From NCBI GenBank assembly GCA_027488975.1, contig JAIYAQ010000029.1, positions 79,007 through 143,006 of the forward strand: DNA of 64,000 nucleotides. The letters run 5' to 3'. The position numbers were made by a program, and so were the translations under genes. Each line of letters starts with the position of its first letter. The stretch's first letter is position 1. The notes under the pieces are model-generated. The model ran no database searches, had not been told where the DNA came from, and saw only the letters and a list, made by a program, of their open reading frames with translations. This document shows, in pieces, positions 1 through 64,000 of the stretch. This DNA comes from Cyanobium sp. E1_MAG_00006 (GTDB lineage: Bacteria; Cyanobacteriota; Cyanobacteriia; PCC-6307; Cyanobiaceae).

Positions 1-769
1 GCAGCCGAGCATCCAGGGTCAGCTGTAGGCGCAGGTCGTCGCCATAGAGCACACCGGCCTTCAGGCCATCGGGCAGCGGTGTGCCATCGGCACCGCGGCG
101 CATTCTGCGTGAGGCTTCATGACGGCGCAGGTCGGTGTCACGGCTCTGCTCCAGGCCCGCCTGAGCAACGCGTTCCAGATTGAGGAAGCCCACCACGTTG
201 GCGAACAGGCTGCCCTGGGGATAGATGCGCTGGGGGTAGGCCTCCAGATCGAGCCCGCTGATGCCCAAGTTGCGCACCCGCAGGGCGGTTTCGGGATCCA
301 GCTCGCTGGTGAGCTTCACCCCTGATTTGCGCCCGTCCATGGCACGGACAAGATCGGCCATCGGCAGCGCCAGAACGGTCGACAGTCGGCGCGCCACATC
401 CAGCGGACTGCGCAGCTGGCCGCTGTCGTCGCCGGGGAAGGCGAAGTAGCGGGGGTGGGCCCAGAGGGTGAAACGCTCCTCATCCAGGGCCACCAGCCTG
501 CCCTGGCGATCCACGATCGTGCGGCGTTTGCCGATCGGTGCCACGGTCTGGGTCTGTACGGCCCGGGCCCGCTCCAGCAACTCCCGCCCCTGGATCACCT
601 GCACCCAGGCCAGACGGATCGCAAGCCCGGCAAGTCCTGCCGCCAGCAGGCCGTACACCAGCCAGAGGCGCTTGGCGGGGACCGGAGAGAAAGCAACCAC
701 AGGGCGATGACGGCCCTGTCCGCGATGGGCCAGAGGCTGGGGCCGCTTGCCCTGGACGCCGTTCACCAT
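1..769 (-). CDS. ftsI: FtsI/PBP2-type class B penicillin-binding protein (partial, N-terminal part)
   Basis: This is the start of a peptidoglycan transpeptidase that cross-links septal wall; the gene runs off the left edge of the window, so the catalytic domain is not visible. The translated part has a basic N-terminus, one membrane anchor (WLVYGLLAAGLAGLAIRLAW), then the PBP dimerisation region with 'RRTIVDRQGRLVALD' and 'YPQRIYPQGSLFANVVGF', both typical of FtsI/PbpB. The ATG lies inside a TGATG overlap with the stop of the upstream FtsL-like gene, which fixes the start and implies translational coupling. It is probably co-transcribed with the two upstream minus-strand genes. The family assignment is firm; the exact paralogue (FtsI versus another class B enzyme) rests on the FtsL-like neighbour. 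Confidence 0.9.
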   Translation of the reverse strand, partial: MVNGVQGKRPQPLAHRGQGRHRPVVAFSPVPAKRLWLVYGLLAAGLAGLAIRLAWVQVIQGRELLERARAVQTQTVAPIGKRRTIVDRQGRLVALDEERFTLWAHPRYFAFPGDDSGQLRSPLDVARRLSTVLALPMADLVRAMDGRKSGVKLTSELDPETALRVRNLGISGLDLEAYPQRIYPQGSLFANVVGFLNLERVAQAGLEQSRDTDLRRHEASRRMRRGADGTPLPDGLKAGVLYGDDLRLQLTLDARL

Positions 770-1248
770 CAGTACCCCGCCAGGATGCGGCGGGGATTGA
801 TCTGGGCCAGCAGGCCTGTGAAGCTGGCCGCTGCTTCAACGCGGCGCGGCGGCGCTACGTAGAGGAGCTTCTCGCTGCTGGTCGGCTGCAGCAACGCCGA
901 CTTGCGCGTCATTGCGAGGTGGTGCTGTTCCAGCACGGCAGCGGATTCCTGCAGGCGATGCTCCAGGCGCTGGGCGGCTTCCAGCTGCTGGAAGTCATGG
1001 GTCCACTGGCCTTGCCAGTGCAATGTCAGGGCGCTGAGGCCGACAACGGCCACACCCAGTCCGGCCAGGGTTCCGTCGCTGATGCGATGCAGGCCGGCCA
1101 GCCAGGGGGCCTGCCGATCCATCTGCCGGGCCGACAGGGATCCCTGAATCAGTCGCAGGCGGCGGCTGATCGCGTTGTGTCTGAGTTCCTTCGTCTGGAG
1201 CGGGCTCTGCTGCCGTGGGGTGGGTTGTGGAACCGGTACGGCGACCAC
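769..1248 (-). CDS. FtsL-like bitopic membrane protein upstream of ftsI
   Basis: A 159-residue protein with a GTG start. It has a basic cytoplasmic N-terminus, one transmembrane helix near residues 60-80 (LAGLGVAVVGLSALTLHW), a Glu/Gln/Leu-rich stretch compatible with a short coiled coil (FQQLEAAQRLEHRLQE), and a C-terminal tail with 'EKLLYVAPPRR'. Size, topology and its place directly before a class B PBP, with a one-base stop/start overlap, match FtsL-type divisome proteins, which recruit FtsI. FtsL sequences are poorly conserved, so this is inference from topology and context. It could instead be a cyanobacteria-specific protein of the same operon. Confidence 0.75.
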   Translation of the reverse strand: MVAVPVPQPTPRQQSPLQTKELRHNAISRRLRLIQGSLSARQMDRQAPWLAGLHRISDGTLAGLGVAVVGLSALTLHWQGQWTHDFQQLEAAQRLEHRLQESAAVLEQHHLAMTRKSALLQPTSSEKLLYVAPPRRVEAAASFTGLLAQINPRRILAGY

Positions 1249-1306
1249 GGCATTGGACGAGGACTGCGCAAGTGAACCACGTCACAGCGGGGCCAGCAAG
1301 GTTGTT

Positions 1307-2782
1307 TCAGCTGCCCAGGATCACCAGGTTGATGAAGGTCAGCCCGTTCCAGAGGGCATGCATCAGCACACAGCTCCCCAGCCGGCCGCTGCTCCAGCGC
1401 AGCCAGCCCAGCCCGAGGCCGAGCATGAACAGCGGTGGAAGTTCCCCGAGGCTCAGATGCGCCACCGCGAAGATCGCCGCACTCAGCACCACACCCCAGG
1501 CTGCACCGAGTTCCCGTCCTGCTACAGGCAGCAGCACGCCGCGGAAGATCGTCTCCTCGAACAGGGGGGCAAGCACGACCGCCGTGAAGGCGAAGCAGGC
1601 CAGGGTCGCAGGATCCTGGCTGCGCAGCACGAGATCCAGCAGTGGATTGCTGCCGCCTGGATCAGCCCAGATCTGCCCCTGAAGCCAGCCCACCAGACTC
1701 ACCAGTGGCACCACCATCAGCACGCTGCGCAGGGCGCGCTGAATGCCTGATCCAAGCGGCCGCCAGCGCAGCAGCAGCCAGCCCCCCTCCGGTGCCGGCC
1801 CGAGGCTGCGCAGCATCAGGCTGAGGATCAGCAGTGGGCCGGCCATCAGTGCCAGGTAGAGCACCACAACAGAGAGCCCTTCCCGCAGCGGGCTGGCGAT
1901 CCTCAGCGCCTTGAGCAGGCTCGTCAGCAGAGGCCCAACCAGCAGCGGCGTCAGCAGTTCGCCGATCACCACGAAACCCCCGGCGATCAGCAGGACGGCA
2001 TCCAGTCCGCTCAGGGGAGGTCCCTGCAGGGGCGGCAGCGGCGCGCCGCGCCCCCGCCAGCGCAGCCAGGCCTCACGCAGCAGCAGGGCGACTCCCAGCA
2101 GCAGCAGCAGGCCAGGCAGCACCGTGATGGCCAGCAGCTGCGCGAGGGCGCGCCGACCGGCGGCGGCGCTGCCGCAGCGGCTGCCCCCTCCCAGGGCCTC
2201 GCAGCTCCACAGGCGCAGCAGCGGCCGCTGACCGGCCCAGCCTTTCAGCATGTCTGAGTCATCCGCCTGGTCCAGCCCGGCCGGAGGGGCGCTCCGCAGC
2301 AGTTGCGTGGCCAGACGGCTTTCCGGCCTGGTTCCGCCTGTTGCATTCCCCTCCGTGGCCAGCTCCTTCAGCAGGGCCTCCGCCTGTGCGTTATCGCCGA
2401 GGCGGCGTAGAAGCAGTGCCCGCTCCAGGCGCAGGTCCGCCGCCACGGGCGTGCCAGCTTCGGCCGCTGCGTTGATCTGCTCCGCCAGTGCCCGGCTCAG
2501 GGCTTCAGCTGGATTTGCGCCGGCGAGCAGCGGTCGCAGGGACGGTGGCAGCTGGTGTTCCGCCAGCAGCGCCAGCTCCAGCTGGCGCAGGTTGAGATCT
2601 CCGCCCACCGAGGGGCGGCTGAGGCTGTCCACCAGGCCGTTGAGCCAGAGGAGCAGGCTCAGAGCCAGGCTCACCAGCGCCAGCGCCAGCTTCCAGCTCG
2701 GCGGTTTGCCACCGGCCGGGATTCCGGGCCCGTTGCCTGCTGTCACCGCGCCGCTGGCCCCCGGGCCGATCGTTTGTCGCAT
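1307..2782 (-). CDS. CPBP-family intramembrane glutamic endopeptidase
   Basis: A 491-residue polytopic membrane protein. The C-terminal third carries the CPBP (Rce1-like) motifs: 'EETIFRGVLLP' with the Glu-Glu pair and Arg, then 'AVAHLSLGELPP' with its His, and 'HALWNGLTF' with the His/Asn. These residues form the intramembrane glutamate protease site known from CAAX prenyl proteases. The N-terminal half is an added region with one membrane helix after residue 30 and a helical, Ala/Leu-rich stretch in front of the multi-helix core, a layout seen in cyanobacterial members. It lies upstream of the FtsL-like gene on the same strand with a 58-base gap, so an operon is possible. The substrate is unknown. 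Confidence 0.88.
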   Translation of the reverse strand: MRQTIGPGASGAVTAGNGPGIPAGGKPPSWKLALALVSLALSLLLWLNGLVDSLSRPSVGGDLNLRQLELALLAEHQLPPSLRPLLAGANPAEALSRALAEQINAAAEAGTPVAADLRLERALLLRRLGDNAQAEALLKELATEGNATGGTRPESRLATQLLRSAPPAGLDQADDSDMLKGWAGQRPLLRLWSCEALGGGSRCGSAAAGRRALAQLLAITVLPGLLLLLGVALLLREAWLRWRGRGAPLPPLQGPPLSGLDAVLLIAGGFVVIGELLTPLLVGPLLTSLLKALRIASPLREGLSVVVLYLALMAGPLLILSLMLRSLGPAPEGGWLLLRWRPLGSGIQRALRSVLMVVPLVSLVGWLQGQIWADPGGSNPLLDLVLRSQDPATLACFAFTAVVLAPLFEETIFRGVLLPVAGRELGAAWGVVLSAAIFAVAHLSLGELPPLFMLGLGLGWLRWSSGRLGSCVLMHALWNGLTFINLVILGS

Positions 2783-2889
2783 TCTGACCAGCGGGTGGGC
2801 ATGGCCGACTCCAGGGGCGCGGCCCGGTGCGCCGCAGCAGGCCCTTTCGGGCCCTTTCCATAGGATGAACTTTCGTGTGAAGTGCGCCC

Positions 2890-4242
2890 GTGTCTCTGCG
2901 GATCCTGCTCGTTCGCCACGGCCTGAGCAGCTTCAACCTGGAGCACCGCATCCAGGGTCGCGACGACCTCTCCAGCCTGACGGACGCCGGCGTCAAGCAG
3001 GCCCTGGCCACCGGTGAAGCCCTGCGCGATCTGCCGCTGGCCGCCGCCTACAGCTCACCGCTGCGCCGTGCCCACGACACCGCCATCGCCCTGCTGGCCG
3101 CCCATGGCGGCGGGCTGGAACCTCAGCTTGATGCGGATCTGCTGGAGGTGGATCTGGCCCCCTGGTCGGGGCTGCTGGGGACGGAGGTGCGTGAGCTCTT
3201 CCCCCAGGAGCACCGGCTCTGGCATCACCATCCCGAGCAGCTGCAGCTGCAGCGGCCTGACGGCAGCAGCTACGCCCCGATCCCGGAGCTGCTGGAGCAG
3301 GCTGGCCGCTTCGCCTCCCGCTTGCTGGCGGCCCACGATCCGGCGGCGGCCGGCCACCAGAACGTGCTGGTGGTGGGTCACAACGCCATCCTGCGCTGTC
3401 TGCTGCTCAGCCTGCTGGGCCTGCCCGCTTCCGGCTTCCGTCGCCTGCGGCTCGATAACGCCTCGATCTCCGTTCTGAATCTCAGCCCGGGCGAGGCTGG
3501 CGGTGTGGCGGTCCAGATCGAGTCGCTGAACGGCACCGGCCATCTGCATCCGCAGGTGTGCGCCAGCACCTTGCCGGCCAAAGGGCCCGGCCAGCGCCTG
3601 CTGCTGGTGCGCCATGGCGAGACCGACTGGAACCGCCAGGGTCGCTTTCAGGGACAGATCGACATCCCGCTCAATGCCAACGGCCGCGCTCAGGCCGCAG
3701 CTGCCGGCGAGTTTCTCAAGCGCCTCAGCTTCGACCGGGCCTACACCAGCTCGATGGCTCGGCCCCGCCAGACCGCCGAAGGCATCCTGCAGCACCATCC
3801 CGGTGTTCCCCTCACGAGTGTTCCCCACCTGGTGGAGATCGGCCACGGCGAGTGGGAAGGGCGGCTCGAGGAGGAGATCGCCGATCAGTGGGCCGAGCTG
3901 CTGGCGGACTGGAAGCGGTCGCCCGAAACCGTGCAGATGCCCGGTGGCGAAACCATCCACGATGTGTGGGAACGCTCCCTTGAGGGCTGGAACCGCATCG
4001 CCGCCAGCCTCGATCCAGAGGAAACCGCCCTGGTGGTGGCCCACGATGCTGTCAACAAGACGATTCTCTGCGCCCTGCTCGGCCTCAGCCCCGCCGACAT
4101 CTGGGCGGTGAAGCAGGGCAACGGCGGCGTCACCGTGATCGATTACCCCCATGGCCCGGATCAGCCGCCGGTGGTGGTCTGCCTGAACCAGACGGCCCAT
4201 CTTGGGGGCGTGCTGGATCGCACCGCCGCTGGAGCCCTCTGA
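2890..4242 (+). CDS. gpmB: Tandem histidine phosphatase (phosphoglycerate mutase-like) protein
   Basis: A 450-residue protein made of two complete histidine-phosphatase domains. Each begins with the phospho-acceptor signature: 'LLVRHGLSSFNLE' near residue 6 and 'LLVRHGETDWNRQGRF' near residue 238. Each also has the later catalytic His region ('VVGHNAILR' and 'VVAHDAVNK'). The second domain has the canonical RHGE; in the first the Glu is replaced by Leu (RHGL), so the two halves may differ in activity. The start is GTG, supported by the immediate 'SLRILLVRHG' strand. The two-domain form is common in cyanobacteria and often annotated as phosphoglycerate mutase; whether it is a mutase or a general phosphatase cannot be told from sequence. 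Confidence 0.9.
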   Translation: MSLRILLVRHGLSSFNLEHRIQGRDDLSSLTDAGVKQALATGEALRDLPLAAAYSSPLRRAHDTAIALLAAHGGGLEPQLDADLLEVDLAPWSGLLGTEVRELFPQEHRLWHHHPEQLQLQRPDGSSYAPIPELLEQAGRFASRLLAAHDPAAAGHQNVLVVGHNAILRCLLLSLLGLPASGFRRLRLDNASISVLNLSPGEAGGVAVQIESLNGTGHLHPQVCASTLPAKGPGQRLLLVRHGETDWNRQGRFQGQIDIPLNANGRAQAAAAGEFLKRLSFDRAYTSSMARPRQTAEGILQHHPGVPLTSVPHLVEIGHGEWEGRLEEEIADQWAELLADWKRSPETVQMPGGETIHDVWERSLEGWNRIAASLDPEETALVVAHDAVNKTILCALLGLSPADIWAVKQGNGGVTVIDYPHGPDQPPVVVCLNQTAHLGGVLDRTAAGAL

Positions 4243-4283
4243 ACCACCCCGTCGCATGAACTGCTCCGCATGACACGCGCCGC

Positions 4284-5570
4284 ATGAACAGCCGCTTTCT
4301 GCAGCAGGTGTTGCTTCTGGCGGGGCCCGGGCAGGATCCCGCGCCGGCCGATGTGCTCCTCGAGCAAGGCGCCATCGCCGCCATCGGTGCTGAGGCTGCT
4401 GCCATGGCGGCGCAGCGAGGGCTGGAGCCGCTGCAGGCTGCGGGTTGGCTGCTGGCACCGGCGCTGGTGGATCCCCATTCACTGCTGGAGGACCCCTGCA
4501 ACGGCGTGGCTGAAACCCAGGACTCCCTGGAGCGTTCCGCTGTGGCTGCTGGCTATGGAACGCTGGCGCTGCTGCCCCAGGCACGCCGCTGGCGCGATTC
4601 CCCCGAGGCCCTGCAGCTGCGGCAAAGCGGCAGCGGGCTTCAGGTCCTGCTCTGGGGCAGCCTCAGCCGCGGCGGCGAGGGGCAGGTGCTGGCTCCCCAT
4701 GCGGATCAGCTGGCAGCCGGGGCGATCGGTCTGGCGGAGGGGGCATCCACGCCGCCGCTGCCGCTGCTGGAGCGGGCCCTGGCCTTGGGCGAGATGGCTG
4801 ATGCACCCCTATTGCTGGCGGCCCGCGATCCGGCGCTGAGTCAGCAAGGCTTCGTGCGTGAGGGGGTGGAGGCCCTGCGGGCGGGCTGGCCCATCGATCC
4901 TGTCCTGAGCGAGACGCTGCCGCTGCAGGCTCTTCTGGCCCTGCGGCAGTTGCACCCCGGGCGGCGGCTGCGGCTGATGAACCTGTCCACAGCCGCTGCT
5001 GTGGCCCAGCTCGCGGCCCTCGCGCCGGAGCATCGTCCGCCGGCAACAGTCAGCTGGTGGCATCTGCTGGCCGACAGCGGCAGCCTCGATCCCAGCGCGG
5101 AGGGTTGGCGTGTGATGCCGCCGCTGGGCGGGCCCGCGGATCGCCAGGCCCTGTGCGAGGCCCTGGCGGCTGGGGTTTTGTCAGCGGTGGCGGTGCACCA
5201 TCTGGCCCTGGATCCGGAGGAGCAGCTGCTGCCGCTGGACCAGCGCAAACCTGGGGTGGCAGGCCACCGCTTCGTGCTGCCCTGTCTCTGGCAGGAGCTG
5301 GTGCGCGGCCGCGGCTGGTCGGTGCCGCAGCTCTGGCAGGCCCTTTGTTTCGGTCCGGCTGCTCTGCTCGGCTTGGAGGCCCCCAGCCTCACAGTCGGCA
5401 GCCGCCTCTGGCTGCTGTTCGACCCGCAGCGCCCCTGGCGGGCTGGCCTGGATGCCCTGGCCCCGCTGGCGGCCAATCAGCCCCTGGCCGGCGCGACGCT
5501 CACGGGCCAGGTGCTGGCTGCGGGTCTCGCCCCGGAGCTGTGGCGGGGGGCAGAGGGTCCGGTGTCCTGA
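4284..5570 (+). CDS. Dihydroorotase-like amidohydrolase with degenerate metal site
   Basis: A 428-residue protein with the layout of long PyrC-type dihydroorotases: an N-terminal 'LLEQGAIAAIG' strand, then 'ALVDPHSLLEDP' where the D-x-H-x-H-x-R-E-P signature is expected, and later 'VHHLALDPEEQ' near the position of the conserved 'DHAPH'. Only one His remains at the first site and the Arg is lost, so the usual binuclear zinc centre is unlikely to form. It may be a non-catalytic homologue, as in some aspartate transcarbamoylase complexes, or an enzyme of altered specificity. It follows the phosphatase gene by 41 bases on the same strand. Its last 71 bases overlap the convergent lepB gene. Confidence 0.75.
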   Translation: MNSRFLQQVLLLAGPGQDPAPADVLLEQGAIAAIGAEAAAMAAQRGLEPLQAAGWLLAPALVDPHSLLEDPCNGVAETQDSLERSAVAAGYGTLALLPQARRWRDSPEALQLRQSGSGLQVLLWGSLSRGGEGQVLAPHADQLAAGAIGLAEGASTPPLPLLERALALGEMADAPLLLAARDPALSQQGFVREGVEALRAGWPIDPVLSETLPLQALLALRQLHPGRRLRLMNLSTAAAVAQLAALAPEHRPPATVSWWHLLADSGSLDPSAEGWRVMPPLGGPADRQALCEALAAGVLSAVAVHHLALDPEEQLLPLDQRKPGVAGHRFVLPCLWQELVRGRGWSVPQLWQALCFGPAALLGLEAPSLTVGSRLWLLFDPQRPWRAGLDALAPLAANQPLAGATLTGQVLAAGLAPELWRGAEGPVS

Positions 5571-6285
5571 GCTCACCGGCTGTTCCGGGAGGCCAGAAGC
5601 GCCAGAAGGCTCGGCCGATGATCTCACTCTGGGGCAGGAACGCACCACCCGGCCAGAAGCGTCCATCCCAGCTGTTGGCCCGGTTGTCGCCAAGGGTGAG
5701 CACGTGCTTCGGCGGCACCACCGCGTTCAACGTGCGGCATGGACCCATGCCCATCGCATCCACCGGGCAGTACTGACGCACGTAAGGCTCGGTCAGCCGA
5801 CGGCCGTTCACGCTGACCTCGCCACGGGGCGTGACCACCACCCTGTCGCCAGGAACGGCCACCACTCGCTTGATGTAGGCATCGCAGGCGGGGGTCTGCA
5901 GCCCGGGCAGGGCATTCACCAGCGGCAGATTCACCAGCAGGCAGCGCAGCGGGCCCGCCTGATGCTCGACCCGGAGCACCGGATCGAAGTGATGCGGCGC
6001 GTGGAACACCACGATCTCGCCGCGCCGCGGCGGGCGCTGGCGGTAGCTGAGCTTCTCCACCAGCAGCCGGTCCTGCAGCTGAAGCCCCGGCAGCATCGAG
6101 CCGGATGGGATGTAACGGGCCTCGAGAATGAACTGGCGCACCCCCAGGGCCACTGCCAGGGTGATCAGCACGCCGCGCCAGAAGGCCCAGGGGCTCTCGC
6201 CTTCAGGGTCAGGGCTTGCGGCGTCGGCCCGATCGGCGGCTGCCGCGTCGTCTGGGGCCTCGGATGACGGATCGTGCTGCGGCAA
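5500..6285 (-). CDS. lepB: Signal peptidase I
   Basis: Leader peptidase that removes signal peptides from secreted proteins at the cytoplasmic or thylakoid membrane. The 261-residue product has an acidic N-terminus, one membrane anchor near residues 36-54, the catalytic Ser in 'PSGSML' (about residue 63), the general-base Lys in 'YIKRVVAVPGD' (about residue 139), and the box E signature 'LGDNRANSWDGRFW'. All catalytic motifs are intact. The Pro-rich C-terminal tail overlaps the end of the convergent dihydroorotase-like gene by 71 bases. The gene is divergent from the next membrane protein gene with a 64-base spacer, which must hold both promoters. Confidence 0.95.
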   Translation of the reverse strand: MPQHDPSSEAPDDAAAADRADAASPDPEGESPWAFWRGVLITLAVALGVRQFILEARYIPSGSMLPGLQLQDRLLVEKLSYRQRPPRRGEIVVFHAPHHFDPVLRVEHQAGPLRCLLVNLPLVNALPGLQTPACDAYIKRVVAVPGDRVVVTPRGEVSVNGRRLTEPYVRQYCPVDAMGMGPCRTLNAVVPPKHVLTLGDNRANSWDGRFWPGGAFLPQSEIIGRAFWRFWPPGTAGELRTPDPLPPATAPGRDPQPAPGP

Positions 6286-6349
6286 CGGGTTGCCCTGTCA
6301 AAGGCGTCAGAAGTAGGGAAGATTAGGCCTCAGCCGCCGGCCCCCAAGC

Positions 6350-7852
6350 ATGGTTCGTCCCCGCTGGTTGGCGGCGCGGAGGCTCACGGGAGGTGGGGTC
6401 GCATCACCGCGGTTCTGGCACCACTGGGATCGGGCTGTGGCCCTCTGGGCCGCGCTCAATCTGCTCTGGGTGGCGTTCGACATCACCTACGTGCCGCTGC
6501 GCACCTTCTGGCTGCAGCGCAACCTCACGCCGCTGCCGCAGGTGCCCCTGGTGGTGCCCCTCACGATCCTGCCGGACATCACCCCCCTCTACGACCCTGT
6601 GAAGGGCATCGAGCCGCACCGGGAAACACAGGCCTGGCTCGATAGCTTCCAGCGGTTGGATCAGGCGCTGCTGGCGGGCGCTCCCACCGCCATCACCGCT
6701 CCACTGCGGGACCGTCAGCTGGAGCTGACGGTGCAGATGATCAACGAGAACCCGTTTGCGGCCTCGGGCAACAGCGGCACCCTCGAGAAGCTGAAGAACC
6801 GCCTGCGTCAGCGAGCGTCCCGCGATTCCGCCAAGCAGGCGGCGGCGCTGCTGCTGGCGGATCCCTGGCTGGCGCAGCGGGGCTGGGGGCAGGAGCGGCG
6901 CTTCTGGCAGCAGCAGATCCTGCCGCTGGTGGCCACCAGCTACTGGCGTTCGATCGATGAGAACGGTCGCCCCAGCGATCATTTCTGGCGTTTCGATCTG
7001 TTGCTCTTCCAGAGCGTCTTCGCCCTGGACATCCTGTTGCGGGTGCTGCGGCTGCGGCGACGCTTCCCGTCCCTCAGCTGGCGCGATGCCCTGTTGCGCC
7101 GCTGGATCGATCTGCCCCTGCTTCTCCCCTTCTGGCGCTGGTTGCGCCTTGCGCCGGTGGTGGAGCGGCTGAGCAGCGCTGGCCTGATCAACGTGGAGCC
7201 GCTGCGCGCCGCCATCAGCCGGGTGGTGGTGGCCCTGCTTGCTCTGGAGCTGTTCGAGGTGCTGGCCCTGCAGCTGGTTGATGGCACCCAGTCGCTGATT
7301 CGCTCGCCTCAGTGGCCGCGCTGGATCCGCAGTCTGCGCAGCCATCAGACCGTGGCGCTCGGCCAGCAGCAGGAGCTGGTGGAGCTGGTGCAGTTGTGGG
7401 GGCCACTGCTGCTGGGTCAGGTGGCGCCGCGGCTGTCGCCGGAGCTGCAGGGGCTGCTCGGTCATGCCCTGCAGCAGAGCCTGCGGGACCTGCCCGGTGG
7501 TGCCGTGGTTCCGCCCGCCCTCACCCGTCAGCTGGCGGCCGGCATGGTGGACAGCCTGGTGGAGTTGTCGCGCGGCACGGCCGATCGGCTTGCCCAGAGC
7601 GATGGCCGCCAGGTGGAGTTGCTGCAGGGCATCATCGATCGTTTCTGGGAGGAGCTGGCCTGCTCCCTGGAGCGAGGCAGCACGTTGGAGCGCAGTCAGA
7701 TGCTGCTGTTCACCCTGCTGCAGCAGCTCAAGCGCAACTATCTGGCCCAGGTGAACCGCGCCGGCATCGATGCGCTGATGGATGAGCTCGATGAGCTGGC
7801 TGCACCAGCCCATGGGGCCGTCGATGGCGCCTCCGGTCCTACGTCCGGCTGA
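6350..7852 (+). CDS. Conserved cyanobacterial-type multi-pass membrane protein, function unknown
   Basis: A 500-residue protein I cannot assign to a functional family. Visible features are an N-terminal helix (ALWAALNLLWVAFDITYVPL), a soluble segment with many basic residues, then a group of hydrophobic segments from about residue 220 (SVFALDILLRVLRL, IDLPLLLPFWRWLRLAPVV) that resembles an ion-channel-like voltage sensor layout with Arg every few residues. A long amphipathic helical C-terminus follows. The ATG start follows the divergent lepB promoter region. Its length, continuous coding character and lack of frameshifts show it is a real gene. An ion-transport role is only a guess. Confidence 0.8.
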   Translation: MVRPRWLAARRLTGGGVASPRFWHHWDRAVALWAALNLLWVAFDITYVPLRTFWLQRNLTPLPQVPLVVPLTILPDITPLYDPVKGIEPHRETQAWLDSFQRLDQALLAGAPTAITAPLRDRQLELTVQMINENPFAASGNSGTLEKLKNRLRQRASRDSAKQAAALLLADPWLAQRGWGQERRFWQQQILPLVATSYWRSIDENGRPSDHFWRFDLLLFQSVFALDILLRVLRLRRRFPSLSWRDALLRRWIDLPLLLPFWRWLRLAPVVERLSSAGLINVEPLRAAISRVVVALLALELFEVLALQLVDGTQSLIRSPQWPRWIRSLRSHQTVALGQQQELVELVQLWGPLLLGQVAPRLSPELQGLLGHALQQSLRDLPGGAVVPPALTRQLAAGMVDSLVELSRGTADRLAQSDGRQVELLQGIIDRFWEELACSLERGSTLERSQMLLFTLLQQLKRNYLAQVNRAGIDALMDELDELAAPAHGAVDGASGPTSG

Positions 7853-7865
7853 GGCAGCGGTGGCG

Positions 7866-8243
7866 TCAGTCGGCCAGCGCGGCCGACCATTCCTCCACCT
7901 TGAAGCCCACCAGAGCTTTGCCGGAGGCGGTGATGGCGAAAGGGCGCTTGATCAGCCTGCCGTCGGCAGCGAGCGCCGCCAGGGCCTGCTCGTCGTCCAT
8001 GGCTGCCACGGCCGCGGCGCCGAGGGCGCGATAACTCTGGCCGCTGGTGTTGAACAGCCGCTTGCGGCCCAGAGCAGCAAAGGCCTGGCGCAGCTCTGCC
8101 GTGCTCGGTGGCGCGGTGGTGATGTCAACCAGGTCCAGGCTGCCCAGTGACACGGAAAAGCCCTGCTGGGCAAGCCATTGCAGGGCTTTGCGGCAGGTGC
8201 CGCAGGCGGGATAGCTGTAGACGCGCAACGGCGCCGGGCTCAC
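7866..8243 (-). CDS. ArsC/Spx-family thioredoxin-fold protein
   Basis: A 125-residue protein with the ArsC/Spx fold. It has an N-terminal 'YSYPACGTCRKALQWL' redox motif (CxxC with Arg after it), followed by the expected 'LFNTSGQSYRALG' region and 'LIKRPFAI' near residue 100, the position of the Arg that binds arsenate or glutathione in the family. Members act as arsenate reductases or Spx-like redox regulators. The GTG start overlaps the stop of the upstream ferredoxin gene by four bases (GTGA), so the two are translationally coupled, which favours a redox role. True arsenate reductase activity is not shown. Confidence 0.85.
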   Translation of the reverse strand: MSPAPLRVYSYPACGTCRKALQWLAQQGFSVSLGSLDLVDITTAPPSTAELRQAFAALGRKRLFNTSGQSYRALGAAAVAAMDDEQALAALAADGRLIKRPFAITASGKALVGFKVEEWSAALAD

Positions 8244-8659
8244 TTGCCGATCAGAGACTTGAGTGCACCCACCAGGCTGTTGGAGCCCTTGCCGACACCA
8301 CCCTGCGGACGGGTGCGGACCGTCACGTCGCCGTTGACGCTGGTGCGGCAGCTCAGGCGGTAGTTGGCGGGGCGATCGGCCAGGTACACCTGCTCCACAT
8401 CACTGCGTGGGGAGAGGTTCTGCATGCCCTCCACCACTTCCACCACGCAGGTGCCGCACTGGCCGACGCCGCCGCAGTTGTTGAGGTTGTTCAGACCCTT
8501 GTAGGGGTTGATGCCGGCATCCAGGGCCGCCTTGCGCAGGTTGGCCCCCTCGATGCAACCGACCTGCTGGCCTTCCTGTTCAAAACGGATGGTGGGCACG
8601 GTCGGACAGGGGATCTTCGGCGCCGACAAACTTACCTGCCCGGCGTCACTTTCTGACAT
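8240..8659 (-). CDS. 2Fe-2S plant/adrenodoxin-type ferredoxin
   Basis: A 139-residue electron carrier. The cluster ligands are visible as 'NNCGGVGQCGTCVVEV' (Cys-x5-Cys-x2-Cys) followed by a fourth Cys in 'YRLSCRTSV' about 35 residues later, the standard 2Fe-2S pattern. The ORF track extends far upstream, but the sensible start is the ATG at 8659 (MSESDAGQ), which gives a short acidic lead into the ferredoxin fold. The C-terminus has an added basic tail (GVGKGSNSLVGALKSLIGK). It is coupled to the downstream ArsC/Spx-like gene by a four-base overlap. It is not the main photosynthetic PetF, judging by its longer termini. Confidence 0.9.
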   Translation of the reverse strand: MSESDAGQVSLSAPKIPCPTVPTIRFEQEGQQVGCIEGANLRKAALDAGINPYKGLNNLNNCGGVGQCGTCVVEVVEGMQNLSPRSDVEQVYLADRPANYRLSCRTSVNGDVTVRTRPQGGVGKGSNSLVGALKSLIGK

Positions 8660-8743
8660 CGCTCTCCCCGCCCGATATGGATCGCAGCCTGATCCGGAAG
8701 CCCGGTCGGCCCTGCTTAGCATCGGGGGAGCGGGAACGATCGC

Positions 8744-9418
8744 GTGCATCCAGCGGGTTATGACCGGATCCAGAGCCAGGTGATTCCCGGCTACGGCAGC
8801 CTGGCCCGGCTGGCGGTAGCGCTGCTGGCCACCTCGCCGCTGGCGTCCACCGACGGCGCCGAGGTGCTTGTCGCCGGCTGCGGTACCGGCTCGGAGCTGC
8901 TGGAGGCAGTCGCTCAGCGGCCCGACTGGCGGCTCACAGCTCTCGATCCCAGCCTCGAGATGCTCAGCGAGGCGCGCCAGAAGCTCGCGGAGAACCCCCA
9001 CATCAGCTGGCACCACAGCACGGTGGAAGCCCTAGTGGACCAGCCCGGTTCAACCGGTCGCCATGCCGGCGCCCTGGCGGTGCTGGTGCTCCAGTCGCTG
9101 CCGGATGACGGCAGCAAGCTCAACTTCCTCACCGCCCTCGCCCGCTGCCTCCAGCCTGGTGCCCAGCTGGTGCTGGTGGATCTGATGCAGACCTCCCTGC
9201 CCTCGCTGGAAGCTCAGATCGATGCGGCCTGGCAAGGCTTCCAGCGGGCCAGTGGATTCGAGGCGGACGGTGGCGGCCTGGATCATCTCAGCGAGGCTCT
9301 GCACCCGATCGGCCTGGCGCGGCTCACCAGCCTGGTGAATGCCGCCGGCTTCGGCGATCCGGCCCGGGTGTTTCAGGCTCTGGGTTTCGAGGGGTTCCTG
9401 CTGCAGCGCCGGGGCTGA
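8744..9418 (+). CDS. Class I SAM-dependent methyltransferase
   Basis: A 224-residue protein with a Rossmann-fold methyltransferase core: motif I 'VLVAGCGTGSELLEA' near residue 45, an acidic residue after the second strand (LTALDPSLEML), and 'LVLVDLMQ' in the late part. The GTG start at 8744 gives 'VHPAGYDRIQSQVIPGYGSL', an N-terminus usual for small-molecule methyltransferases. The substrate cannot be inferred. Its stop is immediately followed by the stop of the convergent pyrophosphatase gene, so the two genes meet tail to tail with no spacer. Confidence 0.85.
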   Translation: MHPAGYDRIQSQVIPGYGSLARLAVALLATSPLASTDGAEVLVAGCGTGSELLEAVAQRPDWRLTALDPSLEMLSEARQKLAENPHISWHHSTVEALVDQPGSTGRHAGALAVLVLQSLPDDGSKLNFLTALARCLQPGAQLVLVDLMQTSLPSLEAQIDAAWQGFQRASGFEADGGGLDHLSEALHPIGLARLTSLVNAAGFGDPARVFQALGFEGFLLQRRG

Positions 9419-9937
9419 TCAGCGCGTCCTGCGGGCCGCCTCGATGCAGCGCTCCAGCAGTTCCGGAACGGCATCGGCATCCAGCCAGCCACCAATGTCC
9501 ACCACACGGCCTTCCATGTTCTTGTAGGTGCGGAAGAACTCCGCCACCTCCTCCAGCTGATTGGGGGCGATCTGGCGGATGCTGTGAATGCCGCGCTGGC
9601 GTGGGTCGGCCGCCGGAACGCAGAGCAGCTTGCCGTCGTGGGCACCGCAATCGACCATGTCGAGGATGCCGATTGGACGGGCGGCGATCAGGCAGCCGGC
9701 AAAGGTGGGCTCCTGCATGATCACCATCGCGTCGAGGGGGGCACCGTCCTCGGCCATGGTGTTGGGCACGAAGCCGTAATCAAATGGGTACCGCACGGAA
9801 GAGTGCAGCACCCGATCCAGGGCCATCAGCCCGGCTTCAGCGTTGTACTCGTATTTGTTGCTGCTGCCGGCCGGGATCTCCACGACCAGATTCACCAGTC
9901 CTGGCGCCGGCGAGGCCTGCAGGCTGCGCAAGTCCAT
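9419..9937 (-). CDS. ppa: Family I inorganic pyrophosphatase (active-site variant)
   Basis: Soluble pyrophosphatase (PPi to 2 Pi). The protein shows 'EIPAGSSNKYEYN', 'YPFDYGFVPNT' and 'KNMEGRVVDIGGW', all family I hallmarks. The signature usually reads D-x-D-P-x-D, but here it reads 'DGAPLD': the central Asp is Ala at about residue 66. The ORF track starts at a TTG (9976); I prefer the ATG at 9937 (MDLRSLQASP), which gives 172 residues, the usual family length. A second family I enzyme with an intact motif lies at 32736-33323. Activity of this copy is therefore open to question. Confidence 0.88.
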   Translation of the reverse strand: MDLRSLQASPAPGLVNLVVEIPAGSSNKYEYNAEAGLMALDRVLHSSVRYPFDYGFVPNTMAEDGAPLDAMVIMQEPTFAGCLIAARPIGILDMVDCGAHDGKLLCVPAADPRQRGIHSIRQIAPNQLEEVAEFFRTYKNMEGRVVDIGGWLDADAVPELLERCIEAARRTR

Positions 9938-10172
9938 CGGGTCGTGCGAGGGGGAGGGCTGGTGGGCGGCCGCCAACGATGCTGGCCAGCGGGATGACCA
10001 GAGTCAGCAGGGCGATCACAGCCCCCAGCAGAGGAGCTGTGGTGTGGAACAGGCTGACCGGACTGTAGGGATCCTCGCCGGATTCCGGACTCGGTTCAGT
10101 GGATCGGCCGCTGGCCACCGGAGCTGGGGCGAGGGTCGATCCGCTGGTTCGGGGAGGGGGGTCGGAGTCCAA
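9837..10172 (-). CDS. Possible small membrane protein overlapping ppa
   Basis: A weak candidate. The reading frame encodes a Pro/Ser-rich N-terminus and one clear hydrophobic helix (LFHTTAPLLGAVIALLTLVI) and then runs about 100 bases into the ppa coding region in another frame. Only TTG (10172) or GTG (10121) starts are available. The hydrophobic helix is unusual for a chance frame, which is why it is listed, but the overlap and non-ATG starts argue against it. If it is not a gene, the 390 bases between ppa and the next gene hold no other recognisable feature. Confidence 0.25.
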   Translation of the reverse strand: MDSDPPPRTSGSTLAPAPVASGRSTEPSPESGEDPYSPVSLFHTTAPLLGAVIALLTLVIPLASIVGGRPPALPLARPDGLAQPAGLAGARTGESGRGDPGRQQQQIRVQR

Positions 10173-10327
10173 TGTTGTGAGGGATGTTGGAGAAGGATTC
10201 GGTGAGGGTCCGGAACCCTGGCGGTTCTAGTGGTGCCCGGATCATGCACCAGTCTGGCCTGTGGCCCGAACGTTGACTGGTTCTTCTGGACGAGATCAGC
10301 GCTTGCGACTGATCCTGTCTGCGTTCG

Positions 10328-10852
10328 TCAGGCGGCGGGGCGGGCCTGGTCGTGTTGCTCGCGGCGGGCGTCGAGGTGGGTGGGGCGCACGTCGGCCGCT
10401 CCAAGCAGCTCGCGGATCGTGCGCAGCTCCTCAAGGATCGAACCCAGCAACTGCTGTGTGGCAGTGGAGGGGGAGTTCAGCACCTCCACCGTGACCTCCT
10501 TGATCCGCAGCACGTCCCGAGCGAAGCGGGCGACTTCGTTGGGGTGGAACATCAGCGGTTCCTTCTGATCGCTGCGGTATTCAGGGTTGAGCTTGCGCGG
10601 ATTGAAGGGGGGATTGAGATTGCGTGGATCGGTGTTGGTGTAGCGGTAAACCGACGCGCGTGAGCGATTCAGCGATCGCTGCACCTCATCGATACCGATC
10701 AGATGTTCTGCGGTTTCTGATGTGTTGGCGGCTGTCTCAGCGGCGGTTCCTGCCGAGCTGGTGATGCCGCCGTGGCCGAGATTCACGGAGCTCAAAGGCG
10801 CTGCAGGTCCGCTCGGGTTGCCCATTCCAGCTGAGAACGCATGGGCAGCCAT
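10328..10852 (-). CDS. HTH-type DNA-binding protein, picocyanobacterial type
   Basis: A 174-residue protein. After a low-complexity N-terminus of about 45 residues it has a putative helix-turn-helix (LIGIDEVQRSLNRSRASVYRY), then 'TDPRNLNPPFNP' and 'FHPNEVARFARDVLRI', and a helical C-terminus (QQLLGSILEELRTIRELL) that could oligomerise. The first part resembles MerR/excisionase-type or resolvase-type DNA-binding domains, where a plasmid or phage regulator helix is followed by a Tyr-Arg-Tyr turn. I believe it is conserved in marine picocyanobacteria but cannot check. It is divergent from proS with about 200 bases between. Target genes are unknown. Confidence 0.7.
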   Translation of the reverse strand: MAAHAFSAGMGNPSGPAAPLSSVNLGHGGITSSAGTAAETAANTSETAEHLIGIDEVQRSLNRSRASVYRYTNTDPRNLNPPFNPRKLNPEYRSDQKEPLMFHPNEVARFARDVLRIKEVTVEVLNSPSTATQQLLGSILEELRTIRELLGAADVRPTHLDARREQHDQARPAA

Positions 10853-11058
10853 TGAGACGGGGGTGCGACAAACGGGACTTGGAGGAGAAATTAGCAGGGT
10901 TTCCGCTGCAGAACTGGAAATCTTTCCTGTTTCACCCGGCTCGTGTGGCGCTTCTTGAAGCGGTTGGCCCTGCTTCGCTGCGCTGTTGTCTCGCCCGTCG
11001 GCGGCAGCCTGGCGAAAGGTGGGTGATAGCTTCCGGCCTGCCCTCGCCCCAGGTTCCC

Positions 11059-12888
11059 ATGCGCGTCTCCCGCCTGATGCTGGTGACGCTGCGCGACGAT
11101 CCGGCTGAGGCCGAGATCCCCTCCCACAAGCTGCTGTTGCGGGCGGGCTACATCCGTCGCATCGGCAGTGGCATCTACGCCTATCTGCCCCTTCTCTGGC
11201 GCGTGCTGCAGAAGATCTCGGCGATCGTGCGCGAGGAGCTCAACGGTGCCGGTGCACTGGAGACCCTGCTGCCGCAGCTGCAGCCGGCGGAGCTCTGGCA
11301 GCGCAGCGGCCGCTGGGCCGGCTACACCGCTGGCGAGGGGATCATGTTCCACCTGGAGGATCGCCAGGGTCGTGCGCTGGGGCTTGGTCCCACCCACGAG
11401 GAGGTGATCACGGCGCTGGCGGCCGACCTGCTGCGTTCCTACCGGCAGCTGCCGGTGAATCTGTACCAGATCCAGACCAAGTTCCGCGACGAGATCCGCC
11501 CCCGTTTCGGGCTGATGCGCGGCCGTGAATTCATCATGAAGGATGGCTATTCCTTCCATGCCGATGAGGCCTGCCTGAAGCAGAGCTATGCGGCCATGGA
11601 CGGGGCCTACCGCCGCATCTTCAGCCGCTGTGGTCTGCGGGCCGTGGCTGTCGAGGCCGACAGCGGCGCCATCGGCGGCTCCGCCAGCCAGGAGTTCATG
11701 GTCACCGCCGAGGCGGGCGAGGACCTGATTCTGGCCAGTGCTGATGGCAGCTATGCCGCCAACCAGGAACGGGCCGTCTCCGTGCCCGCTGAGGTGGCGC
11801 CACTGGTGGCCGGTCCGCGGGCCGGCGGTGCCGGTGACCCCCTGGTCACCCCGGGTCAGAGCAGCATCGAGGATCTCTGCGCCGCCCACGGTTTCGAACC
11901 CGGTCAGATCGTCAAGGTTCTGCTGCTGCTGGCCCGCTTCGAGGATGGGGTTCAACAGCCCCTGTTGATCAGCCTGCGGGGCGATCAGCAGCTCAACGAG
12001 GTGAAGCTGGTCAACGCCGTTTCGGCCCGCTGCTCCGCTGCCCACGGCACCGTGCTGGAGATTGGGCCGCTCACGGCCGAGGCCGCCGATAAGGAAGGCC
12101 TGGGTCCCATCCACTTCGGCTTTCTGGGTCCCCATCTGGCCGATGCCGTGCTCACAGGCGCCCGCAGCTGGCAACCCCGGTTCCTGCGCCTGGCCGACAG
12201 CACCGCCGCTGGGCTCGCCAGCTTCGTGTGCGGTGCCAACAGCCTGGACACTCACCAGCTGGGGGCCACCTGGGGGGGGCTCTGCCCCTGCCCTGAGAGC
12301 CTCGATCTGCGGGCTGCTCAGCCCGGTGATCGCTGCCTGCATGATCCCAGCCAGGTGCTGCAGGCCAGTCGCGGCATCGAGGTGGGCCACATCTTCCAGC
12401 TGGGTCGCAAGTACTCCGCTGCCCTGGATGCCACCTTCACCAACGAGGCCGGCGTCGATGAGCCGCTGTGGATGGGCTGCTACGGCATCGGTGTCTCCCG
12501 CCTCGCCCAGGCGGCGGTGGAGCAGCACCACGATGCCAACGGCATTTGCTGGCCCACCGCCATCGCCCCCTATGAAGTGATCGTGGTGATCGCCAATGCG
12601 GCCGATCCTGTCCAGGTGGCCCTTGCGGAGCAGCTCTACACCGACCTTCTGGGCGCCGGTGTCGATGCCCTGCTGGACGATCGGGGTGAGCGTGCCGGGG
12701 TGAAGTTCAAGGACGCGGATCTGCTCGGCATCCCCTGGCGGGTGGTGGTTGGTCGTGGCGCTGCCGACGGTGAGGTGGAGCTGGTGCAGCGGGCCGGATC
12801 ACGCCGGCAGGACCTGACGGCCGCGCAGTTGCTGCCGCAGTTGCTGCCCCAACTCGAGGCGGAGTGCCGTGGTCTGGTGCCGGCCTGA
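11059..12888 (+). CDS. proS: Prolyl-tRNA synthetase (bacterial type with editing domain)
   Basis: Charges tRNA-Pro. The class II core motifs are clear: 'KFRDEIRPRFGLMRGREFIMKD' carries motif 2, and 'GCYGIGVSRL' belongs to motif 3. Between motifs 2 and 3 lies the INS editing domain that removes mischarged alanine ('GQIVKVLLLLARFEDG', 'SLRGDQQLNEVKL'). The C-terminus has the anticodon-binding fold ('DADLLGIPWRVVVGRGA'). The ORF track begins at 10852, but the ATG at 11059 (MRVSRLMLVTLRDDPAEAE) matches known N-termini and gives 609 residues. The ~200 bases upstream are shared with a divergent regulator gene. Confidence 0.95.
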   Translation: MRVSRLMLVTLRDDPAEAEIPSHKLLLRAGYIRRIGSGIYAYLPLLWRVLQKISAIVREELNGAGALETLLPQLQPAELWQRSGRWAGYTAGEGIMFHLEDRQGRALGLGPTHEEVITALAADLLRSYRQLPVNLYQIQTKFRDEIRPRFGLMRGREFIMKDGYSFHADEACLKQSYAAMDGAYRRIFSRCGLRAVAVEADSGAIGGSASQEFMVTAEAGEDLILASADGSYAANQERAVSVPAEVAPLVAGPRAGGAGDPLVTPGQSSIEDLCAAHGFEPGQIVKVLLLLARFEDGVQQPLLISLRGDQQLNEVKLVNAVSARCSAAHGTVLEIGPLTAEAADKEGLGPIHFGFLGPHLADAVLTGARSWQPRFLRLADSTAAGLASFVCGANSLDTHQLGATWGGLCPCPESLDLRAAQPGDRCLHDPSQVLQASRGIEVGHIFQLGRKYSAALDATFTNEAGVDEPLWMGCYGIGVSRLAQAAVEQHHDANGICWPTAIAPYEVIVVIANAADPVQVALAEQLYTDLLGAGVDALLDDRGERAGVKFKDADLLGIPWRVVVGRGAADGEVELVQRAGSRRQDLTAAQLLPQLLPQLEAECRGLVPA

Positions 12889-12977
12889 GGCCCCCGGGCA
12901 CCCAGGGCGATTTGGCTCTTGTCCGTCGTCCCCGAAGCCTGCAACTAGGATCCAGCCAGACCCTTGAATGTTCCCCG

Positions 12978-13388
12978 ATGGCTGCTGGATGGCGTCGTCT
13001 GCAGGCTGCTGTCGTGGCGATCTGCCTGAGCCTGTCGCTGCTGCTGACCGCCTGCTCCGGCAGCAGCGGACCAATCAGTGGCAATTACGTGGAAGACACA
13101 ATCGCCACGGCGGACAGCCTTCTGGCCACGATCGCTCTGAGCTCCGATGATCCCGGACGGTCGGAGGCCGAGACCCAGGCCCGCACCCTGATCAACGACT
13201 ACATGGCCCGCTACAGGCCGCAACGTCAGGTGAACGGCCTCGCGTCCTTCACCACCATGCAGACCGCCCTCAACTCCCTGGCCGGTCATTACGCCAACTA
13301 CCCGAACCGCCCGGTTCCCGATGCCCTGCGCGAGCGCGTCAGCAAGGAGCTGAGGAAAGCTGAAACCGGGGTCAGCCGCGGCGCCTGA
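12978..13388 (+). CDS. psb27: Photosystem II assembly lipoprotein Psb27
   Basis: Lumenal lipoprotein that binds CP43 during photosystem II assembly and repair. The 136-residue product has a signal peptide and lipobox 'LLTACSG' with the lipidated Cys near residue 26. A four-helix domain follows, with the family pattern 'YVEDTIATADSLLATIAL' and 'INDYMARYR' and a basic C-terminus. The ATG at 12978 (MAAGWRRLQ) gives a well-formed signal peptide; the longer ORF-track start does not. It follows proS by 89 bases on the same strand and is followed by a strong stem-loop. It is direct evidence for an oxygenic phototroph. Confidence 0.93.
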   Translation: MAAGWRRLQAAVVAICLSLSLLLTACSGSSGPISGNYVEDTIATADSLLATIALSSDDPGRSEAETQARTLINDYMARYRPQRQVNGLASFTTMQTALNSLAGHYANYPNRPVPDALRERVSKELRKAETGVSRGA

Positions 13389-13394
13389 GCCCCC

Positions 13395-13433
13395 GCAGAC
13401 ACAGAGCGGCAGGGATTGTCGCTCTGTGTCTGT
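13395..13433 (+). terminator. Stem-loop after psb27
   Basis: A perfect 12-bp inverted repeat (AGACACAGAGCG ... CGCTCTGTGTCT) with an 11-base loop sits seven bases past the psb27 stop and 80 bases before purA. It can be extended by one C-G pair. There is no clear T-run, so it may be a weak intrinsic terminator or an RNA 3'-end stabiliser. Confidence 0.7.
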
Positions 13434-13465
13434 CCGGCTCGAATCTTTGACGGGGGGTCACCTGA

Positions 13466-14830
<1,365 letters not shown>

Positions 14831-14852
14831 GTTCACCATCTCCGAAGCCCCC

Positions 14853-15857
14853 ATGACCGCCAAGACCCTCGACGTTGTCGGCATTGGCAACGCCATCGTT
14901 GATGTACTGGTTCAGGCCGATGACGACCTGATCGACAACTTCGACCTGACCAAGGGCACGATGGCCCTGGTCGATGAGCAGCAGGCCGAGCGGCTCTATG
15001 CCCATGTGGGGCCTGGCCTGGAAACCTCCGGCGGCTCTGCCGCCAACACGCTGGCCGGCATCGCCCAGCTGGGCGGGAGAGCCGGGTTCATCGGCCGGGT
15101 GCGGGATGACCAGCTCGGCGGGATCTTCGCCCACGACATCCGCAGCGTCGGCGCCCGCTACGAGACGCCCGCCGCCACGGCCGGTCCCTCGACGGCCCGC
15201 TGCCTGATCCTGGTCACCCCCGATGCCCAGCGCACGATGTGCACCTACCTGGGCGCTTCGGTGGGCCTCGACCCAGCCGATCTCGACCTGGCGATGGTGG
15301 CCCAGGCCAAGGTGCTCTACCTCGAGGGCTATCTGTGGGACAGCGACGAGGCCAAGAGCGCCTTCATCGCCGCCGCCGAAGTGGCCCGTGCCAACGGTGG
15401 TGAGGTGGCACTCAGCCTCTCCGATGCCTTCTGCGTGGAGCGCCACCGCGACAGCTTCCAGGAGCTGGTGGACGGCCACGTGGACATTCTGTTCGCCAAT
15501 GAAATGGAGATCACCTCCCTCTACAAGGCGAACAGCTTCGAGGAGGCGGCCGAGCAGGTGCGCGGCCGTTGCCGCATCGCCGCCCTCACCCGCAGCGAGC
15601 AGGGGTCGTTGATCCTCAACGGCGCTGGCAGCCACAGCATCGAGCCGTTCACCCTTGGCCCGCTCGTGGACACCACCGGCGCCGGCGATCTCTATGCCGC
15701 CGGTTTCCTGCACGCCTACACCCAGGGGCGCAGCGTTGAGGCCTGCGGGCGGCTCGGCTCCCTCTGCGCCGGCCAGGTGGTGACTCAGCTGGGACCGCGC
15801 CCGCAGGGCGATCTTCGCGAGCTGGTCAGCACGCACCTCGGAGCGGCGGCCCTCTGA
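14853..15857 (+). CDS. PfkB-family carbohydrate/nucleoside kinase
   Basis: A 334-residue ribokinase-fold kinase. It has the N-terminal 'GSAANTLAGIAQLGG' substrate-lid signature and the C-terminal 'DTTGAGDLYAAGFLHAYT' with the catalytic Asp and anion hole. The N-terminus 'LDVVGIGNAIVDVLV' and the ~330-residue length fit the adenosine-kinase-like branch common in cyanobacteria. Its place 22 bases behind purA would suit a purine nucleoside kinase, but sugar specificity cannot be read from sequence. The stop is followed at once by the convergent cutA stop. Confidence 0.9.
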   Translation: MTAKTLDVVGIGNAIVDVLVQADDDLIDNFDLTKGTMALVDEQQAERLYAHVGPGLETSGGSAANTLAGIAQLGGRAGFIGRVRDDQLGGIFAHDIRSVGARYETPAATAGPSTARCLILVTPDAQRTMCTYLGASVGLDPADLDLAMVAQAKVLYLEGYLWDSDEAKSAFIAAAEVARANGGEVALSLSDAFCVERHRDSFQELVDGHVDILFANEMEITSLYKANSFEEAAEQVRGRCRIAALTRSEQGSLILNGAGSHSIEPFTLGPLVDTTGAGDLYAAGFLHAYTQGRSVEACGRLGSLCAGQVVTQLGPRPQGDLRELVSTHLGAAAL

Positions 15858-15858
15858 C

Positions 15859-16194
15859 TCAAGCCGTGGGCTTGGCGTCGCTGCAGTTCTGCATCAGCCA
15901 CTGGCCGTAGGCCGCGCCGGCGCTGGCTGGCCAGTGGAGCCATTCGGGGGTGGCGTAGCTGTGCAGTCCGTGCACCGCCGCCTCCAACTCGGCCAGCTGG
16001 TCGGCCCGGCTCTTGATCAGCAGCTGCACCTCGCTGCTGCGCTCGATCGCTCCCTGCCAGCGGTAGAGGGAGGTGAGTGGCGTCAGCGCCACGCAGGCCG
16101 CCAGGCGCCGCTCCAGAAGCTGCTGGGCCAGGGCCTCGGCCCGTTCGGCATCGGCCTCGGTGGTGAGGGCCAGGATCACGGCGGTCGTAGCCAT
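15859..16194 (-). CDS. cutA: CutA divalent cation tolerance protein
   Basis: A 111-residue small trimeric protein. It has the family features 'RLAACVALTPLTSLYRWQGAIE' (conserved Cys and the Y-x-W-x-G motif), 'SSEVQLLIKSR' and 'LHSYATPEWLHWP'. CutA proteins were named for copper tolerance in E. coli but their cellular role is still uncertain. It is the downstream member of a minus-strand pair with cobK, nine bases apart. Confidence 0.93.
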   Translation of the reverse strand: MATTAVILALTTEADAERAEALAQQLLERRLAACVALTPLTSLYRWQGAIERSSEVQLLIKSRADQLAELEAAVHGLHSYATPEWLHWPASAGAAYGQWLMQNCSDAKPTA

Positions 16195-16203
16195 CAGCGC
16201 AGC

Positions 16204-17010
16204 TCAGGGCCGGCCCAGCTTCTCCAGCAGGGCCGCCAGGGGCAAGGCCTCAGCCCCGTTCGGCTGCTGCGGCTGCAGCAGCAGCACCAGTCGCAGTCCC
16301 AGGTCGCCGCACAGCTGCTGCCAGAGGCTCTCCCCGCTCCCTCCCGACTGGCGGCACAGCACGGCGCTGATGCGCCAGCGACGGCAGAGCGCCCGCTCCA
16401 CCGCCCCTGGCCCGCTGGTGTCCGGGCGGAGGCAGGCCAGGTGGTGATCCGGCAGTCCGGCCGCCAGCGCCAGCTGCAGGCTGGCTGGCCGATCCAGCAG
16501 GCGGGCGTAGTGGCTGCTGGCGTTGCTGGCGGCCAGCGCAGCGGGCAGATGGCGTGAGCCGATGGCCAGCAGCAGCCGCTCACCCGTGAGATCGACCGAG
16601 GCCAGGGCGCTCAGTGCCCGGATCGGTTCCAGTTTCAGGGCCGTGTTCGTGCTCACAGCGTCGCGCGCCAAGGCCAGCAGGGGCTGGTGCCACTGCCTGC
16701 ACACCTGCTGCAGCAGCGTGCTGATCTGAACGGCGAACGGATGGGTGGCATCCACCACCCACTGCGGGTGCAGCTGCATCAGTGTCGCTTCGATGGCAGC
16801 GGCGTCCGCCAGGGCGCCCACCTGAAGGTTCAGCCGCGGATGGGGGCTGTAGGCGCGGGCCGCCTCCGGGCTGACCACGCTCACCAGCAGGCGCCAGCCC
16901 TGCTCCAGCAGGGCCTGCGCCAGCACTGGGCCCTCGCCGGTGCCGGCCAGCAACCAGACGGCTGATGTGGCGTCGCCCTCCTCCCACTGGTGCAATCGGG
17001 CCCCGTGCAT
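16204..17010 (-). CDS. cobK: Precorrin-6A reductase (CobK/CbiJ family)
   Basis: NAD(P)H-dependent reduction of precorrin-6A in corrin ring (cobalamin) synthesis. The N-terminal dinucleotide-binding 'WLLAGTGEGPVLAQALLEQGW' and the family-defining 'VVDATHPFAVQI' are both present, with later 'LLAIGSRHLP'. The 268-residue length fits CobK. Cyanobacteria make pseudocobalamin by this pathway. No cobalamin riboswitch is visible in the 32-base gap to the divergent ssb gene. Together with cutA it forms a short minus-strand unit. Confidence 0.88.
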   Translation of the reverse strand: MHGARLHQWEEGDATSAVWLLAGTGEGPVLAQALLEQGWRLLVSVVSPEAARAYSPHPRLNLQVGALADAAAIEATLMQLHPQWVVDATHPFAVQISTLLQQVCRQWHQPLLALARDAVSTNTALKLEPIRALSALASVDLTGERLLLAIGSRHLPAALAASNASSHYARLLDRPASLQLALAAGLPDHHLACLRPDTSGPGAVERALCRRWRISAVLCRQSGGSGESLWQQLCGDLGLRLVLLLQPQQPNGAEALPLAALLEKLGRP

Positions 17011-17042
17011 CAGGATGTGGCCCCTTGCCGCCGACCAGGTCT

Positions 17043-17597
17043 GTGAACCATTGCTTGCTGGAGGTGGAGGTGCTGGAGGCGCCCCAGCTGCGCTACACCC
17101 AGGACAACCAGACCCCCGTGGCGGAGATGGCCGTGCAGATGGATGGTCTGCGCCCCGATGATCCGCCGGGCCAGCTGAAGGTGGTGGGCTGGGGCAGCCT
17201 GGCTCAGGATCTTCAGAACCGCGTGCAGGTGGGGCAGCGACTCGTGCTGGAGGGTCGACTGCGCATGAATACGGTCACCCGCCAGGACGGGGTGAAGGAG
17301 AAGCGCGCCGAGCTGACCCTGGCCCGCCTGCATCCGCTCGGCTCGGCTTCGGGAGCTGGCGCTGCAGGGATGGACATCGCCGCACCTGCGGCGGTGAACC
17401 CGCTGGCGTCTCCGGCTGGTGCTCAGCCCCGCCCCGCCACAGCCTCCGGATCCGCTGGTCGCGCGCCCGCGGCCCCACCGGCACGCCGTGCACCAGCGCC
17501 CGCAGCCCCAGCTCCCGTAGCCGCCGAGCCTCCCACCTGGAATACGTCGCCCCTGGTGCCGGATCTGCAGGACGGCGAGGACGAGATCCCGTTCTGA
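17043..17597 (+). CDS. ssb: Single-stranded DNA-binding protein
   Basis: A 184-residue SSB. The OB-fold spans about residues 1-100 ('LKVVGWGSLAQDLQNRVQVGQ' and 'LEGRLRMNTVTRQDG'), then an Ala/Pro-rich linker, and the acidic tip ending 'DGEDEIPF', which binds partner proteins such as RecO, PriA or topoisomerase. The start is GTG at 17043 (MNHCLLEVEVLEAPQLRYTQ); the ORF-track start upstream lies in the divergent cobK promoter area. The N-terminal sequence differs from the main replication SSB of model bacteria and is the second SSB-type protein usual in cyanobacteria. Confidence 0.88.
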   Translation: MNHCLLEVEVLEAPQLRYTQDNQTPVAEMAVQMDGLRPDDPPGQLKVVGWGSLAQDLQNRVQVGQRLVLEGRLRMNTVTRQDGVKEKRAELTLARLHPLGSASGAGAAGMDIAAPAAVNPLASPAGAQPRPATASGSAGRAPAAPPARRAPAPAAPAPVAAEPPTWNTSPLVPDLQDGEDEIPF

Positions 17598-17631
17598 GGT
17601 CTGCAGCTGCGGCGCCTCACCTGGAGAGGGT

Positions 17632-17901
17632 TCAGCCCTCGCCGAGCCGGCGCTGGGCCTGCTCCAGCAGTTGACCCAGCTCACGCTCCAGGGCCGCCAG
17701 GTCGAGCCGCAGGTCGGGCCAGCGTCCGCTGTCGATCTGTTGAAGCAGCCAGGCCCGGTCGACCTGCAGCTGCTCCAGCAGAGCTGCCGTGCTCGGGGCC
17801 GTGCCTGCCGCTGCGTCGGTCGCAGTGTCTGCAACGGGAGTCCTGGCGCTGCCGGGGTCGCCATCGCGGTCGTGCGCCTCGTTGACCGAAGATGGGGCCA
17901 T
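17632..17901 (-). CDS. Small Leu/Gln/Glu-rich protein of unknown function
   Basis: An 89-residue candidate from the ATG at 17901. The first half is Ala/Thr/Asp-rich and low in complexity; the second half (LLEQLQVDRAWLLQQIDSGRWPDLRLDLAALERELGQLLEQ) is strongly amphipathic and looks like a short helical hairpin. I do not recognise a family. Its ATG and the ATG of the divergent DUF2854 gene share the palindrome CATG, so both cannot have ordinary leaders unless each promoter lies inside the other gene. A longer start (17937) would overlap the DUF2854 gene further. The regular helical half argues that it is real. Confidence 0.55.
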   Translation of the reverse strand: MAPSSVNEAHDRDGDPGSARTPVADTATDAAAGTAPSTAALLEQLQVDRAWLLQQIDSGRWPDLRLDLAALERELGQLLEQAQRRLGEG

Positions 17902-18496
17902 GCTTTCGATCGCTTCCCCAGGCAGCCTAGTCACCATCGCCGGGGCCTCCCTGTCGGTGATCGGCTGGCTCGGCTACGCCACCGGCAATCCCAACCTCAG
18001 CTTGCCCACGATCTTCTACGGGATCCCGATCCTGCTGGGAGGTCTGGCCTTGAAATCCTCCGAGCTGCCGCCGGCCGACCTGGTGCCCGCTGATGCGGCG
18101 GCGGTTGCCCTACGGCAGGATCCCGCCAGCCAGACCCTGCGCAAGCTGGTGAAGGATGTGACCCGCTGGCGCTATGGCCAGAAGGCCCATCTGGAAACCT
18201 CGCTCGAGGCCCTCAAGCTCTGGGACGACGACGCTCCCCCCCAGCTCCTGAGCGTGGCCGAGCGAGCCCACGACGGTCGGTATGGCCTCGCGCTTCGGTT
18301 CCGCGCTGAGGGGGTGCCCTTCAGTCGCTGGCAGGAGAAGCAGGATCGCCTCGGCCGCTTCTTCGCCAAGGGGCTTGATGCACGCCTCAGTCAGCCCGCC
18401 GCCGGCGAGGTCCTGCTGGAACTGCTGCCCGCCGATGCCCTGTCCGCGGGTCCTGCAGCCGAGCCTGACCCTGACCCGTCCCCAGCCCAGCCGTGA
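17900..18496 (+). CDS. DUF2854 family protein
   Basis: A 198-residue protein of a family found in cyanobacteria and plastid-bearing eukaryotes. The N-terminus has two hydrophobic helices ([18 protein letters not shown] and [18 protein letters not shown]) with the conserved '[14 protein letters not shown]' signature; the rest is a soluble domain with '[20 protein letters not shown]'. The ATG at 17900 matches the family start. Function is unknown. Its stop overlaps the argB GTG start by four bases (GTGA), and argB in turn overlaps the DUF3153 gene, giving a three-gene coupled operon. Confidence 0.88.
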
Positions 18497-19392
18497 GCCA
18501 AGCCCAAGACCCCGTTTCCCCCGACCGCAGCGACACCCTGAGGGTGTCTGTGCTCAGCGAGGCCCTTCCCTATATCCAGAGGTTCTCCGGTCGCCGTGTC
18601 GTCGTGAAGTACGGCGGAGCGGCCATGGTGCGGGAGGACCTGCGTGATGCCGTCTACCGCGACCTGGTGCTGCTGGCATCGGTCGGGGTCAAGCCGGTGG
18701 TGGTGCACGGAGGCGGCCCTGAGATCAACGACTGGCTTGGCCGGCTGAACATCGAGCCCCAGTTCCGCAACGGCCTGCGCGTCACCACCCCGGAAACGAT
18801 GGATGTGGTCGAGATGGTGTTGGTCGGGCGGGTCAACAAGCAGATCGTGAACGGCTTGAACCGTCTCGGCGCCCGGGCGGTGGGCCTGTGCGGCAGCGAT
18901 GGGTCCCTGGTGCGGGCACGCACCTACGGAGACGGCGCCAATGGTCTGGTTGGTGATGTGGCTGCGGTGGATCCGGCGGTTCTGCTGCCGCTGCTGGATG
19001 CCGGCTACATCCCCGTGATCTCCTCGGTGGCGGCGGACCAGGAGGGGCAGGCCCACAACATCAACGCTGACACCGTGGCCGGTGAACTGGCTGCCGCCCT
19101 CCAGGCCGAGAAACTGATCCTGCTCACCGACACCCCCGGCATCCTGCGGGACCGGCAGGACCCGGAGTCGTTGATCCGCTCGCTGAGCCTGGCTGCTGCC
19201 CGTGAGCTGATCGCCTCCGGCGTGGTGGCCGGTGGCATGACGCCAAAAACCGAGTGCTGCATCCGCGCCCTGGCCCAAGGGGTCTCCGCCGCCCACATCG
19301 TTGATGGCCGCACGCCCCATGCCCTGCTGCTTGAAGTGTTCACCGACGCCGGCATCGGCACGATGGTGGTAGGCAGCAGCCGATCCCGATGA
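18493..19392 (+). CDS. argB: Acetylglutamate kinase
   Basis: Second step of arginine synthesis, and in cyanobacteria the target of PII (GlnB) activation. The 299-residue product shows '[10 protein letters not shown]' (Lys for ATP), '[12 protein letters not shown]', '[12 protein letters not shown]' and '[25 protein letters not shown]', all family features. The N-terminal helix before the first strand ([18 protein letters not shown]) is the extension that forms the hexamer in arginine-sensitive, PII-regulated enzymes. The GTG start overlaps the DUF2854 stop by four bases; the stop overlaps the next gene's ATG (ATGA). Confidence 0.96.
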
Positions 19393-20513
19393 CCGCTGAG
19401 CCGGTGGGCGACGCCCTGCTCGATCCCGCTCGTGCTGCACTCGAGCGGGGCGATTACGGCCGCTGCCTCACCTTGCTGCAGCCCCTGGCCGAGCTTCATC
19501 CCGCCGCCACTCCCTTCGGGGGCAGCGTGCGCCTGCTGATGGCGACTGCTCAGATGGGACAGGGAGATAGCTCTGCCGCCGCTGCCAGCTGCCGCAGCCT
19601 GCGGGCCTGCCGGGATGCCACCATGCGCGCCATGGCCCGCGACCTCCAGGAGGTGCTCGAGGCGCCGGCCCTGCAGCGGCCTCGCGAGTGGTCGATGACC
19701 CTGCCGACCCTCGGGGAGATGCAACCCCTGGAGGGTGAGTTCAAGGCCATGGCCCGCTCACGCCGCCGGCGCCGCCAGAGCGATGAACCACCGCCGCCCC
19801 CCACCGGTCCCACCCAGGCCCCCCTTGGGTTCGCCCTGGTGGCGATCGCGTTGCTGCTGATCACTGTGCTCCTGGGGGGCTGTGTTCAGCTGGAGACCAC
19901 CATCCAGCTGCCCTCCCCCGGACGGCTGCAGATCAGTCAGACCAGCCTCTCCGCCACCGGCCAACCGTTGCCCTGGCAGCAGCAGTTGGCCGCGGCCCTG
20001 CGGCAGACGCCCCTGCGGATCACGGCGGACCATGGCCGTCAGACCCTCACCGCTCCGGTGCTGCCCGCCGCTGACGCCCTGGCGCTGCTGGGCTCCAGCC
20101 TGCTGGACGCTGCCCGGCTTGCTGGGGTGTCGCTGCCGGAGCCGCAGCTGAGCCTGCAGGAGCGCAACTGGCTGCTGGGGGTGCGGCAGCAGCTCGTGAT
20201 TGAGCTGGATCTGCGCCAGCTGCAACCCCTGCCCGGCCTGAGCCTGGCGGTGCAGCTCGAACCGATGCGGCCACGGGCCGTGCGCCTGGCCGAGCCCCTG
20301 CCGGCCGTCGCCAGTGTCAGCGGTCGTGCTCAGCCTCCCCGCCTGCGCTGGAGCCTGCAGCCCGGCGCTCTCAACCGGCTGCAGCTTTCCTGTTGGCGCT
20401 GGAGTCGCCTCGGCCTCGGCGGCCTGGCGATCGCTCTGTTGCTCGTGATGGTGTCTGTGCTGCAACGGCTGCGGCTGGCGGCCGGCTTCGGGCTGCCGCA
20501 GCTGCCTGCCTGA
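19389..20513 (+). CDS. DUF3153-containing membrane protein with helical N-terminal domain
   Basis: A 374-residue protein with three parts. Residues 1-120 form an Ala/Leu-rich helical region resembling a TPR pair ('[20 protein letters not shown]'). A basic/Pro linker ([10 protein letters not shown]) leads to a membrane helix near residue 155 ([20 protein letters not shown]) with a Cys that resembles a lipobox. The rest is a DUF3153 domain of beta-rich type, and a last membrane helix follows near the C-terminus. DUF3153 is a cyanobacterial/plastid family without known function. It is translationally coupled to argB through ATGA but nothing suggests a role in arginine synthesis. Confidence 0.8.
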
Positions 20514-20517
20514 TCGC

Positions 20518-22815
20518 TCAGAGCTCCAGTGGATCGGGATCGATCGCCAGGTTCACGTCGCGTGGCAGGGCGCGCCGCAGCTCCGCCTCTTGGGGGAGCG
20601 GCAGCGCCGTGGCCGCCGGTCCGTGCAGCAGCAGCTGCCAGCGGCTCTGGCCCGCGACCCGTGCCACCGGCGCCGGCGCTGGCCCGATGATCACCCAGCC
20701 GCTGGCCTGCACCAGCGGCCGGATCTGCTCCGCCAGAGCCGCGGCTGCCGTGGCCGTTGCGCTGGCGGAGGGACCGGCCAACCGCAGCAGACAGGCCCGA
20801 CTGAACGGCACCAGCCCGGCGGAACGCCGCAGGGCCAGCTCCTCCGCCACGAAGGCGCCGTAGCGGCCGTCCACCAGATGGCGGATCACCGGGTGCTCCG
20901 GGCTGTAGGTCTGCACCAGCACCTCACCCGGCCGATCGCCCCGGCCGGCCCGGCCCGCCAGCTGCAGCAGCAGCTGCAGGCATTCCTCGCCAGCCCGCAG
21001 GTCCGGCCGGTGAAGCAGCCCGTCAGCCGCCAGCACCGCCGCCAGGGTGACCCGGGGCAGGTCCATCCCCTTGGCCAGCATCTGCGTGCCCACCAACACA
21101 TCGGCCTCGCCGGCGGCGAAGCGCTCCAGCAGCAACCGGTGTCCGTCGCGGCCACGGGTCGTGTCGCGGTCGAAGCGCAGCAGGCGCAGCCCCTCCAGCT
21201 CCTGTTCCAGGTGCTCCAGCACCCGCTGCGTGCCGGCGCCGAAGGGCTTGAATGCGGTGGAGCCGCACTGGCCGCAGCGGTCGCTCAGCTCGGCTCGGTT
21301 GTCGCACCAGTGGCAGCGCAGCCAGGAGCGCTCCTTCTGGCGGTGCACGGTCATCGCCACATCGCAGTGGGGGCACTGCACCACCTCGCCGCAGCTGCGG
21401 CAGCTCAGGAAACTGCTGTATCCGCGACGCGGCACCAGCACCACCGCCTGTCCGCCGTTCTCCTTCAGAGCCTCCAGCCGCTCCATCAGCGGCCGGCTGA
21501 TCAGCCGGCGATGGCCCTCCGCCAGTTCCTGGCGCATGTCGACCAGATGCACCGGCGGCAGAGGACGCGCACCGATGCGTTGCGGCAGTTGCAGCAGTTG
21601 GCAGCTCGGGTCCTGCCCCTGGCAGGCCAGCCAGCTTTCAAGACTGGGCGTCGCACTGCCCAACACAAGGCGGGCACCGCTCTGCTGCGCTCGCAGGCGG
21701 GCCACATCGCGGGCGTGGTAACAGGGCATCGGACTCTCCTGCTTGTAGGAGCGGTCGTGCTCCTCATCGAGCACCACCAGGCCGAGCCTTGGTAGCGGCA
21801 GGAACACCGCTGAGCGGGTGCCCACCACCAGCAGCGGGGCCGCCTCCGGCTCGGAGGCGGCCAGCGCCCGCCGCCAGGTGGCGATGCGCTGGCTGTCGCT
21901 GCATCCGGAGTGGTACTCGGCCACCTGGCCACCAAAGCGGGCGCGGCAGCGATCCAGCAGCTGCGGGATCAGCCCGATCTCTGGCGTCAGCAGCAGAGCC
22001 GAACGCCGCTGCTGCAGGCAGGCGGCCGCCGCTTGCAGGTACACCTCGGTCTTGCCGGCGCCGGTGACACCCCAGAGCAGCAGCTCGGAACCCGGCGCCG
22101 CACGCTCAATCGCCGCCAGCGCCGCAGCCTGATCGGCTGTGAGCTGGCGGGGTGTCTCCAGTGGCCCATCGCCGACTGCGCCGGTCCGATCAATGCCCCG
22201 GTCGCGCTGCTCGAGGCGCATCTCCCGTTCCAGAAGCCCACGCCGCTCGAGAGCGTCCGCCACGGCCCGGCTCACTCCGGCGGCCTGCAGCAGATCGCTC
22301 TGCCAGGCCTGTCCGCCGCGCTGCGCCAGCATGGCCAGCAGAACCCTCTGACGTTCGCTCAGATCCGCCGGCTGGATGGTTTCCGGGTTCACCGGCAGGC
22401 GCAGCCAGAGCCTCTGGCGTGGGCTCGCAGCAATGCGACCGGGGTTCTGGCCCAGCCAGCCCGGCGGCAGGGCGGCCTTGAGGGTGCGGAAGCGGCTGGT
22501 GTGACAACCATCGGCCACCCTGGCGATCAGCTCCTGCCAGTGGGGATCCACCGCGGCGCTCTGATGCACCGCCTCGATCGGCTGCAGGGTGCGGCCTTCC
22601 AGCTCTGCTGGCAGGGTCTGCAGCAGCTCCACCACCAGTCCCACGTGGCGGCGACCCCGAAGTCGCAGTTGGACCAGATCCCCGCAGCCCAGTGGCAGCT
22701 GCTCGGGATTGGCGTAGGTGAACACCTGCCCTTCGCGGCCGGCCTCCAGCCACACCTGCAGCCAGCGGTTGGGGGTGCCGCCGAATTGTTCCGGCTCCAG
22801 TCTTGCAAAGCTCAC
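20518..22815 (-). CDS. priA: Primosomal replication protein N' (PriA helicase)
   Basis: Restarts stalled replication forks. The 765-residue protein has an N-terminal 3'-DNA-binding domain, then the superfamily 2 helicase: Walker A 'GVTGAGKTEVYLQA' (about residue 250) and motif II 'VLDEEHDRSYKQE'. The zinc-binding insert follows with paired cysteines ('SCRSCGEVVQCPHCD', 'LRCHWCDNRAELSDRCGQCGS'). Motifs 'GTQMLAKGMDLPRVTL' and 'QLAGRAGRGDRPGEV' complete the second RecA domain. It ends four bases from the convergent DUF3153 stop. It is divergent from rpoD across a ~600-base region. Confidence 0.96.
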   Translation of the reverse strand: MSFARLEPEQFGGTPNRWLQVWLEAGREGQVFTYANPEQLPLGCGDLVQLRLRGRRHVGLVVELLQTLPAELEGRTLQPIEAVHQSAAVDPHWQELIARVADGCHTSRFRTLKAALPPGWLGQNPGRIAASPRQRLWLRLPVNPETIQPADLSERQRVLLAMLAQRGGQAWQSDLLQAAGVSRAVADALERRGLLEREMRLEQRDRGIDRTGAVGDGPLETPRQLTADQAAALAAIERAAPGSELLLWGVTGAGKTEVYLQAAAACLQQRRSALLLTPEIGLIPQLLDRCRARFGGQVAEYHSGCSDSQRIATWRRALAASEPEAAPLLVVGTRSAVFLPLPRLGLVVLDEEHDRSYKQESPMPCYHARDVARLRAQQSGARLVLGSATPSLESWLACQGQDPSCQLLQLPQRIGARPLPPVHLVDMRQELAEGHRRLISRPLMERLEALKENGGQAVVLVPRRGYSSFLSCRSCGEVVQCPHCDVAMTVHRQKERSWLRCHWCDNRAELSDRCGQCGSTAFKPFGAGTQRVLEHLEQELEGLRLLRFDRDTTRGRDGHRLLLERFAAGEADVLVGTQMLAKGMDLPRVTLAAVLAADGLLHRPDLRAGEECLQLLLQLAGRAGRGDRPGEVLVQTYSPEHPVIRHLVDGRYGAFVAEELALRRSAGLVPFSRACLLRLAGPSASATATAAAALAEQIRPLVQASGWVIIGPAPAPVARVAGQSRWQLLLHGPAATALPLPQEAELRRALPRDVNLAIDPDPLEL

Positions 22816-23409
22816 AGGGGTTTCTTAAGATGAGCCTGTTGAGCAGTCCACAGGGCTGTAGTCGGAACCCGGCAAGGTTTCGTCCAGAGGGAAGATCCCG
22901 AGGAAGGCCAGGTCCACCTGAGCCCCCGATCTGCGACCACCCCTGACAGCGTTGCCCGGGCCTTCGCCCAATCCGGTTCCTGTTTGTTCTGCTTCACCGT
23001 CCTGTCCCATCGCCTCCGGCTTGGCTGAGCCGGCGACGGATGCCACCCTCGTGGAGAGAGCGTTGCGTCGCTCGCTCCTGTTCATCCTCCCCGCCGCCAG
23101 CCAGTTGATCACAGGCTCCACAGCGAACGCTGATTTTTCAGCTTTGCTGCAGCCTCTGCCATTTGGTCCCTCGGGCGTTCCGATTCTCTGTCCATTGCTC
23201 CGGAGGAGTCACGGTCCTGCGGATCGCGCATCTGTGGCTGGTTCCATCCACCAAGGCAAGCCGTTCCCGCCCTCCGACTCCCTCCCTCCGCCAGAGCCCG
23301 CAGCCACCCAGCACCAATTCAGCTGCCAGCGAACACCCGACACCCGAGACTCCGACACCCCGTCGTCCCGTTCCCGCCCACTGCACTCTTCACCTCCATC
23401 CCTTTCCCG
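22816..23409. other. Long intergenic region between priA and rpoD
   Basis: This 594-base stretch separates the divergent priA and rpoD genes. Open frames of 60-150 codons exist on both strands, but their compositions (Pro/Ser/Arg-rich, no hydrophobic pattern) look like GC-rich noise. No known small RNA motif (6S, RNase P, SRP RNA) was recognised. It must contain both promoters and probably a long rpoD 5' leader. The 150 bases before rpoD are unusually C- and CA-rich on the plus strand, which could leave the leader unstructured. Confidence 0.5.
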
Positions 23410-24831
<1,422 letters not shown>

Positions 24832-24896
24832 TCAGCCGCCGCTGAACCGGCGCCTGAACCCATCCGCAGGGCCGGCCGGTCCTACGGTTCCCTCGT

Positions 24897-24926
24897 CCGG
24901 CGGGTTGTACCCGCCGGATTTTGTTT
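24897..24926 (+). terminator. Intrinsic terminator of rpoD
   Basis: Perfect 8-bp GC stem (CCGGCGGG / CCCGCCGG) with a five-base loop, followed by ATTTTGTTT. This is a textbook rho-independent terminator on the plus strand. It covers the TTG start used by the ORF track for the next gene, which supports the later ATG at 24942. Confidence 0.88.
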
Positions 24927-24941
24927 GTGCCTGCTCCGCCG

Positions 24942-26033
24942 ATGCGGCTCTCGATCGTTCTGCCCACCTACAACGAGCGGGCCAACATCGAGCCGCTGCT
25001 GGCTCAACTGCTGCCGCTGCAGCAGCACGTCAGCCTCGAAATCCTGGTGGTGGACGACGACTCCGCCGATGGCACTGCCGAGCTGGTGCGCCAGCTGGCG
25101 CAGCACCACTCCTGCCTGCGGCTGATTCGACGTGTGGGGCGCTCCGGACTGGCCAGCGCCATCAAGGAGGGGCTGCTCGATGCCACCGGTGATCTGGCCC
25201 TCGTGATGGACAGCGATGGCCAGCATGAACCTGCTGCCGTGCTGCGGGCCGTCCAGACCCTGCAGCAGGGGGAGCTGGATCTGGTGGTGGGCAGCCGCTT
25301 CCACGCCGATGCTGAGATCCATGGATTGAGCGGCCGCAGGGAGCAGGGCTCCACCTGGGCCAATGCGGCCTCCCGCTTCAGCCTGCCGCGCACCTACGGC
25401 CAGCTCACCGATCTGATGAGCGGCTTCTTTGCCCTGCGCCTCGAGCCGTTGCTGCCGCTGATACGGGCGGTGGATGTGAACGGGTTCAAGTTCCTCTATG
25501 AGCTGCTGGCGGTCAGCCGTGGCCGGTTGCGGGTGGCGGAGGTGCCGCTCACCTTCCAGCCCCGAACCAGTGGCAGCTCCAAGCTGGATCTGGCTGTGTT
25601 CTGGGACTTTCTGATCTCCCTGCTGCATAGCCTCAGCTTCCGCCTGTTGCCGCGGCGGGCCATCAGCTTCGCCCTGGTGGGCACCAGCGGTGTCGCCGTG
25701 CAGCTGCTGGCCACGCAGTTGCTGATGGCCAGCGGCTATCTCGGCTTCGAGCAGGCCCTGCCGCTGGCGGTGGTGGCGGCCGCCAGCTCCAACTATCTGA
25801 TCAACAACGCCCTGACCTTCCGCTTTCAACGCCTGCGCGGCCTAGGGCTGCTGCGCGGCCTGCTGAAGTTTCTTCTGGTGGCTTCCCTGCCGGTCCTGGC
25901 CAACGTGGGTCTGGCATCGGCGTACTACAGCTTCGTGGCTCGCGACACCTTCTGGGCTCAGCTGGCCGGAATCTTCGTGGTGTTCGTCTGGAACTATGCC
26001 GCCAGCAGCCGCTTCGTCTGGAACACGCCATAG
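24942..26033 (+). CDS. Polyprenyl-phosphate glycosyltransferase (GT2) fused to GtrA domain
   Basis: A 363-residue protein. The N-terminal ~225 residues form a DPM1-like GT2 domain ('SIVLPTYNERANIEPLL', 'ILVVDDDSADGTAELV', 'ALVMDSDGQHEP' with the metal-binding DxD-type motif). The C-terminal ~130 residues are a four-helix GtrA-like membrane domain ('FALVGTSGVAVQLLATQLL', 'ASSNYLINNALTFRF', 'FVWNYAASSRFVW'). Such fusions load a sugar on a polyprenyl phosphate and help flip it for periplasmic glycosyltransferases. The neighbour 10 bases on is a GT83-like enzyme that would use the product. I chose the ATG at 24942 because upstream TTG/GTG starts lie in the rpoD terminator. Confidence 0.9.
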   Translation: MRLSIVLPTYNERANIEPLLAQLLPLQQHVSLEILVVDDDSADGTAELVRQLAQHHSCLRLIRRVGRSGLASAIKEGLLDATGDLALVMDSDGQHEPAAVLRAVQTLQQGELDLVVGSRFHADAEIHGLSGRREQGSTWANAASRFSLPRTYGQLTDLMSGFFALRLEPLLPLIRAVDVNGFKFLYELLAVSRGRLRVAEVPLTFQPRTSGSSKLDLAVFWDFLISLLHSLSFRLLPRRAISFALVGTSGVAVQLLATQLLMASGYLGFEQALPLAVVAAASSNYLINNALTFRFQRLRGLGLLRGLLKFLLVASLPVLANVGLASAYYSFVARDTFWAQLAGIFVVFVWNYAASSRFVWNTP

Positions 26034-26043
26034 GTTCGGGCCC

Positions 26044-27849
26044 ATGCAACATGCACTTGCCCGTCTTGAATCCTGGCTGGATCATGACCCTCTGCGGCGC
26101 CCCCTGCTGGCCCTGCTGGCCCTGATCGGTCTGTGCGTTCTGGCCTTCTTCAATCAGTTGGCTGGTCTCGGACTGATGGACAAGACCGAGGGGCTGTTCG
26201 TGGAGGTGCCCCGTCAGATGCTGCTCAGCGGCGATTGGGTCACCCCCCGCTGGAACGGTGTGCCGTTCTTCGACTATCCCGTGTGGGGCTACTGGATGGT
26301 GGGGCTCAGCTTCCGCCTCTTCGGGATCAGTGAGGGGGCCGCACGCCTGCCGGCAGCCATGGCCGCCACGGCCACGGTGCTCGCTCTGTTCGGACTGCTG
26401 TTGGTGCTTGCCCCCCGTGATGAGCCGCAGCAGCGGCGCGTGGGCCGGGCCAGCCTCTGCGCCGCCGTTCTCACCCTGAACCCCGCCTGGGTGGGCTGGG
26501 GGCGCTCCTCGGTGACCGACATGTTCCTGGCCAGCAGTATCAGCCTGGCGTTGCTGGGTTTTGCCCTGGCCTGGGGTGCTGCTGATCGGCCTGCCCTGCG
26601 GCGGCTCGGTCATACCGCGCTCGCTCTGTTCTGCGGTGTGGCGGTTCTGGCCAAGGGGCCGGTGGGGCTGCTGCTGCCTGGGCTGGTGATCCTGCTGTTC
26701 CTGCTGCTCCGGGGGCAGCTGCTGCAGGAGGTGCGTCGCACCCCCTGGCTGCCGATGCTGGCGCTGTTTCTGGGGGTGACCATCCCCTGGTACGCGGCAG
26801 CGACCGCGGCCAATGGCATGGCCTTCCTGAGCCACTTCATCGGCTTCAGCAACCTGGATCGCTTCACCTCGGTGCTGTACAGCCACCCAGGGCCGCCCTG
26901 GTTCTATCTCCCCTGGCTGGTGTTGCTGTTGCTCCCCTGGTCGATCTTCCTGCCGGTGGCTGTGGCCCGTCTGCGTTTCGGGCGCCCGCAGATCTGGCGT
27001 GGCCCTGCCGGACCCGGCGATCTGCCACTGCTGGCACTGATCTGGCTGCTGTTGATCGTGGCGTTCTTCTCCGCCGCCGCCACCAAGCTGCCCGGTTACA
27101 TCCTGCCGGCACTGCCCGGTGGCGCCCTGCTGGTTGGCCTGCTGTTCGCTCCCTTCCCAGTTGCCGCCGGCCAGTCAGAGCTGGTGCCGGGGCCGGGACT
27201 GCGCTGGAGCGGCGCGATCAATGCCCTGTTGCTGGCCGCCGCGGCACTGGCTGCCGCCCTGGCCCCCGGCTGGATCGGCGGCGATCCCTCCTTCCCCGGG
27301 TTCGCCGAGGTGATCCGGGCCTCGCCCCTGCCGCTGCTGCTGGCTCTGCCACTGGCGTTGGCTGTTGTCGCCCTCACGGTTGCGCTGCTGCGCTCGAAGA
27401 GGCAGCCCGGCGCCCTTGCCTGGCTGTGGCTCCCAAATGCCGCTGCCTTTGCGGCCGTTCTCGCTCTGGTGGTTCCCGCCCTCACACCGTTGCTGGATCA
27501 GGAGCGGTTGCTGCCGATCCGCACCCTGGCGCGGCTGGCGGGGCGCGAGGCCAAGCAGGGGGAGCCCCTGCTGGTGGTGGGCTACAAGCGCTATAGCGTC
27601 GTGTACTACAGCGGTCGGCCGGTGCTGTTCGTGAGTTCGCCCGACGAGGCGCTGAAGGCCCTTTCAGACAGGGAAGCCGGACGGGGCTCCTATGCCGGCA
27701 GCGGCTCCACCCTTCTATTGCTGGGTAGTGATCCGGAGCTGCTGGACTTCGGCGTCGGACCCGGTGATTCCGCCCTGCTCGCGCGACGTGACGCGCACCG
27801 GCTGGTGCGGTTGCCTATGGACCGACTGCATCAGCTCGTTGGACCGTGA
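26044..27849 (+). CDS. GT83/ArnT-like integral membrane glycosyltransferase
   Basis: A 601-residue protein with about a dozen membrane helices, of the ArnT/PMT superfamily that transfers sugars from polyprenyl phosphate on the periplasmic face. The first loop reads 'GLGLMDKTEGLFVEVPRQML', matching the family's 'DE.RYAEIAREM' region, but the usual Asp-Glu pair is Asp-Lys (the Glu comes three residues later). Further family features are 'WNGVPFFDYPVWGYW' and 'KGPVGLLLPGLVIL'. The C-terminal soluble part is short. It lies between a GT2/GtrA gene and a PAP2 phosphatase, a set that fits lipid-linked sugar transfer and carrier recycling. The acceptor is unknown. Confidence 0.88.
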   Translation: MQHALARLESWLDHDPLRRPLLALLALIGLCVLAFFNQLAGLGLMDKTEGLFVEVPRQMLLSGDWVTPRWNGVPFFDYPVWGYWMVGLSFRLFGISEGAARLPAAMAATATVLALFGLLLVLAPRDEPQQRRVGRASLCAAVLTLNPAWVGWGRSSVTDMFLASSISLALLGFALAWGAADRPALRRLGHTALALFCGVAVLAKGPVGLLLPGLVILLFLLLRGQLLQEVRRTPWLPMLALFLGVTIPWYAAATAANGMAFLSHFIGFSNLDRFTSVLYSHPGPPWFYLPWLVLLLLPWSIFLPVAVARLRFGRPQIWRGPAGPGDLPLLALIWLLLIVAFFSAAATKLPGYILPALPGGALLVGLLFAPFPVAAGQSELVPGPGLRWSGAINALLLAAAALAAALAPGWIGGDPSFPGFAEVIRASPLPLLLALPLALAVVALTVALLRSKRQPGALAWLWLPNAAAFAAVLALVVPALTPLLDQERLLPIRTLARLAGREAKQGEPLLVVGYKRYSVVYYSGRPVLFVSSPDEALKALSDREAGRGSYAGSGSTLLLLGSDPELLDFGVGPGDSALLARRDAHRLVRLPMDRLHQLVGP

Positions 27850-28550
27850 TGGCAAGGTTGCGTTCCCTGCTGCTGGACTGGCTTCTGGCGCTGGGTCGCT
27901 GGCGCCTGTTCGCAACGCTTGCCACGGCCGCGGCCTTTGGCCTGAGCCATTCAGCCCTGCTGGTCACGCCCGTACCGCCCTTTGATCTGGCCATTCTCAA
28001 CTGCGTGCATGGCGCCATTCCGGATGCGCTGGGGCCCCTGGTGATGCGCGTCTACCAGTTCAGTGGCGTGCACGTCAGTGCGGTTCTGGTTCTGGCCGTG
28101 TTGATCTTCCTGGCCCTGCGCCGCTTCTGGGCTGATGTTGTCTGTCTGATGGTGGGCACCGGTGGCATCCTGTTGATCGTGGATCGCTGCCTCAAGCCTG
28201 CGTTCGATCGGCCCCGTCCGGAGGGAAGCCTGCTGCAAGACATCTCCGGCCGCAGTTTCCCCAGCGGCCACGCGGCTGGCTCGGTGGTGTTCTATTTCCT
28301 CACCTGCTGTCTGCTTTCGGCCCACTACCCGCGCCTGCGACGGCCCCTGTTCCTGATGTCCAGCATCTGGGTGGGCCTGGTGTGGCTCAGCACCCTTTAT
28401 GTCAGGGCCCACTGGCTCACCGACATCGCCGCAGGCGCGGCACTCGGCTATGTGTGGCTCAGCTTCTGCCTGGCGGGGTTCACCGTCTGGGAGCGGCACC
28501 ACGCCCGCCGGTCTTCTCCGACCGCTTCATCCCCTGCTGCGAATGGCTGA
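27849..28550 (+). CDS. PAP2-family membrane phosphatase
   Basis: A 233-residue six-helix lipid phosphatase. All three catalytic motifs are present: 'KPAFDRPRP' (K-x6-RP), 'SFPSGHAAGS' (PSGH) and 'STLYVRAHWLTDIAAG' (R-x5-H-x3-D). Family members hydrolyse phosphatidic acid or undecaprenyl pyrophosphate. The ATG sits in a TGATG overlap with the stop of the GT83-like gene, so the phosphatase is translated with it, which points to recycling of a polyprenyl carrier. The ORF-track GTG three bases earlier is less likely. Confidence 0.92.
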   Translation: MARLRSLLLDWLLALGRWRLFATLATAAAFGLSHSALLVTPVPPFDLAILNCVHGAIPDALGPLVMRVYQFSGVHVSAVLVLAVLIFLALRRFWADVVCLMVGTGGILLIVDRCLKPAFDRPRPEGSLLQDISGRSFPSGHAAGSVVFYFLTCCLLSAHYPRLRRPLFLMSSIWVGLVWLSTLYVRAHWLTDIAAGAALGYVWLSFCLAGFTVWERHHARRSSPTASSPAANG

Positions 28551-28947
28551 CGGCCTTGCCTCCCTGCGCGCTCTCTGCGGCCTGCGCTCCGCCCCGCTCC
28601 TCTCGGCAGCAGACCATGAGGCCCTGCGCGCGGAACTTCTGCCCCTGCTGCAGCGCTGCGACTGGTTCACGATCGGTGTGATGGCGCCCTCCGCCGAGGC
28701 CGCCGTGGCGGCCCTGCGCGGCGCCGAACGGTCCAACGGCTGGCCTGCCCTGGAGCTTGATCCCGCTGGCGAGGCGCTGGCGGCGATCGAGGGGCCGGTG
28801 TTTCTCAAGGCCAATCAGAACAGTGGCCGCTTTCTGGTGCGCCGGGAGACGGGCCTCGGCGAGGGCCTCCTCATCACCGGCCACAGCCCCGCCGATCCCG
28901 ACGCTGAAGACACCTGGGGGCCGCTGCCGCTGGACTTCTTCGCCTGA
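28543..28947 (+). CDS. DUF1824 family protein
   Basis: A 134-residue protein of a cyanobacterial/plastid family without known function. Visible features are 'LLQRCDWFTIGVMAPSAEAA', 'KANQNSGRFLVRRETGLGEG' and 'LLITGHSPADPDAEDTWGPLPLDFF', the last being the most conserved stretch in the family as I remember it. The ATG at 28543 overlaps the PAP2 stop by eight bases; the ORF-track start upstream is inside PAP2. The family is small and soluble. Nothing in the context explains its role. Confidence 0.85.
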   Translation: MADGLASLRALCGLRSAPLLSAADHEALRAELLPLLQRCDWFTIGVMAPSAEAAVAALRGAERSNGWPALELDPAGEALAAIEGPVFLKANQNSGRFLVRRETGLGEGLLITGHSPADPDAEDTWGPLPLDFFA

Positions 28948-29110
28948 GCTTCTTCCCCGGGGCTTCGGCCAGCTGACCTGGGCCATCTGATCACGACTGG
29001 AGACCACGACTGCTGATCACGACATCGAGCCAGCGAGCTGAGCCGGACCCTCAGGTGCCTAGGCTGGGCGGCTGTGATTCGGCGGCTGCCGCTGCCTCCC
29101 CAGCTTTCTG

Positions 29111-30076
29111 ATGGCCGCTTCCCAACTGCGCATCGCCTCCCGCCGCAGCCAGCTGGCCATGGTGCAGACCCACTGGGTGCGCGATGAGCTGGTCAAGGCG
29201 CACCCAGGCCTGGAGATCAGCATCGAGGCCATGGCCACCCAGGGCGACAAGATCCTCGATGTGGCGCTGGCCAAGATCGGCGACAAGGGCCTGTTCACCA
29301 AGGAACTGGAGGCTCAGATGCTGGTGGATCGGGCCGATATCGCCGTCCACAGCCTCAAGGACCTGCCTACCAACCTGCCCGAGGGGCTGATGCTCGGCTG
29401 CGTCACCGAGCGGGAAGACCCGGCCGATGCCCTGGTGGTGCATGCGAAGCACAAGGACAAGACCCTCGCCACCTTGCCGGAGGGCGCCGTGGTGGGCACC
29501 AGCTCCCTGCGCCGCCTGGCCCAGCTGCGCCACCACTACCCGCACCTCACCTTCAAGGATGTGCGCGGCAACGTGATCACCCGCCTGGAGAAGCTGGATT
29601 CCGGCGAGTTCGACTGTCTGATCCTGGCGGCCGCTGGCCTGGGCCGCCTCGGCCTGGGCGAGCGCATCCACGAGCTGATCGATCCCTCCATCTCCCTGCA
29701 CGCCGTGGGCCAGGGCGCCCTGGGCATCGAGTGCCGTGAGGGCGATGCCACCGTGCTGGAGCAGATCAAGGTGTTGGAGCACCTGCCCACCGCCCGCCGC
29801 TGCCTGGCGGAGCGGGCGTTCCTGCGGGAGCTGGAGGGCGGTTGCCAGGTGCCGATCGGCGTGAACACCCGCTTCGAGGGCGAGGGTGATGCGGCCGAAC
29901 TGGTGCTCACCGGCATGGTGGCCAGCCTCGACGGCCAGCGTTTGATCCGCGATGAGGCGCGCGGCCCGCAACACGACCCCGAGCCGATCGGCATCGCTCT
30001 AGCCCACATGCTCAAGCAGCAGGGTGCAGGGGAGATCCTGGAGGAGATCTTTGCAAGCGTCCGGCCCGAGGCCTGA
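29111..30076 (+). CDS. hemC: Hydroxymethylbilane synthase (porphobilinogen deaminase)
   Basis: Joins four porphobilinogen units into hydroxymethylbilane for haem and chlorophyll. The 321-residue protein opens '[18 protein letters not shown]', has 'VHSLKDLP' with the catalytic Asp region, '[12 protein letters not shown]', and the dipyrromethane-cofactor Cys in '[10 protein letters not shown]' near residue 245. All key residues are intact. About 160 bases without a gene precede it and should hold its promoter. A second tetrapyrrole gene, hemE, lies at 57-58 kb but is not linked. Confidence 0.97.
30040..30046 (+). promoter_or_regulatory. Ribosome binding site deciding the ClC start
   Basis: GGAGGAG lies four bases before an in-frame TTG at 30051, inside the 3' end of hemC. 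No comparable site precedes the GTG at 30024 used by the ORF track. This favours a TTG start and a 26-base overlap with hemC. Confidence 0.55.
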
Positions 30077-32093
30077 TCTCACTCCGCGCGGTTCCGCGGC
30101 GGCGCCAGCAACCGGCCCGACCGAGACGGGCGCGTCCAGTGAAGCCGGCGAAGCCAGGCCCCTGCCGTTTCAGTGGAGCCTGCTGGCCTGGGCTGCCCTG
30201 GTGGGGGTGCTCACCGGCCTGGCCGTGGTGGGCTTTCACGAGCTGCTCGGTTTCATCAACAACGTGCTTTTCGGGCCGGTGGTGGCCGGCCTGCTCGACC
30301 TGGTGGGTCAGGCGCAGCCCGAGCCACCGCCGCTGGAGCTGCCGCCCCCCGCAGCGGACACCGGCACGCCGTTGAAGGCACTGCTGCAGCTTGGTCTGGG
30401 CGGGCTTGGTTTTCTGCCCTCACCGCCGGCTCCACCGGAACCGCTGCCCCTGCCCGAGCCGGGCCTACCGCTCTGGCTCGAATCCTGGCCGGTCGTGCTG
30501 GTGCCGCTGCTCGGCGGTCTGGCGGTGGGTGCACTGCGCAGCCTGGCCCGCGATCTCGGGCCGAGCCTGCCCAGCCTGATGGCCATGGCCGAGGGGGCCA
30601 TGGCGGCGGCACCACGCCTGCCGCTGGTGCGTCTTGTGGCGGCTTCCCTGAGCCTTGGCAGTGGTGCCTCGCTCGGGCCGGAGGGCCCGAGCGTGGAGAG
30701 CGGCGGCAATATCGGCCTCTGGGTGGGCACCCGCGGTGGCTTGTCGCCCCAGTCGCAGAAGGCGCTGGTGGCGGCAGGTGTGGCGGCGGGCCTGGCGGCC
30801 GGCTTCAAGGCGCCGATCGCCGGCGTCTTCTTCGCCTTTGAGGGCAGCTACAGCACGATCCCCGGCCGTCCCAGCGTGCGGGCGGTGCTGGTGGCGGCGG
30901 TCGCTTCCGAGCTGGTCACCCAGCTGTTTCTCGGTGATGAGCCGATCTTCCGTCTGCCGGCCTACGAGGTGCGCTCCCTCTGGGAGCTGCCGCTCTATCT
31001 GGGCTTGGGTCTGCTGGCCAGTCTGCTGTCTCTGGCTCTGGTCACGCTCCTGTCGGCCGGCCGCAGCGGGCCGGTGCAGCGTGCCCTCAGCCGTGTGCCG
31101 ACCTGGCTGCTCACCGGACTCGGTGGCCTGGCGGTGGGGCTGATGGCTCTCGGCTTTCCGGAGGTGCTGGGGGTCGGTTACGACACCATCGAAGCCCTGC
31201 TGGGGAGCGACGGCGGCATCGCCCTGGTCACCCTGCTGGGCCTGCTGGTCGTGAAGCTGCTGGCAACCGGCATCAGCAGCGCGACCGGCTTTGTGGGTGG
31301 CGGCTTCGCGCCCTCGCTGTTCCTCGGGGCGGTGCTGGGCAGCGTCTACGGCCAGGTGCTGGGGGATGGCGGCCTGCACCTGCCGGTGGCTGAACCTCCC
31401 GCCTACGCGATGGTCGGCATGGCGGCGGTGCTGGCGGGCAGTGCCCGGGCGCCGCTGACGGCCCTGCTGCTGCTGTTCGAACTTACCCACGACATCCGCA
31501 TCGTGCTGCCGCTGATGGCGGCGGCCGGCCTGAGCGCCGCCCTTGTGGAGCGCTGGCAGGGCCTGGCTGATCCCGGCCTGCTGGGGCCGGATCTGATCGA
31601 GGAGCAGCGTCGTAACCGCCTGGCTTCGGTTCCGGTGCTGGAGGCGCTTGAACAGGAATCGCCCCTGGTGCTGCCGGCCTCCACGCCCGCCGCCACGGCC
31701 CTCAAGCTGCTGCTGGCGGCCCATGGCCACTGCCTGATGGTGGAGGAGGACAACTGGGTGCTGGGTCTGGTGAGCCTGGAAGACCTGCAGCGGCCGATCT
31801 CGGCCGGATCACCGCAGCGCCCCCTGCGGGAGTGTCGCCGTTCCGATCTGCTCTGGCTCACCACCGAGGCCAATCTTTCCCAGCTGGAGGATCAGCTGCG
31901 GCCGAACGGCCTGCGTCAGGTGCCGGTGTTCCGCCTGGAGGATCCCGCCCTGCCGAAGCTGCCGGTGGGGCCGCCCAGTGGCGGGCTGCCGGTGGCGGCC
32001 CTGCAGGGTCTGGCCAGCCGCGATGGCATGGCACGGGCCCTGGCCCGGCTGGCCACCTCGAGCCTTCTCTCTCCGGCTGGATCTACGGCTTGA
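30051..32093 (+). CDS. ClC-family chloride channel/antiporter with C-terminal CBS-like region
   Basis: A 680-residue membrane protein. Pore motifs are visible: '[17 protein letters not shown]' (the gating Glu is kept; the usual GREGP Arg is Pro), '[14 protein letters not shown]', and '[18 protein letters not shown]' near the third selectivity region. After the last helix a ~170-residue tail reads like a CBS-type regulatory pair ('[22 protein letters not shown]', '[12 protein letters not shown]'). The gating Glu suggests a Cl-/H+ exchanger rather than a plain channel. An unusual ~60-residue Pro-rich loop ([14 protein letters not shown] ...) follows the first helix. Its 3' end overlaps the convergent L,D-transpeptidase gene by 11 bases. 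Confidence 0.9.
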
Positions 32094-32628
32094 TGACCAC
32101 CGGCGTGCCGATCTCGACGGCCGCGAACAGCTTGTCGATGTGTTCGTCGCGCATGCGCACGCAGCCCTGGCTGACGGCGGCGCGGGCATCCACCCACCAG
32201 GGCCAGGGGGTGCCATGGATACCGAACACGTCGGGCCCCTTGCTGTGGAAGCCGATCCAGCGGTAGCCGAGTGGGCCGACACCCTTCACCTTGCCGGTTG
32301 AGGTGCTCTGGTACACGGGGTTGAGCACCTTGGTCTGCACCTTGAAGCGCCCCACCGGCGTGGGGGTTGCCGGCGCACCGATCACCACCGGCCAGCGGTT
32401 CACCGTTTTGCCGTCGCGCACCAGGGCGATCTCCCGTTGGCTGAGATCCAGCAGGATCTCGGTGTTCAGGCTGACGGGGCTGACCGCCGCAGTTGCAGGG
32501 GCCGTCGCCGCCGGGCTCAGGGTCGGGGCCGTGGCCTGCGGCTGGGCCCGGGTGGCATCCGCGGCGATCAGGGCCTGGAACAGCAAACCAGCGGCCAGCA
32601 GAGCGGTTGTGCGGCGGCAACGCGGCAT
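32083..32628 (-). CDS. L,D-transpeptidase (YkuD domain), secreted
   Basis: A 181-residue periplasmic enzyme that forms 3-3 cross-links or attaches proteins in peptidoglycan. A signal peptide (ALLAAGLLFQALIAADATRAQ) is followed by an Ala/Pro/Thr linker and the YkuD domain, with 'WPVVIGAPATPTPVGRF' and the catalytic 'HGTPWPWW' and 'SQGCVRMRDEHIDKLF' (His and Cys). The ATG at 32628 (MPRCRRTTALL) starts a proper signal peptide; the longer ORF-track start crosses the upstream terminator. Confidence 0.92.
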   Translation of the reverse strand: MPRCRRTTALLAAGLLFQALIAADATRAQPQATAPTLSPAATAPATAAVSPVSLNTEILLDLSQREIALVRDGKTVNRWPVVIGAPATPTPVGRFKVQTKVLNPVYQSTSTGKVKGVGPLGYRWIGFHSKGPDVFGIHGTPWPWWVDARAAVSQGCVRMRDEHIDKLFAAVEIGTPVVIKP

Positions 32629-32654
32629 GAGAGAGGCAGGCAACTGGCACACAC

Positions 32655-32684
32655 TAAAAAACCGGGCTGCCTCTGACAGCCCGG
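32655..32684 (-). terminator. Intrinsic terminator after second pyrophosphatase gene
   Basis: On the minus strand, CCGGGCTG and CAGCCCGG pair perfectly (8 bp) around a 7-base loop and are followed by TTTTTT. It lies about 50 bases past the ppa stop and just before the L,D-transpeptidase start, so it separates the two transcription units. Confidence 0.9.
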
Positions 32685-32735
32685 CGGGTGGGATCGCGTG
32701 GTGAGATCCCGCTGTGGACTCTGCTGCCGCCGCCC

Positions 32736-33323
32736 TCAGTTCACCAGCTTGGGATCGATGGTTTCGAGGTAGCGCTGCTCGCACTCCTTGATGATCGTCA
32801 CGGCTTCGGCGGTGTCGAAGAAGCCGTTGACGCGGCAGGTGCCGGGCTTCTTGAGGTCCTTGTAGTGCTCCCAGTAGTACTGGGTTTCCTTGAGCCAGTG
32901 CTCACCCAGCTGGGTGTAGCTGGTGATGTGATCCATACGCTTGTCGTCGGCCAGCACAGCGATCACCTTGTCGTCCACCTCGCCGCCGTCGTCGAATTTC
33001 ATGATGCCGATGATGCGCGCCTCCACCAGCGAGCCCGGCACCAGCGGTTCAGTCACGCCGACGATCTCGATGTCGAGCGGGTCGCCGTCTTCGTCCCATG
33101 TGCGGGGGATGCAGCCGTAGGCGAAGGGATAGGCCAGCGAGGAGTAGCCGACCCGATCCAGCTTGAGTTGGCCGGTCTCGGTGATCAGCTCGTATTTGTT
33201 GATCGTGTTGCTGTTGAGCTCCACGATCGCGTTGAGCCGCAGCTCGGCCTCATCGGCGAAGGCGGGCAGCACGTGCAGCAGGTTGAGCATCGTGCGGCTC
33301 GGGGCGTGGTCGATGTTCGCCAT
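32736..33323 (-). CDS. ppa: Family I inorganic pyrophosphatase, second copy
   Basis: A 195-residue soluble pyrophosphatase with the complete catalytic signature 'DEDGDPLDIEIVG' (D-x-D-P-x-D), plus 'NKYELITETGQ' and 'YPFAYGCIPRTWDED'. It is longer than the 172-residue copy at 9.4-9.9 kb and differs in sequence throughout, so the two are old paralogues rather than a recent duplication. It has its own intrinsic terminator. If the other copy is impaired by its Asp-to-Ala change, this is probably the main cytoplasmic enzyme. Confidence 0.92.
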   Translation of the reverse strand: MANIDHAPSRTMLNLLHVLPAFADEAELRLNAIVELNSNTINKYELITETGQLKLDRVGYSSLAYPFAYGCIPRTWDEDGDPLDIEIVGVTEPLVPGSLVEARIIGIMKFDDGGEVDDKVIAVLADDKRMDHITSYTQLGEHWLKETQYYWEHYKDLKKPGTCRVNGFFDTAEAVTIIKECEQRYLETIDPKLVN

Positions 33324-33416
33324 GGGCGCGGGCGGAGCAAAAGCTGGGCGGCATCCTACGGAGCGTCTGGAGCAGTTCCTTCCGGTGGCGAGGCGCTCCA
33401 GCCGGGCAGACTTGGT

Positions 33417-34979
33417 TCAGCTCCTGGCGGAGAGCTCATCCACCTTCGTCCGCAGGTAGGAGAGGAAGGGCTGGGCGCTGAGGGGGCGGCCCGAGACTGT
33501 CTTGACGAGCTCTTCGGCGTTGACCGATCGGCCGAGGGGCCACACGGTCTTGCCGAGCCAGGCCTGGAGCTTGAGCTCGTCTCCGGAGTTGATCAGCGCC
33601 TCGATGGAGCCATTGGTTTGCTCAAACGTTTCTGAGATCTGAGCGCTGATCAGGTGTCCAAGGGCGTAAGAGGGGAAATACCCCAGGAGTCCTTCTGCCC
33701 AATGGATGTCCTGCAGGCACCCCTCCGAGTCAGTCTGCGGCTGGATTCCTAGCAGCTCCCCCATCCGCTGGTTCCACTGCAGGGGTAGGTCGTCCACCGG
33801 CATGTCCTGCTCCAGCAGGGCCAGCTCCAACTCGAAGCGCAGCACGATGTGCAGGCAGTAGCTGAGCTCGTCGGCCTCCACCCGGATCAGGCCGGGCCGC
33901 AGGGGATTGAGGGCGCGCCAGAACCCGAAGGCACCGCCCCATGGATCGCCGCTGGTCCGCCCGCTCGTCGGCCCGCTGATCGGCCCGCTGCCCAGATCGG
34001 CGCAGAAGCGGGCATGCCAGCGCTCGGCGAAGGCGCGGCTGCGGGCCACGCGGCACTCCCAGAACAACGACTGCGACTCGTGCACCCCCATTGAGGTGGC
34101 CTCACCCAGGGGCCAGGGGAAGTAGTGGTCGTCGGTGCGGGGCAGGCCCTGTTCGTAGAGGGAATGGCCCCACTCATGGGCCGTGGCCAGGAAGGCCGAG
34201 AGCGGCTGGCCCGGCACCACCCGGGTGGTGATGCGGAAGTCCTGAGGGCCAACGGTGCAGGAGAAAGGATGGGCGGATCGGGAGCGCTGGCAGCGGCTGG
34301 CGTCGTAGCCCCAGCTGTCCAGGAGGTCGCTGCAGAGTTGCTCCTGCAGGGCCTCGGGCAGATCGATGGCAGGGGGCTTGGGGGTGGGCGTGGCAGCAAC
34401 CCGCTCCAGCAGCGCCGGCAGCTCTTCCTTGAGCGGCACGAACAGCTCCTCGAGCCGGGCCTTGCTCACGTCGGGCTCGAACGGCTGGGCCAGGATTTCC
34501 CAGGGGCTGCGCGACACCGGTTCGGCAGCGGCGAGCTGGCTGGCCTGCTGGCGGCGCAGGGCGATCAGCTCCTTGAGTGCGGGGGCGAAGGCGGCGAAAT
34601 CGTTGCGCGAGCGGGCGTCCTGCCAGACGGCATTGCCGCGCGACTGGGCCTTCGCCAGGGCGCTCACCAGGGCCGGATCGAGGCAGCGCTGGCGCTCCAG
34701 GTCCAGCCGCAGCAGCTGGAGGTTGCGACGCCGCTCAGGTGGTGCATCAGGCCCGAGCTCATCCTCGGCCGCTGCCACCAGCTCGCCGTAGTTCGCACTG
34801 CTCTGGCGCTCGTGCAACTGGCCTGCCAGCAGAGCCAGCTGCTCACCCCGCCAGGCCGCACCGGCGGCCGGCATCACCGTGTTCTGGTCGTAGTAGAGGG
34901 TGCTGCTGATCGAGCCCAGCAGGCGGGTGTGGTGCAGGTGCTGGTGCAGCCGATCGAGGGCGGATCCCGAAACTGCCAT
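33417..34979 (-). CDS. M32-family (Taq) metallocarboxypeptidase
   Basis: A 520-residue zinc carboxypeptidase. The metal-binding 'ATAHEWGHSLYEQGL' (HExxH) is followed at the usual distance by 'GVHESQSLFWE', whose Glu is the third ligand. Further M32 features are 'DQNTVMPAAGAAWRGEQL' at the N-terminus and 'YALGHLISAQISETF' near the end. A short Gly/Pro/Ser/Thr repeat ('GSGPISGPTSGRTSGDPWG') interrupts the sequence near residue 345 and is not a family feature. The enzyme removes C-terminal residues from peptides in the cytoplasm. Confidence 0.95.
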   Translation of the reverse strand: MAVSGSALDRLHQHLHHTRLLGSISSTLYYDQNTVMPAAGAAWRGEQLALLAGQLHERQSSANYGELVAAAEDELGPDAPPERRRNLQLLRLDLERQRCLDPALVSALAKAQSRGNAVWQDARSRNDFAAFAPALKELIALRRQQASQLAAAEPVSRSPWEILAQPFEPDVSKARLEELFVPLKEELPALLERVAATPTPKPPAIDLPEALQEQLCSDLLDSWGYDASRCQRSRSAHPFSCTVGPQDFRITTRVVPGQPLSAFLATAHEWGHSLYEQGLPRTDDHYFPWPLGEATSMGVHESQSLFWECRVARSRAFAERWHARFCADLGSGPISGPTSGRTSGDPWGGAFGFWRALNPLRPGLIRVEADELSYCLHIVLRFELELALLEQDMPVDDLPLQWNQRMGELLGIQPQTDSEGCLQDIHWAEGLLGYFPSYALGHLISAQISETFEQTNGSIEALINSGDELKLQAWLGKTVWPLGRSVNAEELVKTVSGRPLSAQPFLSYLRTKVDELSARS

Positions 34980-35024
34980 GGGGCCGGAGCAGCGATGGGG
35001 TCAGCATGCCGCCCCAGCCCTGGA

Positions 35025-35237
35025 TCAGGCGCTCAGCCTGGCGGCGTTGCGGCCTGAGTTCTTCACGGCATAGAGCGCGGCATCGGCGCGATCAAACCAC
35101 TCCTCCAGGCTCTCGTGGGCACGAAGCTCTGGTAGACCATCCCGGGGTGAGGGGTTGGGCAGGCGCTGCAGGCTCATGCCACGGTCGCCGCCGCGGTGAC
35201 GCTGGGGCCGGAACGTTTCCAAATCAGGTCGTTCCAT
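35025..35237 (-). pseudogene. Remnant of a GGDEF-domain (diguanylate cyclase) gene
   Basis: The frame ends with 'EEWFDRADAALYAVKNSGRNAARL', the clear C-terminal helix of a GGDEF domain (…RADxALYxAKxxGRN…). The catalytic GGDEF loop and most of the domain are absent. A possible preceding strand ('VTAAATVA') is in a different frame just upstream, ending in a stop, so at least one frameshift and a large deletion are needed. It is a dead fragment between the carboxypeptidase gene and the kdp operon. Confidence 0.7.
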
Positions 35238-35296
35238 CCGGGAGGCCTCCCTTCGTCAGCCTCCACAGCGTGGTCGAGCAACAGCGCCCGCATCAG

Positions 35297-35497
35297 ACAG
35301 ATGCGGGAGGAGGACGTTGTCTCGCAGCCGCTGGCCGCTACCCCGCCTTTGATGCGGTGCTTCTGGCGCGGTTCATCGGCGTCTCTCTCCCTTCCTTGCG
35401 GCCCTGGCGGCGTGGCCGCACGGTCTGCCAGACCCGCCACTGGTTCCGCCACCAGGCCGGGGTGATCAGCAACGGTTGCCAGGTGCTGCACTACTGA
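35297..35497 (+). pseudogene. Possible C-terminal fragment of an unknown gene
   Basis: In the frame ending at 35497 the translation 'DAVLLARFIGVSLPSLRPWRR' and 'TVCQTRHWFRHQAGVISNG' reads like protein, while sequence further upstream in the same frame does not. No start codon or family was recognised. Together with the opposite-strand GGDEF remnant it makes 34,980-35,618 a graveyard region. It may also be a non-coding GC-rich stretch; the call is weak. Confidence 0.25.
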
Positions 35498-35618
35498 GTG
35501 GCCGAGTCATCCATCGCCAATGGAGCCCGATGGGGACGTTGTCTATGTCATTTGGCAGTTGCGCCCGCAGAGGCAATGCGCCGAGGCTGAGCTGGTTGGA
35601 ACCGTTTCGTACGCCCGC

Positions 35619-37289
35619 ATGCTCCCTTGGCTCCTGGCCGCCGTCGCCCTGGCGGCGGTCGTGCTCATGGCTCCTTTGCTGGGGCGACATCTGTTTGAAG
35701 TGTTTGATGGGAGGCCCCAACCCGCCTGGGATCGCTGGCTGAATCCCATCGAGGACGCTCTGCTGCGCTGGATCGGGGATGCCGGCCGCAGTGCTGAATC
35801 CGCCGCCGGTTACCTGGCGCCGCTGCTGATCAGTAATGCGTTGTTTGCCCTGCCGCCCCTGGGGCTGCTGCTGCTGCAGCCGGGCTGGCTCAACCCCCAG
35901 GGATTTGGGGGGCTGCGCTGGGATCTGGCGCTGCACACCACCATCTCCTTCCTTACCAACGCCGATCAGCAGCATCTGATCCCCGAGCAGAGCCTGGGGA
36001 ACCTGGCCCAGCTGGGGGCCATGCAGTTCCTGATGTTCGTCTCGGCGGGCACTGGGCTGGCGGTGGGCTTTGCCGTGATCCGCGGGCTCAGTGGCCGGCA
36101 GATCGGCAACTTCCACTGCGACCTGCTGCGCTCACTGACCCGGGTGCTGATCCCTGGCTCGCTGCTGCTCGCGCTGTTCCTGCTGGTTTGCGGCGTGCCG
36201 ATGACCCTGGCTCCGCCCTTGGAGATCTCCACCCTCGATGGGGGCAGGCAGCTGCTTCCCCGCGGACCGATCGCCCTGTTCGAGGCGATCAAGCAGCTGG
36301 GTGAGAACGGCGGCGGCTTCGTGGGCGCCAACTCAGCGCACCCCTACGAGAACCCCACCCTGCTCACCAACCTGGTGAGCACCTGGGCGATGCTGATCAT
36401 CCCGGCGGCCACGATCGATGCCTTCGGGCGGTTCGTGGGCAACCGGCGTCAGAGCAATCTGCTGCTGGCCCTGGTGTTCGGCTTGCTGCTGATCGGCGCC
36501 GTGGTGGCCATGGCAGCGGAGCAGGCCGGTAACCCTGTGCTCTCGAGCTGGCTCAGTGGGCCCAACCTGCAGGGCAAGGAGGTGCGTTTCGGAGCCCCAC
36601 TTACCGGGCTGTGGTCGGTGGTGACCACCGGCACCATGACCGGCGCGGTGAACGGGATGATCGATGCAACTATGCCGCCGACGATCCTCATCACCCTGTT
36701 TAATCTGTTTCTGCAGGTTGTATTCGGCGGCCAGGGCACTGGTGTTGCCTACCTGCTGGTGTTCGTTCTGCTGGCGGTGTTTCTCACCGGGCTGATGGTG
36801 GGGCGCACACCGGAATTCCTGGGCCGCAAGGTGGAGAAGGCCCAGGTGGTGTGGGCCAGCCTGATCCTGCTGATCCACCCGGTCTTCGTGCTGATTCCCG
36901 CCGCCCTCACCCTGGCCGGTGGTGACACGCTTGCAGGTATCAGCAATCCCGGCCCCCACGGCATCAGCCAGGTGGTGTACGAGTACGCCTCGGCGGCCGC
37001 CAACAATGGCAGCGGTCTGGAGGGCCTCGGCGACAACACACCCTGGTGGAACCTCACCACCAGCCTCAGTCTTCTGGGCGGCCGTTACCTGCCGATCGCG
37101 GCCCTGCTGGCCCTCGCCGATGGCATTCGCCGCAAGCCGGCCCTCGAGCCCAGCCCTGGCACCCTGCGCACCGACACCGCCCTGTTCACCGGAGTGACCG
37201 CTGTGGTGCTGGTGATTCTCGGTGCCCTCACCTTCTTCCCGGTGCTGGCCCTCGGGCCTATCGCGGAAGCCCTCACCCTTGTGGCCTGA
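35619..37289 (+). CDS. kdpA: K+-transporting ATPase subunit A (KdpA)
   Basis: Potassium-selective, SKT-channel-like subunit of the high-affinity Kdp pump. The 556-residue protein has ten or so membrane helices and the four selectivity loops: '[14 protein letters not shown]', '[14 protein letters not shown]', '[12 protein letters not shown]' and '[10 protein letters not shown]'. The first loop differs from the usual TNTNWQ/TNTNQQ type (TNADQQ). I chose the ATG at 35619 ([16 protein letters not shown]), which starts right at the first helix and gives the normal ~557 length; the ORF-track start adds 33 non-family residues. It opens a tightly packed kdpA-B-F-C-D operon. Confidence 0.95.
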
Positions 37290-37290
37290 C

Positions 37291-39387
<2,097 letters not shown>

Positions 39388-39413
39388 CCCGCTCCTCCCT
39401 CCCAGAGAACTCC

Positions 39414-39602
39414 ATGCTCCGCGTTCTGAACGTCCGTTTCTGGCTGCCTCTGCTGCTCGTGGCCGGCACCCTGCTCATCGCCCCGCTGTTTCGCAGCAGC
39501 CAGCCGCCCCTTCAGAGCCACACCCTGGCCCTGCTGCTATGCGGCACCGCTGCCCTCTCGGCCTATCTGTTCGCCGTCATCGCCCAACCGGAGAAGTTCT
39601 GA
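39414..39602 (+). CDS. KdpF-like small membrane subunit (extended)
   Basis: A 62-residue protein with two hydrophobic segments (FWLPLLLVAGTLLIAPLF and LALLLCGTAALSAYLFAVI). It ends 'AYLFAVIAQPEKF', matching the C-terminus of KdpF subunits (…Y.LxxxxxPExF). E. coli KdpF is about 29 residues and its gene precedes kdpA; here the gene lies between kdpB and kdpC and carries an added N-terminal helix. A small gene in this position is known in Anabaena (called kdpG), which this may equal. Its stop overlaps the kdpC ATG (TGATG). Confidence 0.75.
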   Translation: MLRVLNVRFWLPLLLVAGTLLIAPLFRSSQPPLQSHTLALLLCGTAALSAYLFAVIAQPEKF

Positions 39603-40141
39603 TGTCGTTCACTGCCCAACTGCTCAGGGGGGTGCGCGTCACTCTCGTGCTCTGGCTGCTCACCGTGGTGGTGGTCACCCTGCCCATGCTCGGCCTGGCT
39701 CGGGTGGTCGCCCCCGATGCCGCCAGCGGCAGCGTGCTCCGCATCGGCGATCAGGTTGTGGGTTCCCGCCTCATCGGCCAACCCTTCAGCTCCGCGCGCT
39801 ACATGCAGGGCCGGCCGGCCGGCGGCGCCAACCTGGCACCCAGTAATCCTGAGCTGGCCAAGCGCGTGGCTGAGGCCGCCAGCCGCTGGGAGCTTGCCGG
39901 CGTGAGCCAACCCGCCTCGGATTTGCTGATGGATTCAGCCTCCGGCGTGGACCCTCACATCAGCCTGGCGGCGGCCCGTCAGCAGCTGCCGCGCCTGGCC
40001 CGCGAACGCCAGGTGCCCATTGCCGAACTCGAGCGGCTGCTGCGGCAGCACCAGGAAGGGCCTCTGCGCCTGCAGGCCATTGAGCCGGTGGTGAACGTGC
40101 TCACCTTCAACATGGCCCTCGACCGTCTGCGGCCCCGATGA
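39602..40141 (+). CDS. kdpC: K+-transporting ATPase subunit C (KdpC)
   Basis: Single-span subunit that stabilises the Kdp complex and raises ATP affinity. The 179-residue protein has one N-terminal helix (TLVLWLLTVVVVTLPMLGLA) and a periplasmic/cytoplasmic domain with the family motifs 'GSRLIGQPFSSARYMQGRP', 'SNPELAKRVAE', 'LLMDSASGVDPHISLAAA' and 'VNVLTFNMALD'. The ATG is fixed by the TGATG overlap with the KdpF-like gene; its stop overlaps the kdpD ATG by four bases. Confidence 0.95.
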   Translation: MSFTAQLLRGVRVTLVLWLLTVVVVTLPMLGLARVVAPDAASGSVLRIGDQVVGSRLIGQPFSSARYMQGRPAGGANLAPSNPELAKRVAEAASRWELAGVSQPASDLLMDSASGVDPHISLAAARQQLPRLARERQVPIAELERLLRQHQEGPLRLQAIEPVVNVLTFNMALDRLRPR

Positions 40142-41241
40142 TCCGCTCCACCCATCGGCGCGGCCGCCACAAGGTGTTCATCGGCATGGCACCCGGTGTG
40201 GGCAAAACCTGCCGCATGCTCCAGGAAGGTAGGGAGGCGTTGCGGGAGGGCACCGATGTGGTGGTGGGCCTGCTTGAAACCCATGGCCGCCAGGAAACCG
40301 CCAAGCAGGCCGAGGGACTGGAGCAGATCCCTCGCAAACGGGTGAGCTACCAGGATGTTGATCTGGAAGAGATGGATGTGGCGGCGGTGCTCGCCCGCCG
40401 GCCCCAATTGGTGCTGGTGGATGAGCTGGCCCACACCAACGTGCCGGGCAGCGAACGGGAGAAGCGCTGGCAGGACGTCGAGATGCTGCTGCTCGCTGGC
40501 CTGGATGTGTACTCCACGCTGAACATTCAGCACCTGGAGAACCTCAACGACCTGGTGGCCGAACTCACCGGCGTTGTGGTGCGCGAGCGCATCCCCAACC
40601 GTGTGCTGGAACTGGCCGATGAGGTGGTGCTGGTCGATGTGACCCCCGAAACGCTGCAGGAGCGGCTCAGGGAAGGGAAGGTCTACGCCCCCGAAAAGGT
40701 GGGCCAGGCCCTGGCCAATTTTTTCCAGCGACGTCACCTGGTGGCCCTGCGGGAGCTGTCGCTGCGGGAGGTGGCCGATCGGGTCGAGAACGACATCCTT
40801 CCTGCCCTGACGCCCCTGCGGGAGCGGGTGATGGTCTGCCTGGCCAACTACCACACCAGCAAGCGCCTGCTGCGCCGCGCCGCCCGCCTGGCGGCCGCCA
40901 TGGATGCTCCCCTGCTGGCGCTGACGGTGCAGGATCCCAACCGCTTCCTCAGCCGCGAGGAATCGCTGATCCAGGACGAATGCCGCCAGCTTTGCGACGA
41001 CGTGGGCGGCACGTTTCTGCGCGAGGAGAGCGCCGAGATCCTGCCGACGATCGCCCGGGTGGCCCAGGAGCGGCGCATCACCCAGATCGTGCTGGGTCAA
41101 ACGATGCGCTCACGCCTCAAGGCCCTGTTCCGCCGGCCTCTGTCGGAGCGACTGCAGCACCAGCTGCGCGGCCTCAGTATCGATCTGCACCTGATCTCCG
41201 AGGGGTTGCCGGCGCAGGCCCAGGAGGACATCGGCGCGTGA
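40138..41241 (+). CDS. kdpD: KdpD N-terminal sensor protein lacking a kinase domain
   Basis: A 367-residue protein equal to the cytoplasmic N-terminal half of KdpD: the KdpD domain with Walker A 'GMAPGVGKTCRML', 'GLLETHGRQET', 'LVDELAHTNVPGS' and 'LDVYSTLNIQHLENLND'. A universal-stress-protein-like domain follows ('VMVCLANYHTSKRLLRRAARL', 'TQIVLGQTMRSRLKALF'). The membrane and histidine-kinase parts of E. coli KdpD are absent. Truncated KdpD is known from Anabaena and other cyanobacteria. Here the next gene, overlapping by four bases, encodes a membrane kinase that could supply the missing half. Confidence 0.93.
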   Translation: MIRSTHRRGRHKVFIGMAPGVGKTCRMLQEGREALREGTDVVVGLLETHGRQETAKQAEGLEQIPRKRVSYQDVDLEEMDVAAVLARRPQLVLVDELAHTNVPGSEREKRWQDVEMLLLAGLDVYSTLNIQHLENLNDLVAELTGVVVRERIPNRVLELADEVVLVDVTPETLQERLREGKVYAPEKVGQALANFFQRRHLVALRELSLREVADRVENDILPALTPLRERVMVCLANYHTSKRLLRRAARLAAAMDAPLLALTVQDPNRFLSREESLIQDECRQLCDDVGGTFLREESAEILPTIARVAQERRITQIVLGQTMRSRLKALFRRPLSERLQHQLRGLSIDLHLISEGLPAQAQEDIGA

Positions 41242-42239
41242 GGCTGTTCAAGCCAGCGATCGTCCTGGTGTGGGCGATCTGGCTGCTGATCCTGCTGCTG
41301 GAGCTGGCCACACCTCCGGCTGTCGTGCTCGGCATTCTCTATGTCGTGCCGCTGCTGCTCGGGGCCTCGCAGCGCACGCCCGCCCGGGCCTGGCGCTTTC
41401 TGCTGATCAGCTGTCTGGCCACCCTGATGAACCTGCTCCTGCCACGGCCGATCGATCACAACCTGGTTGTGGTGCTCACCAATCGTCTGCTGGTCTGCCT
41501 CGTTCTGGGCGTGACCACCGCGCTTGTCGTGCGGAACCAGACCCTGCAAAGACAACGCACAGCTCTGGACGTGGAGCTGGCGCAGGCGCAGCTGCGCGGC
41601 GATGTGATCGCCACCCTCGCCCATGACATCAAGACTCCGGTGCTGGGGACCCTGGCCTCCCTGTCCCTGCTGGAGAGTGATGGCGTGGTCGAGGCCATCC
41701 GCAGCAGCCAGCAGCGCTGTCTGCGCCTGATCGACGACCTGCTGCAGGTGTTCCGAGCTGAACAGGAAGGCCTGCGGTTGCAGCTGCAGCCCTGCAATCT
41801 CTTGGCCATTGCCCAGGAGGCCCTGGGCACCGTCGAGCCGATCGCTGCCGCTCGGCAGATCACGCTGGTGCTGCGCCAGCAGGGCTCAGGCGGGATGGAT
41901 CTGCAGGCCGACCCCTCGCTGCTGCAGCGCCTGATCGAGAACCTGCTGCTCAATGCCGTGCACCACAGCCTGCGCGGCCAGCGGGTCTGGCTGCAACTCA
42001 GCCAGCGGGAGGGCGACTGCTGGATCGACGTGCGCGATGGCGGCCAGGGATTCCCGCCGGAGCAGCTGCCGCAGCTGTTTCAACGGTTTGGCCCGCGGGG
42101 CCATGGGGCGCCTGGAGCAGGGCTGGGCCTCTATCTCTGCCGCCTGATCACGGAGGCCCACGGCGGCCGCATCCACGCCAGCAACATCAGCGGCGGTGGT
42201 GCCAGGGTCGAGGTGTGCTTGCCGCAGCCAGTGAGCTAG
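41238..42239 (+). CDS. Membrane sensor histidine kinase, probable split KdpD partner
   Basis: A 333-residue kinase with about four N-terminal membrane helices (IVLVWAIWLLILLLELA, VVLGILYVVPLLLGAS and others), a short linker helix, the H-box 'IATLAHDIKTPVLGTL', the N-box 'LIENLLLNAVHHSL', and G-boxes 'DVRDGGQGFPPEQL' and 'GAGLGLYLCRLI'. The four-helix membrane part followed directly by the kinase core copies the C-terminal half of KdpD in layout. The GTG start overlaps the kdpD stop (GTGA). The phospho-acceptor context 'HDIKTP' is unusual but the His is present. Confidence 0.92.
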   Translation: MRLFKPAIVLVWAIWLLILLLELATPPAVVLGILYVVPLLLGASQRTPARAWRFLLISCLATLMNLLLPRPIDHNLVVVLTNRLLVCLVLGVTTALVVRNQTLQRQRTALDVELAQAQLRGDVIATLAHDIKTPVLGTLASLSLLESDGVVEAIRSSQQRCLRLIDDLLQVFRAEQEGLRLQLQPCNLLAIAQEALGTVEPIAAARQITLVLRQQGSGGMDLQADPSLLQRLIENLLLNAVHHSLRGQRVWLQLSQREGDCWIDVRDGGQGFPPEQLPQLFQRFGPRGHGAPGAGLGLYLCRLITEAHGGRIHASNISGGGARVEVCLPQPVS

Positions 42240-42245
42240 CCAGTC

Positions 42246-42929
42246 GTGGATCTGCTGCTGATCGAGGATGACCAGGCGTACCAGCTGGCGATGGCCAGCC
42301 ACCTGCGCCAACTGGCAGCCGTACGGGAGGTGTGGGTCGCCGACGACGGCGAGCAGGGTCTGGAGCTGCTGGCGAGCCGGCCGGTGGATCTGGTGCTGCT
42401 CGATCTGGTGCTTCCCGGCCTGGGCGGGCTCGCCACCTGTCGCCGCATCACGACCACCACAACCCTGCCGGTGCTGATCCTCACCAGCCAGGAGGATCCG
42501 CTCTGGGTGCAGCGGATCTGGGATGCAGGAGCCCGTGGCTATCTGCACAAGGAGCGAGCACTGGCGCAGGTGGCGCTGGCGCTGGCCTCGCTGCAGGCGG
42601 GGGCCAGCTGGTGGGATCAGAAAGCCACGGCGGCGCTGCAGCGCTCGGATCCTCCTCAGGCCATCGCCACGACAGACCAGAGCGAGCGGCTCAACGGCCT
42701 CACCCAACGCGAACGGCAGGTGCTGGCCTGCCTGGCGGCTGGCGACAACAATCGCGCCATCGCCCAGAAGCTGGGGATCGGCGAGGGAACTGTGCGCAGC
42801 CATGTGCATGTGCTCCTGCAGAAACTGCAGGTGAGCAACCGCACCCAGGCCGCACTGATCTGGCTGGCGGGCAAGCGCCTGAACGAGGCCACCATCAGCT
42901 GCAGGCCCTCGATTGATGGACAGCCATAA
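42246..42929 (+). CDS. NarL/LuxR-family response regulator
   Basis: A 227-residue regulator. The receiver domain has the acidic pair 'LLLIEDDQAYQ', the phospho-acceptor Asp in 'LVLLDLVLPGLGG', Thr in 'LILTSQED' and Lys in 'GYLHKERA'. The output domain is a LuxR-type helix-turn-helix ('LTQRERQVLACLAAGDNNRAIAQKLGIGEGTVRSHVHVLL'). It starts six bases after the kinase gene with GTG. In enterobacteria the Kdp regulator KdpE is an OmpR-family protein, so this is either a different kind of Kdp regulator or an unrelated two-component pair that has joined the operon. Confidence 0.93.
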   Translation: MDLLLIEDDQAYQLAMASHLRQLAAVREVWVADDGEQGLELLASRPVDLVLLDLVLPGLGGLATCRRITTTTTLPVLILTSQEDPLWVQRIWDAGARGYLHKERALAQVALALASLQAGASWWDQKATAALQRSDPPQAIATTDQSERLNGLTQRERQVLACLAAGDNNRAIAQKLGIGEGTVRSHVHVLLQKLQVSNRTQAALIWLAGKRLNEATISCRPSIDGQP

Positions 42930-43534
42930 ACGCGTCAGGTGCTGAGCCCCAACTGTGAGATCTGCTGCCGATCACCACCCGCAGCAACAGGGCTTCAACG
43001 GGGGCAGGGCCGTCCGCTCCTTCATGCCAGGGGTACGGGAACAGGACCTCCTGCAGCCCTCCGCCGGCTGAAAAGGGGGGTACTTTGAAGTTGAGGGGAG
43101 GCCCGGGAGCCAGCCCGACCCTCACCCTCCCAAAGAGTCCGGCCAGGGATCACCTGAGCCGATGCGCCCAGCGGAGGTGCGCCAACGATGCGACACACAA
43201 CAGGTGACCGTGATGGCGTGGCGCGAACGCCATCCCGCAACCGCAGAGAGCGATAGGCAACTTCTGATTTCCGCGTATTGAAACTCGGGCTGCAGTTCCC
43301 GAGCCGGGATCACGACCGAGGAGGTCAAGCCCCGAGCATCTCTTCTCCCAGACGTGATCTGCATTCCTTCCCTGCCAGGCCCCAGACAGGTCATGCGTGA
43401 ATCACAGACACCCGACCGGCAGTTCTTGGTGTGAGGAGGTAACCGCCGCAACCGGTGCTAAGGCGCCCCCCACGGGGCGCCTTCCAGTTGGGCATGAGCT
43501 CCAAACACGTCCGATGGCAGCGCAAGTTCCATGT
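42930..43534. other. Intergenic region after the kdp operon
   Basis: About 600 bases without a convincing gene. Frames on both strands reach 60-109 codons but are Arg/Pro/Ser-rich with no recognisable pattern. It contains one GC-rich hairpin at 43460-43483. No tRNA or small RNA motif was recognised. The convergence of the regulator gene and merR suggests it holds their transcription ends only. Confidence 0.5.
43460..43483. terminator. GC-rich hairpin between kdp regulator and merR
   Basis: A perfect 10-bp stem (AAGGCGCCCC / GGGGCGCCTT) with a four-base loop, about 50 bases beyond the merR stop. It could end transcripts from both strands. There is no T-run on either side. Confidence 0.5.
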
Positions 43535-43945
43535 TCAGCGTTGCAACTTCGACCCTCCGCAGTCCTGCCAGCTGCTGAGCAGACGCGCCAGCTCGTCTTT
43601 CATGGTGGCGAGCTCAGCGATCCGCAGGGTGATCGATTCCATCTTTGCCGCAATGCTGTGTTTCAGAACAGAGCAGTTGCAGACCCCCTCGCGCCGCACC
43701 TCCAGGATCCTCGCCAACTCGGGGATCGACACATCCATCGCCCGCAGGGCGCGAATGATCGTCAGCTCAGCGAGATTCTCCTCATCAAACAAGCGATATC
43801 CACCTGCGGAGCGATCCTTGGGCTGGAGCAGGCCCTCATCGCAGTAATAACGGATCGTCTTCACCGGCAGGCCGGTGCGCCTGGCTACCTCGCCGATGCG
43901 CAGGCTGGGAGCGGGGTTATCTGATCGCGATCCTTGGCGGGCCAA
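43535..43945 (-). CDS. MerR-family transcription regulator with clustered cysteines
   Basis: A 136-residue regulator. The winged helix reads 'LRIGEVARRTGLPVKTIRYYCDEGLLQP', followed by 'GGYRLFDEENLAELTIIRALR'. The effector region has 'EGVCNCSVLKHSIAAKMESI' and a C-terminal 'WQDCGGSKLQR', so three cysteines are placed near the ends of the dimerisation helix where metal-sensing MerR proteins bind their ion. The best available start is TTG at 43945. It diverges from three small Cys/His-rich secreted or membrane proteins, which suggests it controls them in response to a metal; this is inference. Confidence 0.85.
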   Translation of the reverse strand: MARQGSRSDNPAPSLRIGEVARRTGLPVKTIRYYCDEGLLQPKDRSAGGYRLFDEENLAELTIIRALRAMDVSIPELARILEVRREGVCNCSVLKHSIAAKMESITLRIAELATMKDELARLLSSWQDCGGSKLQR

Positions 43946-43947
43946 GG

Positions 43948-43979
43948 CAACAACCCTCTACCGAGTGGACACTCATCAA
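43948..43979 (-). promoter_or_regulatory. Candidate MerR-type operator/promoter before merR
   Basis: On the minus strand TTGATG is followed by a 20-base spacer (AGTGTCCACTCGGTAGAGGG) containing the ACT...TAGAGGGT pattern of MerR-family operators, then TTGTTG. The long 19-20-base spacer is the hallmark of MerR-controlled promoters. The -10-like box is poor and lies within 10 bases of the TTG start codon, so the promoter role is uncertain. Confidence 0.35.
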
Positions 43980-44097
43980 GCCTAGGCAGCACCGGAACGC
44001 CCGGCAGCCCGGTCAAGAGTCTCCAGCAGTGATGCGTCACTAGAGAGATTCGCTAGGGTGAGAGTCCAGCAGGCCAGCCTGCGCCAGCATCCCTCCT

Positions 44098-44349
44098 GTG
44101 TCGATCCTTTCAACTCCGTGGCCAGCCCGGGCGGCAGCCGCGATCGGAGCCAATCTTCTGTTGTCCGCCGCCGGCCTCGCCGCTCCAGCCGCAGGTTCGG
44201 GCGGCGTTCCGGCGATGTACGCCACTCAGGCCGAGGCGGAGAAGGCCGCCAAGCTGCATTTCAACTGCAGCGGCGCCCACAGGATGGGAAATCAGTGGAT
44301 GCCCTGTGCCCAGCACGGTGGCGGCCAGGGCTCCTCGCACTCCCACTGA
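44098..44349 (+). CDS. Secreted DUF3721 small Cys/His protein
   Basis: An 83-residue protein. The N-terminus looks like a signal peptide (ARAAAAIGANLLLSAAGLAAPAAG), followed by a DUF3721-type domain: 'YATQAEAEKAAKLHFNCSG' then 'AHRMGNQWMPCAQH', and a Gly/Ser/His tail. The conserved Cys, His, Met, Trp and second Cys-x-x-His would suit a metal or haem-type ligand set, but the family has no known function. The start is GTG at 44098; no other start gives a signal peptide. It begins a three-gene run divergent from merR and shares the same C-terminal motif with the next gene. Confidence 0.75.
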   Translation: MSILSTPWPARAAAAIGANLLLSAAGLAAPAAGSGGVPAMYATQAEAEKAAKLHFNCSGAHRMGNQWMPCAQHGGGQGSSHSH

Positions 44350-44363
44350 GGCCCGTCACGTTC

Positions 44364-44771
44364 ATGGCTCAGTGCGGCGACAAGCCCAAGCGGATCGCTT
44401 TCGGGGTGGCTCCCCTGGGCATCGTCTCCATCGGCATCGTGCCGATGGGGGTTGTGAGCATCGGCGTGGTGCCGATGGGGGTGATCAGCCTCGGTGTGGT
44501 GGGCATGGGCGTGCTGAACGCCGCCGTGGTGGGGATGGGGGTGGTGGTGGCCGGAGTCCATGCCATGGGGATCTGGTCGCTCACCCCCGGCGCCGGCCAT
44601 CATCACCACCGCAGCGCAACTGAGCCGTCCCACCAGCTGCTGGCCTACCCAAGCCGGCAGGTGGCCCTTCAGAAAGCGCGTGAGCTCGGTTGCGATGGCG
44701 TTCACGCCATGGGCAGTCTCTGGATGCCCTGCTCGGAGCATCCAACGCATCAGTCCTCTCACCACCACTGA
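44364..44771 (+). CDS. Glycine-led hydrophobic pentad repeat protein with DUF3721-like tail
   Basis: A 135-residue protein with two parts. Residues 14-73 are twelve consecutive five-residue units that nearly all begin with Gly (GVAPL GIVSI GIVPM GVVSI and so on). Residues 90-135 repeat the DUF3721 pattern of the previous gene ('ALQKARELGCDGVHAMGSLW' then 'MPCSEH') and end in a His-rich tail; a HHHH cluster sits in the linker. The pentad array could be membrane-embedded or form a hydrophobic beta-helix. Met residues recur at the fifth pentad position. The gene starts 14 bases after the first DUF3721 gene. I know no described protein of this layout; metal handling is inferred from His, Met and Cys content. 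Confidence 0.72.
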   Translation: MAQCGDKPKRIAFGVAPLGIVSIGIVPMGVVSIGVVPMGVISLGVVGMGVLNAAVVGMGVVVAGVHAMGIWSLTPGAGHHHHRSATEPSHQLLAYPSRQVALQKARELGCDGVHAMGSLWMPCSEHPTHQSSHHH

Positions 44772-44774
44772 ATC

Positions 44775-44972
44775 ATGCGATCGATCCGTCATCTCAGCTT
44801 GGCGCTGATTGTTGCTCTGCTGGCCTCCACACCTGAAGCCATGGCGTGCGGTGGAGGTGGTTCCGGCAGTTACCGCAAACCCGCTCGTCCGGGCCAGCAC
44901 CAGCATCAACAACGTTCGGTGGCGCCATCCTCTGAAAAGGAATCCACAACTCCCGTTGTTGCGCCCCGATAG
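44775..44972 (+). CDS. Small secreted His/Gln-rich protein
   Basis: A 65-residue protein with a signal peptide (HLSLALIVALLASTPEAMA) and a mature part that starts 'CGGGGSGSYRKPARPGQHQHQQR'. The Cys right after the likely cleavage site resembles a lipoprotein site, although the lipobox is not canonical. It lies three bases behind the pentad-repeat gene. Its last codons are inside a large stem-loop. No family was recognised. Confidence 0.6.
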   Translation: MRSIRHLSLALIVALLASTPEAMACGGGGSGSYRKPARPGQHQHQQRSVAPSSEKESTTPVVAPR

Positions 44973-44994
44973 GAGCGCGTCGGGAGTTGTGGAT
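44942..44994 (+). terminator. Large perfect stem-loop closing the DUF3721 cluster
   Basis: A 14-bp perfect inverted repeat (ATCCACAACTCCCG / CGGGAGTTGTGGAT) around a 25-base loop. The loop contains the stop codon of the small secreted protein gene. It lies between this gene and the convergent porin gene and could serve both as terminator or as an mRNA 3' stabiliser. There is no T-run. Confidence 0.6.
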
Positions 44995-45020
44995 GTTGAT
45001 CTCCGCAGGCGCGGCTGGGA

Positions 45021-46649
45021 TTAGAACCTGAAGGTCGTCTTCACCAGCCCGCCGAACTGGCTGAAGCTGTCGCCGGCAGGCGTCTGCTGGCCGAAGGGAC
45101 GGCTCAGATAAATCAGGGCTGGTGTGACCGTGACATTGTCGGTCACCTGGAACTTATACCACCACTCCCAGACATAGTTGCCGTCGTTGGGAGTCACGCC
45201 ACCAGTGAGTGCGGTGGCGAAGACGGGTTGGGCCACAGCAAAGCCGAAGTCATTGCCCTTCTGGAACACATCCGTCCACTGCAGACCCACCATCCAGGAC
45301 TGACTGGTGCTGAGGCTGCCGCGGGGCTGCGGCGTGCTGTATGTCGTGCTGTTGATTCCCCATCCCAGGCTGAGGGAGGGAAGCCAGCCGCTGCGCAGTG
45401 GTTGCCAGAAGGCGCTCAGGCCCAGGGCATTGGTGGCGGCGTTGATGTTGTGATCGATGGCGCTGTGGGTGAACGGCGTGGTGCCTGGAACGAACTGGGT
45501 TTCAGGTTGCACGTAAGACCAGATGGCAGCCAGGCCCCATTGCTCCTGTTGATAGCCGAGCTGAACACTGCCGGTCGAGCCGGAATTCTTGTTGCCAAGT
45601 CCGCCGCCACCGTTCTCTGCCGAAACACTTGGGTTGCCGCTATCGCCATTGGCTGCCACGTAATTGGCACTCAGACTGAAGCCGTTGCTCTGCCACCAGA
45701 GGCCCGCGCCAGCGCCAAGATTCTTGCTGTAGGCCGCCGGTGCGCCATTCACCGTCATCACGTTGAGGATGGTGTCAGACGGGTACACGCTGGGCCACAG
45801 CGCCAGCATGTCTTCCTGCCCCACGCGAGCACCCAGGGTGGCTGTGAAGCCGCCACCGATGGGCCATTGGTAGAAGAGCTTGTCGATGGATACAACATCA
45901 CCGCAGTCTGTCCCAGTGCCGCAATCTTCTTCAAAGGCAACCTCAAGTTCAGCAAGTCCGAGGGAATGCGGTTCCCCGCCAAACACACTGTTGCCAAAGT
46001 TGCCAGCTCGCAGGTTGGTGCGCAGCAGATCCTTGCCGTTGAAGCTGGTGTCCAACGTCAGTTGCAGGTCGTAGTTGAACGTGGTGGCATTGGGCAGCGG
46101 TACGGGGGCCCGCCGCCGCCCTGTGAACTCATTCGGTGCTCGGTTGACCGTGTTGGCCGCTGTGTTGATCGCCGATCCCGAGAAGGTATTGGCCCCCACC
46201 ACGAAGGTGGCCTGACCTCTGAGCTTGGTGGTGGTGGAGAAACGGGTGGCTTCCAGCTCGCCCACCTTGGCCTCAAGACCATCCACGCGGCCCTTGAGCA
46301 CGGCGAGTTCCTTCTCGAACTCCTTCATCAGGCGCTTGAGCTCGTCGGTCACCTCGGTGATCCGATCCAGACAGGCGTTCAGCAGGGCGGCCGCCTCATA
46401 GCGGGTCATCGCCTGGCCGCCCTTGAAGGTGCCGTTGGGGTAGCCGGCCACGCAGCCGTAGCGCTCGATCAGGTTGCTGAGCGCCTGATAGGCCCAGTCG
46501 GTGGGCTTGACGTCGGAGAACTGGGAGATGCTGGTGACCTGCTCCTGGCTGGCGTACTGGCTCACATCCGCCAGGTTGAGACTGGCGGCGTTTGAGGCCA
46601 TCGGCGCCGCAAGGCCAAGAACGATGAGCGAGGAACGCAGAGGAAGCAT
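45021..46649 (-). CDS. Cyanobacterial SLH/OprB-type outer membrane porin
   Basis: A 542-residue outer membrane protein. After a signal peptide (SSLIVLGLAAPMASNA) there is an SLH domain ('SISQFSDVKPTDWAYQALSNLIERYGC'), a coiled coil of about 45 residues (ITEVTDELKRLMKEFEKELA) that spans the periplasm, and an OprB-like beta-barrel of many short amphipathic strands ending in 'LVKTTFRF' with the terminal Phe needed for barrel insertion. Cyanobacterial members are often called iron-uptake or general porins. I chose the ATG at 46649 (MLPLRSSL). It is convergent to the DUF3721 cluster. Confidence 0.93.
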   Translation of the reverse strand: MLPLRSSLIVLGLAAPMASNAASLNLADVSQYASQEQVTSISQFSDVKPTDWAYQALSNLIERYGCVAGYPNGTFKGGQAMTRYEAAALLNACLDRITEVTDELKRLMKEFEKELAVLKGRVDGLEAKVGELEATRFSTTTKLRGQATFVVGANTFSGSAINTAANTVNRAPNEFTGRRRAPVPLPNATTFNYDLQLTLDTSFNGKDLLRTNLRAGNFGNSVFGGEPHSLGLAELEVAFEEDCGTGTDCGDVVSIDKLFYQWPIGGGFTATLGARVGQEDMLALWPSVYPSDTILNVMTVNGAPAAYSKNLGAGAGLWWQSNGFSLSANYVAANGDSGNPSVSAENGGGGLGNKNSGSTGSVQLGYQQEQWGLAAIWSYVQPETQFVPGTTPFTHSAIDHNINAATNALGLSAFWQPLRSGWLPSLSLGWGINSTTYSTPQPRGSLSTSQSWMVGLQWTDVFQKGNDFGFAVAQPVFATALTGGVTPNDGNYVWEWWYKFQVTDNVTVTPALIYLSRPFGQQTPAGDSFSQFGGLVKTTFRF

Positions 46650-46842
46650 GGACCGAATCTCCAGAGCACCACCGTGGTGCCTTGGGCGGAATTGTGCTCT
46701 TTCTCTCCAGTTCGTCACTGGTACTGGAGACTACTGTCAGGGTTTGGGCATCGCAGCCGGGTCAGCGCCATGGTTGTCTGTGTCGCCCTGCGCTGAGCAG
46801 CTTCCATGGGGTCCTGCCGAGGGTCCGGGCAGAGGATGGAGG

Positions 46843-47278
46843 ATGAAAGGCAATGTCCTGCGGCAGATGACGCGGATCTCCTGGCGAGAAACCGTTCTGG
46901 CCACAGCGGCCCTGCCCCTGGCGCCGGCGGCTGCCTGGGCCCAGGCTGATGCCTATCTCGGTAGCGGCTTCCTGGCCGGCTTCCTGCACTCGATCAGCGG
47001 TGTCGATCACCTGTTGCTGCTGGTCGGCATCGGGGCCGCGGCCTCCTGCATTTCTGCGCAGCTGCTGCTCTGGGCTCTGGCTGGGGCTATCGGCGGTGGT
47101 GTGTTCTGAGCGATGGGCGGCACCCTGCCGGCCCAGGAGTTCCTCGCAGCCCTGGCGATTACGGCGGCAGCTTCCAGGCGCTGCGGCGTCTGCCCTTGGC
47201 CTGGCCCGTGGCGTGTGTGCTGCTGGCTCTCTGCGGCGGCGTGTCAGCCCTGGGGCCGATCGGCTTGCTGATGCGCTG
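46843..47278 (+). pseudogene. Decayed HupE/UreJ-family membrane transporter gene
   Basis: The first frame gives a signal-like helix and 'GFLHSISGVDHLLLLVGIGAA', which matches the HupE/UreJ motif (HPxxGxDH), and then stops after 'AGAIGGGVF'. The expected next segment ('MGGTLPAQEFLAALAITA') is in another frame, and the last helix ('LRRLPLAWPVACVLLALCGG') is in a third. At least two frameshifts are needed, and the ~60-residue middle region is missing. HupE/UreJ proteins are linked to nickel or cobalt uptake. The copy cannot make a normal protein. Confidence 0.75.
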
Positions 47279-47292
47279 ATCTGAACGCAGGG

Positions 47293-47871
47293 TTGGTTCA
47301 CCAGCTGGAGGGGGACGAGAATCACAATCCCCTGGATCCATCTTCCCTGCCTGCGCTCTCCTCGCCCTTGCAGATCCGCCCCTATGGGGCGGCCGACTGG
47401 CCGGCGGTGTGGGCGCTGCTGGAGCCGGTGTTCCGCGCCGGCGAAACGTTCCCTCACGATCCGTCGATCACAGAGACCGAGGCCCAGGTGGCGTGGGTGG
47501 CGCAGAGCCAGGCGGTGATGGTGGCTGTGGATGCCGCCGGTGCGCTGGTGGGCTCCTATTACCTGAGGCCCAACTCCCTGGCTCTCGGTGCCCACGTGGC
47601 CAACGCTGGCTATGTGGTGGCGAAGCACGTCCGGCGCCAGGGTGTCGGCAGCCGGCTCTGCCAGCACTCCTTGCAGGCGGCGCGGGGGCTGGGGTTTCGG
47701 CTGATGCAGTTCAACCTGGTGGTGAGCACCAACACCGCCGGCATCCGCTGTTGGCAGCGCAACGGCTTTCAGATCGTCGGCACCCTGCCGGGGGCGTTTC
47801 GCCACAGGCAGTTGGGTTATGTGGATGCCCTGGTGATGGTGCAGGCGCTGGTGGAAGGGGCGGGGCCATGA
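47293..47871 (+). CDS. GNAT-family N-acetyltransferase
   Basis: A 192-residue acetyltransferase. The fold is seen from 'LQIRPYGAADWPAVWALLEPVF' and the acetyl-CoA loop 'YVVAKHVRRQGVGSRLCQHSL' (motif A, RRxGVG) to 'STNTAGIRCWQRNGFQIVGTLPGAF' at the end, typical of the L-amino-acid or antibiotic-type subgroup. The ORF-track start is TTG, and a later start near 'SSPLQIRPY' would also be acceptable. The stop overlaps the ATG of a deleted PPC-domain gene. The substrate is unknown. Confidence 0.85.
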   Translation: MVHQLEGDENHNPLDPSSLPALSSPLQIRPYGAADWPAVWALLEPVFRAGETFPHDPSITETEAQVAWVAQSQAVMVAVDAAGALVGSYYLRPNSLALGAHVANAGYVVAKHVRRQGVGSRLCQHSLQAARGLGFRLMQFNLVVSTNTAGIRCWQRNGFQIVGTLPGAFRHRQLGYVDALVMVQALVEGAGP

Positions 47872-48084
47872 AGGTGGTGCCGCTGCGCCTCAGCCCCGGC
47901 GAGGATCTGCGCCTGTTCCTGGAAGCCTGGATGGGCGAGCAGTGGCCATCTCTGAGCGGGTGCACTGGTGCGCACCACCGCGGAGCTGGTGATTGGTCTG
48001 CTGCCCGACTGGCGGTTCCACCGGGAACTGGATTCAGCCACCGGCTGCTCCGAGCTTCAGGTCAGTCCTCGGACTCCTGGCTGA
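47868..48084 (+). pseudogene. Internally deleted PPC/DUF296-domain gene
   Basis: The first frame reads 'MKVVPLRLSPGEDLRLFLEAW', the start of a PPC (DUF296) domain. After about 30 codons the frame changes and the sequence continues as 'LVRTTAELVIGLLPDWRFHR' and 'ELDSATGCSELQV', the C-terminal end of the same domain. Roughly the middle 60-70 residues are missing and the frame is broken. Its ATG overlaps the GNAT stop (ATGA), showing that an intact two-gene operon existed. Confidence 0.7.
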
Positions 48085-48259
48085 GGGGCGTCAGCCGCCG
48101 CTCCACCTGCAGGAACACCAGCCAGGCCACGCCGGCACTGATGCCGCCTGTCCAGTTGTTGCGCAGCAGCTCCACCACCGCCACCGTGCTGGCGCCGATG
48201 CGCAGACCGCGCAGCAGAAAGCCGCCGAGCTTCTCCAGGGTCTCCCGGTTCATCGCCAT
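48062..48259 (-). CDS. Small single-span membrane protein
   Basis: A 65-residue protein with an amphipathic N-terminus (MAMNRETLEKLGGFLLRGLRI) and one hydrophobic helix (GGISAGVAWLVFLQVERRL) near the end. The regular charge and hydrophobic pattern supports a real gene. Its 3' end overlaps the decayed PPC gene on the other strand. Two starts six bases apart (48259, 48253) are possible. No family was recognised. Confidence 0.5.
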   Translation of the reverse strand: MAMNRETLEKLGGFLLRGLRIGASTVAVVELLRNNWTGGISAGVAWLVFLQVERRLTPLSQESED

Positions 48260-48468
48260 GGCTGGCGCCAGCGCAGAGCGGCCTCAGGTTGGCGGAAGGG
48301 AGAGGGCTTGGCAGCGCTGGGAGGGGGCTATCCCGTACCCGATCCCCCATGCCCGCGTGAAACCGCGTCGTCAGGCCGATTGCGTCTTGAGGGTTTGCGC
48401 GTTCGCAACAGCCGGAGGGATGTGGCTGTTCATCGAGTCCGATGACGACTCGGCCAATGAATTGCCGC

Positions 48469-48972
48469 TCAGCTGGCTGGTTCTGAGAGCTGCAGCATCA
48501 ACGTCCGCGTGTTGAGCGGCGAGGGGCGGAACCCCAGCGAGCAGTAGAACGCCGCCGCCGCTTCATCGAGCGCATGCACCAGCAAAACCCTTGCACCGAT
48601 CAATCGCCTGGCGGCCAGGCTGCGCCGGAGAGCATCGGCCACCAGAGCGCGGCCTAACCCTTGGCCCTGATGGCGCTGATCCACCGCCAGCCTTCCAAGC
48701 ACCACAACCGGCAAGGGATCCGGCATGTTGCGCCGCAAGCCTCCGGGCACCTCGGCCAGCACGATCGCTCCGGCCGACAGACAGGCATAGGCAATCACTC
48801 TGTTGCTCTCAGCCGGCCAAACCCCCTCACCAGAACAGATCACAACGGTGCGTGACACGCCCTGGCGTTCATTGGCCAGGGCACGCTGCTGCAACCAGTG
48901 GTTCAACCCGTCGTTGCCGCAGTCAAAGCCCTCCAGTCGGTGCTGGGCACCGAGGGGTTCAGGCGGGCGCAT
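48469..48972 (-). CDS. TacT-like GNAT acetyltransferase toxin
   Basis: A 167-residue GNAT protein of the toxin type. It begins 'PEPLGAQHRLEGFDCGNDGLNHWLQQRA', the F-x-C-G-x-x-x-L-x-x-(W/F)-L signature of TacT/AtaT-like toxins, and has 'VVLGRLAVDQRHQGQGLGRALVADAL' for acetyl-CoA, ending 'AAAFYCSLGFRPSP'. Such toxins acetylate the amino group of charged tRNAs and stop translation. It overlaps the upstream DUF1778 antitoxin gene by 14 bases, the usual order. Confidence 0.9.
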   Translation of the reverse strand: MRPPEPLGAQHRLEGFDCGNDGLNHWLQQRALANERQGVSRTVVICSGEGVWPAESNRVIAYACLSAGAIVLAEVPGGLRRNMPDPLPVVVLGRLAVDQRHQGQGLGRALVADALRRSLAARRLIGARVLLVHALDEAAAAFYCSLGFRPSPLNTRTLMLQLSEPAS

Positions 48973-49240
48973 GCCAAGGCTCAGGCGGGGCGAGCAGCCG
49001 CTCGATGCTCGCCTGATCCTGCGCGGTAGCGGCCGGATCCTCCAGATCGGCCAGCAGGGCCGTGGTCTGCTCCGGAGTCAGCGAGAAGAGCGTGCGATCC
49101 AGCAACACATCCCGCGCCCGCTCCTGGCAGCTGCGCAGGATGAACTCGGTGCGGCTGATGCCTTCCGCCGCGGCGGCCTGATCGATCAGCTGGCGCTGCT
49201 CGGCCGTGGCACGGAGCTGCAGAACCTGGTCGCGCGCCAT
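48959..49240 (-). CDS. TacA-like DUF1778 RHH antitoxin
   Basis: A 93-residue antitoxin. The ribbon-helix-helix part reads 'QVLQLRATAEQRQLIDQAAAAEGISRTEFIL', and the C-terminal half is a helical toxin-binding region that includes 'LLDRTLFSLTPEQTTALLADL'. DUF1778 proteins neutralise GNAT toxins and repress their own promoter. I chose the ATG at 49240 rather than the ORF-track GTG at 49252. A palindrome and a -10-like box lie 17-31 bases upstream. Confidence 0.9.
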   Translation of the reverse strand: MARDQVLQLRATAEQRQLIDQAAAAEGISRTEFILRSCQERARDVLLDRTLFSLTPEQTTALLADLEDPAATAQDQASIERLLAPPEPWHAPA

Positions 49241-49256
49241 CACCCACCACACAAGC

Positions 49257-49271
49257 TGTCATGACATTGTA
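49257..49271 (-). promoter_or_regulatory. Palindromic operator and -10 box of the TacA/TacT pair
   Basis: On the minus strand TACAAT, a good -10 box, overlaps by one base the perfect 10-bp palindrome TGTCATGACA. The site is 17 bases before the antitoxin ATG, where an RHH antitoxin would bind to repress the operon. A matching -35 box was not obvious. Confidence 0.5.
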
Positions 49272-49306
49272 TTGCTGCCTGATGCTTCGTGGAGGGGCGG
49301 CGTCTA

Positions 49307-49708
49307 TCAGCTCCAGTGCAGCTGCATCGGGATCGCGCCCTCGAGGCTCACCTTCACCGGGCAGGTTTCGGCGGCCCGCTGCAGCAGGGCGCGCTGCTGG
49401 GGCTCAAGGCCGGCCGCCAGGGTCACCCACACGGTGAGCTGGGCGATGCGCCGCGGCGTGTCGCTGCTCATCGTCTTCTCGACGCGGGCGCTGCAGCCCT
49501 CCAGGTCCCAGCCATGCCGCTCGGCCACGATGCCCATGATTGTGAGCATGCAGGTGCTCAGGGCCGTGGCCACCAGATCGGTGGGGGAGAAGCGCTCGCC
49601 CTTGCCCTGGTTGTCGGTGGGAGCGTCGGTTTCCAGCAGCGTGCCTGATGGGCCATGGCTGGACTGGCAGCGCAGCTGCCCCAGGTAGGCGCTGTCGATC
49701 AGGGTCAT
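49307..49708 (-). CDS. OsmC-family peroxiredoxin-like protein
   Basis: A 133-residue OsmC/Ohr-superfamily protein that may reduce organic peroxides by a two-cysteine mechanism. The two conserved cysteines are in 'DLVATALSTCMLTIMG' and 'AAETCPVKVSL'. The ATG at 49708 (MTLIDSAYLGQL) fits the family; the ORF-track start is within the upstream gene. It overlaps the upstream DCC-family gene by four bases, and that gene overlaps a small secreted protein gene in turn, so three genes form a coupled minus-strand unit. Confidence 0.92.
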   Translation of the reverse strand: MTLIDSAYLGQLRCQSSHGPSGTLLETDAPTDNQGKGERFSPTDLVATALSTCMLTIMGIVAERHGWDLEGCSARVEKTMSSDTPRRIAQLTVWVTLAAGLEPQQRALLQRAAETCPVKVSLEGAIPMQLHWS

Positions 49709-50133
49709 GTCGGCTCCTGGAGTGGCTGGGGGCGGCAGCTGCAGAGCTGATCGAGGTTGGGACGGCCGGTGAGCGGCAGGCGCCAGCGGGCCCAAAGGCC
49801 GTAGACGCCATCGGCCAGCTGCCGCAGACCCGGCCAGGCGCTGGGGGCGTACAGCCAGCCCAGGCCGATCAGCCGGTAGGCGGCGCGGAACACGGCCACA
49901 TCGCGCAGCACCATGCCGTCGGCCGTCAGGGCATGGATGCGGCCCATCGCCTGGCGGTAGCTGATGGAACCCCAGTCGGCGGGAGCGTAGTCGGCGGCGT
50001 TGATGTCCACGAACGCCAGCCGCGGCGCCTGGGGATGCAGCCGCTGGTCACGGCGCCGCAGGAACGCCACCTCGCGCAGGCAGAGCGGACAGGCGCCGTC
50101 GTACAGCAGCGTCAGCTGCGCGGGAGCCGTCAT
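49705..50133 (-). CDS. DCC-family (DUF393) thiol-disulfide oxidoreductase-like protein
   Basis: A 142-residue protein with the family-defining 'LLYDGACPLCLREVAFL' (D-x-x-C-P-x-C), followed by 'LAFVDINAADYAP' and 'HALTADGMVLRDVAVFRAAY', as in DUF393 proteins. The fold is thioredoxin-like and a redox role is assumed but not shown. The ATG at 50133 overlaps the stop of the upstream small secreted protein; its stop overlaps the OsmC start. Grouping with OsmC supports a shared role in oxidative stress. Confidence 0.9.
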   Translation of the reverse strand: MTAPAQLTLLYDGACPLCLREVAFLRRRDQRLHPQAPRLAFVDINAADYAPADWGSISYRQAMGRIHALTADGMVLRDVAVFRAAYRLIGLGWLYAPSAWPGLRQLADGVYGLWARWRLPLTGRPNLDQLCSCRPQPLQEPT

Positions 50134-50396
50134 TTCTTGCGGCAGTAGCCGCCACCCACGTTCATCCAACCTTCCAGGCAGGCTTCGCCCTTGGTGGGCT
50201 GCACGGTGTAGGTCATCAGCCCGAGGGTGGAGCACTTGCCGTTGAGCATGTCCACGTAGCCCATGGGGCAGATGTTGCCGATCTTGGGCACCACCCGCTG
50301 GGCCTGGGCCGGGGTGGCGAAGCTCACCGTGGCGGCCAGGCTCAGCAGGCCGGCCGCCAGCGGCAGCAGAACGTTGGAGGAAGGCATGCGGGCCAT
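50130..50396 (-). CDS. Small secreted cysteine-containing protein
   Basis: An 88-residue protein with a signal peptide (NVLLPLAAGLLSLAATVSFATPAQA) and a short mature part carrying four cysteines ('NICPMGYVDMLNGKCSTLGL', 'EACLEGWMNVGGGYCRKK') in a C-P-x-G-Y ... G-x-C, C-x-x-G-W ... G-x-C arrangement, i.e. two similar halves. This looks like an internal duplication held by disulfides. No family was recognised. It is translationally coupled to the DCC-family gene, which might act on its thiols. Confidence 0.65.
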   Translation of the reverse strand: MARMPSSNVLLPLAAGLLSLAATVSFATPAQAQRVVPKIGNICPMGYVDMLNGKCSTLGLMTYTVQPTKGEACLEGWMNVGGGYCRKK

Positions 50397-50531
50397 CGAT
50401 GTGCGGATGGACAGGTCGACAAGCTAGGCGGCGTTGATCGCCCGTGTCAGGGGCGGATGAAGATCACCCTGTCCCCCGCCGCGGATCGACGGCAGGCTGG
50501 TGCCACGCGATCGTCTGGGGCCTCGAAGCTG

Positions 50532-50981
50532 ATGCGGCAGAGCCTGTCCGAGCTGTCTGTGCAGACCCGCGGTGAGGGCTTCACCAACATCACCGCCGCG
50601 ATCAATGCGGAGATCGCCCGCAGCGGTCTGCGCACCGGGCTGGCCACGTGCCATGCAAAACACACCAGCTGCTCGCTGACGGTGAATGAGAACGCCGATC
50701 CGCGGGTGCTGCAGGACCTCGCTACCTACCTGCGGGCCCTGGTGCCTGAGGAGGGGGTGCGGCCGATCAGTGGTCAGGGTGGCCTGCAGCGCTACGCCCA
50801 CGACGACGAGGGCCCCGACGACATGCCGGCCCACATCCGCACCGCGCTCACCACCATCAGTCTCAGCCTGGCCTTCGATCACGGCCGCCTGCTGCTCGGC
50901 ACCTGGCAGGCGATCTATCTGTGGGAGCACCGCGCCCAATCACACCCGCGCCGGCTCGTGCTGCATCTGCTGGGGGAATGA
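50532..50981 (+). CDS. UPF0047/YjbQ family protein
   Basis: A 149-residue protein. Family features are 'TRGEGFTNITAAINAEI', 'HTSCSLTVNENADPRVLQDL' and 'AHIRTALTTISLSLAF' followed by 'LGTWQAIYLWEHR', which contain the conserved His, Asn and Glu. E. coli YjbQ has weak thiamin-phosphate-synthase-like activity, but the physiological role is unknown. I chose the ATG at 50532 (MRQSLSELSVQ), which fits the family; an upstream ATG at 50457 would add 25 non-family residues. Confidence 0.9.
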   Translation: MRQSLSELSVQTRGEGFTNITAAINAEIARSGLRTGLATCHAKHTSCSLTVNENADPRVLQDLATYLRALVPEEGVRPISGQGGLQRYAHDDEGPDDMPAHIRTALTTISLSLAFDHGRLLLGTWQAIYLWEHRAQSHPRRLVLHLLGE

Positions 50982-51042
50982 GCGACAACGCATCGCCATC
51001 GACCCGGGCCTTCGCTACCAAGAGGTGAGCAATCCCGCTGCC

Positions 51043-51327
51043 ATGGCTCCCCGCCACCACCTCTGCACTCCCCTCCACCGGCGCATGGATGCCGCCGCGG
51101 CCTTTGCCACCGCCGCTGGGCTCACTGCCCTGGCGGTGCTGCCGCTGCAGGCCCGGGCGGATGGGGGCAGCGCCTCTTCGCTGCTGAGCCGCCAGGATGC
51201 GATTCAGCAGGCCACCCTCTGGATGCCCCGTGGTGCACAGATCACCAGCTCCAACTGCACGGAGATGATCATCGACAGCTCCATCCGCTACTTCTGCAGT
51301 GTGCAGTGGGGCCCGGCGGCCCAATGA
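51043..51327 (+). CDS. Small secreted protein of unknown function
   Basis: A 94-residue protein. A signal peptide (AAAFATAAGLTALAVLPLQARA) precedes a short mature domain with 'QDAIQQATLWMPRGAQITSSNC' and 'SSIRYFCSVQWG', which has two cysteines likely to pair. Another start at 51085 would shorten the N-terminus. The 'AIQQATLWMPRGA' and 'Y.C.V.W' pattern resembles small picocyanobacterial secreted proteins, but I cannot name a family. Confidence 0.6.
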   Translation: MAPRHHLCTPLHRRMDAAAAFATAAGLTALAVLPLQARADGGSASSLLSRQDAIQQATLWMPRGAQITSSNCTEMIIDSSIRYFCSVQWGPAAQ

Positions 51328-51349
51328 TGGGGGCTGCACCCGTTGCTCC

Positions 51350-51637
51350 ATGCTTGCCACGCCCCTGACCCCCGAACAGATCCAGGGGCTCGCCAGCACC
51401 CTGCCCGCCTGGGCCCTGGTGGACGGCAAGCTGCAGCGGGAGCTCCGCTTCGCCGACTTCGTGGAGGCGTTCGCCTTCATGACCAAGGTGGCCCTGATCG
51501 CCGAAGCGATGGGCCACCATCCGGAATGGAGCAACGTCTGGAACCGGGTGACGATCGCCCTCACCACCCACGACACCGGTGGGCTGTCCGACCTTGATCT
51601 GGAGCAGGCCCGCCGGATCGATCGTCTGCTGGTCTGA
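51350..51637 (+). CDS. Pterin-4a-carbinolamine dehydratase
   Basis: A 95-residue protein of the PCD/DCoH family. The signature 'FMTKVALIAEAMGHHPEWSN' with the His-His-Pro motif and 'VTIALTTHDTGGLSDLDL' are intact. The enzyme recycles oxidised pterins; in cyanobacteria a role in Rubisco assembly or pterin metabolism has been suggested for related proteins. The ATG at 51350 (MLATPLTPEQIQGL) matches the family; the ORF-track start is upstream. Its end is about 30 bases from the convergent clpB stop. Confidence 0.93.
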   Translation: MLATPLTPEQIQGLASTLPAWALVDGKLQRELRFADFVEAFAFMTKVALIAEAMGHHPEWSNVWNRVTIALTTHDTGGLSDLDLEQARRIDRLLV

Positions 51638-51670
51638 GGCCTGCCGGCCTGATCAGCACCGCCGCGTCGC

Positions 51671-54328
51671 TCAGACCAGCACCGGCAGTTTGGCCGGATC
51701 GGTCTGCTGAAAGCGCAGCCGGCGCTCGTTGGTGGCTGCACCATTGCCACTGCCGGGCTCCACTGTTTCCACATCCACGGCGATGGTGTGGCCGGCTGTG
51801 AAGTGGCCCGCCAGGATTCCCTTGGCGATGGGCGTCTCCAGCTCGCGCTGGATGGCCCGCTTGAGCGGGCGGGCGCCGTACACCGGGTCGTAGCCGACCG
51901 CGGCCAGCCAGTCGAGGGCGTCAGCGTTGAGCTGCAGCTCCAGCTTCCTCTCCTCAAGCCGTTTGGCCAGCCGCTGCACCTGCAGCTCCACGATCTCGCG
52001 CAGCTCCTCGGCCCGCAGGCTGTGGAAGATGATCGATTCATCGAGGCGATTGAGGAACTCGGGGCGGAAGTGGCCCCGCAGGGCTTCATTCACCCGGGCT
52101 TCCATCTCGCTGTGGCGGGCTGGATCGCCGGCCAGGTCGAGGATCGACTGGCTGCCGATGTTGCTGGTGAGGATCAGCACGGTGTTGGTGAAATCCACCG
52201 TGCGGCCCTGACCATCGGTGACGCGGCCGTCATCGAGGATCTGCAGCATCACGTTGAACACATCGGGGTGGGCTTTTTCCACCTCGTCGAACAGGATCAC
52301 GGCATAGGGCCGGCGCCGCACCGCTTCGGTGAGCTGGCCGCCCTCCTCGTAGCCCACGTAGCCCGGAGGCGCGCCGATCAGACGGCTGACGGCGTGCTTC
52401 TCCATGTATTCGCTCATGTCGATGCGCACCATCGCCTCATCGCTGTCGAACAGCTGCGAAGCCAGGGCCTTGGAGAGCTCGGTTTTGCCCACGCCGGTGG
52501 GGCCGAGGAACAGGAAGCTTGCGATCGGGCGGTTGGGATCGCTCAGGCCGGCGCGGGAGCGCTGGATTGCATCGGCCACGGCCGTCACGGCCTGCTGCTG
52601 ACCGATCACCCGCGTGTGTAGCTCCTCCTCCAGGTGGAGCAGCTTCTCCATCTCGCTCTGCACCAGCTTGGCCACCGGGATGCCGGTCCATTTGGCGATC
52701 ACCTCAGCGATGTCGTCCTCGGTGACCTCCTCGCGCAGCAGTGTCTTGTCGCTGCCGCCGGCGGTGAGCTCCTCCTCCTTGGCCGCCAGCTTCTTATGCA
52801 GTCCGGCCAGGGTGCCGTACTCCAGTTCGGCGGCCTTGTTGAGGTCGTAGCTGCGCTTGGCCTGCTCGATCTGCAGCTGCACCTGCTCGATCTCCTCCTT
52901 GATGGCGCTGAGCTCATCGATCGAGCCCTTCTCCTGTTGCCACTGGGCGTTGAGGGCGCTCTGCTGTTCGCTCAGATCGGCCAGCTCCTTCTCGAGGCGC
53001 TCCAGCCGGTCGCGACTGGCGGCATCGGATTCACGGCCGAGCGAGAGCTTCTCCATCTCCAGCTGCAGGATGCGGCGATCGAGTTCATCGATCTGCTCCG
53101 GCTTGGAGGTGATCTCCATCTTCAGGCGGGCGGCCGATTCATCCACCAGATCGATCGCCTTGTCTGGCAGGAAGCGATCGGCGATGTAGCGGCTGCTCAG
53201 CACGGCCGCTGCCACCAGGGCGTTGTCGGCGATGCGCACACCGTGGTGCACCTCATAGCGCTCCTTGAGTCCGCGCAGGATCGAGATGGTGTCCTCCACC
53301 GTTGGCTGATCCACGAACACCTGCTGGAAGCGGCGTTCCAGGGCCGGGTCCTTCTCGATGTGCTGGCGGTGTTCATCGAGGGTGGTGGCGCCGATGCAGC
53401 GCAGTTCGCCGCGGGCCAGCATCGGCTTGAGCAGGTTGCTGGCATCCATGGCGCCGCCGCTGGCGCCGGCCCCCACCACCGTGTGGATCTCGTCGATGAA
53501 CAGCACGATCTGGCCTTCGGAGGCGGTCACCTCCTTGAGCACGGCCTTGAGCCGCTCCTCGAATTCACCGCGGTATTTCGCCCCGGCGATCAGGGCGCCC
53601 ATGTCGAGCGACACGAGCTGACGGTTCTGCAACGCCTGCGGCACATCGCCGTTGACGATCCGCTGGGCCAGGCCCTCCACGATCGCCGTCTTGCCGACGC
53701 CGGGCTCGCCGATCAGCACCGGGTTGTTCTTGGTGCGGCGGCTCAGGATCTGGATCGTGCGGCGGATCTCCTCATCCCGGCCGATCACCGGATCGAGCTT
53801 GCCCTCACGGGCCGCCTTGGTGAGGTCGCGGCCGTACTTCTCCAGAGACTCGTAGGTGCCTTCGGGGTTCTGGTCGGTCACCGTCTGGGAGCCCCGGATT
53901 GCCTGCACTGCATCTTTCAGTTTTTTGGCATCGGTGCCGGCCTGGCTGAGCAGCTGCTTGCCGCAGCGGTCGTCGATGGCGAGGGCCAGCAGCAGGTGCT
54001 CGATGGCGATGTAACTGTCGCCATAGGTGCTCTTCAGTTCGTTGGCCTGATCGAGCACAGCATTGAGGCCCTTGCCCAGATACACGTTGTCGGGCGCGGC
54101 GCTCAGGCTCGGCTGGCCGGCGACATACGCCTCAACCTTCTGCACCAAGGTCCCGACGTCGACACCAGCCTTCTCAAGGATGCGGCCGGCGAGCCCCTGC
54201 TGGCTCAGCAGGGCCGCGAGCAGGTGCTCGCTCTCCATCTGCTGCTGGCGGCGTTGCTGCGCCAGCTGCTGGGCTGCCACGACGGCGCCCCAGGCCTTCT
54301 CGGTGAACAGCTCAGCGGTGGGATGCAT
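51671..54328 (-). CDS. clpB: ClpB disaggregase (AAA+ chaperone)
   Basis: Hsp104-type ring that pulls proteins from aggregates with DnaK. The 885-residue protein has the N-domain ([20 protein letters not shown]), NBD1 with Walker A '[16 protein letters not shown]' and Walker B '[13 protein letters not shown]', the coiled-coil M-domain (about residues 410-530, '[19 protein letters not shown]'), and NBD2 with Walker A '[17 protein letters not shown]'. The acidic/Ser linker near the C-terminus ([15 protein letters not shown]) is an added tail. A strong Shine-Dalgarno (GAGGAGGT) precedes the ATG. Cyanobacteria usually have two ClpB proteins; which one this is cannot be told here. Confidence 0.96.
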
Positions 54329-54356
54329 GGACGACCTCCTCTTCGGGGTGCTCTGA

Positions 54357-54464
54357 GAGAACCGTATGGCCGTGATCCGGAGCGGGCGACGGGGAGAACC
54401 GAACGCTTGGATTCGGTGCTCTCACCCGTGGGAGGGAGGACCGAATCGCCCGTACGGAGAACCG
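54357..54464 (-). promoter_or_regulatory. Three GAGAACCG repeats upstream of clpB
   Basis: GAGAACCG occurs exactly three times (54357, 54394, 54457) within 110 bases upstream of clpB, with related ACCGAA/TTCGGT inverted pairs between them. The region has no gene (54329-54537). It may be a regulator site for heat or stress induction. It does not match the CIRCE consensus. Confidence 0.35.
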
Positions 54465-54537
54465 TCAGTCCGTTTGCCTCCTCAGTCTGACGCTGCTCTG
54501 CGGGCTTGGATGCCGCGCCGAGCGAACGCCAGGTTGC

Positions 54538-54918
54538 CTACTGCGCCGGGAGTTGAGGCGAGGCGGGGCTGATATCCGCCGGCAGTGGGATCACGCCCTT
54601 GCCGGCGCCGCAGAGCTTGGTGGGGCAGCCATCCGGGCCGTAGATCGCATCGGCGGAGGACAGGCATCCGAGCTTGTTCTTGGCGGCCACCTGATCCGGT
54701 GGAATGCGCAGGGGCTGCAAGGCCGCATCCGACGGCTTCACCAGCAGCGGGCAGCTGTTGATGACGTTGTCCAGTCCTTGAATGGCGGCCGGAGTGCTGC
54801 CCCCCTTGATCAGGTCCAGGCCGGCCCCCTGCTGCGCCCTCGCCTGGGAGGCCAGGCTGATGTTCAGCACCAGAGCGGCCAGGCCGAGAGGCATCCAGAG
54901 GCGACGCGCGCTGGTCAT
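54538..54918 (-). CDS. Secreted protein of unknown function
   Basis: A 126-residue protein with a signal peptide (LWMPLGLAALVLNISLASQARA) and a mature domain containing three or four cysteines ('VINSCPLLVKPSDAAL', 'NKLGCLSSADAIYGPDGCPTKLC') and many Pro/Ala residues. It could be a small periplasmic disulfide-bonded protein. No family was recognised. The ATG at 54918 is unambiguous. It lies upstream of clpB on the same strand, but the ~200-base gap with repeats suggests separate control. Confidence 0.7.
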   Translation of the reverse strand: MTSARRLWMPLGLAALVLNISLASQARAQQGAGLDLIKGGSTPAAIQGLDNVINSCPLLVKPSDAALQPLRIPPDQVAAKNKLGCLSSADAIYGPDGCPTKLCGAGKGVIPLPADISPASPQLPAQ

Positions 54919-54950
54919 GATGGGCCGGTGATCTGCGCTCAGTGTGGCGG

Positions 54951-55178
54951 ATGTCTGAGGGAACGCACGCGGATTCAGCCCCGATCGAAGGGCTTGTGAC
55001 GCAGTTGGCGCAGGAGTCGTTCGCTTTCGACGCCACCAGCCGTGATGCGGAGCGCAACTGCTGGATGGCCGTGCATCGCCATGTTCACGGCGTCCTGCCC
55101 AGCGAGTACGACATCCGAGAGGTGCCCGAGGAGCTCTATCTGGCTGTGCTGGCCGAACGCCGCCAACTCAGCGTCTGA
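54951..55178 (+). CDS. Small acidic protein of unknown function
   Basis: A 75-residue protein from the ATG at 54951. The sequence 'EGLVTQLAQESFAFDATSRD' and 'HVHGVLPSEYDIREVPEELY' is varied, acidic and Trp/His-containing, unlike a GC-rich noise frame. It is divergent from the secreted protein gene with about 30 bases between the starts. No family was recognised. Confidence 0.55.
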   Translation: MSEGTHADSAPIEGLVTQLAQESFAFDATSRDAERNCWMAVHRHVHGVLPSEYDIREVPEELYLAVLAERRQLSV

Positions 55179-55395
55179 TGGGCCCGGCCCCCGGCAGCGG
55201 CCGGATCTGCGCGAGTGTTGCGCTTCTGAGAAACGCCGCTGCCTTGGCGGCGCGGGTCGCCTGCTCCTGCTGGGCCTGAAGCTGCTGGACAGGGATGGCG
55301 ACGCAGCCTTCCACAGCCGGACGCATCCCTCTGCGGCCCAGGCTTGGGCTCAGCCTCTCGCCAAGGGGTGCGTCCCACCGCTCCGCCAGACCCAT
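55168..55395 (-). CDS. Doubtful small protein
   Basis: A 75-residue frame from an ATG at 55395. 'QQLQAQQEQATRAAKAAAFL' is a plausible amphipathic helix; the rest is Arg/Pro-rich. It overlaps the end of the previous gene by 11 bases. It is the only candidate in the stretch 55179-55475. It may be noise. Confidence 0.28.
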   Translation of the reverse strand: MGLAERWDAPLGERLSPSLGRRGMRPAVEGCVAIPVQQLQAQQEQATRAAKAAAFLRSATLAQIRPLPGAGPIRR

Positions 55396-55475
55396 GACTG
55401 TCTCGCTGCTGCCTCCACCATGGCGCTGCCTGGCCCGGGCGACCAGTGATGCAACAGCCGGAACCACGCAGCCAC

Positions 55476-55501
55476 AAAAAAGCCGCCCCGGAGGGGCGGC
55501 T
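55476..55501 (-). terminator. Intrinsic terminator of petJ
   Basis: On the minus strand AGCCGCCCC and GGGGCGGCT form a perfect 9-bp stem with a three-base loop followed by a run of Ts. It lies about 70 bases past the petJ stop. This is one of the clearest terminators in the window. Confidence 0.9.
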
Positions 55502-55568
55502 GATGATCGGACCATGGCGCCGTGGTGCAACTGCACGTTGGAACGCAGCTCTGGATCGCAGCGTCGGA

Positions 55569-55910
55569 TCAGGCCCAGCCCTTCTGGGACATGGACTCCA
55601 CGTAGGCCGCCACGTCGGCGATGTCGCCGGCGCTGAGCTTGCCGCCGAAGGCGGGCATGGCGTTCTTGCCGTTGGTGACTTGGTACTGGATGGCCTCTTC
55701 GTGGCCAGCGCTGTAGTTGGCGAGGTAGGACTCGAGAGCCTCTTTCTTGAGGGTGCGCTCAGCGTTCACCACGTTGCCGCCGCCCATGTGGCAGGCAGCG
55801 CAGTTGGCGGAGAAGATCTGAGCGCCGTGGTCGGCATCAGCGGCGAAGCTGGGGGCAGCACCCAGCACCAGCGCCAGGCAAAGGGCAATGAAGGACAGAA
55901 GACGGCGCAT
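55569..55910 (-). CDS. petJ: Cytochrome c6
   Basis: Soluble lumenal c-type cytochrome that carries electrons from cytochrome b6f to photosystem I or to oxidase. The 113-residue precursor has a signal peptide ([21 protein letters not shown]), the haem site '[14 protein letters not shown]' (CxxCH) and the axial Met in '[14 protein letters not shown]'. The ATG at 55910 is right for the signal peptide; the longer ORF-track start is not. It has its own intrinsic terminator. It is independent proof of a photosynthetic host. Confidence 0.95.
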
Positions 55911-55995
55911 CGGGGCTCGTGCAACCCGAACAAGGTAAGGGGCGAGGCGGGCCCACGTCGCCGCTGCTGCAGAGGTTTGCAACATTTGGCAGCTC

Positions 55996-57024
55996 TCAGT
56001 CGATCCGGCCCCGCCGCGGCAGGCCGGCATCCTCAAACACAGCCTCCAGGGTGGGGGCGTGGCTCACCAGGCCGAAGCGCTCGGGAGGGCTCACCGGCTC
56101 GTGCACGAAGTGGCGCTGGCGGATCGAGAAGCGGTCCCAGGCGTTCACCTCGATGCGCAGCAGCTTGATCAGCCCCTCGATCAGCCAGCCCTGCAGATCC
56201 ACCCCGAAGGGCGGCAGCCCGCTATGGCGCCAGCGGGCCAGGCGGCGCACCGTGTCGTTCACCGTCACCACCGGTTGGCCGAGCACCAGCCGGCGCACGG
56301 CTCCCTGGCCCGGCTCCGGGTTGGGCTGGTGAGGTGTGGTGGCCAGGTGGGCGCACACCCGGGCGATGTCGGCCGCATGGATGTAGTGGAAGGAGGCATC
56401 GGCCCGCAGCCATTTCGCCAGCCACAGCCAGCGGGCGCCCTCCTTGAGGCCGGCCGTGAGGTAGCTGGTGGGGAAGGGGCCGCTGCCATCGACGCGGCCG
56501 CCGAACACCAGCGTGGGGAACACGGCCACGATCCGCTCCGCCAGCGGGTGCTGTTCCAGCTGCTGCAGGCACTGGGCCTTGGTCTGGATGTATTCGGTGC
56601 CGTAGGCCATCGCCTCCGGCAGCAGCTGCAGATCGCGGTTGAGGATGCTGGCGGTGGAGAAATACACCACCTGCTCCAGCACCGCCGGATCGGTGGCGGC
56701 CAGCATCGCCTTGACGGCCAGCACATTCACCTGGCGTGCCCGCTCCGGGTCGCCCCAGGCCGTGGCGGTGTGGATGATGCGTGTCGCCGAGGCGATGGCG
56801 GCCCGGTGGGGATCCACTTCACGCAGGTCGCCCACCAGCAGGGTGATGCGGGGATCATCGGCGGGTACTGCCGTGAGCTTGGCCGGATCGCGCAGCCACA
56901 GCAGCAGCTGTGCATCGGTTTCGCGATAGAGCAGCTCCGCCAGGTGCTGGCCGACGCAGCCGGAGGCGCCGGTGATCAGGATGCGTGCCCCGCTGGCGCC
57001 AGCGGTGGCCGACGGGGTGCTCAA
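55996..57024 (-). CDS. NAD-dependent epimerase/dehydratase (extended SDR)
   Basis: A 342-residue extended short-chain dehydrogenase. The NAD(P)-binding '[18 protein letters not shown]' and the '[10 protein letters not shown]' Tyr-x3-Lys pair are intact, with Ser in '[10 protein letters not shown]'. The C-terminal half has '[16 protein letters not shown]', a position that binds the substrate in sugar epimerases and flavonoid-type reductases. It overlaps hemE by four bases and is translated behind it. A link with tetrapyrrole synthesis is possible but only contextual. Confidence 0.88.
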
Positions 57025-58079
57025 GCCAGCGCTCCGAGGCGGTCCATCACGCTCTTGCCGGCCTCGAAGAAGGCGGCGCCGTTCTCCTCAGGGGTGCCTG
57101 GCAGGATGCCGTGGCCGAGGTTGAGGATGTGCTTGCGGCCGCGGGCCTTGCGCACCGTGTCGTCGATGCGGGCGCGGATCGCCTCCGGGGTGCCGAACAG
57201 CAGGCCGGGGTCCACGTTGCCCTGCACGCCCACGTGTTCCGGCAGGCGGGCCAGGCCCTCGGCCATGTCCACGGTCCAGTCGAGCGACACGATGTCGACA
57301 CCGGTGCGGGCCATGCGCTCGAGCACGCCGGCGCTGCCGGAGATGTAGAGGATGAAGGGGGTGTCGGGGTGGGTCTGCTTGACCAGATCCACAACTTTCT
57401 TCTGATAAGGCGCCGCGAAGGTGTCGTAATCGATCGGGCTGAGTTGGCCGGCCCAGGAATCGAACATCTGCACCACTTGGGCGCCGGAATCGATCTGGTA
57501 ACGCAGGTAGGCGGCGATCGACTCGGCGAAGTGATCGAGCAGCTTGTGCAGCAGCTGGGGCTCCTGGAACGCCATCGCCTTGATCACGGCATAGTTCTTG
57601 GAGCTCTTGCCCTCCACCACATAGGCGGCCAGGGTCCAGGGGGCCCCCACGAAGCCCAGCACCGCCGCTTCGTTGCCGACGGACTGACGCAGGCGCGTCA
57701 GCACCTCGCCCACAAACGGCATGCTTTCAGCCGGCTGCAGGGGACGCAGCGCGTCCACCTGGGCCATGCTGCGGATGGGGTCCTGGATCAGGGGCCCTTG
57801 GCTCTCGACGATGTCGAAGTCGATGCCCATGCCGGGCAGCGGCGTGAGGATGTCGGAGAACAGGATCACGCCATCTGGCTTGAAGGCGTGGAACGGCTGC
57901 ATCGAGATCTCATAGGAGAGATCCGGGTTTTCCGAGCGTTCACGGAAACCGGGGTGGCGGTCGCGCAGGTCGCGGTAGACCTTCATGTACCGGCCGGCCT
58001 GGCGCATCATCCACACCGGCGGCCGCTCCACCTGCTCACCTCGGGCGGCGCGCAGCAGCAGGGGGGCGGATTCGGTCAT
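57021..58079 (-). CDS. hemE: Uroporphyrinogen III decarboxylase
   Basis: Removes four carboxyl groups from uroporphyrinogen III to give coproporphyrinogen III, feeding haem and chlorophyll. The 352-residue enzyme has the N-terminal '[20 protein letters not shown]' with the conserved Arg pair, the catalytic Asp region '[18 protein letters not shown]', and '[13 protein letters not shown]'. Its length is normal. The stop overlaps the downstream SDR start by four bases. A 14-bp tandem repeat array lies about 65 bases upstream of the ATG, in the likely promoter region. Confidence 0.97.
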
Positions 58080-58145
58080 GGAGCCGGGATCTGGTGGCCA
58101 GCCAACCTAAATGATGACCCCTGGTTTGCTGACAATCGGCCTGGC

Positions 58146-58204
58146 GAGCCTGGCGAGCCGAGCCTGGCGGGCCGAGCCTGGCGGGCCGAGCCTGGCGGGC
58201 CGAG
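58146..58204. repeat. 14-bp tandem repeat upstream of hemE
   Basis: Three exact copies of GAGCCTGGCGGGCC stand at 58160-58201, preceded by degenerate copies (GCGAGCCTG) from about 58146. Such short GC-rich arrays often vary in copy number between strains. It sits 65-125 bases upstream of the hemE start. Confidence 0.85.
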
Positions 58205-58539
58205 TCAATTTAGGCGCTGACATGGGCCGCACAGAAGCACGCAGGGAAGCCAGGTGACCCTGCGGCCGCTCAAGCGCCCCTGAGGCCCGCTCCGCGATGC
58301 CGCCACCGGGGCCCGGACTGCACCGCGGGTTGATTTAGAGGGCTGCGGGGACCTGGGATGTGGTGTGCGGTCGACACCTGAACCGACTGGCCTGCGTTGG
58401 GATGGCAGTGTCCGAAGCCACGAATCTCCAAAGCTCTGCAGGCACCCTGAAATCACGCTTAAATTGATGATCAATATTCCCATTACCACCCCTGGACGCC
58501 CTTCAAACGTTTCTGGCGCACGCGGCATCCAATCGGGAG
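58205..58539. other. Intergenic region between hemE repeats and the LuxR-type gene
   Basis: About 335 bases without a convincing gene on either strand in its first part. From about 58471 the frame of the LuxR-type gene is already open and reads like protein ('LDALQTFLAHAASNRE'), so the true start of that gene may lie here although no ATG or GTG is present in frame. No RNA motif was recognised. Confidence 0.5.
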
Positions 58540-59235
58540 TTGGATCAGCTGCTGAGTGAGGAGCGGATCTTGTTCTGCTGCCAGAGCCGACTTCTGGCGG
58601 CCGTGTGGGTGCGCTCTGAGTTGCTGCGGCAGCAGCCAGAGGGGGCGCAGGACAGAATGATTCAGGATCGCTTGGTGGGGTCGTGTACAACGTATCAAGA
58701 AGCGATCGCATTGTGTGATGGGGGGGCGCCCAGCCTGTTAATCACCACCCAATTGCTGGAACAGGGAACCGGGCTGGATCTGGTGGTTGCCGCAAAGCAG
58801 AAGCTCCCTAAGTTACGCACGCTTCTGTTTCTCCAACACGACCACCGCATGCTGCTCGAGCATGCGTTAAGTACCCACAGCGATGGGATTGTGCTGGAAG
58901 GAGAGATGGGTTCAGGCCATGTGATTGAGGCAATGCGAACGGTGAGCAAGGGTGGCTTCTACCTGGAGCCGCGCATCGCCCATGAACTGCATGGCAGCCT
59001 CAAAGGTCATGATCCTGGGCTCACCGACCGTGAACTGGAGGTGATGCAGCATGTGGCCTACGGCATGAATGATCGTGAGATTGCTGATCACTTGCATGTG
59101 GCGACCACAACGGTGAAATATCACCTCCAGCGCGTTTACACGAAGTTGGCGGTCCGGAGTCGAACCCGAGCTGCCATCAGCCTGGTTGTGATGGGTCTGG
59201 TGGAGCCGCCGAGGCCACTTTTGCCTAGTGATTAA
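58540..59235 (+). CDS. LuxR-type regulator with atypical receiver-like domain
   Basis: A protein of at least 231 residues. The C-terminal ~65 residues are a LuxR/NarL helix-turn-helix ('LTDRELEVMQHVAYGMNDREIADHLHVATTTVKYHLQRVY'). The N-terminal ~140 residues have receiver-like strands ('SLLITTQLLEQGTGLDLVV') but lack the phosphorylation Asp, where Thr stands instead, so control by phosphorylation is unlikely. The available start is TTG at 58540, without a good ribosome site. Codons upstream of it also look coding, hinting at an alternative start or a lost ATG. Neighbours give no clue to targets. Confidence 0.82.
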   Translation: MDQLLSEERILFCCQSRLLAAVWVRSELLRQQPEGAQDRMIQDRLVGSCTTYQEAIALCDGGAPSLLITTQLLEQGTGLDLVVAAKQKLPKLRTLLFLQHDHRMLLEHALSTHSDGIVLEGEMGSGHVIEAMRTVSKGGFYLEPRIAHELHGSLKGHDPGLTDRELEVMQHVAYGMNDREIADHLHVATTTVKYHLQRVYTKLAVRSRTRAAISLVVMGLVEPPRPLLPSD

Positions 59236-59266
59236 TCGCAAGGCGATCCAGCGGAACGCGTCGCTT

Positions 59267-60535
59267 TCAGTGGGGTGAGCCCATTGACTTGACCCCGATC
59301 TGGCCTTGACCGATTTGGGCGACTCGGTCGACAAGGGCGAGCTGCTGGGGCAGACAGACCGTGGTCAGGTCGTAGTGGGCCACCATGTCCTGGCGGGCGG
59401 CCTCCCCGAGCGGTCGGTGGGCGGCGGGATCGGCCAGCACAGCGGTGATCCGCTCCGCCAAACCATCGCCATCGAAAAAATCAACGAGCAGCCCGTTCTC
59501 GCCATCCCGAATCACCTCCCGTACCGGTGCTGTGGCGGAGCCGATCACCACGGCCCCACAGGCCATGGCCTCCAGCAGGCTCCAGCTGAGCACAAAGGGA
59601 ACCGTGAGATAGACGTGGCAGGCTGTCACTCGGAACAGCTCGTGGAGCACGGCGAGGGGCACATTGCCAACGAAGTGAATCCGATTCAGATCCAGCTGAC
59701 CCTCGAGCTCGTCCAGCAGAACCGACTTCCAACTCCCACCGGCCGCGGGTGCACTGCCGTAGCTGACCCCCTCGCCGCCCACAATCACCACCTGGGCCTT
59801 GGGGCGCAGGGCCTGGAGCTGGGGCAGCATCCGCATGAAGCGATGGAAGCCGCGGTAGGGCTCGAGGTTGCGGGCCACAAAACTCACCACTTCGGCTCCC
59901 GGCTCTAGGGTCAATCCGGCCCGGTGGAGCTTGACAAAGGCCCCAGCCCGCGGCCTGATGTGGCGGGTGTCGATGCCCTCATGGATCACGCTGATCCGGT
60001 TCTGGAACTCCGCCGGTGCGGTGGCCGCCTGCCAATGGGTGGGGGCGAGGCCCCAGTCGAGATCGTGCAGCGCCAGGAGCTGGCTGGCGCGCTTGAGGCG
60101 CACCCGGCTGCTGGCCCGCCAGGCCTCGCTGGCAAATTCCGGATCAAAGCCCACATCGGCTCCCGCGAGCTGATAGACAAATTCCACGTGGTGCAACACC
60201 GGCACCGCGGGCAGCAGGTCTTTGATGGCCAGCAGTTCGCCCCAGCCCGGGTGCCCGACCACCAGATCGGGTGCCAGGCCCTGACCGATTAGCCGCTCCA
60301 GCAGCCGGGCCACGGCCTCGGCGCGCAGACACTTGATCTGAAAATCCTCGGCCCAAGGATGGCAGGCGGGCACACCGCCCGCCGGCATCGGGTTGTAGCG
60401 GTGCAGGGGGATGCCAGGAAGCTCCTTGGCTGAGGGGCCACCGATGGCCACGGGCTGATCGCCCCTGGCCAGCAAAGCTGCAGCTAAGTGGGGGTACTGG
60501 CCGGGGAAGTTCTGATGGATGAACAGGACTTGCAT
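59267..60535 (-). CDS. GT4-family glycosyltransferase
   Basis: A 422-residue GT-B fold enzyme. The N-terminus 'VLFIHQNFPGQYPHLAAALLARG' is the usual first Rossmann strand. The C-terminal half has 'VVSFVARNLEPYRGFHRFMRML' and the nucleotide-sugar site 'SWSLLEAMACGAVVIGSATAPVREVI', with the Glu that positions the sugar. GT4 enzymes of this kind build capsular or lipopolysaccharide sugars. It stands alone between a regulator and a mobile-element region. The acceptor and donor are unknown. Confidence 0.9.
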   Translation of the reverse strand: MQVLFIHQNFPGQYPHLAAALLARGDQPVAIGGPSAKELPGIPLHRYNPMPAGGVPACHPWAEDFQIKCLRAEAVARLLERLIGQGLAPDLVVGHPGWGELLAIKDLLPAVPVLHHVEFVYQLAGADVGFDPEFASEAWRASSRVRLKRASQLLALHDLDWGLAPTHWQAATAPAEFQNRISVIHEGIDTRHIRPRAGAFVKLHRAGLTLEPGAEVVSFVARNLEPYRGFHRFMRMLPQLQALRPKAQVVIVGGEGVSYGSAPAAGGSWKSVLLDELEGQLDLNRIHFVGNVPLAVLHELFRVTACHVYLTVPFVLSWSLLEAMACGAVVIGSATAPVREVIRDGENGLLVDFFDGDGLAERITAVLADPAAHRPLGEAARQDMVAHYDLTTVCLPQQLALVDRVAQIGQGQIGVKSMGSPH

Positions 60536-60810
60536 CGGCGGGGATAGGACTCAGGCCCGAGATCGCCGGCCCCGATGAGGTGTTGATGAATGGCCCTACG
60601 GTTCACCCTGCTTTGATCGGGAGCAATGGCAGAGCGTCCAAGACCATCGGGCCCATCCGAGGACAGGGATCTGCGTCTATCAAGGTGCCAACATTTGAGT
60701 TTAACCGCCAGGAGCCTAGAAATCAGATCGGGTACTCCTTCCCTTGGGCGAGTGGGTTGTTAGCACTTGCTAGATCAAGATGCCCGAGCATGGCAGATGA
60801 GTTTATCACG
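60536..60810. other. Intergenic region before the IS3 remnant
   Basis: About 275 bases with lower GC than the core genes and only short frames. Nothing was recognised. It lies at the edge of the mobile-element-rich end of the window. Confidence 0.4.
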
Positions 60811-61020
60811 ATTCGGTGGACAGGTCAATAGGAGACACGCCATGACGCTCAGACTGTCTATCGATGACCAATCCAACCAACACCAGGCGCCAGTTCACGG
60901 CGCTGCAGAAGCAGGAGGCTACGTCAGGAAACCGCGAGCTTAGGAGGGAAAAGGATTGTTTCAAGCTGGCGGCAGCGCCCTTTGCCAGGGAGCAGCTGCC
61001 GGCGAAAGGGTTCGATTGAT
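60811..61020 (+). pseudogene. IS3-type orfA remnant with in-frame internal deletion
   Basis: The 5' part matches the copy at 63391 onward: both share 'GGACAGGT..ATAGGAG..CACG' and the start ATG ACC AA(T/C) CC. From the ATG at 60864 the frame codes 51 residues, 'MTNPTNTRRQFTALQKQEA' then 'NRELRREKDCFKLAAAPFAR' and 'EQLPAKGFD', stopping at 61019. The helix-turn-helix core (about 50-60 residues) is missing, but the frame is kept across the deletion. It is a small deletion derivative of an IS3-family transposase OrfA. Whether the short peptide is made is unknown. Confidence 0.75.
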
Positions 61021-61459
61021 CAGCCCACTCCGTGATCGCGTTCCCATTGACCTGCCCATGGAGAGCGAGATTGGTGAAGGGGAGGAGGTTGACGTCGCTA
61101 TAGCTTGCGATGAACGAAATCAGGATCAAGCGGGTGACGCTGATCAGGGCTATTCAGGCCTGGCCATCGAAACCGGGGCGGGATTTAGGCACGCCTATGG
61201 CTGATTGACCGACAAGCTATCCACCCCAAGCAGACCCATTATCTGTAAAATATCAATACGATGGGAGTTAGGTCTGCTGGTTTGGCGCTAGCTGGCCCCA
61301 ACGGGTGATGCATGGTCTGCAGCCATGGTGGATTTGACACCCCCTTCCCATCTCGTCGAATGCGTCATCGGCGGAGAGATTGGCCCACTTCTGCCAGATA
61401 ATGCCTCAATCTGAAGGTGGTGAACAGCAGCAGATCCCGATGCTCAATCCCTGATTTCA
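61021..61459. other. Non-coding region after the IS3 remnant
   Basis: About 440 bases, lower in GC than the core genes. It includes the first copy of a 63-bp repeat (61109-61171). No gene was recognised; short frames reading across it are probably mobile-element debris. Confidence 0.45.
61109..61171. repeat. 63-bp dispersed repeat, copy 1
   Basis: GATGAACGAAATCA is followed by a diverged middle and 'GGCCTGGCCATCGAA'. The copy at 62063-62125 has the same length with about nine differences by eye. The two flank the DUF433/DUF5615 pair on either side in the same orientation. Confidence 0.75.
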
Positions 61460-61803
61460 CTAGGGCTTTCGAAGTGTTATCAGGGCCGTGATTGGCTCTG
61501 CGATGAAGGTGTCAATAGCACTAGCATTGGCCAACAGGATTTGCAGGATTTCTGCTGTGCTGGTATTACCAACCACCAGCCAGATCACTTTCGGTGGAGC
61601 CCCTAGCAGCAAACTCAAGCTTCGGAAGTCGTCGTCCTTAGTGGTGACGATGAATCCATTATTAGCTGCAAAAGACCAAATCTTTTCATCGCTTTGTCCC
61701 TTTAGTCCAGCCTCACGCACATGAATGCTTCCGGGAAACTGCATGGAGAGGCAGTTGACAAGCCCTGACTCAAATTCTCATCCAGAAGCAAAGGAGCTGG
61801 CAT
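61460..61803 (-). pseudogene. DUF5615 (PIN-like) toxin gene with frameshift near its start
   Basis: The main frame (94 codons) reads 'FPGSIHVREAGLKGQSDEKI', 'FIVTTKDDDFRSLSLLLGA' and 'PPKVIWLVVGNTSTAEILQI', the body of a DUF5615 protein (VapC/Mut7-C-like nuclease fold). The expected N-terminus, with its first acidic strand 'LLLDENLS', is present just upstream but in another frame, beginning at an ATG at 61803, nine bases after the DUF433 stop. One base must be inserted or lost to join them. Without the first strand the metal site is incomplete, so the toxin is probably inactive. Confidence 0.75.
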
Positions 61804-61811
61804 TGCTTGGA

Positions 61812-62045
61812 TCAAGCAATGGTTAGTTCGCTAAGACGCTTTTCGCGTTCAGCGGCATAACGCAATACCGCTTGAATATGCGCAGCCTGTATATCAGGAA
61901 AATCTGCGAGGATGTCCTGCTGACCCATGCCGCTGGCGAGATACTCGAGCACATCAGACACCGTAATCCGCGTGCCAACCAGACACGGCTTGCCGCTGCG
62001 CACACCTGGTGTGCAGCTGATCAGAGGGGCAGTTGGGGCGGACAT
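61812..62045 (-). CDS. DUF433 antitoxin-like protein
   Basis: A 77-residue protein. The DUF433 pattern is clear: 'GKPCLVGTRITVSDVLEYLASGMGQQDILADFPDI' then 'HIQAVLRYAAER'. DUF433 proteins usually stand before DUF5615 toxins as their antitoxins. The ATG at 62045 (MSAPTAPLISC) fits; the ORF-track start is upstream and overlaps a repeat. The downstream toxin is frameshifted, so the antitoxin may now be an orphan. Confidence 0.85.
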   Translation of the reverse strand: MSAPTAPLISCTPGVRSGKPCLVGTRITVSDVLEYLASGMGQQDILADFPDIQAAHIQAVLRYAAEREKRLSELTIA

Positions 62046-62062
62046 GGGCTGGAATAGTTCGT

Positions 62063-62125
62063 GATGAACGAAATCAAAATCAGGAGGATGCCGCCGATCA
62101 GGGCTGTTCTGGCCTGGCCATCGAA
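62063..62125. repeat. 63-bp dispersed repeat, copy 2
   Basis: Same orientation as copy 1 at 61109-61171 and about 86% identical by hand count (nine mismatches in 63). It lies just upstream of the DUF433 gene. In both copies a frame starts 'MNEI' and runs through the repeat, but no family was recognised. Confidence 0.75.
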
Positions 62126-62237
62126 GCATGAGAGCTGGCTTTGCGCCCGGTCAGGACTGAGGAATTTTCAAGTTAGCCACTCTATGGAGACCCTTTGTCC
62201 ATGGTACGCCAGTACTCCTGCCTGGGCTTGCGCTGCA

Positions 62238-62504
62238 TCAGCTCGGCTCGCTTCGGCGCTTTTGGAGGTGCTGGCTAAGAAGCCGGCGCCGTTGCAGGCG
62301 TTCGGCGCTGCCTGCAGACAGGGTGTCGAGGAAGATCTCGGGATGGCCGCCCAGTTGCTGGGTAATCGAGGGGCGTGGCTGCCCCTGCTGCCAACGCTCA
62401 TGGATGAGCTGGCGGATCAGGGAGCTTTTGTCCTGGCTGGTTTCGTCCAGCAGGTCATTGGGACAGTGCTCGGTGTCGGCATCGAGCCTGACGGTAAGCG
62501 GCAT
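62238..62504 (-). CDS. RHH/CopG-type antitoxin-like protein
   Basis: An 88-residue protein. The N-terminal ribbon-helix-helix reads 'PLTVRLDADTEHCPNDLLDE' then 'SSLIRQLIHERW', and the C-terminal part is a basic helix (QRRRLLSQHLQKRRSE) that would bind a toxin. No toxin gene follows; the 190 bases downstream hold only a repeat and short frames, so it looks like an orphan. A perfect inverted repeat upstream fits an autoregulatory operator. Confidence 0.7.
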   Translation of the reverse strand: MPLTVRLDADTEHCPNDLLDETSQDKSSLIRQLIHERWQQGQPRPSITQQLGGHPEIFLDTLSAGSAERLQRRRLLSQHLQKRRSEPS

Positions 62505-62524
62505 GGCCCGCAGGGCTTAGCCCA

Positions 62525-62551
62525 GTACGACGAATGAGCTAACTGTCGTAC
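62525..62551 (-). promoter_or_regulatory. Inverted repeat before the RHH gene
   Basis: GTACGAC and GTCGTAC form a perfect 7-bp dyad with a 13-base spacer, about 20-50 bases upstream of the RHH ATG. On the plus strand it is followed by TTTTT, so a terminator reading is also possible, but no plus-strand gene ends here. Confidence 0.45.
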
Positions 62552-62582
62552 GGGTTTTTGCATGGTTCCATCCGCATGCCGC

Positions 62583-63233
62583 TCACCCGTGCCAGATCTC
62601 CAGCAGATCGATCTGCAGCCCGGGAAACAGGGAGCCGGCATCGAGGCTGGTGGCGGCCTCAATGCGCTGGGGATCGCCACTGCCGCTGGCGGGCCACACT
62701 TCCACCGCCTGTTGTTCGGGAATCAGCAGCCAGCCCAGTTGGGCGCCGTTGGCTCGGTAGGCGTCCATCTTGCGGCGCAGGGCAGTGAGGCCACGAGGCC
62801 CCAGGTTGCTGGGGCTGGCCAGCTCCACCACCAGATCGGGGCAAAGGGGGGCAAAGCCGCGGCGCTCTTCTGGTGTGAGGGCCTCCCAGCGCTGTTGCCT
62901 CACCAAGGAGGCATCAGGGCTGAGCACCGAGCCATCGGGCAGGCGAAAGCCGCTGGAGCTGTCGAACACCTTCAGCGGTAGCCCTGCTGCGCGAACGGAC
63001 AGGCCCAGCAGGATCAGCAAGGTGCTGTTGCGAGCGCCGGTTTCACTGCCTGTAGGGGTCATATGGATCACGTGGCCGCTGGCATCGAGCTCCAGCACGG
63101 CGTCGGGGTTGGCCTGGCAGACGGTCTCAAACTGTTCGGCTGTGAGCTGCAACGCATCCGGCAGCAGCAACGGGGCCAGGGCATGCCCGTGTGGGTCGAC
63201 TGGCCTCGACGGCGTGGCAAGCGTCATTGTCAC
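62583..63233 (-). CDS. Uma2-family (DUF820) endonuclease-like protein
   Basis: A 216-residue protein of the PD-(D/E)XK-like Uma2 family, greatly expanded in cyanobacteria. The catalytic pattern is visible: 'SVLSPDASLV' (Asp), 'CPDLVVELASPSN' (Glu after Asp) and 'LRRKMDAYRANGAQLGWLL' (Lys). The N-terminus has 'LTAEQFETVCQANPDAVLEL'. These proteins often sit near transposons and their physiological role is unclear. It ends shortly before the RHH gene region, 32 bases from the inverted repeat. Confidence 0.92.
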   Translation of the reverse strand: MTMTLATPSRPVDPHGHALAPLLLPDALQLTAEQFETVCQANPDAVLELDASGHVIHMTPTGSETGARNSTLLILLGLSVRAAGLPLKVFDSSSGFRLPDGSVLSPDASLVRQQRWEALTPEERRGFAPLCPDLVVELASPSNLGPRGLTALRRKMDAYRANGAQLGWLLIPEQQAVEVWPASGSGDPQRIEAATSLDAGSLFPGLQIDLLEIWHG

Positions 63234-63390
63234 TGGGCGGCGACATGATCAGGCTAGCCGGCGCCGTTTTCCTGATCCACGTTGGTGTGGCTGCACTACT
63301 CGAAGGTCGCCACTCATGGCCAAGCCTCTCACGGGGATCCAGGGTTGAGTTCTTCGATCAGCAGCGCATGGGCTTTGGGGTTGCCCTGGT

Positions 63391-63802
63391 TTCGCGGACA
63401 GGTCGATAGGAGTCACGCCATGACCCTCAGACTGTCCATCGATGACCAACCCGACCAAGACCTGGCGCCGGTTCACCGCGCTGCAAAGGCAGGAGGCCGT
63501 AGAGCTCTGCCTCAGTGAGTGGCTCAGCTGCACCGCTGTGGCCCAGCGGCTGGGACTGCCCAACAGCAGCCTGGCCAAGTGGGTAAGGCAGGCCCGTATC
63601 TATCGCGGCGAATTTGGCCCCCTGAACAGGATCAGTTCACCAGAGAGGAAAGGTCTGAACTGGCCCGGCTGCGCTAGGAAAACCGCGAGCTCAGGAGGGA
63701 GAAGGACTTTTTCAGGCTGGCGCCAGCGCACTTTGGCTTCCGGCACACTCGGCTGCGCCTCGTAGATGCAACGAGCAGCTGCCGGCGAGAGGTTTCGGCT
63801 GA
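63391..63802 (+). mobile_element. Decayed IS3-family element: orfA pseudogene copy 2
   Basis: The frame from 63442 encodes an IS3-type OrfA: 'RRFTALQRQEAVELCLSEWL' and a helix-turn-helix 'TAVAQRLGLPNSSLAKWVRQARI'. A one-base loss near 63620 shifts the frame; the continuation 'FTREERSELARLR' then an in-frame TAG and 'ENRELRREKDFFRLAPAHF' is in another frame, and the C-terminal 'NEQLPARGF' appears after an inserted piece. The left part is closely related to the remnant at 60811. No orfB was found before the IS481-type gene, so this element is dead. Confidence 0.8.
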
Positions 63803-63899
63803 CTAGCTGTTCTGTCTCAGCAGGTTGTTCAGCTGACAAGGGGGTGTGAGGCCGCTACGGGTTGAGGTGCGACCCAGCAACCCCCGACCTCACGCCTCC

Positions 63900-64000
63900 A
63901 TGCATAGCCACCCCAATGCCCGCCTGACACAGCGCGGGCGCCTCCGGCTGGTGATCCAGTATCTGGAGGAAGGCCGCAGCCTCTCTGAGCTGGCCGCCGA
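63900..64000 (+). CDS. IS481-type transposase (partial, N-terminus)
   Basis: The frame begins 'MHSHPNARLTQRGRLRLVIQ', the usual N-terminus of IS481-family transposases (helix-turn-helix of the leucine-zipper-like type), and continues 'YLEEGRSLSELAA' to the window edge. The bases before it (TGTGAGGCCGCTACGGG from about 63845) look like a terminal inverted repeat. The rest of the gene, including the DDE domain, is outside the window. Confidence 0.85.
   Translation, partial: MHSHPNARLTQRGRLRLVIQYLEEGRSLSELAA

Follow-up and report, generated by a model that had tools for sequence, protein, structure and literature searches.

A Gly-led decad repeat fused to DUF3721 in picocyanobacteria: a candidate metal-binding protein of the cell envelope

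What might be the role of a small protein in which a long run of hydrophobic, Gly-led pentads is joined to a module rich in Cys and His? The question is raised by a gene at 44364..44771 (+ strand) in a 64,000-nt stretch of contig JAIYAQ010000029.1 from Cyanobium sp. E1_MAG_00006 (the whole stretch is referred to below as the window). The family to which its 135-aa product belongs appears to be present in nearly all marine and freshwater picocyanobacteria, and the literature that was searched contained no description of it: no paper was found that names the GLTT repeat (Pfam ID PF01744) or DUF3721 (Pfam ID PF12518). Few phototrophs are as abundant as Prochlorococcus and marine Synechococcus, and the places where these grow are shaped by how they handle copper and zinc.

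Anatomy and age of the repeat

From the N to the C terminus, the protein consists of the stretch CGDKPKR, the repeat, a His-rich linker with an HHHH run (residues 79 to 82; 44598..44609), a DUF3721 domain (residues 95 to 127; 44646..44744), and a short His-rich end, as delineated from its translation, an alignment with 83 homologs, and matches to PF12518 and PF01744. The repeat occupies residues 14 to 73 (44403..44582) and reads GVAPL GIVSI GIVPM GVVSI GVVPM GVISL GVVGM GVLNA AVVGM GVVVA GVHAM GIWSL. A previous sequence-only reading of the window had described it as twelve pentads, eleven of them Gly-led, and this description was confirmed: the 11 in-phase Gly residues (of 13 in the repeat region) were equalled in none of 100,000 shuffles. 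The same reading placed Met, Ile, or Leu at the fifth position of each pentad. Met falls in alternate pentads only (residues 28, 38, 48, 58, and 68, encoded at 44445-44447, 44475-44477, 44505-44507, 44535-44537, and 44565-44567), so that the true unit is a decad, present in six copies with the consensus Gxx[P/A/S/G]M-GxxSI. The repeat comprises 60 strongly hydrophobic residues with no charge, hydropathy is about 1.9 across residues 11 to 73, and no classical signal peptide of the fused protein is evident by eye. The repeat frame is the coding frame, as DUF3721 lies in the same frame and the DNA mismatches with two related loci, L009 and L010 (5/1/17 and 6/1/15 at the three codon positions), are found mainly at third positions.

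The likeness of neighboring 30-base blocks had been taken as a sign that the repeat grew by duplication. However, compared with block identities computed from the protein sequence and local codon usage, this likeness is about what these two factors give: DNA identity is 0.521 at a lag of 15 bases, where the protein sequence encoded by random synonymous codons would give 0.518, and 0.647 at a lag of 30 bases, where it would give 0.595 (p = 0.03). The repeat units are also closer to the same-position units of distant homologs (0.53 to 0.63) than to units at other positions (0.35 to 0.46), which means that any duplication was ancient. Recent tandem duplication at the DNA level was rejected on these two grounds. 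The Gly and Met positions, P17, P27, P37, and N52 are invariant or nearly so in the 83 picocyanobacterial homologs, which argues that the repeat arose long ago and has been essentially fixed in length in picocyanobacteria; it appears to be old and held by selection. One natural deletion was seen in a Prochlorococcus-type genome (G137; L093:1651-2076), where part of a repeat unit is lost (GFISMGIVTIG) and the register is kept.

DUF3721, gene neighborhood, and distribution

The part of the protein that had been noted as a Cys/His motif is DUF3721, whose membership in PF12518 is firm (E = 3.9e-16; 58.9 bits against a cutoff of 27; positions 1 to 33 of the 33 in the profile). It contains C110, H114, M116, W120, M121, P122, C123, and H126, among which C110, H114, M116, W120, and C123 are invariant in 83 of 83 homologs and H126 is found in 81. 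AlphaFold2 (AF2) models this domain confidently, with pLDDT up to 95. Among 146 cyanobacterial genomes, DUF3721 was seen in the window's own family only.

A second gene upstream (44098..44349, + strand; GTG start as called) encodes a DUF3721-only protein (PF12518, E = 1.6e-14) with an export-signal-like N terminus and a short His end. Such a gene lies upstream of the repeat gene in 49 of the 77 loci with enough flanking sequence. In freshwater strains, the N termini of its products resemble signal peptides, and in many Prochlorococcus the products have lipoboxes together with poly-His tails (signal peptides and lipoboxes were called by eye and with a simple pattern). These N termini indicate that DUF3721 probably acts outside the cytoplasm, and the DUF3721 domain of the fused protein might do likewise. 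On the other side, starting 4 bases past the repeat gene, 44775..44972 (+ strand) encodes a protein of 65 aa, possibly in the same operon, that has a signal-like N terminus and contains Cys, His, and Gln residues; its homologs are found directly behind the repeat gene in three other loci (L009, L010, and L014) and, with weaker similarity, in L016, L021, and L028.

Divergent to the DUF3721 genes is a gene for a MerR-family regulator (43535..43945, − strand; PF13411, E = 1e-19). Its best NCBIfam match, CadR-PbrR, is below the cutoff, and its nearest models are CadR-PbrR and ZntR. Of 80 loci, 12 have a MerR gene on the opposite strand, those of the window's nearest relatives among them; in 11 of these 12, it is located between about −300 and −430. 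The alignment of the intergenic region between the MerR and DUF3721 genes contains conserved blocks and no clear MerR-type operator. Fur-family genes are found near 19 of the 80 loci, including those of marine Synechococcus, and Znu transporter genes are found near 13; znuABC and a Fur-family gene lie near the locus in a group of Prochlorococcus, with a different arrangement in L017 and L087. NCBIfam gives none of these Fur-family proteins a zinc assignment. Overall, 31 of the 80 loci have a MerR, Fur-family, or Znu gene within about 5 kb, which, as many of these loci share ancestry, we estimate to represent perhaps four or five independent associations. No copRS or copBAC genes were seen next to the loci examined, and in other cyanobacteria the repeat gene has no consistent neighbor, being surrounded by ordinary genes.

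The surroundings of the locus in the window include several other genes. An SLH-OprB-type porin (45021-46718, − strand) is directly convergent with the metal-linked genes. At 46501-47284 (+ strand), there is a match to HupE/UreJ, a nickel/cobalt permease type, that covers only profile positions 6 to 54 of 179 in a frame that ends early; the gene could be broken or contain a frameshift. The segment 40138-42929 (+ strand) is a split KdpD-like signaling set, with a KdpD sensor domain and Usp, a separate histidine kinase overlapping in another frame, and then a LuxR-type response regulator.

The fused repeat-DUF3721 protein is encoded in all 80 GTDB loci that were kept, and the window's family has a match in 112 of 121 genomes, some of these matches being in DUF3721 alone. 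The window's own genome (2.70 Mb), which is closest among named relatives to Cyanobium and freshwater Synechococcus, has three copies of the repeat gene, each beside a DUF3721-only gene. The repeat also occurs without DUF3721, in two forms. Prochlorococcus and Synechococcus have a short companion that is often encoded just downstream, and other cyanobacterial families have proteins of about 100 to 130 aa, most of which end in a tail rich in His or Met. Of 386 cyanobacterial genomes searched with a profile, 94 gave a match, in a few cases to a simple-repeat artefact. A single-sequence scan revealed no viral relatives. Four profile matches in IMG/VR (L233 to L236) were considered as such and rejected: they are antisense frames of long phage repeat proteins that read (GSVSTGSVSIG)n, mimic the pentads, and can thereby mislead profile searches. 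BLAST found no match in plasmid and phage records, a weak result given that BLAST masks simple sequence.

The putative ligand ladder, the predicted fold, and possible functions

The clearest pattern in the repeat is seen at the residue that precedes every second Gly. For its analysis, homologs were collected again by a profile with the turn columns masked; two reverse-strand frames (L185 and L206) were removed as artefacts, and two further sequences that break the rule (L224 and L225, the latter with one Cys cell) were left out of the count, both being simple-repeat artefacts. In the 84 non-redundant true members, this position in units 2 to 6 is occupied by Met 383 times, by His 27 times, by Cys 6 times, and by nothing else; Leu, Ile, and Val never appear there. 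In the same 84 members, the equivalent position in the other pentad varies among Ile, Ala, Leu, Val, Trp, Phe, Tyr, Ser, Thr, Gly, and others, and the ladder position of unit 1 is also free (Leu, His, Arg, Thr, and others). In many forms from outside the picocyanobacteria, the first two or three units have His in place of the turn Met (SPHG, SAHG, IPHG); in the short picocyanobacterial companion, Cys replaces it in unit 5 (VGCG). By parsimony, on a weakly resolved tree, units 2 to 6 require about five such changes. Going by BLOSUM62 frequencies, a changing Met would be expected to become His or Cys only about 3% of the time. Since the changes are so few, the statistical weight of the pattern lies in all of them landing within Met, His, and Cys and in the fact that Leu and Ile have stayed out of this position over a long time. 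A Met/His/Cys-only position at every tenth residue amounts to a direct, testable prediction of metal binding.

The fold of the repeat was predicted by AF2 with low confidence. In the full protein, its model consists of roughly ten-residue strands that turn near P-M-G (pLDDT 55 to 64); when the repeat was run alone with a more diverse alignment, strands were obtained again (mean pLDDT 72, pTM 0.47), and the pLDDT of the repeat over both runs was about 55 to 81. With either model, Foldseek gave no match at E ≤ 0.001 in the PDB or among viral structures; many matches to GlmU-type β-helices were seen, all at E > 1, and discarded. Sequence searches of the PDB yielded nothing convincing with the single protein and no match with the profile. 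The repeat is tentatively predicted to have a β structure rather than that of a helix hairpin. Of the two folds put forward by the sequence-only reading, the hydrophobic quadrilateral β-helix agrees with the prediction in being a β structure, but its specific geometry is not supported, given strands with a period of about ten residues, the pLDDT range, and the absence of a fold match; the Met-lined helix hairpin is not supported. α-Helical membrane hairpins with Met along one face would agree with the hydropathy, which is typical of transmembrane helices, and with the positively charged N terminus. Nevertheless, we consider them very unlikely, because strands were predicted in both runs, a ten-residue period leaves Met on no common helix face, and Pro at residues 17, 27, and 37 and Gly at every fifth residue disfavor a helix.

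These observations are consistent with a metal-binding protein of the cell envelope, a proposal to which we assign about an even chance. The protein would be either embedded in the membrane or periplasmic, and its repeat would form a small β structure made up of six units of ten residues, each of which would set one soft-metal ligand (Met, or His or Cys in some lineages) at the turn before a Gly. Five to seven ligands would thereby be spaced evenly along each molecule as a ladder; the His-rich linker or tail and, in picocyanobacteria, the Cys/His module DUF3721 would offer further sites. Together with the adjacent secreted or lipid-anchored DUF3721 protein, it might bind, buffer, and perhaps hand along a transition metal. 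A ligand set of Met, His, and Cys favors Cu(I), which would be the metal judged by ligand type, and the gene context allows zinc or cadmium too, with Zn(II) a possibility. This reading draws on the ladder rule, the His- and Met-rich tails, the invariant Cys, His, and Trp-Met-Pro-Cys residues of DUF3721, the secreted or lipoprotein DUF3721 partner, the 31 of 80 loci with a MerR, Fur-family, or Znu gene nearby, the hydropathy of the repeat, and its predicted strands. It is weakened by the small number of ladder changes, the ordinary neighbors in other cyanobacteria, the shared ancestry of the regulator associations, the low confidence of the AF2 models and the absence of a fold match, and the fused protein's showing no classical signal peptide by eye. 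In addition, the Zur regulon reported for Synechococcus WH8102, eight genes around znuABC and bmtA (PMC9337993), gives no sign of zinc regulation of the repeat gene, although the gene was not matched to a locus tag in that strain. The metal link suspected by the sequence-only reading stands in a qualified form: the Met residues look functional, and several lines of evidence point to metals.

The repeat could instead be just a membrane or assembly anchor, with Met kept for turn packing and metal handled, if at all, by DUF3721 and the His runs. The long uncharged hydrophobic stretch would fit this, as would the Gly and aliphatic positions, which are conserved as much as Met. Packing Met residues would be expected to drift to Leu or Ile, however, whereas the ladder Met changes only to His or Cys, and the repeat-only forms persist without DUF3721; we regard an anchor as possible but rather improbable. 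A system specific for zinc or cadmium, in which the His tails and DUF3721 are the main ligands and Met is secondary, appears less probable still. It would explain the Znu transporter and Fur-family genes in the Prochlorococcus group, L017, and L087 and the nearest models of the window's MerR protein, but zinc sites do not usually show Met conservation as strict as that seen here, NCBIfam assigns none of the Fur-family proteins to zinc, and the associations have ancestry in common. The Met ladder, with its regular spacing and its presence in photosynthetic organisms, might also serve as an oxidant sink that protects the envelope by reversible Met oxidation; this is barely plausible, as it leaves the His and Cys residues at ladder positions, the poly-His tails, and the regulator neighbors unexplained.

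A bolder version of the metal-binding proposal, which we consider as doubtful as the zinc- or cadmium-specific system, is that a new β-repeat fold, possibly in the membrane, stacks Met, His, and Cys in line as a metal-ion relay that delivers to DUF3721 outside. In some lineages, His lies at one end and Met at the other; transport along the ladder is speculation. If true, the relay would amount to a track for metal ions within a protein, assembled from ten-residue units.

Comparison with known families

If the envelope metal-binding proposal is right, PF01744-type repeats and DUF3721, both of them orphan Pfam models, would gain a likely function, and a new β repeat that binds metal may have come to light. 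The protein resembles the GLTT family in its Gly-led pentads and scores above the curated cutoff of 21 bits for PF01744 (E = 4.8e-11 and 42.5 bits for the whole protein; E = 5.5e-19 and 67.8 bits for the repeat stretch alone). This match reflects the order of residues rather than their composition, as two rearranged versions of the repeat gave no match and one that keeps a partial register scored 10.7 bits, below the cutoff. Still, PF01744 is a short model of 28 positions and low complexity, and the window protein has no GLTT or threonine pair but G-V/I-V-P-M and G-V/I-V-S-I units with a ten-residue period, so we describe it as matching the model and not as a typical member. The Met/His/Cys ladder appears to be a new feature that goes beyond the GLTT model. 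The earlier suggestion of a new repeat fold has to be qualified, since PF01744 already covers the pentads, but that model is a described repeat family with no assigned function.

Pentapeptide-repeat proteins (Pfam ID PF00805) share the five-residue period but differ in residue pattern, the repeat described here having a hydrophobic surface. Its separation from the A(D/N)LxG family, made earlier by inspection, agrees with the absence of a match at E ≤ 1 to the A(D/N)LxX model PF00805; Pentapeptide_2 (Pfam ID PF01469) is seen below its cutoff in some relatives only. DUF3721, also without an assigned function, has full members in both the C-terminal module and the neighboring small protein, and in the former it is fused to the repeat. 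As for its proposed role, the protein may be compared with CopM of Synechocystis, a periplasmic copper-binding protein (PMC4284471), the analogy being one of role only, metal binding in the cyanobacterial envelope.
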